From positions 1 to 24,885 of the IMG/VR virus record IMGVR_UViG_3300006332_000115: a stretch of DNA of 24,885 bases. One strand, given 5' to 3'. This DNA is from a virus. Every line of letters starts with the position of its first letter. The first letter of the stretch is position 1. A program made the position numbers and the translations under genes. Of this stretch, positions 1 through 24,885 are shown one piece after another. Below the pieces are notes generated by a model. The model worked only from the letters and a program-made list of their open reading frames with translations. It was not told the DNA's origin and ran no database searches.

Positions 1-96
1 GCAAAATTACATTTATAAAAATATTGGTTTTATTAATTTTATTTCTGATAAATTGTGGAAATATGCAGCATATGCCCAGACAAAATTATGTCAAAA

Positions 97-777
97 TTAC
101 ACCGGATCTAGGTCACAGGGTAACAAATCTGGGACATCTTGCCAATGTTTTTCAAATATACCGACACCAACGTCTGTTAACACGTGTCCATACATTTCAT
201 CGAACACTTTTGGAGGCATTGTCACTATATCAGCACCATAATGGTAAGATTGTATTACATCACGAACATTACGGATAGATGCAGACAATATATGCGTTGA
301 ACGGACCTCTTGAGCCTTATATACGGCATTAATCTCTTTAATCAGGCTAATACCGCACATAGAGTTATCATTTAACCTACCTACGAACGGGCTAACGTAT
401 GTTGCCCCTGCTTTAGCGGCTAGAATCGCCTGAGCTGCGCTAAAGATCAGTGTAACGTTCACACGTGCACCATGATTACTTGAAAGCTCTTGACAAGCCT
501 TTAAACCATCAACTGTACATGGAACTTTGATTGTAGCACACTCTCCGAATCTATCTAATAGGGCTAAACCTTGGCTAATTAGAGTACCTTTAGTTTGACC
601 TACTACTTCCATACTAATATCACTTAATCCTAAGTCAATTAGTTCTTGGTATACGTTTTCGGGTGAGCGTCCACTTTTGTATATGAGGGTTGGATTGGTT
701 GTTACACCATCGATCAATCCTGTACTGAACCTATTACTAATATCAGTAACATCAGCAGTATCAAGGAATATCTTCAT
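97..777 (-). CDS. talC: Transaldolase / fructose-6-phosphate aldolase-like protein
   Basis: This 226-residue protein belongs to the small class I aldolases (TalC/FSA type), which form a Schiff base with ketose phosphates; phage TalC is thought to steer host carbon through the pentose phosphate pathway during infection. The features seen are Asp6 in the N-terminal FLDTAD strand, the GVTTNP motif (residues 24-29), the Schiff-base lysine Lys84 in IKVP, and SPFVGRL (129-135). Length is normal for the short family (about 215-225), much shorter than host TalB (over 300). It is the last gene of the window, downstream of the large terminase, where podovirus cyanophages often carry talC. No Shine-Dalgarno sequence precedes the ATG; TATAAT overlaps the start codon. 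Identification is secure; its role in infection is taken from the literature on cyanophages. Confidence 0.95.
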   Translation of the reverse strand: MKIFLDTADVTDISNRFSTGLIDGVTTNPTLIYKSGRSPENVYQELIDLGLSDISMEVVGQTKGTLISQGLALLDRFGECATIKVPCTVDGLKACQELSSNHGARVNVTLIFSAAQAILAAKAGATYVSPFVGRLNDNSMCGISLIKEINAVYKAQEVRSTHILSASIRNVRDVIQSYHYGADIVTMPPKVFDEMYGHVLTDVGVGIFEKHWQDVPDLLPCDLDPV

Positions 778-806
778 TATAGTTAGTTAGAGTAAGTGTA
801 ATAAGG

Positions 807-870
807 GATGGTAAAAACAGTACCATCATGTATTAAGGAGGAAGTGATGTCTGAAAGACGAGCTTCCTCC
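807..870 (-). other. Two hairpins between large terminase and talC
   Basis: Two inverted repeats sit in the spacer. The first pairs 837-844 (GGAGGAAG) with 863-870 (CTTCCTCC), eight perfect base pairs, and encloses a smaller stem 849-852/856-859 (GTCT/AGAC) with a GAA loop. The second pairs 807-813 (GATGGTA) with 821-827 (TACCATC), seven base pairs with a seven-base loop. Neither is followed by a T-run on the transcribed strand, so a classical intrinsic terminator is unlikely. They could be RNA processing sites, a structured talC leader, or a transcript-end element. Confidence 0.5.
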
Positions 871-919
871 ACACAGGCCGAGGTCCACCCTTCCTCTTCC
901 TGTATACGGGGCGGGTCAC
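833..919 (-). CDS. Possible 28-residue basic peptide
   Basis: A GTG begins one base after the large terminase stop codon and opens a 28-codon frame ending in TAA, inside the GC-rich spacer. The predicted peptide is rich in Arg, Lys and Pro (it starts MTRPVYRKRKGG) and ends LPP. The same bases form the outer hairpin at 837-870, so codons and stem may be coincidental. No family is recognised, and an open frame this short may be chance. Listed because it fills most of the gap between terminase and talC. Confidence 0.2.
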   Translation of the reverse strand: MTRPVYRKRKGGPRPVWRKLVFQTSLPP

Positions 920-920
920 G

Positions 921-2660
921 TTAAACCCAGGTAGGGACAGAGGATTTGCCTTTTTGTTGTCTTGCTTTACGCCGCATATCAATATCAAAGCCTAAAGCCA
1001 AGTGGTTAACTGATTGTTGAGGATCATCCATCCAAGCATCCATCATATCTTTCCATTCTTCTGCTTCACGTATTCTAATTGATTCATTAGCTGAGATGGA
1101 CATAGCATCTGTGAAGTATTTCACACCTTGAGCTAGGCAGTCTAATCTGTCGTCATGTTTAACTGCACCTTTTTCTCTACACATTCTACTCATTTGGTAG
1201 AATAGCATGTACATCAGTCTGAGTTCAGGTGCTTCATCTGAATTGGATTTGTAATCCCACTCAATGACACTTCTATTGACAATGAGACGATGCTGATTAA
1301 GGACAGGCTCAAGAGAATCAATAATCCTATCTTCCTTTCTGACATTTGCACGTACCTCTTCTACATCAATTGCTTGTTTAGTGTTTTGGAGATGTTTTTT
1401 AAAGAGTTCGCAAACGATTCCATCTCCGAAGTTGGTCTCAATAACGAGCTTTGTAACTCCGTACTTTCTACATCCTCTGAGTATATCGAGCAAGGTAGAA
1501 TCAGAGTACCCGTCCCTGTATGCACGCATTTCATGCAAGTATAGGAAGCCGTTTCGTTGAGATATGAATGCGGCCGCAGTCTCGTCAGTTCCTCTACCCG
1601 ACGGATCGACTGAGCATATTGTTTCTGTATAACTGGCCCACTCTCCTTGGAGTTGCATTGGAGAGTAAAAATAATCTCCCGGGAGACCGACTGTGGGTAG
1701 ATCTTTGATAACGTTTTGGGGGTCTGAGCACCAGACGGGAGCGTCGGGAGCAGACTCAGGGTTAACACTGGTGACAATAAGGTCAGCCATTTTAAGAGGA
1801 AACTTCTCTGCATCACTTAAACTTGTATCTAGTTGGAACTGAAGCATGAAGTTAGAGCGACCCATAGCTGCTTCACGCTCTATTAGGTCGTCGTTGTCAA
1901 ATCTATCTGGGTCTGTTACATCCCATTCTTCTGCAGCATTTTCCAGATCTTCAACGATCTGTGGAGCGAGTAATCCTTCATATTGACTTAGTTTAGATTT
2001 TCTTGGGTATCTTGAGGGCCAAACAAAGGGACGGTAGTTACGCTCAGATAACTTACGGTAAACAGTAAAAGTAGTCTGAGGAGTCCCGAGATAGCAAATA
2101 CGGCTATCAGCTTTCGGCGTGAGGATAGATTCAGCTTCTGTACAGAGTTGAAGTAATTTTTCACGCATCAACTCCGTCATAGAGTTTCCGGGTACTTCTA
2201 TGTCGTCTAGGACCATGAGGTCTGCACGAGAACCAGTAAGTTGCCCAGTAATACCAACGCTTTTTACGCTTGGAGCCTGATGAGGCGAGCACTGTACGTC
2301 GAAGGATATACGACTCCACCTTGCCTCGTCGCTTTTTGGTTGTAGGTGTTTTAACCATGGTGTTTCTATAATTAGTTTCTGAAGGAAGATTGACATGTTA
2401 TCTGCTCTCTCTTTGGAGGCAGATATAATCATTATCTTCTTTTCAGGATCTTTAAAGAGAGTCCAGAGGACGAAGGCTCCTGTGATCCAACTTTTGCCAA
2501 CTCCACGGAAAGCTTGGATCTGAAGACGTTTAGGTCCATTCTGAAGATAGTCTGCGATAGCATATTGAGCACGTGTTGGTGAAGGAAGGTCGAGCTGTTC
2601 CCAGAGGGCTTGTAAGAACAGCTTAAAGTCCTCTTGGAGAACTACTACGACGGACTTCAT
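921..2660 (-). CDS. terL: Terminase large subunit (T7 gp19-like)
   Basis: This 579-residue packaging motor ATPase/nuclease translocates concatemeric DNA into the prohead and cuts it. The N-terminal ATPase shows a Walker A motif FRGVGKS (51-57), a Walker B motif LMVLDDIE (148-155) and an LGT coupling motif (191-193). The C-terminal RNase H-like nuclease shows acidic residues in CSVDPSGRGTD (Asp352), VIETNFGD (Glu408, Asp413) and KHDDRLDC (Asp503, Asp504, Asp507). Length matches T7 gp19 (586). Its ATG overlaps the stop codon of the 55-residue gene upstream (ATGA), so translation is probably coupled. The final codons hold the only CCWGG site seen in the window (927-931). The likely partner is the small terminase at 5938-6192, about 3.3 kb upstream. 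Confidence 0.97.
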   Translation of the reverse strand: MKSVVVVLQEDFKLFLQALWEQLDLPSPTRAQYAIADYLQNGPKRLQIQAFRGVGKSWITGAFVLWTLFKDPEKKIMIISASKERADNMSIFLQKLIIETPWLKHLQPKSDEARWSRISFDVQCSPHQAPSVKSVGITGQLTGSRADLMVLDDIEVPGNSMTELMREKLLQLCTEAESILTPKADSRICYLGTPQTTFTVYRKLSERNYRPFVWPSRYPRKSKLSQYEGLLAPQIVEDLENAAEEWDVTDPDRFDNDDLIEREAAMGRSNFMLQFQLDTSLSDAEKFPLKMADLIVTSVNPESAPDAPVWCSDPQNVIKDLPTVGLPGDYFYSPMQLQGEWASYTETICSVDPSGRGTDETAAAFISQRNGFLYLHEMRAYRDGYSDSTLLDILRGCRKYGVTKLVIETNFGDGIVCELFKKHLQNTKQAIDVEEVRANVRKEDRIIDSLEPVLNQHRLIVNRSVIEWDYKSNSDEAPELRLMYMLFYQMSRMCREKGAVKHDDRLDCLAQGVKYFTDAMSISANESIRIREAEEWKDMMDAWMDDPQQSVNHLALGFDIDMRRKARQQKGKSSVPTWV

Positions 2661-2824
2661 TTCTTTTTAGATTCAGCTTTTTCTTTATTATAATTCTTAA
2701 GCCAGTTTCTATCGCTATCAGATATTTTCATTCCATTATTTCTCATAGCTTCAATTTTAGCTGCTTTTTGTGTATTCAAACCTTTTAGGGGTTTACCGAA
2801 CTTAAGTTTGTCTATTACGCTCAT
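2657..2824 (-). CDS. Small basic hypothetical protein (55 aa)
   Basis: A 55-residue frame is locked between its neighbours by overlaps on both sides: its ATG shares the ATGA of the 82-residue gene stop upstream, and its TGA overlaps the terminase ATG. The protein is lysine-rich, starts MSVIDKLKFGKPLKGL and ends with KKK; a central Asn/Lys stretch looks helical. No family is recognised. Position beside the large terminase suggests, but does not prove, a DNA-binding or packaging accessory. The gene is convincing because it leaves no untranslated gap in an otherwise seamless run. Confidence 0.75.
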   Translation of the reverse strand: MSVIDKLKFGKPLKGLNTQKAAKIEAMRNNGMKISDSDRNWLKNYNKEKAESKKK

Positions 2825-3069
2825 GATTTTTTAGTCCAACTATAATTACCATCAGTAAGATCCTTTGGATTAATACCTAAGCTTTTTAATAATTTTAATG
2901 TAGAATCATTACCAGCAATGCCGGGAGCAACTTCCCTTAACTTAGCTAACTTTGTATCTTCCTTAGGTGTGGATTTCTTGTTTCCTGTAAGATGTTTTTT
3001 TCTTTTCTTACCACCTTGCCCACTTCTGTTCTTCTTCTTTACCTCTTTAATCGTTCTGAGATTAGCCAT
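2821..3069 (-). CDS. Small very basic hypothetical protein (82 aa)
   Basis: The N-terminal half of this 82-residue protein is extremely basic (a KKKNRSGQGGKKRKKH stretch near residues 11-26), suggesting nucleic-acid contact. The C-terminal half is more ordinary and contains LLKSLGINPKDLTDG. It has one of the best ribosome binding sites in the window, GGAGG (plus-strand CCTCC at 3076-3080) six bases before the ATG, so it may start a translational block with the 55-residue gene and the large terminase. No family is recognised. A role as small terminase was considered, but the protein at 5938-6192 fits that better. Confidence 0.8.
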   Translation of the reverse strand: MANLRTIKEVKKKNRSGQGGKKRKKHLTGNKKSTPKEDTKLAKLREVAPGIAGNDSTLKLLKSLGINPKDLTDGNYSWTKKS

Positions 3070-3126
3070 AAATCGCCTCCAAGGGGGTTGTAATGTGTTT
3101 CATGTGTGTTTGGTCATTTGATGTAT

Positions 3127-4437
3127 TTAGAAGCCGTTCTCGAACTTTATAACATCAGTTTGTGTTTTATCTGTAAGTGCTCTTAAACGTGCTTGAGATT
3201 CTCTCATTAAATCACGATATGGAGTAGTATCAAAGTCTTGAGGTTTTGCGTAAAGTTGAGCACGTTTAGGAAATTCAATCTGTTTCTCTAAGTTATGGTA
3301 ACCGGGATTTCCGGGTGTACCTGCTCTATGATAAATTGTACTCCTTTGACCAGCAGGGTAAGTAGGTATTCTTGTACTACCTCTTGCGGCTACAATATTT
3401 CTAGGATCATTACCATGATACATATGTTTTTTAGCATCATCTTCAATCCTCTTCAACCATTTAGCCATTCCATTTTTTTTAGGTTTACCAGCAGCAGTAT
3501 ATAAATAAGCTTGCTTTAATTTACTAGAAACATGGATTGGTGTTAAATGATGTGCTTCCATACCTCTACTATTTATATATTTCCACTTCTTCAAACCTCT
3601 TGCATTTAATGCAGGATCTGTAACTGATTTAATTCTTAAATTACGAAGTTCAACTTCTGCTGCTTCTGATACAGTACTTTTTAATTGAAAATTAGGTTCT
3701 TTACTTCTACCTTTATTGACATATCTAAATCCATGTTTTTTAGTCATTTCTTTAGGAGTCAAACCGTAGAACTCTTGTATTTGTTTACTATTCAAACCTT
3801 TTGGTGTAGCTTTCAACTCACCACTATCGAAAAGGGCATTTAATCGTTTATTTTCCCTAGCTTTTAAAGAGAATTGTCCTAAAGAAAGTTCTTCAATCCT
3901 AGCTTCAATAGGAGGTATACCAGACACAGCTTCATCTACAGCTTTTCTAGTAGATTTCCTCATAGTAGCAGCAGCTTTAAGCTTACCTAGTTTAGTTCTA
4001 GGACCAACAGGTGCAGCTCCAAAACCACCACCAGTTACTAATCTACCACTTTCTAATGGACTTAGTTTATCTAATTGTCTAACAGTCTTAGCAACTTGTG
4101 CTCCTTTCTTAATAAGACCACCTGTTACAGCATCTCCAGCAAACCCACCAGTCCATTTACCTAGACGTGGATCTATACCTAATCTTTCTGCAGCCGCCTC
4201 ACCAAGTTTACCACCAGCCCAGCCACCTGCACCTAATACTTGTAAACCCTGTTTGATACCGGGTCTTTCAGCCAACCATGCAACATTTTTTAAACCGCCA
4301 CCAGCTAACCTCAAAGCATCGTCGTGCCAACCTTCTTGAGGTGCTGACCATTCTTGTAGTTTAGCAACAACATCTTTACCACCCTGCTCTACCTTATCGG
4401 CAATGCCAGATCCCCAGAGTCCTTCTTCAAACTCCAT
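3127..4437 (-). CDS. Large protein with AHH/HNH-type nuclease-like C-terminus
   Basis: This protein has 436 residues from the ATG at 4437; a TTG at 4494 would give 455. Residue numbers below follow the 455 form. The N-terminal third (about 62-165) is glycine- and alanine-rich with weakly hydrophobic stretches, resembling membrane- or ejection-associated regions. The middle is charged and helical. The C-terminus carries EAHHLTPIH (313-321), then GNDPRNIVAARG (361-372), His389 and GYHNLEKQ (398-405), the order of histidines and Asn expected of the HNH/Endo VII superfamily, AHH subtype. Zinc-binding CxxC pairs are absent. It sits between small and large terminase where T7 has only lysis accessory genes. 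It may be a packaging-associated nuclease or a protein carried in the virion and ejected; the sequence does not decide. The 4437 start avoids overlapping the preceding gene. Confidence 0.7.
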   Translation of the reverse strand: MEFEEGLWGSGIADKVEQGGKDVVAKLQEWSAPQEGWHDDALRLAGGGLKNVAWLAERPGIKQGLQVLGAGGWAGGKLGEAAAERLGIDPRLGKWTGGFAGDAVTGGLIKKGAQVAKTVRQLDKLSPLESGRLVTGGGFGAAPVGPRTKLGKLKAAATMRKSTRKAVDEAVSGIPPIEARIEELSLGQFSLKARENKRLNALFDSGELKATPKGLNSKQIQEFYGLTPKEMTKKHGFRYVNKGRSKEPNFQLKSTVSEAAEVELRNLRIKSVTDPALNARGLKKWKYINSRGMEAHHLTPIHVSSKLKQAYLYTAAGKPKKNGMAKWLKRIEDDAKKHMYHGNDPRNIVAARGSTRIPTYPAGQRSTIYHRAGTPGNPGYHNLEKQIEFPKRAQLYAKPQDFDTTPYRDLMRESQARLRALTDKTQTDVIKFENGF

Positions 4438-4453
4438 GATCTCTGCTTGTTCT

Positions 4454-5383
4454 TTAGTTGGATTCACGGCGATTAGATTTGAATAATTGACCAATGTTTG
4501 TACCAGCTTTAGTATCTACATTACTCTTGTTTCTCCATTCACCACTTCTATGTCTATCACGGAGTGCTAATAGTTCTTCATCTTTAAATAATCCTGATTT
4601 AGCAGCTGCATTATTAGATTTAGTTAAGAAGCTTTGATCTTCACGGTTCTTTTCAGCTTCTCTTGCTTCTACTTCACTTTGATAATGATCTTGCTCTCCA
4701 GAGTCTTTATATATACTCTCGTTTTCTGCGTTTGCACTGTCTGATTCAGCAGAAACTGGATTAGTATTAATCGGGTTTACTCCAGTAACGTTTTCCGGAT
4801 CAGACTGACTTACTGCAGCGTAATGTCCTCCTAGTTTTTGTATTGTACCTTCAGACAACCATCTATTATAAGATTCTCCTTGAATATCATTTCGTTGAAG
4901 ACTTATTAAATTATTTAAAGAGAAATCAAATTCTGCATTTACTTTTGCAAGTTTTGCTGCTCTAAGAAGATTGGTTTGGTGTAGTACTGTTTGTTGATCT
5001 GACCAAGGGCTATCAAACATAACACCTTCCTGCACAGCAGGGTTAAATTCATCACTAGTTCTCAAATCTGGTGGTATTGGATTTATTTGAGCTTCATTAG
5101 CTTTATTCCACTCTTCTTGTTGTTTAGCAAAGTCCTCTTCTTCTTTTCTCCATCTTTCTTCTTGTGATGGTTGCTTTGTAATACCTTTACGTTTTGGTTG
5201 ACTTACTTCAGATGGAGTAGCATCCATACCATATAGTAATTGTCTTCCATAAAGATCTAATTGCTGTTGAAGATTTTTACCTCTTCGATCTAAATCTTTA
5301 ATTGTCCAATCAATTAATTCATCACCCTTACCTTTTGTTTTAGGTTTACGTTGAGTGACTTTCCTTAAATCTCTTCTTCCCAT
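4454..5383 (-). CDS. Charged, probably disordered hypothetical protein (309 aa)
   Basis: This 309-residue protein has no recognised family. It opens with a basic segment (GRRDLRKVTQRKPKTKGKG), follows with Lys/Glu/Gln-rich stretches likely to be helical or coiled-coil (about 75-100), a more ordered central part (about 120-190), and a long Ser/Asn/Glu-rich linker (about 195-250) before a basic C-terminus. There is no signal peptide or membrane segment. Its ATG lies three bases after the HNH gene stop and lacks a Shine-Dalgarno sequence, suggesting coupled translation. The nuclease-like gene follows 16 bases downstream (or overlaps by 41 if its TTG start is used), so the two may act together. 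Candidate roles are scaffold, adaptor or minor virion protein, all inference. Confidence 0.75.
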   Translation of the reverse strand: MGRRDLRKVTQRKPKTKGKGDELIDWTIKDLDRRGKNLQQQLDLYGRQLLYGMDATPSEVSQPKRKGITKQPSQEERWRKEEEDFAKQQEEWNKANEAQINPIPPDLRTSDEFNPAVQEGVMFDSPWSDQQTVLHQTNLLRAAKLAKVNAEFDFSLNNLISLQRNDIQGESYNRWLSEGTIQKLGGHYAAVSQSDPENVTGVNPINTNPVSAESDSANAENESIYKDSGEQDHYQSEVEAREAEKNREDQSFLTKSNNAAAKSGLFKDEELLALRDRHRSGEWRNKSNVDTKAGTNIGQLFKSNRRESN

Positions 5384-5385
5384 AG

Positions 5386-5664
5386 TTAATTAATGTGTGA
5401 TAAAATAAGTTCCTCTCGATACGGTTTGTGTCCAAACGTATCTCTCATCCAGTCCCTCCAGTGTCTACTACCCTTCTCCTGATTACATCTCCTACAAGCT
5501 GGTACCATATTCTTTGTAATTGTTTCTCCACCGTTGCATTTGGGTTTAACATGATCGAGTGTAAGTTGATTAATTTCATAATGGGTTCCACAATAAACGC
5601 ATGTACAATTAAAGTGCTCTTTAACAGCTCTTCTCCAGAGCTTTTTAGCGTCAGGACTTGTCAT
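5386..5664 (-). CDS. HNH endonuclease (zinc-binding, small)
   Basis: This 92-residue HNH homing-type or packaging-associated endonuclease is identified by CVYC (Cys22, Cys25), LDHVKP (Asp37, His38), NMVPACRRCNQEKG (Asn52, Cys57, Cys60, Asn61). The two CxxC pairs bind structural zinc and Asp-His with Asn form the beta-beta-alpha-metal site. The chosen ATG at 5664 yields the usual short N-terminus; a GTG at 5715 would add 17 residues, overlaps the upstream stop (GTGA) and has AGAGG six bases upstream, so it remains possible. HNH enzymes next to terminase genes assist cutting at packaging in several tailed phages, but freestanding mobile HNH genes are also common in cyanophages; the sequence does not distinguish these. 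Confidence 0.88.
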   Translation of the reverse strand: MTSPDAKKLWRRAVKEHFNCTCVYCGTHYEINQLTLDHVKPKCNGGETITKNMVPACRRCNQEKGSRHWRDWMRDTFGHKPYREELILSHIN

Positions 5665-5711
5665 GGTTATTAGATTGTATAAGTAATGTTTAGGAGTGGG
5701 TAGTAGTGGGG

Positions 5712-5963
5712 TCACGCTTTGCCTCTATTTCTGGCTCGGTTTTTTGATTGGGCTTCGAGTTTGGTGCCGCCGCCTTTTTTATGCGAGACATCCAACTTAT
5801 CACCATTGCCATAAGTTCCTCTTCTTCTATTTTCAGCATTTAACGCTGTTCTTTTCCGAATCTGAAGAGCAGATGAATTAAACTTCTTTTGATAAGCGTT
5901 CTTTTTAGCTCTTGCTTTTGGGTGGGACTTATAATAGTCAGACGTGTTCAGTCCGCTTGCCAT
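5712..5963 (-). CDS. Small basic protein resembling cyanophage HNH-like family
   Basis: This protein has 83 residues from the ATG at 5963, which has GGAG (plus-strand CTCC, 5969-5972) five bases upstream; a TTG at 5981 is a poorer alternative. It overlaps the end of the small terminase gene by 26 bases. The sequence has a Lys/Arg/Asn-rich core (YQKKFN, RKRTALNAENRRRG) followed by NGDKLDVSHKKGG and a tail of alternating Lys/Arg/Asn. I recall short cyanophage proteins with the same layout and GDxxDVDH in place of GDKLDVSH; those look like minimal HNH-type proteins. Here the central acidic residue is Ser, so if it was ever a nuclease it may be inactive. Nucleic-acid binding is likely from charge. 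Confidence 0.75.
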   Translation of the reverse strand: MASGLNTSDYYKSHPKARAKKNAYQKKFNSSALQIRKRTALNAENRRRGTYGNGDKLDVSHKKGGGTKLEAQSKNRARNRGKA

Positions 5964-6192
5964 ATAATCTCCGTTGTACAAGGTCAGGGTCGATTTGAGG
6001 CATTACAGCTGCCAATTTATCTAATGGATTACCTTCATAAGCAACACCACTGATATCATTTTTAACCAGCCAATCACAGGCTGCCTTTAATTCATGAGCA
6101 GAAGCTTCTCCACTCTTTATTCTTTTAAGGAATTCAGTTGTAACGAGCCGATGTAGCTCGTTAAACTGTTCTTCCGTAGCTCTTTTAGCCAT
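5938..6192 (-). CDS. terS: Terminase small subunit (DNA maturase A, T7 gp18-like)
   Basis: This 84-residue protein starts MAKRATEEQFNELHRLVTTE and contains RIKSGEASAHELKAACDWL followed by KNDISG, the helix pattern of podovirus small terminases, which recognise the packaging site and hand DNA to the large subunit. Length matches T7 gp18 (89). Its ATG overlaps by one base the TAA of the 53-residue gene upstream (TAATG). In T7, gp18 and gp19 are separated only by short lysis genes; here about 3.3 kb and six genes intervene. The assignment rests on pattern and position rather than on an active site, since the family has none. Confidence 0.78.
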   Translation of the reverse strand: MAKRATEEQFNELHRLVTTEFLKRIKSGEASAHELKAACDWLVKNDISGVAYEGNPLDKLAAVMPQIDPDLVQRRLYGKRTEHV

Positions 6193-6353
6193 TATGTTTT
6201 AGGAAATAACTGTTTCTCCAAAAATTCTACTGCTTTATCATCCACAGTGTTATCGGTAGTGGAAACAAGCTTCTTTAAAATATCAACGATCAGTTTTTTA
6301 ACTGATTCAGAAGTTGCGAATTTGAGTAGGATAGGCTTAATTAGTAGAATCAT
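6192..6353 (-). CDS. Small hydrophobic/amphipathic protein (53 aa)
   Basis: This 53-residue frame begins with a hydrophobic stretch (MILLIKPILLKFA), continues with a Lys-rich amphipathic segment (SVKKLIVDILKKLV) and ends with an acidic region (TDNTVDDKAVEFLEK). It overlaps its neighbours on both sides, ATGA with the gene upstream and TAATG with the small terminase, which strongly supports it as a gene. I recall similar short proteins in marine cyanophages, annotated as hypothetical. Membrane association is plausible; a lysis or virion role is speculation. Confidence 0.8.
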   Translation of the reverse strand: MILLIKPILLKFATSESVKKLIVDILKKLVSTTDNTVDDKAVEFLEKQLFPKT

Positions 6354-7036
6354 TTCTTCTTAGTGGGTTGTTTTTGTTTATCTTGTGCTGATAAAACAGC
6401 AATTGGCACTACATCATTACAAAGTGAGACAAAATCAGTTCCCGGTTTAAGTGTAAAACCTCTTTGCATGAATCTTGTGCAGTTATCTATGCGAACAAGC
6501 TCATAATCGAGCCGTTGTTTTTGTAATTCCTTCTCAGCAATCTTTTTACATATATCAACAGACTTTCTATCTAGTGGTACCATGAAAGACATCTGTACTC
6601 CCCAGTTATGAGTTATATTATAAGACTCAGGATCGTACGGTTTACCTTCAGTACCTAGATAGTAGGGTGAAAGGCTCATAACGGGACCGTTACAAACCAC
6701 TCCCCTACCGTATTGTTGCCGTGAAACTCCAGAATTGTTCTGGAATTGCACAGCTTGGTTCGTTACATTTCCTGTCGCAGCAGCTGAAGTCTGAGGGTTT
6801 AACACTGTATTCCCATCTTCAGCTTTAACTGGTACTCCTGCTCCTATTGAGAGAAGACTGACAAGGAAGTAGTTAGCGAAGTTGTATCTATTGTTCTGTT
6901 TATATCTGTTACTTCGATTACTCCTGCAGCTCTGTTCACTATTTCTAGTTGAAAGTTCTGACCGGGAGTTGTTATATCGAAATTTGTTGCATGATCGTTT
7001 ATATGACCTGAAGGGGTTATATTGTGACCAGTCCAA
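6350..7036 (-). CDS. Exported conserved cyanophage protein, start uncertain
   Basis: The part downstream of residue 73 looks like a real, conserved protein: TGNVTNQAVQFQNNSGVSRQQYG, a Cys in VVCNGP, LSPYYLGTEG, NWGVQMSFMVPLD, then a C-terminal helical region with Cys residues and a Lys-rich tail. I recall this arrangement in hypothetical proteins of marine cyanophages. Residues 55-72 (YFLVSLLSIGAGVPVKA) read as a signal peptide core with an AxA-like end. The only in-frame ATG, at 7036, puts 53 Ser/Asn/Arg-rich residues before that core, all inside the overlapping 118-residue gene, and these look like out-of-frame translation. No ATG, GTG or TTG lies nearer. A rare start codon, a -1 frameshift from the upstream gene, or a sequence error are possible. 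Function unknown; export to membrane or periplasm is inferred. Confidence 0.7.
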   Translation of the reverse strand: MDWSQYNPFRSYKRSCNKFRYNNSRSELSTRNSEQSCRSNRSNRYKQNNRYNFANYFLVSLLSIGAGVPVKAEDGNTVLNPQTSAAATGNVTNQAVQFQNNSGVSRQQYGRGVVCNGPVMSLSPYYLGTEGKPYDPESYNITHNWGVQMSFMVPLDRKSVDICKKIAEKELQKQRLDYELVRIDNCTRFMQRGFTLKPGTDFVSLCNDVVPIAVLSAQDKQKQPTKKK

Positions 7037-7200
7037 CTGGAATAATCGCCTCCGTATACTGTGGTTTGTATGGTTTCTACGATTTGTTGAGTAGAGTTTG
7101 TAGTACTATTCATACTACCTTGGGTGAAAGCAGGGGTGACTGTATTTGCTCTAGCTGCAGCTGGAAATAGTAGCAGCAAAAATAGTAAATACTTGTTCAT
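6844..7200 (-). CDS. Secreted hypothetical protein with signal peptide (118 aa)
   Basis: This 118-residue protein has a textbook signal peptide, MNKYLLFLLLLFPAAARA, with predicted cleavage before NTVTP. The mature part is rich in Thr, Asn and Ser with alternating hydrophobic residues, suggesting beta structure (for example QQIVETIQTTVYGG, NFQLEIVNRAAGVIEVTDI). The start overlaps the holin gene stop (ATGA). Its last 193 bases overlap the next gene in another frame if that gene begins at 7036. I recall similar paired proteins in cyanophages without known function. An envelope or lysis role is suggested by its place after a holin candidate. Confidence 0.8.
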   Translation of the reverse strand: MNKYLLFLLLLFPAAARANTVTPAFTQGSMNSTTNSTQQIVETIQTTVYGGDYSSWTGHNITPSGHINDHATNFDITTPGQNFQLEIVNRAAGVIEVTDINRTIDTTSLTTSLSVFSQ

Positions 7201-7499
7201 TCTGGTTTCTTTTTAGCCATAGGACAATTTACTGGACCTTGTTTTTTATTGTTGCCTGTAGTAAGGCCAAAGGTCGCTAATGCTCCAGTAAAGACACTAG
7301 CAACGAACGTGATATCAGAATTACCTGACTTCTTAACCATAGGTATTTCTACGTAGTTCATTGTGATTATAAAACCACTCCAAACTACAACACCTAAACG
7401 TACAAATGTACCAAGAATCTGTATTTGATGTTCTTGATCTTCTGCCGCATCCTTCAGTTTACTCAGAAGGTTTTTTGGTTTTTCCTGTGGGGTTTCCAT
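7197..7499 (-). CDS. Two-transmembrane protein, holin candidate
   Basis: This protein has 100 residues from the ATG at 7499; a TTG at 7526 would add nine. The N-terminal part (METPQEKPKNLLSKLKDAAED) is charged, followed by two membrane segments at about 28-50 (containing VRLGVVVWSGFIITMNYV) and 62-81 (ITFVASVFTGALATFGLTTG), with a short charged loop and a Lys-rich C-terminus. Size, two helices and basic tail fit class II holins, which form pores that start lysis; the family is also common in cyanophages as an unnamed membrane protein. It overlaps the preceding gene by 41 bases and the next by four (ATGA). No endolysin is seen in this window, so lysis function is inferred from topology and place only. 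Confidence 0.7.
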   Translation of the reverse strand: METPQEKPKNLLSKLKDAAEDQEHQIQILGTFVRLGVVVWSGFIITMNYVEIPMVKKSGNSDITFVASVFTGALATFGLTTGNNKKQGPVNCPMAKKKPE

Positions 7500-7947
7500 T
7501 AAATTTCTTTTGTATTCGTTTTGCAATCTGCATAATGATAGGTTTCATTACTTTAACAGTTTGCTTAAATAACGAAGTCACAGTAAGGGTGGCTATAACG
7601 CTCACTGACGCTGTAGTTCCTGCAGTCACGAGTATTTCTTCTTTGGGAACTGGAAACGTCAGGTCAGTGAATGGTATATCTATACGTTTAACTTCAGCAG
7701 CTTCTTGCTTTGGTTTGGGTGGTTTACCTTCTTGTTTTCTTGCTAGTTCTTCTTCCATAATCTCTTCCAAATCAGCTGTAATAACACCTGTAGGTGGTGC
7801 TAAAACACTTGGAGCTACAACTATAGTCGGAAAACTAGGTATATCTGCTGTAGGTTGCTCTAATGTCGGTGTTGCTATATCTATAGCACCCGGAATAGTC
7901 AAAGCATCAGGTAGAGTTATAGAAGGAAAGAGTGGTTCATCTCCCAT
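7459..7947 (-). CDS. Proline-rich protein with one membrane segment
   Basis: This 162-residue protein has an N-terminal half rich in Pro/Ile/Thr (repeating P-x-x-x-P spacing, about 8-53), a charged middle (60-90, EEIMEEELARKQEGKPPKPK), a conserved-looking IPFTDLTFPVPKEE stretch (91-104) and one hydrophobic segment (about 105-127, rich in Val, Thr and Ala), followed by a basic amphipathic tail. I recall comparable proteins in marine cyanophages, listed as structural or hypothetical. It starts five bases after the halogenase-like gene. The Pro-rich arm and single helix could span periplasm and membrane like a spanin, but there is no signal peptide or lipobox, so this is only a possibility. Confidence 0.72.
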   Translation of the reverse strand: MGDEPLFPSITLPDALTIPGAIDIATPTLEQPTADIPSFPTIVVAPSVLAPPTGVITADLEEIMEEELARKQEGKPPKPKQEAAEVKRIDIPFTDLTFPVPKEEILVTAGTTASVSVIATLTVTSLFKQTVKVMKPIIMQIAKRIQKKFNGNPTGKTKKPSE

Positions 7948-7952
7948 ATTTA

Positions 7953-8999
7953 TTAAGTATTATTTTCCCAAATATCAAATGATTGCTTCCTCCATTGACC
8001 GTACATTCCTCCTTGAATAGGTTTTTCAATAGGAGTGAAAGGTAGTGTTTTGACATAGTTCCAAAAAGGACTATCAAATTTTGAACCTGTCTTGTAATGC
8101 CATAAAACAAAATTTGCAATCGTATCAACTTCTTTATGCAGTAAATGTAAGCATTGAGGAATGTCTACCTTGTTGATAAAACGATCATAACCAACCCTCG
8201 CAATATATAAATACAACCCCGTAGCTGTAGCTTCTAACGGCTCGATGAATGCACACTGATTACCATTTAACAAAGTACGTTCACCAACAAAGGGATTAAA
8301 AGAACAGTAATTGTCAAACTTCATTGAATGTTCTATTTCTTCTACACCAAAGCGTTCTTGGAAGTCTTTAGTTGCTTCTTTCTTAGAAGTCAAATCTGCG
8401 TTATATAGATAACCAAGACTTAATTTATCTTCAGTAGGAACAACAAAAGTCCAACCATTAGGAGTTGCTTGTGCTTCAGTCCAGAGTAAATCTCTTTTAG
8501 GTAAGCTTGCAAGTAAAACGGAATTAATAGGATTAACAATAGTATCTAAGTTATCTTTGTCTCTAGCCTTTCGACCACGACAATCAATAATAAAATCAGC
8601 GTCAATTTCTTTTTCTGGATCAGTGATTTTTTGTTCTATAACATTAAACTTTCCACTAGATAAAACAGCATCACTTAATTTCTTAGGAGTGTAGTGAATC
8701 GATACTTGATCCATTGAGTAGAAGTCATGAAAAATATGATCTTTCTTTGTACCCCAATTCTTATATAGAACCCCTGTTTTTAATGTTGCTCCAATAGGAT
8801 TATTAAACCAATTAAAATCTAAACAAGTAGAAATTAACCCTGTTACAGGGATTGTTGTTCCTTGTCCAACTCTTTCTATTGGGTGGTGTTCAGAGTCATG
8901 ATATAAATCAATTTCTAAATCTGGTTCGTATAGCCTCCAATGAAGTGCTGAAACGCAACCAGCATTACCAGCACCAATAACTGCTAGTTTATTTACCAA
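7953..8999 (-). CDS. Flavin-dependent tryptophan halogenase-like protein
   Basis: This 348-residue flavoprotein shows a Rossmann FAD motif GAGNAG (9-14) after KLAVI, a VGQGTTIPV segment (44-52), ATLKTGVLYKNWG (71-83) with Lys74 at the place of the catalytic lysine that forms or positions hypohalous acid, NGWTFVVP (181-188) standing where canonical enzymes have GWxWxIP, and FIEPLEAT (251-258) containing the equivalent of the substrate-side Glu (Glu256). It is clearly shorter than typical tryptophan halogenases (over 500), and the second Trp of GWxWxIP is Phe, so activity and substrate are open. PrnA-like genes are known from T4-like cyanophages. The start is a TTG at 8999 overlapping the preceding small gene by 11 bases; no in-frame ATG lies near. 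It occupies an accessory slot between tail genes and the membrane proteins. Confidence 0.85.
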   Translation of the reverse strand: MVNKLAVIGAGNAGCVSALHWRLYEPDLEIDLYHDSEHHPIERVGQGTTIPVTGLISTCLDFNWFNNPIGATLKTGVLYKNWGTKKDHIFHDFYSMDQVSIHYTPKKLSDAVLSSGKFNVIEQKITDPEKEIDADFIIDCRGRKARDKDNLDTIVNPINSVLLASLPKRDLLWTEAQATPNGWTFVVPTEDKLSLGYLYNADLTSKKEATKDFQERFGVEEIEHSMKFDNYCSFNPFVGERTLLNGNQCAFIEPLEATATGLYLYIARVGYDRFINKVDIPQCLHLLHKEVDTIANFVLWHYKTGSKFDSPFWNYVKTLPFTPIEKPIQGGMYGQWRKQSFDIWENNT

Positions 9000-9132
9000 T
9001 GTTAACGTCGTGTTGTTTTAAATGATCTATATAAAATTGTGCCATTTTTTCACTTTGGGTATTATCAGGAGCGTCTGATAATTCAAGAGTGTGTTTTTTA
9101 TTATTTGAGTCTGTGTATTCTAATTTAGCCAT
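8989..9132 (-). CDS. Small hypothetical protein (47 aa)
   Basis: A 47-residue frame fills the gap between the glycine-rich tip protein and the halogenase-like gene, overlapping the latter by 11 bases. The sequence is polar and mixed-charge (starting MAKLEYTDSNNKKHTLELSD), with a possible helix MAQFYIDHLKQH near the C-terminus. No Shine-Dalgarno sequence is visible; the leader is A/T-only. No family is recognised. Support comes from its fit into the gap and protein-like composition. Confidence 0.6.
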   Translation of the reverse strand: MAKLEYTDSNNKKHTLELSDAPDNTQSEKMAQFYIDHLKQHDVNIGK

Positions 9133-9155
9133 AATTTTTTAATAATTAATTCATT

Positions 9156-10028
9156 TTAAACGTCTGCACAAGCACTGGGGAAGGTTCTTGTATCACCCGG
9201 CCATATAATCCTTACAGCACCGTTAGCAGCTACGGGAAAAGCCTCTGAACAACTTCGACCACTTGAAGGTCCACCTCTACCGCCACCATAGCTTCTACCA
9301 TTTATATTGTAATTTTGACATTTGGTCTCACCTCCCGTATTATTACAGCCACCATTACCTTGTCCGTCACCACCTTGGCCACCAACAGCAGTATTAGTTC
9401 CACCTAGACCGCCAGTTGAGGAAACTGTAGTTCCAATTAAACCAGAACCACCGCCACCGCCACCGCCGTTACAACCGCCTACGTTACTACTATGACCACC
9501 AGCACCACCACCGTCACTACCAGCTGGAGCATCATTCCCAGCAGCACCTTGAGCAGCATCAGCACCATCTCCATTATATCCACCTGCTCCTCCTCCTCCT
9601 GCGCCCCAACGCCAGCCACCCCAATAGGAGACTACTCCGCCAGCACCACCATCTCCGCCACCATCTCTTTCACTACCTGAACTAGCTCCTCCAGTCATAC
9701 CATAAGCACCACCAGCTCTAAGAGTACTAAGATCAATAAACCATGAAGATCCAGAGGTGTTTCCACTACCCTGTTGTCCAGCTAATCCGACTTGAAGAGA
9801 TATTGAAGCACCGGGTGTTACGGTGATGTTATTACCGTAAGCTAGAGCACCACCACCGCCACCGTTTTGGCTGGCATCATCACTTCCTGCACCTATACAA
9901 ACCACGCTAACTGACGTGACTCCGTTAGGAACGGTCCAACTATTACTTCCAGTTGATGTGAACACAACTTGTCCGGGTGGCTCAGGGGGAACACCGCCGC
10001 CACCTAATAACATTTGTTGTATAGGCAT
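9156..10028 (-). CDS. Glycine-rich tail tip / adhesin-like protein
   Basis: This 290-residue protein has an N-terminal beta-type region (VVFTSTGSNSWTVPNGVTSV, about 21-40), a long central region dominated by Gly-Gly runs (about 50-260), scattered Cys and Asn, and a C-terminal GAVRIIWPGDTRTFPSAC motif that I recall at the ends of glycine-rich tail proteins in marine phages. Polyglycine-type sheets of this kind occur at the receptor-binding tip of long tail fibres such as gp38 of T2/S16-type phages. Its ATG overlaps the tail fibre stop (TAATG), so the two are translated together and probably work together in host recognition. A (CCACCG)3 tract at 9448-9468 encodes in-frame glycines. Confidence 0.8.
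   Translation of the reverse strand: MPIQQMLLGGGGVPPEPPGQVVFTSTGSNSWTVPNGVTSVSVVCIGAGSDDASQNGGGGGALAYGNNITVTPGASISLQVGLAGQQGSGNTSGSSWFIDLSTLRAGGAYGMTGGASSGSERDGGGDGGAGGVVSYWGGWRWGAGGGGAGGYNGDGADAAQGAAGNDAPAGSDGGGAGGHSSNVGGCNGGGGGGGSGLIGTTVSSTGGLGGTNTAVGGQGGDGQGNGGCNNTGGETKCQNYNINGRSYGGGRGGPSSGRSCSEAFPVAANGAVRIIWPGDTRTFPSACADV
9448..9468. repeat. (CCACCG)3 plus CCG microsatellite in adhesin gene
   Basis: Three perfect hexamers followed by CCG encode a run of glycines in frame on the minus strand. A change by whole hexamers would keep the reading frame and alter only the glycine run length. Confidence 0.85.
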
Positions 10029-12712
10029 TAAGTTAACCCCGCACCTGAGATGTAAGCAGTATCAGCTGCTGTGAAAAGCAATGTAGCCATTCCTCTAGTA
10101 CCAAGCGTGCGGTTAGCATTAGTTCCGTCTGCAGCATTGTACATGTTTGTACCCTTAGTGATGGTTAAATTACCAGCCGTATTATTCACGATAGTTATAG
10201 CTTGACCTGCTGAGAAAACGCTGTCAGGAACTGTAATATTTCCACTAGCTAAGATATGCTTTCCTGCGTCTCCTGCAACCAAGGTATAAGCCCCTGCTTG
10301 AGTGTTTTGAACAATCGTTCTTAACTCACCTGTACTATCGGTAACTGATCCAGTAACGGTTACTCCCGCCGCTGTCGTGGTTAATCTGACATTACCCGAA
10401 TTGTATAAATAAAGAGCACCTGCAGCCGTTCTATAAATGTCATAGTGATTTGTGGTTCCATTATTTGAACCTATCGACCAATCTAAATATTCTGCATTTC
10501 CATAATGTGTGAACCGTGCGTCTCCATCATCTTGAACATAAAATCTAAAACCAGTAGCGAGATTATTGTGATATGTCTCATTACCTATTCGACCATACCA
10601 AACATTATCATCATCCCCAGAAATATTAATTACTGGTCCTGTACTTCCGTCATCTGTAAATGAAGCTGAACCAGCGGAAATTGTTCCTGTTACTGTTGCT
10701 CCGTCCGAGGTAGTTTCTATTTTTTTAGTACCGTCGTGATACAGCTCTACAGCGGCATCATTTTTAAATATTGCAGATTCTTTTGTTCCATATTTTATAT
10801 GAATATCCCCAGAATCTGAAGTTTTATCAATAATAAAATCAGCAGTTGAAGTATGTTTTACATAGGTTATGCCGGGTACACCTGTTAAATGATAAACCTC
10901 TAAATCTAAATCATTACCAAATCTAGCGTAAATATTATCGTTAAACGCAATACTTCCTGTAAATGTACCACCAGTTTTAGGCATTAAATCACTGACAGCT
11001 GTTATACCGCCTTGCCAAGCACTACCGTTATAAACTTGTAATTCATTAGAAGATGTATTGAAATACAAGTCACCAGCAGCTAGTGAGTTACTACCACCAT
11101 CAGTAGAAGGAGCTGAAGAAGCTATTTGATATAAATCATTAAAATTATTAACGTTAGTTATGTTACTTGCAACTGTATTAACATTTGCTATCGAACCTCC
11201 AACGTTAGTAACATTAGTATTGTTATTAGCAACAGTTGTTACGTTAGCTGAAATACCAGCGACTGTAGTTACATTTGCAGAGATACCAGCAACTGTAGTT
11301 ATATTCCCTGCGATACCTGCAACTGTTGTAACTTCAGTTGCTTTAGGTGTTAATCTATGGAATGTATATTCATTTAATGTAGTAGTTGTTTCTACTAACA
11401 TTCCAAAACCAGCTGCATAAGTAGTGTTTTGTGTTAAACCAGTTATGTTAACAGCCGTACCACCTACTGTTTGAGCAATACTATTATTACTTGTTACACC
11501 GCTTCCTGTAACTATATTTTCAGAAAGTGCTTTAATACTAACAATAGTACCAGTACCATTATTTACATCAGGGTTAGCGTTTGGGAAATGGTTTTCACTT
11601 GCTATTGCAACAAAACCACCTACATCATCAACAAGATCAATAATTCTATCATTAATAGCAGCAGTTGTAGCTATTGTTGTATCATTATCAGGAAAGGCAT
11701 CACCATCTTTAATAGTATCCCCTGTGCTTACATTAAAGTATCTAGCATCAGAAGCTGAAGTAGTGAAAAATGTAGAATCATCAACACTATGTGCAGCTTG
11801 TTCAGAGTTAGTTACAGTAGCCGCTGCTGCTAAAGCTGTAGCTGTAGCTGCATTACCTGTACAAGACCCAGATGAGCCAGATGTATTACCAGTGACATTA
11901 CCTACAAATGAAGTAGCAGTTAAAGCACCTGTTGAAGGATTATAAGTAAAACCACTGTCAGTCTCAGCACCTTGAGCACCTGAAACACCATCTACAAATA
12001 CAGGATAAACTGTTTCATCGGCAGTATTGTTTGCAGTTGTAGTGAAGGTAACAGCATTACCACTAATATCACCTGTAAATGTAGAAGCTGTAACTGTACC
12101 ATCAAAAGTAGCTGCACCTGTTACATCTAATGTACCGGGTATATCTACATTATTAGTCCATTCAACATCACTACCATTCGCAGCTGTTTGTATTAATTGT
12201 CTAGCAGCACCATCTTGTAAATTACTTACTGGTAGTTCTGTAATTTTTGCAGTTATTCTATTCTCAATTGCTTTAGTAGTAGCAATTCTAGTATCATCTG
12301 TTGTATACCACGTCTCTGTACTATCTATTGTTTCATCACCTTCGGACCAAGCCTTACCTAATTTGTCATGTGCTTCTTGTGTTACATATAAATTCTGTAA
12401 AGCATTTTCATTTAAATCATTAGCTCGTATAGCTGAACCGGGGTAGAAAGTAGCTCTTAAAGCTTCATCATCTGTATCACGATAAAGCCTTATAGCTACT
12501 GAACTTTTTGGTGCTCCACCAGCTTCTTGATAAGTTGTAGCACCTCCTGAAGGAGCACTAAATCTTATTGTAGTGGCATTATGTAAGGACCAGTTAGTTG
12601 TAATAACGCCTCCAAGACTTACTTTAATGTCTGTTTCGGCTAAATATGGGAATGTAAAAGAGTAATCGACGGTGGAACCGTTACCCGTAAAAAGATTTTC
12701 AATTGTTGCCAT
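10028..12712 (-). CDS. Tail fibre protein (T7 gp17-like N-terminus)
   Basis: This 894-residue fibre has an N-terminal domain (about 1-150) starting MATIENLFTGNGSTVDYSFT and including KVSLGGVITTNW, AIRLYRDTDDEAL and a helical ANDLNENALQNLYVTQEAHD stretch, the signature of the T7 gp17 tail-attachment domain that docks on the tail tube. After it come Ser/Thr/Gly/Asn-rich shaft-like regions, a decapeptide repeat array (DNA 11153-11332), a DLYFNTSSNELQVYNGSAW segment, and HDGTKKIETTSDGATVTGT repeats; the C-terminus (AGKHILASGNITVPDS to ISGAGLT) looks like a beta-rich tip. It follows the gp16-like gene by 15 bases with AAGG before the ATG and overlaps the glycine-rich tip gene. It determines host contact; C-terminal specificity cannot be predicted. 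Confidence 0.92.
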   Translation of the reverse strand: MATIENLFTGNGSTVDYSFTFPYLAETDIKVSLGGVITTNWSLHNATTIRFSAPSGGATTYQEAGGAPKSSVAIRLYRDTDDEALRATFYPGSAIRANDLNENALQNLYVTQEAHDKLGKAWSEGDETIDSTETWYTTDDTRIATTKAIENRITAKITELPVSNLQDGAARQLIQTAANGSDVEWTNNVDIPGTLDVTGAATFDGTVTASTFTGDISGNAVTFTTTANNTADETVYPVFVDGVSGAQGAETDSGFTYNPSTGALTATSFVGNVTGNTSGSSGSCTGNAATATALAAAATVTNSEQAAHSVDDSTFFTTSASDARYFNVSTGDTIKDGDAFPDNDTTIATTAAINDRIIDLVDDVGGFVAIASENHFPNANPDVNNGTGTIVSIKALSENIVTGSGVTSNNSIAQTVGGTAVNITGLTQNTTYAAGFGMLVETTTTLNEYTFHRLTPKATEVTTVAGIAGNITTVAGISANVTTVAGISANVTTVANNNTNVTNVGGSIANVNTVASNITNVNNFNDLYQIASSAPSTDGGSNSLAAGDLYFNTSSNELQVYNGSAWQGGITAVSDLMPKTGGTFTGSIAFNDNIYARFGNDLDLEVYHLTGVPGITYVKHTSTADFIIDKTSDSGDIHIKYGTKESAIFKNDAAVELYHDGTKKIETTSDGATVTGTISAGSASFTDDGSTGPVINISGDDDNVWYGRIGNETYHNNLATGFRFYVQDDGDARFTHYGNAEYLDWSIGSNNGTTNHYDIYRTAAGALYLYNSGNVRLTTTAAGVTVTGSVTDSTGELRTIVQNTQAGAYTLVAGDAGKHILASGNITVPDSVFSAGQAITIVNNTAGNLTITKGTNMYNAADGTNANRTLGTRGMATLLFTAADTAYISGAGLT
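11153..11332 (-). repeat. Six-copy 30-base repeat coding decapeptides in tail fibre
   Basis: Six successive ten-residue units of the form V-T-T-V-A-G-I-S-A-N with drift (for example ITTVAGISAN, VTTVAGISAN, VTTVANNNTN, VTNVGGSIAN, VNTVASNITN) are encoded here. Consecutive copies in the middle are nearly identical at DNA level. This is probably a coiled or beta-prism shaft segment that lengthens or shortens by recombination between units. Confidence 0.8.
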
Positions 12713-12727
12713 AATACCTTGTGTTGT

Positions 12728-15700
12728 TTAATACTTAAGTAGTTGTTCTAACTCCTTTCTACCCTCTAAACTATCTAATGCTTTAGGTATATTACCTCTT
12801 CTTAAAGCGTTTTTAACTTGTAAATTACGTTCACCAATAGAAGAATATTGTTCGTGGAATCTCTCTAGAGCAGAGCAAGCAAACCTCATAGCATCCCTAT
12901 GGATTCTATCTAATTCTTCATGGACTACCAACTCTTTAATTGGATAGTCTGATTGTTTTTGTAGACCTCTAGTTTTCTTATACTCCTTCAATTTTTTGTT
13001 CCAAAAATCATCAGAAGCTGTCATCATACCTTCTATTTGTCCAGCTAAATTCATATTATTAGCTATCCAATTATTAATCCATTGACGATCTCTAGTAGTA
13101 ATAGGCATCTTTGTGATTGGATTAGACCTCATACTAGGTAAACTATCCCAACCAGTACTTAATAACCATTGTCTCCAAGGTTCCATATCACCATTAGATT
13201 TAAAGAAGGGCATAAACGCATTAGTTGCAGCTGTTAAAGGCTCATGGAATCTAATTGGTTTACCAGTATACATATCTAATTGATCAACTAAATTAGGAGG
13301 ATTCAAGAACTTCCATTTGTTAGACATTAAAGATCCCCAATCATTTTCTACATCCTTTAATTGTGGAGCGATTGCATTATTTAATATACTTCTCATTCCC
13401 GATGGAGCAAAAGGTATTAATGAATCAGCTTGTCCAGCGACAAAACGTTTAAATGCACCTTCATCACCAGAGAACATAGACACAAGAGGTTCAAATCCAC
13501 TGAGGAATGTCTTGTTAGCTACATTCATACTAATAGAAAACGCTAACTTCTGATACATTTGTTCAGTAGCAGCTTGATCAATACGATCAGAATAGTAAAC
13601 TATATCTCCTACTGTACTTAATAAACTATCAAATGGTTCAAATCCTTTATAACTATGCCATTGACCTGTAATTGGATTCTTAATTGAATTGAATTTAGCA
13701 CCCATATCTTGCATACGTTTACGTTCACCAGCACTATGAGGACCATTACCAGTAAGGTTACCTTCTAATGCCCATAAACCAGCAGCTGTAACTACAGAAC
13801 CTCCCATCAACTGACGACCAATGTACTCAGATTTTAGAGTGTTAAATGCATCTATACTATAATCTAATCCATGCTCAGCTAAAGCTTCTGTCATTGTCTC
13901 AACTGTATCAGCAGTTAAAACTTTACGTGCTTTAGTATAAGCTGGTAATAAACTACTACCGGGTGTGAATGACCAAGCAACTTGTAATGAATTAATACCA
14001 GTTCTTGGGAACATAAATAAAGCTCTAGCAGCTGGTACTTTTTCAATAACTTGGTTAACTCTATTAACTAAATCATTATCTAAGTTCAGTGCTATTTCTT
14101 GTGCAGAATGTTTAGCTGCTTTATCTCTTAATAATCCAGTGTGATCAAATGCATCATCATATAATCTACGTTGTAGTTTATTAAAAGCGTCTTTACTGAA
14201 TGCACCGTTTGTTTCTTCCATTAACTGTGCATAAGCTTTAGCTCTAGCACTACCACTAGCCATCATAGAGTTAGTGAAACCATCAATAGAATACATAGCA
14301 TTAATACCCCATTTAGTAAATGGATTATTATTATACCAATGCATACCTTTAGCAAGATTCCACAAAGCGACTTTACCATTCTCGCCTTCATTCCTCCAAA
14401 CATCAGACATAGCTTCTAATGCTTCAAAGTTATCCATCTTAGCTGAACGTAGATCTGCACGACCACGCATCATAGCTTCTTCTGGTTTTAACTTAGCTAG
14501 TTTCCATTCTTCTCCCATCACTTTAAAAGCACGTTTAAGGTTTTCAGAGAAACCACCATATGTCCACAATGCTTTTTGGAAGGATTTTGCATCACCTGTA
14601 AGTTTTGAACCTACTAATACTGTAGCTGGTTTAAGTGCAGTTAACATAGAGTTACCAGTGATTGCACGTAAAGGTGCAAGACCACTTAACATATGGTTAT
14701 AACGTACACCGTTTAAACCTTGTACTACTAAACTAGGTACTTCAGGTTCGGCATCATAGAATGCTTTTTTAACTAAACCTATATTATTTTCTGTCCATCT
14801 ATTTAATTTATGGATTTGATCTACTTCACCATTAGTAGCTTCTATAGCTAAGACAATTGGTTTTAAATATTCAGGATTGGTTTTAGCTATCTTATCTAAA
14901 GTATCATATGTTCTATGACCTTTCCATTGAGCAGCTTCTAATCCTTCAGCAAATTCATCAGCTTGATTTAATAACCATTGATTAATAGCAGATTGATTAC
15001 CAGCTTTAGCTATTTGTTTAAACTCCTGAGCTTTGCTAACAACATATTTATTAGCATTAACTTCTTTATTTAAAATCCTAAGTTTTTCAATTATGATTTC
15101 TTGTTGTCTACCTGTATCTGCTACATCACCTATAAGACTAACAGCTGCTGCTGTATCTGCTGCATCTCCAGCTACTTGGTTTGTTACCATAGCTGATGCT
15201 CGCATAGTTTTAGGATTATATAGATCAGAGAAAGCTTGAGAAAAAGCTTCTGCTAATACAGGTCCGTGTCTATGATCTACTGAAGCAGCATTATAGATAT
15301 TACCTTTCATCTCATCAACAATAGCCTCAACCTGTTTTAAACTGACCTCAGGTCTAAATACCTCATCATATAGTTTAGTAACTGCTTTATTAATTTCAGC
15401 AGGTGGTATTACTTTTTCATTGATTCTAGCCCCTACAGGAGCAGTGAGATCTTGTTCAAATAATTCACGTAATTGAGTAGCTCTTTCCTTAGCAGGTGCG
15501 TTAGCTAACTTTTTAAGGAATACTGAATCAACAACAGGTCTAGCTCTACCATTTGTAGTGCCTACATTATTTTGAATTCTATAGTTATCAATCTTAGCTT
15601 TAACTGGATTAGGTTCTAAATCTGTTACAGCTCTAGCATTAGGTCCAATTGGAGGATCATTTACAAAGGAATCATATTTAGTATTTTGTGGGTCTTTTAA

Positions 15701-16531
15701 TATTCTTGCAGCAGTTTCCCTTTTAACTTCTTTTGATCTTGCAGCTCTACGTGATAGTACTGATTCAGATATAGGATCTTGACCTTCAAAACCTGTAGCA
15801 TGTTTGGCTAAAGTTTTTTCAGCTGCTTCATTAGCTGGTATAACTCTCAAAGCTTTTCCTAATGCAAACGAAGCTAGTAATAGATCTACACCAGCACTTA
15901 AGCCAGCTGCTTCCATTACATTCTTTTTCCTTATAATATCTGGACTATCTGTATCTCTAGTAGCCCAAGGTAGATCCCAACCTAACCAATCATTCAATGC
16001 AGCAGCTATATTATCTTGGTCTTTTGAATGAGAAGAAATAGCAGTCACACTAGCATCTACACCTGCATGAGCAGCTATAGTACCTAAAATACGTGTAGCT
16101 TGTGGTATACTTCTAGCAGCCGTAGCTGCTTTTAAACCACCAGTAACCACACCACCAGTTGCTAATGTAGGTACAATAATAGAAGACGCATCTCTAATAA
16201 TTTTATGTGCTGGATGATTAGATCGTGGTGAGTTTTCATCCCACCATTCATCAGCAGGTTTTAACCATGGAACTAAACCAACAACATCACTAATAAAATC
16301 AGCTGTACCTAATGGTATTGCAGCTGCAGTATGTCCTATATTATAGACAGCACCTTTATCTTCCTCAGGTTCAGCTTCCTCAACAGGAGCTTCAGATTCA
16401 GTAGAAGCTGCGGCTTTAGCATCTTCTTCAGATTTCCATTTTAAATACTTTTTATTATGCTCATGCTCAAGACGTTCTTGATCTGTTTGAGGGATATAAT
16501 CTTGATTTATATCACTTGAAAAATCAGACAT
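12728..16531 (-). CDS. Internal virion protein, T7 gp16-like (ejected core protein)
   Basis: This 1267-residue protein is the largest in the window and fits the T7 gp16 slot (1318 residues), the core protein ejected to help form the conduit across the cell envelope. The N-terminus is acidic and disordered (about 38-60, rich in Glu/Ala), followed by a Gly/Ala-rich region with hydrophobic stretches (about 60-225: AAAIPLGTADFISDVVGLVPW, SIIVPTLATGGVVTGG). The remainder is mostly helical and charged. I see no lytic transglycosylase motif at the N-terminus, unlike T7 gp16, so peptidoglycan cutting would need another protein. Its ATG overlaps the gp15-like stop (TAATG) with GGGAGG nine bases upstream. 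The assignment is by order, size and composition. Confidence 0.82.
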   Translation of the reverse strand: MSDFSSDINQDYIPQTDQERLEHEHNKKYLKWKSEEDAKAAASTESEAPVEEAEPEEDKGAVYNIGHTAAAIPLGTADFISDVVGLVPWLKPADEWWDENSPRSNHPAHKIIRDASSIIVPTLATGGVVTGGLKAATAARSIPQATRILGTIAAHAGVDASVTAISSHSKDQDNIAAALNDWLGWDLPWATRDTDSPDIIRKKNVMEAAGLSAGVDLLLASFALGKALRVIPANEAAEKTLAKHATGFEGQDPISESVLSRRAARSKEVKRETAARILKDPQNTKYDSFVNDPPIGPNARAVTDLEPNPVKAKIDNYRIQNNVGTTNGRARPVVDSVFLKKLANAPAKERATQLRELFEQDLTAPVGARINEKVIPPAEINKAVTKLYDEVFRPEVSLKQVEAIVDEMKGNIYNAASVDHRHGPVLAEAFSQAFSDLYNPKTMRASAMVTNQVAGDAADTAAAVSLIGDVADTGRQQEIIIEKLRILNKEVNANKYVVSKAQEFKQIAKAGNQSAINQWLLNQADEFAEGLEAAQWKGHRTYDTLDKIAKTNPEYLKPIVLAIEATNGEVDQIHKLNRWTENNIGLVKKAFYDAEPEVPSLVVQGLNGVRYNHMLSGLAPLRAITGNSMLTALKPATVLVGSKLTGDAKSFQKALWTYGGFSENLKRAFKVMGEEWKLAKLKPEEAMMRGRADLRSAKMDNFEALEAMSDVWRNEGENGKVALWNLAKGMHWYNNNPFTKWGINAMYSIDGFTNSMMASGSARAKAYAQLMEETNGAFSKDAFNKLQRRLYDDAFDHTGLLRDKAAKHSAQEIALNLDNDLVNRVNQVIEKVPAARALFMFPRTGINSLQVAWSFTPGSSLLPAYTKARKVLTADTVETMTEALAEHGLDYSIDAFNTLKSEYIGRQLMGGSVVTAAGLWALEGNLTGNGPHSAGERKRMQDMGAKFNSIKNPITGQWHSYKGFEPFDSLLSTVGDIVYYSDRIDQAATEQMYQKLAFSISMNVANKTFLSGFEPLVSMFSGDEGAFKRFVAGQADSLIPFAPSGMRSILNNAIAPQLKDVENDWGSLMSNKWKFLNPPNLVDQLDMYTGKPIRFHEPLTAATNAFMPFFKSNGDMEPWRQWLLSTGWDSLPSMRSNPITKMPITTRDRQWINNWIANNMNLAGQIEGMMTASDDFWNKKLKEYKKTRGLQKQSDYPIKELVVHEELDRIHRDAMRFACSALERFHEQYSSIGERNLQVKNALRRGNIPKALDSLEGRKELEQLLKY

Positions 16532-18924
16532 TATTTACCACCTCCCATATCTCTAAACATCTCTAAAGCTGACTCACTAAATTTATATGGATTCTCTGAA
16601 CCTGTATAGCTATCAACTAATTGCTGTTTATAGAATTTAACATTAGGAGGTTGTGGTATTAAATCTAAATAAGTTAAGATACCTAGTGTTCCTTCTTTTG
16701 TTGCATGTGCAGTGTACATAGACTTATGATATTCTGGTGGTATTTTACTTAGATTTGCCTCTTCAATTGTTTCAGTATTTCCTAATGTTTCAATACCTTG
16801 TGCCTCTGCTTGTGCTTCTAATAACTGTTGTGGAGTTATTAATGGTGCTCCAGTTTCAGGATCTCTTGGTACTTTAGTTGTGACAAAATGAACAACAGCA
16901 GGTGGTAAGTTATGTTTATGATGCTTTAATCCGTTGAAATAATCTTCTACTACTTTCCTTGGAAATATAGGTGTAGTAGATATAAGATCTGGATTAGCAG
17001 CTATATCAGATGCTTTGATATTACTATAAGGATATGGTTCTCTAGTGTTATCTATACCGGGAGCAAATAATTTAAACTCAGGGGATTGTACTGTTATTTC
17101 TCTACCATCTTTTCTGATTAATTTACGCTCAACTATATCATACACACCATCAGCTATATCTTTATCTACTTGCTGTTTAGCCCATGCTATTGCATCTAAT
17201 CTACCCATATCTTTCAATAAACCTTGTTTGAAGTAGTTACCTAGTTCTCTTTTGATTTTGAATTTAGTTAGACTAGATGAACTAACACTTTTACCTTCTG
17301 CACCATATTGTTTTAGTATATCTTCAACAATAGTACTTGCTTGATTTGTAATAACAGTTTGTTCATCTTTAGTAAAAGTAAAAGGACTTGCTGCATCAGC
17401 ACGCTTTAACCATTCATTAGTTTTCTGTGGACTTAATTTCATCCTTAGAACATCTCCTCTAGTTAAAGTTTTTTTATTCAGTAAATCCCATAATATAGGC
17501 TCACCCATCTTATCATTCATTTCAGAGCCTTGTGCTAAACCTTGTAGCTCTAAATACATCTTTTGTAAGTGAGTATTAGGACCAGCCTTTTTATACTCAT
17601 TCATTAAGAACATACCAACATTAGGTATATTCTCCCAATTACTGATGATATCACTTCTTACAGCTTCAGCTTCAGCTTTTTCTTCTGAAACTCTACGCAC
17701 TCTATCAACGTCTCTTATAGATGCTCTTTCATTTTCATAAGTTCTAAATGCTTTTTCATATTCAAACATTTTCCTATGATTTCTTTGATGCCAAAGAACT
17801 GGTTTACCACCATCTCTAGGCTCCATCATATATACCTTAGCTTCGTTTAAATGTACTTCATTTAATACACCACTTTGGAATAACTCTACAGTTGCTTTAT
17901 GTCTTTTAGCTTCAGCTGTAGCAAAACCAGTTTTTCCAGCTTGTAAAGCAGTCATATCAAATACAGCTTTCCAACCACCTGTTTTAAATTTAGTAGCTAA
18001 AATATCTTTGAATTGATTATCAGCAGCTTCTCTAGCATCTTTGATCATCTTTTGGTGTAGATATGTACGGCTACGACCATGAACTAAAGCTATCTTTTCA
18101 CTGGCATGTTGTGAAATTTGATTATTACTAACATGTTTTAATCCCGGTTGATTCCAATACTGTCCAGCTACAATACCTTGTAACTGTTGTAATGCTACAG
18201 TGTCTCCCATTTCATCAGCTTGAGCCAATGACATTGGAGGTAAACCGTTAGGTCTTTCGATAGGATCAAGATACTTACTATAATAATAACCTTCGTAATT
18301 ATCTGCAGCTCTGACAACTTCACCTTCTCTTAGACCACGCATAGACCAACCACTTAGGTTTTTAATTTGGTTTATACGTTCAAAACTAGCACCTTTACTT
18401 AGTAGTTCGTTTATTAATTCGTTGTTTTTCCCTTCGTAATCTTCTAATCGTCCATCAAGAGTTCTTAGATGTTTAACATCAGATTCAGATATATCATATT
18501 GTATGGCTAAGTTTTTACCATACTCTTGTCTATCTTGTACATAACCTTGTGCTATATTAGTCAAGCCTTTAGCAAGAGTTTGAGAGAAAGCAGCCATCTC
18601 TCGTGCTCTTTTTTGCTGTGCATCTGCAGCCTTAGCTGCACCATCTATCTTGACTTTATGGTTATAGTCTAAGGCTTCTTTAAAATCATCAGCGTAATGC
18701 TGTCTTAATTTTCTATTAGTAAGCCTTTCTTGTTCCTCTTTTTTAAAATTAGATTCTAATTGTGCTAAATATGTTTCACGTTTAGATTGATCTTGTTGAG
18801 AAACCTTACTCCATTGTTGTAAATACCTTCTACTTTCTTGTAAAATCTTTTCAGAAGTATCAGGTAATTTTATTATGTTTGATTGAACGCTGCTTTTCTG
18901 GGCGTACCCACGAAATTGGCTCAT
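16531..18924 (-). CDS. Internal virion protein, T7 gp15-like
   Basis: This 797-residue, highly charged, mostly helical protein with long Lys/Glu/Gln-rich stretches (about 40-135) lies between the gp14-like and gp16-like genes, the place of T7 gp15 (747 residues), which together with gp16 forms the ejected periplasmic tunnel. No signal peptide or membrane segment is visible. The C-terminus (EMFRDMGGGK) carries the ribosome binding site of the next gene. The ATG lies 19 bases after the gp14-like stop in an A/T-only leader without Shine-Dalgarno. The assignment rests on gene order and length rather than on a recognised motif. Confidence 0.8.
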   Translation of the reverse strand: MSQFRGYAQKSSVQSNIIKLPDTSEKILQESRRYLQQWSKVSQQDQSKRETYLAQLESNFKKEEQERLTNRKLRQHYADDFKEALDYNHKVKIDGAAKAADAQQKRAREMAAFSQTLAKGLTNIAQGYVQDRQEYGKNLAIQYDISESDVKHLRTLDGRLEDYEGKNNELINELLSKGASFERINQIKNLSGWSMRGLREGEVVRAADNYEGYYYSKYLDPIERPNGLPPMSLAQADEMGDTVALQQLQGIVAGQYWNQPGLKHVSNNQISQHASEKIALVHGRSRTYLHQKMIKDAREAADNQFKDILATKFKTGGWKAVFDMTALQAGKTGFATAEAKRHKATVELFQSGVLNEVHLNEAKVYMMEPRDGGKPVLWHQRNHRKMFEYEKAFRTYENERASIRDVDRVRRVSEEKAEAEAVRSDIISNWENIPNVGMFLMNEYKKAGPNTHLQKMYLELQGLAQGSEMNDKMGEPILWDLLNKKTLTRGDVLRMKLSPQKTNEWLKRADAASPFTFTKDEQTVITNQASTIVEDILKQYGAEGKSVSSSSLTKFKIKRELGNYFKQGLLKDMGRLDAIAWAKQQVDKDIADGVYDIVERKLIRKDGREITVQSPEFKLFAPGIDNTREPYPYSNIKASDIAANPDLISTTPIFPRKVVEDYFNGLKHHKHNLPPAVVHFVTTKVPRDPETGAPLITPQQLLEAQAEAQGIETLGNTETIEEANLSKIPPEYHKSMYTAHATKEGTLGILTYLDLIPQPPNVKFYKQQLVDSYTGSENPYKFSESALEMFRDMGGGK

Positions 18925-18943
18925 AATTAATTGTTAGTTAAGT

Positions 18944-20224
18944 TTAAAATAAAGTTTCCATTGCTCCGCTTGTTGCCATATCTAAGCCTGTTCCAAACAG
19001 TGCCGTAGAAGTTCCTCCAGATGCAATCATCATACCAGCTCCAGCGACAGTTTTCACAAGACCCGGTAATGCACTCTTACCTTCAACTGTATCTACTCCC
19101 ATCTGTGGTAATGGAGCATCACCCGGTTTAGGTAAAGTTGATCTGTATTGTTCTGGTTGAATAATTGGAAGACTTTCAACAGGTGTTGCTTCAGGTTTGA
19201 GTTGTAGACTACCCCATGCACTAAGATCAGCTTGGAATTTATCCATAAGTATTCTCTGCTGATCAGCTCCATATTGTAGTTCTGCACTATCTCTAGAAGC
19301 TGCTACCTGTTCTCTACCAAATTCAGTTCTACGTCCAAGCTGGCTAAACTTCATACCTATACCTGCTTGAGCATGTTGTGCTTGATCAACAGTATGACTT
19401 AAGTTCTTAGCAATTTCAGCATAACGTAAATTAGTTTTGTTAGCAGTATTTTCTAAACCTTCTGAAATCCTTCTAAAATTTAATGCTTCGGATGCATCAG
19501 CTCTACTGATAGAATCTACAATAGCAGCTTGTGTGGCCCCGTGGGACGCTAATAAAGCTTGTATTGCCTTTCCAGCTGAACGACCTGCTTGTCCTAAATT
19601 ACGTTGTGCTCCTTCTTTTTGAAGATATTCTTTTCTTAAGTCTTGCATTTTAAAAGCAGCCTTAGCTCTGGTTTCATCTAAACCTTGTCTAAGACCTAAC
19701 TTATCTAATGCAGCTTCAGCTTGTGCAATATCTTTATTTAATTTAGTTCCACGAACTTGTAGTTGAGCAACCTCGTCCGCTTGGTTGATTCGTTGTGTTA
19801 AACCTTCAGTTTCATAAGCAGCTGTCTCACCACCTTCATGGTACTTTAAAAGTAGATCTCTATCTTGAAACCCTAAAGATGTTAAAGTATCTTGATAAGC
19901 ACGTGCTGCATCATTTAAAGCTATTTCAGCTCCAATACTATTAAAGCCTGTTTGTTGTCCGTATATTTGTAAACTTTTTTCATATGCCCGTCTCTCTTGT
20001 TTAAGACCATATTGACGTATTGCTTCACGATCCATCCAACCTTTCATGTCGGATTGCATCTTATAATTGATCTTAGCCTTTTCGTTTAAAATACTAACAT
20101 ATTGCTGTTCTAATTGATGGTAGTAATTAGTCCACTGATTAGCTTTATTAAAACCATAATTATCAGTTGCCCAATCTAACTGAGCATTTCTTAAATTCTG
20201 ATCTATTTGATTAGCATCAGCCAT
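18944..20224 (-). CDS. Internal virion protein, T7 gp14-like
   Basis: This 426-residue protein is helical and rich in Gln, Ala and Lys through most of its length, with heptad-like stretches (about 30-320), and ends with a hydrophobic Gly/Ala/Ser segment (TVAGAGMMIASGGTSTALF, about 391-409) that could enter the outer membrane as gp14 does. T7 gp14 is 196 residues, so this version is about twice as long. A strong ribosome binding site (AGGAGG, plus-strand 20233-20238) precedes the ATG by eight bases. It follows the tail tube B stop directly. Role by position: first ejected protein of the core stack. Confidence 0.8.
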   Translation of the reverse strand: MADANQIDQNLRNAQLDWATDNYGFNKANQWTNYYHQLEQQYVSILNEKAKINYKMQSDMKGWMDREAIRQYGLKQERRAYEKSLQIYGQQTGFNSIGAEIALNDAARAYQDTLTSLGFQDRDLLLKYHEGGETAAYETEGLTQRINQADEVAQLQVRGTKLNKDIAQAEAALDKLGLRQGLDETRAKAAFKMQDLRKEYLQKEGAQRNLGQAGRSAGKAIQALLASHGATQAAIVDSISRADASEALNFRRISEGLENTANKTNLRYAEIAKNLSHTVDQAQHAQAGIGMKFSQLGRRTEFGREQVAASRDSAELQYGADQQRILMDKFQADLSAWGSLQLKPEATPVESLPIIQPEQYRSTLPKPGDAPLPQMGVDTVEGKSALPGLVKTVAGAGMMIASGGTSTALFGTGLDMATSGAMETLF

Positions 20225-20226
20225 AC

Positions 20227-23220
20227 CTAAGTCCTCCTATAAAATCGTGGTGAGTAGTTTCCTTCCCACATCATTGAAGTCAAAGAGACTGGGAATGGTG
20301 AGTCACTAAAGACTCTTAATAAAAAGTTATCTGTACGTTGATGTATAGGTACTGTGTATATGTTTTGATCTGTCATAGGAACGTCATCTGCTAAGTACTC
20401 ATTTGCTTCTTGTACAGGTTGTATATCATACCAGTTATCTATATAAATTTCAATTGAATCTGCAGCTGTTGTAACATTAGCAGCTGTACTAGCAGCAGCT
20501 GGAGCTGAGTTAAACGTAACTGTAATTCTATCTGGTAATGTAGCATGATCAGCTATTGTAAAACCTGTTGTTTGAATCTCACCGTTCTTTTTAATTTTTA
20601 TATTAGCTCTATCTTGTACAGTAAAATCAGGTGAAAATACTGTATTACTGCCATCCCCTGTAAATGTCTGTGTACTACCTTTGTAACCATCAGATTTCAA
20701 TTTAAATCCAATAGTACTAGATCGACCAACAGAGAACTTCATACGTGCAATTGTTAAAGCAGCTGTATAATCAGCTATACCTTTATCTAATTGATAGTAA
20801 GTTTTAGGTAAGGTTACATCATAATTATATCTAAATCCTACAATAACTTTAGTTGCAATAGAACTGAAATCTTTATTTTTTATAGCAAAATAAGGACCAA
20901 CACCATCTGAACCTCTATCAGCTGCTTGTGTAAAACCTGAATCAGTATCACCAACACCACCAGCAATTACAATGATAGGTTCTAATGAACTTATATCAGC
21001 ATAAGGAAGGTAACATCTAGAGCCATTAAATACTTCAGCCGTAGCCGCTGCATTAGCTCCTCCACCTCCACTAAATGTGACTGTAGCACCATGTAAATAA
21101 TCCTTACCGGGATTGGTAATAGTAACACTAGCCACAGCACCAGAATTAAGAACTGCTGTACCTGTAGCATTTGTACCACCGTTCAAAGCTGTTATAGTTA
21201 CAGTCGGAGGACTACTATATCCAGATCCACCTGCAGTAACTGTTATAGATTCAATAGGAAGATGTGATACTGAAGAAGCTTTTGAATACATATCCATATA
21301 AGGATTCAATTGTATCCCACTCTGAGTGACAAGAATTTCATCCTCAGGTGTAGCACTTAAGTTACCACTTACTAATTGATACCCATTAGATACTTTAAGT
21401 ATAGCATATATAACATCTGAATCAACAACAAACTCTAACACTTTACCAGCTAGTTGCCAGTTAAACCAAGCTTGTAATACTTCTTGCTCACCATCTGTAT
21501 GAGTACGATAGAAATATACTTTCTCAGAATCAGCACCAAACATTGCAATGAACGAGTTCTGAGGACTAGCTACTAGGTTGTCTATACTCTCTGGTATATA
21601 CTCAGCTACAACTTTACCTACATCTCTTACTAAAGGTACCTGACCTTCACCTCTAGGGGTCATGCCAAATACTTTAGAATAAGCAGGTGTTTTACTAATA
21701 AAGTTTACTGTAGTACCCACATCAACAGGGTCTATTTTAGTGTCCATCTCATAGTTAGAGAGTCCACGTATCAGAGCTGTAGTTGGTGATAGGTTACCAT
21801 CAGCAGAATACATAATAAACTGTTGATTCTCAGAGAATAGAATTAAACCAGATGCTACAGGTATAATACCATGTAGTACAGCAGGTCTAATACTAGAACA
21901 ACTAAGGTCAACAGGATCAGCTGCACTAACAGTTTGAGCTGTAATGTGGTAGAAATTATAAAACTCACCAGACTGACTCATAGATACATTATCTTCAGTC
22001 AAGAAACCTAATCTATTATTATAGAAAAATGCTTGTTGAATCTTAGCGTCTTTAAATGAAGGATGTGAGTTAGTAGAATCATCACCAACTAATCTTGCAG
22101 TCCATGTAATAGGTCTGAAAGTAAACGCATTTGTACCAGTATTAACTAATTCATGTGGCATGGTAGAGTCAGTTAAACCGGGAGACATACCATAACCTAA
22201 TGCTTCTTCCCAATAACCGGGACCAGAGACACCATTAGTTGCTACAAATGTGGAATAATAAGTATCATTTGCATTAGCTGTATTAATAATCTTTACCTTT
22301 CTACCGTTTATAGATTCTGTAGGTAGGTCAGCTACACTATTAACTGAGTCTTGGAAACTAACTAGCTCTGTACCAGAGGTACCACCTTTAGCACTAAGAG
22401 TAAAAGCAGTGTTATGAGTTATTTCTAAGGTTGTAGAAGTAAGAGTCACTGACATATTACTATTAAAACCATCAGCATTAGCTGCTATTTTATTTTCAAT
22501 TAACTGTTTTAAACCAGCTGTCTGTGGACTATCTACTGCGTCTGAAGTGTTACCTAAAATATGCCAAGCATTTAGTTTAGGATCAGTAGTAGTTGTACTA
22601 CCAAATGAATCAGATGCATAGGTAGGTCTTGAAAATGTTATCTCAGAATTACTACCTACTTTAATTTTAATTTCATATGGTGAGCTATATTCAATACCTT
22701 TTAGTCTAACAGTTGCATTTTTATTTGCAGTATAAGAAGGATCTGCTTGTGTAGTAACAGTCTTCTGTTTGTTAGTTATAATAGAAGTATCTTGTACAGT
22801 TAGTATATGGTAGTCATCTTTTGCAACAGCACTTAAGTAAGCTTTGTGAGTATTAGTAGCTGTTACAGCACACTTAACATAATCACCATTACCATCAGCT
22901 GTAGCATTCCAGATATGTATAGCTGCATCAGCTGCAGTAGCATTACCTAGAATACATCCTATATATTTTTCATCATTAGCACGATGGATGTAAAACCATT
23001 TAGCATTATCTAAAGATGTACCTGTAAATTCAGAACCACCAGTAGGTACACCATCTTTAAGTTTCGTAAGGAATTTAGTTCCGGGTCTTTTTTGTAAACC
23101 AAAGGTAGGGTCAGGGTAAGCATTTAAAGCTTCACGAACTTGACCGGGAAACTTCTTATCATCTGGTTGCTTAGATACCCCACCTGTATAACTTTGGACA
23201 CGTTGTGTAACACTTGCCAT
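20227..23220 (-). CDS. Tail tubular protein B (T7 gp12-like nozzle)
   Basis: This 997-residue protein carries the gp12 hallmark N-terminus: VQSYTGGVSKQPDDKKFPGQ, then NAYPDPTFGLQKRPGTKF, and a C-terminal EGNYSPRFYRR motif. T7 gp12 is 794 residues, so about 200 extra residues are present. Two insert-like segments stand out: a Gly/Tyr repeat module (about 655-733, with GGSGYSSPPTVTI and GKDYLHGATVTFSGGGG) and a module at about 853-907 (FTGDGSNTVFSPDF, IKIKKNGEIQTTGF, ITVTFNSAP) with the same pattern as the fibre N-terminus. gp12 forms the tail nozzle to which fibres bind at the junction with gp11. Its ATG overlaps the tail tube A stop (TAATG). Confidence 0.93.
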   Translation of the reverse strand: MASVTQRVQSYTGGVSKQPDDKKFPGQVREALNAYPDPTFGLQKRPGTKFLTKLKDGVPTGGSEFTGTSLDNAKWFYIHRANDEKYIGCILGNATAADAAIHIWNATADGNGDYVKCAVTATNTHKAYLSAVAKDDYHILTVQDTSIITNKQKTVTTQADPSYTANKNATVRLKGIEYSSPYEIKIKVGSNSEITFSRPTYASDSFGSTTTTDPKLNAWHILGNTSDAVDSPQTAGLKQLIENKIAANADGFNSNMSVTLTSTTLEITHNTAFTLSAKGGTSGTELVSFQDSVNSVADLPTESINGRKVKIINTANANDTYYSTFVATNGVSGPGYWEEALGYGMSPGLTDSTMPHELVNTGTNAFTFRPITWTARLVGDDSTNSHPSFKDAKIQQAFFYNNRLGFLTEDNVSMSQSGEFYNFYHITAQTVSAADPVDLSCSSIRPAVLHGIIPVASGLILFSENQQFIMYSADGNLSPTTALIRGLSNYEMDTKIDPVDVGTTVNFISKTPAYSKVFGMTPRGEGQVPLVRDVGKVVAEYIPESIDNLVASPQNSFIAMFGADSEKVYFYRTHTDGEQEVLQAWFNWQLAGKVLEFVVDSDVIYAILKVSNGYQLVSGNLSATPEDEILVTQSGIQLNPYMDMYSKASSVSHLPIESITVTAGGSGYSSPPTVTITALNGGTNATGTAVLNSGAVASVTITNPGKDYLHGATVTFSGGGGANAAATAEVFNGSRCYLPYADISSLEPIIVIAGGVGDTDSGFTQAADRGSDGVGPYFAIKNKDFSSIATKVIVGFRYNYDVTLPKTYYQLDKGIADYTAALTIARMKFSVGRSSTIGFKLKSDGYKGSTQTFTGDGSNTVFSPDFTVQDRANIKIKKNGEIQTTGFTIADHATLPDRITVTFNSAPAAASTAANVTTAADSIEIYIDNWYDIQPVQEANEYLADDVPMTDQNIYTVPIHQRTDNFLLRVFSDSPFPVSLTSMMWEGNYSPRFYRRT

Positions 23221-23843
23221 TAGCGTTGTAAAGCGTTGTAAGGTTTGTAACTTGTCTTATACCTCTGTCCTTGTGGGTGTCCAAAGAATGAGAAATCACC
23301 TTGGTTGCACTCATATTCTAAAGCGTTGGCTCTAGCTAGTGCTTCTCTTTGTTGTAAGGTTTGGATTAATTGTGGATCTCCTACAATACGTTGAGCTGTA
23401 ATTGTAGCAGCTTTAGATACAATATAGTTTTGTACTGGTTGAGGTAAATCTACCCAATCAAAAAACCATACTACATCTGTTTCATACTTAGTGTTTGCAG
23501 TATCACCTAAAGCATAAGTATGATTATATCTATCATATAATTTACCTGATCTTCTGACAACATCTATGTCACCAGTATAAGAATCAGAGAAATCTATCTG
23601 TAATATATTATTTGGTATTGCATATTCTTTATTAGCATCAGTAGTTATTTCATATTCAAATTCTTGATTGAAAGTCCAACCTTCTGCTTGTACTTCTTTA
23701 GAGACCTGTAACAATGTATCGTATGCAATCGCAACGTCTGGGTTGGTTTGGTCTAACGTAGTTACAGGAGCCTGCCCCACTGATGCGAGTATTTGATTAA
23801 CAGCAGGTAATTCTTCCGTAGCATTAGTGGTAGGTATAGGCAT
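23220..23843 (-). CDS. Tail tubular protein A (T7 gp11-like adaptor)
   Basis: This protein has 207 residues from the ATG at 23843, close to T7 gp11 (196). The typical opening ELPAVNQILASVGQAPVTTLD follows a short N-terminus, and the body contains EGWTFNQEFEYEITTDANKEYAIPNNIL and WFFDWVDLPQPVQNYIVSKAA, both usual for this family. A GTG/TTG-type extension upstream to 23915 is rejected because it would run through the terminator hairpin. gp11 forms the ring between portal and nozzle and holds the fibres. The gene begins 16 bases after the terminator T-run with an A/T-only leader lacking Shine-Dalgarno, so it depends on read-through or on its own promoter. Confidence 0.93.
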   Translation of the reverse strand: MPIPTTNATEELPAVNQILASVGQAPVTTLDQTNPDVAIAYDTLLQVSKEVQAEGWTFNQEFEYEITTDANKEYAIPNNILQIDFSDSYTGDIDVVRRSGKLYDRYNHTYALGDTANTKYETDVVWFFDWVDLPQPVQNYIVSKAATITAQRIVGDPQLIQTLQQREALARANALEYECNQGDFSFFGHPQGQRYKTSYKPYNALQR

Positions 23844-23859
23844 AATAATATTTGTAAAT

Positions 23860-23883
23860 AAAAAAAAGGGAACCGAAGTTCCC
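23860..23883 (-). terminator. Intrinsic terminator after capsid module (T-phi position)
   Basis: On the minus strand a perfect six-pair stem GGGAAC/GTTCCC closes a TTCG loop and is followed by eight T residues. Plus-strand positions are 23868-23873 and 23878-23883 for the stem, 23874-23877 for the loop and 23860-23867 for the A-run. C(UUCG)G is an exceptionally stable tetraloop. T7 has its main late terminator, T-phi, in the same place, between gene 10 and gene 11. Confidence 0.92.
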
Positions 23884-23889
23884 CCGTGT

Positions 23890-24081
23890 TTATCTGGATA
23901 CTGTTGGAGTATCACATTCTACGCCTGTATAAGCAAAGCGTAGGTTTTTTGTTTCAGACTTTACATCTGATCTTGAGAAACTACCACCTTCAGTCTGTGC
24001 TACAGAAGCACGAAGAGCTGTGGTAGTAGAAGATGCACCAGAAACACCATTGTTTCCAGCGGCTGTAGCAGCATTAGCCAT
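23890..24081 (-). CDS. Ser/Thr/Ala-rich mini-protein downstream of capsid (63 aa)
   Basis: This 63-residue protein starts MANAATAAGNNGVSGASSTT and continues with a more charged part (SRSDVKSETKNLRFAYTG) and a single Cys. It ends seven bases before the terminator stem. Together with the 51-residue protein upstream it separates capsid and terminator. No family is recognised. The low-complexity, small-residue N-terminus could be an extended arm of a virion protein; a head decoration role is only a guess. No Shine-Dalgarno is visible near the ATG. Confidence 0.65.
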   Translation of the reverse strand: MANAATAAGNNGVSGASSTTTALRASVAQTEGGSFSRSDVKSETKNLRFAYTGVECDTPTVSR

Positions 24082-24095
24082 AATTAAATTCTATA

Positions 24096-24251
24096 TTAAG
24101 CTTCTCCTCTAGCAGATAGACCATCCGATTGGACTTGTCTACCATATTCTAAAGGTGTTAACGCATTAGTTGTAGTAGAACCTACTCCACCGCTAATACC
24201 ATTAGAAGCAGAGATAGTTCTAGTTGTTGAAACTCCGGGTTTAACTGACAT
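24096..24251 (-). CDS. Ser/Thr/Gly-rich mini-protein downstream of capsid (51 aa)
   Basis: This 51-residue frame begins eight bases after the capsid stop, with GAGG (plus-strand CCTC, 24258-24261) six bases before its ATG and partly within the capsid stop codon. The protein is Ser/Thr/Gly-rich (SVKPGVSTTRTISASNGIS) with a short polar C-terminus (YGRQVQSDGLSARGEA). The good ribosome binding site and coupling to the capsid gene argue for high expression. No family is recognised. Resemblance in composition to the next 63-residue gene raises the chance that both serve the capsid. Confidence 0.72.
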   Translation of the reverse strand: MSVKPGVSTTRTISASNGISGGVGSTTTNALTPLEYGRQVQSDGLSARGEA

Positions 24252-24259
24252 AGTTTACC

Positions 24260-24885
24260 TCAAGCAGTTTGAATTTCAATAGCAGCAGCAGGGTTAAGTG
24301 TGCCAACGCCCATCGCTAAGCGTCCAACGATTAAATCGCCTTGGTACATTGTCTTAATATCCGCACCACTAGTTTGTACTTGTGGGCCAATAGCTTCGAC
24401 AACGCCAGCTGCGTCCTTCTGGTAGATAAGACCAGCATGTTGTGAGAAGTCGCCATTGTATGCGTTGTTCTCACCAGCTTGTGAATTAACTGTACCAGCT
24501 TTGAAAGGTAGGTTGTTAGAACGCTTGATGTCGATACCTGCAATAGATACAAGACCATCACCAGAGTTCAAGTTACCTTGTGAGTTACCATAGTCACGGT
24601 TCAAGATGTTTGAATCAACTTGAGAGACTAGTGCATAGTACTGTCTTGGAGATAGTACAGCTGTTCTACCAGACTTAGGTAGATTTTTTTCATCAAGGAT
24701 TGATGCTGCTTCAAAGAAGGCATCAACTAAACGCTGAGCATCATACTCATTGTTAGCTCCTATCTTGATGATAGAACCACCGGGTTCTGGACCGGGTGAT
24801 GCTGTTATAGGATGTGCTTCACGAGCTGCTAGTGCAACTGTACGGAAGACTTTCTTGTCATAAGCTTCAGCTAGAGCGTGACCAA
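24260..24885 (-). CDS. Major capsid protein (T7 gp10-like), C-terminal part
   Basis: The frame is open from the window edge to TGA at 24260-24262 and gives 207 C-terminal residues; the N-terminal part lies outside. Visible stretches include GHALAEAYDKKVFRTVALAA, DAQRLVDAFFEAASILDEKN, LPKSGRTAVLSPRQYYALVSQ and NSGDGLVSIAGIDIKRSNNLPF, typical of HK97-fold capsids of T7-like phages. The end is GTLNPAAAIEIQTA. It precedes the mini-proteins, terminator and tail tube A as in T7. Partial because of the window limit, not because of damage. Confidence 0.92.
   Translation of the reverse strand, partial: GHALAEAYDKKVFRTVALAAREAHPITASPGPEPGGSIIKIGANNEYDAQRLVDAFFEAASILDEKNLPKSGRTAVLSPRQYYALVSQVDSNILNRDYGNSQGNLNSGDGLVSIAGIDIKRSNNLPFKAGTVNSQAGENNAYNGDFSQHAGLIYQKDAAGVVEAIGPQVQTSGADIKTMYQGDLIVGRLAMGVGTLNPAAAIEIQTA

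Follow-up and report, generated by a model that had tools for sequence, protein, structure and literature searches.

The interval between a conserved HNH endonuclease gene and the large terminase gene (TerL) of marine T7-like cyanophages is a hypervariable slot. Comparison of the encoded proteins shows, at the level of their sequences, that a slot protein consists of a constant carrier module joined to an N- or C-terminal domain drawn from many unrelated ones, and that these domains are exchanged by recombination at the module borders. Many of these variable domains are supported as His-Me-finger (HNH-type) nucleases, with the domain encoded in the window as a divergent member. We found no description of the slot in the open-access literature (subscription papers lay outside the search), and P-SSP7 gene 50 and its counterparts in related isolates are listed as uncharacterised in their annotations.

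The window is the whole stretch of DNA that was analysed, a virus fragment of 24,885 bases (IMG/VR record IMGVR_UViG_3300006332_000115) with its genes on the minus strand. These encode the major capsid protein (PF21703), tail and internal virion proteins, a T7-type tail fibre (PF03906), a tryptophan halogenase (PF04820), the small terminase (TerS), a 109-aa HNH endonuclease, the 309-aa and 455-aa proteins considered here, two small ORFs, TerL and a transaldolase. Because its TerL and the one encoded by Synechococcus phage S-CBP1 share 83% identity, we take the window to be a fragment of a marine T7-like cyanophage. The first-pass annotation had placed two ORFs, of 309 and 436–455 aa, between TerS and TerL, and both were found there, on the minus strand; its picture did not extend to the HNH gene directly before this pair, or to the two small basic ORFs after it. 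The genes of the region are as follows.

5938–6192, minus strand: small terminase (TerS), the upstream border of the region (PF11123, 4.3e-16; phrog_891)
5712–5981, minus strand: 89-aa phrog_6437 protein (E 6.8e-24)
5386–5715, minus strand: 109-aa HNH endonuclease with a GTG start, the conserved anchor upstream of the slot (PF14279, 1.6e-12)
4454–5383, minus strand: 309-aa charged companion protein of no family (ORF), mosaic among relatives
3127–4494, minus strand: nuclease-like protein of the variable slot, 455 aa from TTG 4494 (ORF and homologue alignment)
2821–3069, minus strand: small basic 82-aa ORF after the nuclease-like gene, mosaic (ORF comparison)
2657–2824, minus strand: small basic 55-aa ORF
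921–2660, minus strand: large terminase (TerL), the downstream border of the slot (83% identity over its full length to the S-CBP1 terminase)

Third-position GC is 0.38 in TerL (921–2660) and 0.33 in the HNH gene (5386–5715), against 0.16–0.19 in the 309-aa, 455-aa and internal virion genes. Across the three codon positions, GC is 0.52/0.44/0.19 in the 309-aa gene and 0.52/0.38/0.16 in the 455-aa gene, similar to an internal virion gene. Elsewhere in this late region, the tryptophan halogenase family protein lies at 7953–8999 (minus strand; PF04820, E 7.9e-29), and the related contig L003 has one too. Two further minus-strand ORFs, at 6350–7036 and 6844–7200, overlap by about 190 bases in different frames, with the same overlap in L002 and L003, and the shorter of the two (6844–7200) matches DUF6322.

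Contigs were gathered via the HNH gene, relatives of which occur in 80 contigs at 64–98% identity, and via TerL, giving 116 distinct contigs with both anchors; the slot tables omit L001, L012, L018 and L102, and the HNH anchor was not detectable in L006 (NATL1A-7). An ORF of 200 aa or more occupies the slot in 111 of the 116 contigs, and one of 150–199 aa in two; three contigs have none. The HNH gene directly adjoins TerL, with no slot gene between them, in L076, L090 and L179, which are natural empty sites. The 161 slot proteins of at least 150 aa fell into 115 clusters and 95 of them (59%) were singletons, compared with 67 of 274 non-slot proteins (24%) from the same contigs with the TerL cluster excluded (two contigs fetched twice, L136 and L146, were left out of the count). 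Relative to the window, HNH has a median identity of 70% and TerL one of 82%, whereas the slot protein is often unalignable. This hypervariability across cyanophages had been missed by the first-pass annotation, which viewed a single protein. Proteins in the same slot of named relatives include P-SSP7 gp50 (568 aa) and those of NATL1A-7 (505 aa), S-CBP1 (487 aa), WH11-B (455 aa) and S-RIP2 (271 aa), while the slot of Syn5 contains gp53, gp54 and gp58, which are annotated as structural proteins and fell in no multi-member cluster. P-SSP10 (L021) has a transaldolase gene in the slot (3340–4005) and, after TerL, a 573-aa protein that by eye is of the slot type (5932–7653).

The large protein of the window can start at TTG 4494 (455 aa), GTG 4467 (446 aa) or ATG 4437 (436 aa). 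Since homologues start shortly before the stretch they share around F22, GTG 4467 is probably the best-fitting start; residues are numbered here on the 455-aa form, and its parts are as follows.

4045–4449, minus strand: constant N-terminal carrier module, residues 16–150 of 455 (30 of the 32 invariant columns of alignment A1 lie at residues 22–130)
4420–4443, minus strand: N-terminal tag EIMEFEEG (sequence)
3160–3684, minus strand: variable C-terminal His-rich nuclease-like domain, residues 271–445 (alignment with L002 and sibling profile)
3547–3552, minus strand: H315-H316, the HH pair that lines up with the invariant HH of the siblings (profile alignment)
3397–3414, minus strand: GNDPRN, residues 361–366, aligned with the sibling GNxxxN (profile alignment)
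3328–3330, minus strand: H389, candidate third metal or catalytic His, with a spacing unlike the siblings (translation)
3295–3297, minus strand: H400, candidate fourth His (translation)
3133–3156, minus strand: C-terminal tag DVIKFENG (sequence)

The 455-aa protein matches no family in Pfam, PHROGs, NCBIfam or PADLOC and has no relative by tblastn among 50,697 phage records, and a PDB sequence search gave a single, spurious match (E 0.17). Its homologue on the L002 contig has 462 aa and is 77% identical, with purifying selection in the C domain (dN/dS 0.41 over 173 codons). For the nuclease domain of the window itself, scans with short conserved peptides, which can miss relatives, gave L002 as the sole viral match and no relative among 251 pattern hits in bacterial genomes; a degenerate DNA pattern, with the same limitation, recovered the L002 contig plus a single coincidental match within an unrelated frame.

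The N-terminal module is rich in Gly and Ala (family mean 30%, against 14% in control ORFs), as had been noted for the N-terminal third of the protein, and it is not transmembrane-like (the mean of 19-residue hydropathy maxima is 0.88). The likeness to ejected virion proteins proposed alongside was not supported: profiles of the N-terminal module and of the C-terminal module described below, run against the ORFs of the window and the P-SSP7 genome, found slot proteins only (best other E 0.46), with no match to internal virion proteins from either source. Among the minus-strand ORFs of the window, the terminal tag is present only at the two ends of the 455-aa protein. It occurs in 10 of 16 clade-A proteins (six of these via the common N-module) and in 1 of 267 controls, an enrichment that is post hoc because the tag was defined by inspecting clade-A proteins; it is nearly absent outside this clade, with 11 of 214 slot ORFs carrying it overall.

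The large proteins of the window's clade have about 130 N-terminal residues in common, beyond which little aligns except the position of the HH pair (alignment A1). In L026 and L039, identity is 81% in the N-module against 15% in the C-part, and between the window protein and L026 it is 42% against 16%. The DNA of L026 and L039 shows where these changes fall: identity is 90% across the HNH gene, 91% along a 359-bp part of the N-module, 98% immediately after the stop codon and 97% in TerL, with breaks in the companion gene, in the C domain and in the small ORF. A second carrier is the C-terminal module of P-SSP7 gp50, which is common to 11 full-length slot proteins with differing N-terminal parts. 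Module scans found the C-module in 44 contigs and the N-module in 26 (27 proteins including that of the window). The N-module begins by residue 75 in all 27 of its proteins, and all 44 C-modules are situated towards the C-terminus; TerL follows downstream of 40 of the 44 C-module and 24 of the 27 N-module proteins, with most of the exceptions having no TerL on the fetched stretch. Leaving out five of the 71 module proteins as truncated, the variable parts of the remaining 66 make up 30 families, of which 14 occur solely with the N-module, 15 solely with the C-module and one with both, the last being a distant match (22–23% over 162–166 residues, E 4.6e-7 to 3.8e-5). The combination of a constant module with interchangeable domains by which polymorphic toxins are recognised is present, in two modules, 66 proteins, 30 families and the DNA break points. 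A short-peptide scan of bacterial genomes for the C-module, which can miss relatives, gave none in 78 pattern matches. Over about 100 residues, the C-module is 33–34% identical to a large Campylobacter-phage protein whose gene adjoins a baseplate tail-tube junction gene. A C-module relative of 1159 aa in Campylobacter phage CP220 (L241, 2825–6304) is annotated as an endolysin and adjoins a baseplate tail-tube junction gene; this protein has no Pfam match.

To assess the nuclease character of the variable domains, eight seeds were iterated on the slot proteins, giving overlapping families of 4 to 31 members. At E ≤ 1e-3, the resulting profiles matched none of 1,016 non-slot ORFs, 240 reversed proteins or 240 shuffled proteins. 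They match 18 of the 30 module-linked families (E ≤ 1e-2), and a slot protein matching them is present in 52 of the 116 contigs, the window's own protein not being among these. The slot protein of L070 is an ordinary HNH protein (PF01844, above cut-off), and S45C4 is close to one (HNH_4, E 0.0042, below cut-off); a list of His patterns compiled by eye was excluded from these counts. Pfam identified no DNA-binding domain in about 30 slot proteins scanned, although Pfam also misses most of these nuclease domains.

The largest slot-domain family has an HH pair, then GNxxxN, then H-x3-H, invariant or nearly so across 24 members with a mean identity of 25%, and no Pfam family is common to its members. 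The H, H, G, N, H and H positions are invariant or nearly so in sibling alignments of both 24 members (A3, 24 of 31 segments) and 20 members (A4, 20 of 22 segments, with L163 and L080 left out). A model of the sibling domain from L097, predicted from the 20-row alignment (pLDDT 88.6, pTM 0.78), has a strand (residues 47–51) carrying H50 and H51, two inserted helices, a strand (92–96) after N91, and a helix (97–109) carrying H100 and H104, a predicted shape that fits a His-Me (HNH) finger. Foldseek returned nothing at E ≤ 0.001 for this model against the PDB, and PDB profile searches with A3 and A4 gave nothing useful. In a second-look PDB comparison, HNH-type nucleases made up 14 of the 17 rows with Z ≥ 2, headed by SciA of phage T5 (Z 4.7); these Z values are low and, for a model, only suggestive of an HNH-type fold. 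Against viral models, the best match was the slot protein of S-CBP3 (E 3.8e-5), with weaker matches to the slot proteins of P-SSP3 and S-CBP4 and then to many HNH proteins.

The window's own domain is probably a divergent His-Me nuclease, as its HH and GNxxxN match the sibling family in a profile alignment; it is placed by profile comparison only. Compared with the 24 sibling domains, it scored 79% probability with an E of 1.6e-5 (for one comparison), against 0.1–0.7% for reversed or column-shuffled versions of the family and at most 6.1% for ten non-family clusters; the family's own four clusters, taken as whole proteins, scored 0.2–19%. The His and Asn pattern seen in the first pass is therefore above chance controls, and all seven positions (H315, H316, H321, N362, N366, H389 and H400) are kept in L002. 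Conservation of the histidines among homologues, on which the first-pass annotation had made its reading depend, is seen both there and in the alignment of the HH pair with the invariant HH of the siblings. H389 and H400 are further apart than the last two His of the siblings. The structure prediction suggested earlier was informative for the sibling, in its finger-like shape, and uninformative for the window protein itself (8-row alignment, pLDDT 38).

The AHH family (PF14412) has a motif of Ala-His-His, then Asn, then two more His. The window domain resembles these toxin nucleases in having His-His, Asn and two more His in a C-terminal domain, but differs in the spacing of the last two and has no Pfam match: PF14412 did not match the window protein at E ≤ 1, and a direct search of the window record with it was negative, a search that was equally silent in 14 of 14 controls and whose sensitivity is unproven. 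The earlier assignment to the HNH/Endo VII (AHH) superfamily is thus supported by profile and sibling model as far as a nuclease-like His-Me finger domain, and not as Pfam AHH membership.

The 309-aa companion was correctly described as charged and of no known family: 31% of its residues are charged, and Pfam, PHROGs, NCBIfam and PADLOC gave no match. Its sole relative found is in L003 (67% over the first 189 residues), while the companion in L002 is a different protein that, by eye, has only a C-terminal motif in common with it. The 82-aa ORF resembles a fusion by eye, with one part as in L037 and the other as in L027 and L039, and for this reason the small genes after the slot seem to be mosaic too. 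L027 and L035 have nuclease parts that are 98% identical, yet their companions and small ORFs differ; L035 and L051 have the companion C-terminus and small ORF in common, but not the nuclease part; and between the window and L002 both neighbours of the nuclease-like gene differ. We considered the 309-aa protein as a cognate immunity protein and rejected it, since the mosaic companions do not track the nuclease part; a small downstream ORF as the immunity gene was rejected on the same ground. Neither the companions nor the small ORFs move together with the nuclease domain, which leaves no evident immunity gene.

In its anatomy, the cyanophage slot works like polymorphic toxins. The MuF toxins of temperate phages (Jamet et al. 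2017, PMC5576092) likewise have a phage-encoded constant domain near packaging genes, variable C-terminal toxin domains and a proposed delivery by the phage. The slot differs from them in its carriers (the window protein has no MuF domain by Pfam or PHROG match), in its lytic T7-like phages, and in that we found no immunity ORF travelling with the toxin. The toxin comparison drawn in the first pass gains support from the swapping of constant and variable modules. P-SSP7 gp50 (YP_214227) occupies the same slot as the window protein and likewise joins a nuclease-like GH motif to a constant module, but its module is C-terminal rather than N-terminal and its nuclease-like domain is different. The record of P-SSP7 has a single 'genomic PCR only' note, which falls within gp50 (L005, 5355–6044; P-SSP7, 40435–41124) and may reflect difficulty in cloning this part. 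As the whole of P-SSP7 was cloned in a fosmid in E. coli (PMC3350473), gp50 is not strictly unclonable.

A conserved late-region module with a freely replaced domain suggests that the module docks to a constant partner while the domain meets a changing one, and for nuclease-type domains the simplest reading would be an effector attacking the DNA of the host or of competing phages. We tentatively propose, at somewhat less than an even chance, that the two genes represent one allele of a hypervariable effector cassette, packaged and ejected, that cuts host or competitor DNA. The slot protein would be made late, together with the packaging genes, enter the head by means of its carrier module, its terminal tag, the 309-aa companion or some combination of these, and be ejected with the phage DNA to cut the DNA of the host or of competing phages; its diversity would be maintained by resistance or phage–phage competition, as in polymorphic toxins. 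Delivery in the virion is suggested by the site among packaging genes, the Gly/Ala-rich modules and the likeness of the C-module to the Campylobacter-phage protein, and also by the Syn5 structural annotation and the (post hoc) terminal tag. Against the effector reading stand the failed model of the window protein, carrier modules that match no internal virion protein in either the window or P-SSP7 and are not clearly transmembrane, the lack of an evident immunity gene, a nuclease-profile match in only 52 of 116 contigs and the weak PDB matches. The open-access literature yielded no virion, expression or activity data for slot proteins.

The most serious named rival is a homing-type hot spot, in which selfish free-standing nucleases would cut the terL-proximal region of phages without them and, in mixed infections, be copied into it, so that one replaces another at a single site. 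We consider this rather unlikely. In its favour, the slot is fixed in position and its contents are replaced between conserved flanks, and Barth et al. 2023 (PMC10448857) find nuclease genes clustered near terminase genes and describe the region upstream of the terminase as a hot spot for HEG-like endonucleases. The free-standing phage HNH homing endonucleases of that paper resemble the slot as HNH-type nucleases beside terL that are replaced between relatives; compared with them, slot proteins are larger, have constant modules and no recognised DNA-binding domain, and sit at a site that is almost always occupied. Homing needs empty targets, whereas only 3 of 116 contigs have no ORF of at least 150 aa, and this near absence of empty slots weakens the homing reading; the lack of a Pfam DNA-binding domain in the slot proteins scanned may do so too. 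Homing also leaves the constant Gly/Ala-rich modules and the companion gene unexplained.

Unlikely, too, is that the same nuclease acts without packaging in the cell where it is made, degrading host DNA or excluding a second phage. This alternative can draw on the whole of the genomic evidence for a variable nuclease, and the annotated gp3 endonuclease and gp6 exonuclease of P-SSP7 make host-DNA nucleases normal in these phages. A housekeeping nuclease need not be hypervariable, however, and the late position among packaging genes, the constant carrier modules and the terminal tag suggest docking to something conserved.

A packaging accessory, helping TerL to cut or trim DNA during packaging, is improbable. 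The slot protein adjoins TerL and an HNH gene, and the HK97 HNH works with the terminase, as cited by Barth et al. (PMC10448857). The window resembles HK97-type phages in having an HNH gene beside terL, but a packaging role fits the separate, conserved 109-aa gene (5386–5715), which already fills that place, while the 455-aa gene is a second, variable one; TerL is about 82% identical (median) where the slot protein is often unalignable, and three contigs have an empty slot. A structural decoration (head-fibre or horn genes as in Syn5, with a His motif that is incidental or binds metal) is very improbable: gp53, gp54 and gp58 of Syn5 are annotated as structural in the same slot, but they cluster with no other slot proteins; in the sibling family, with a mean identity of 25%, conservation is highest at HH, N, H and H, and the model fits a nuclease finger.

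Returning to the effector reading, its broadest form, which we regard as doubtful, is that lytic T7-like viruses of picocyanobacteria, Earth's commonest photosynthetic cells, package polymorphic nuclease effectors: a constant carrier would take any of dozens of domains into the virion, deciding co-infection contests or disabling the host, and the locus would diversify like toxins and bacteriocins. With these comparisons, gene 50 of P-SSP7 and related genes become one testable class, with a constant carrier and swappable nuclease-like domains beside the packaging motor. Even if the homing alternative wins, the slot brings together a great many divergent nuclease domains in one place, mostly missed by Pfam. 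Were the proteins delivered, phage-encoded polymorphic effectors would extend beyond temperate phages, and phage–phage competition in the ocean would gain a concrete molecular locus.
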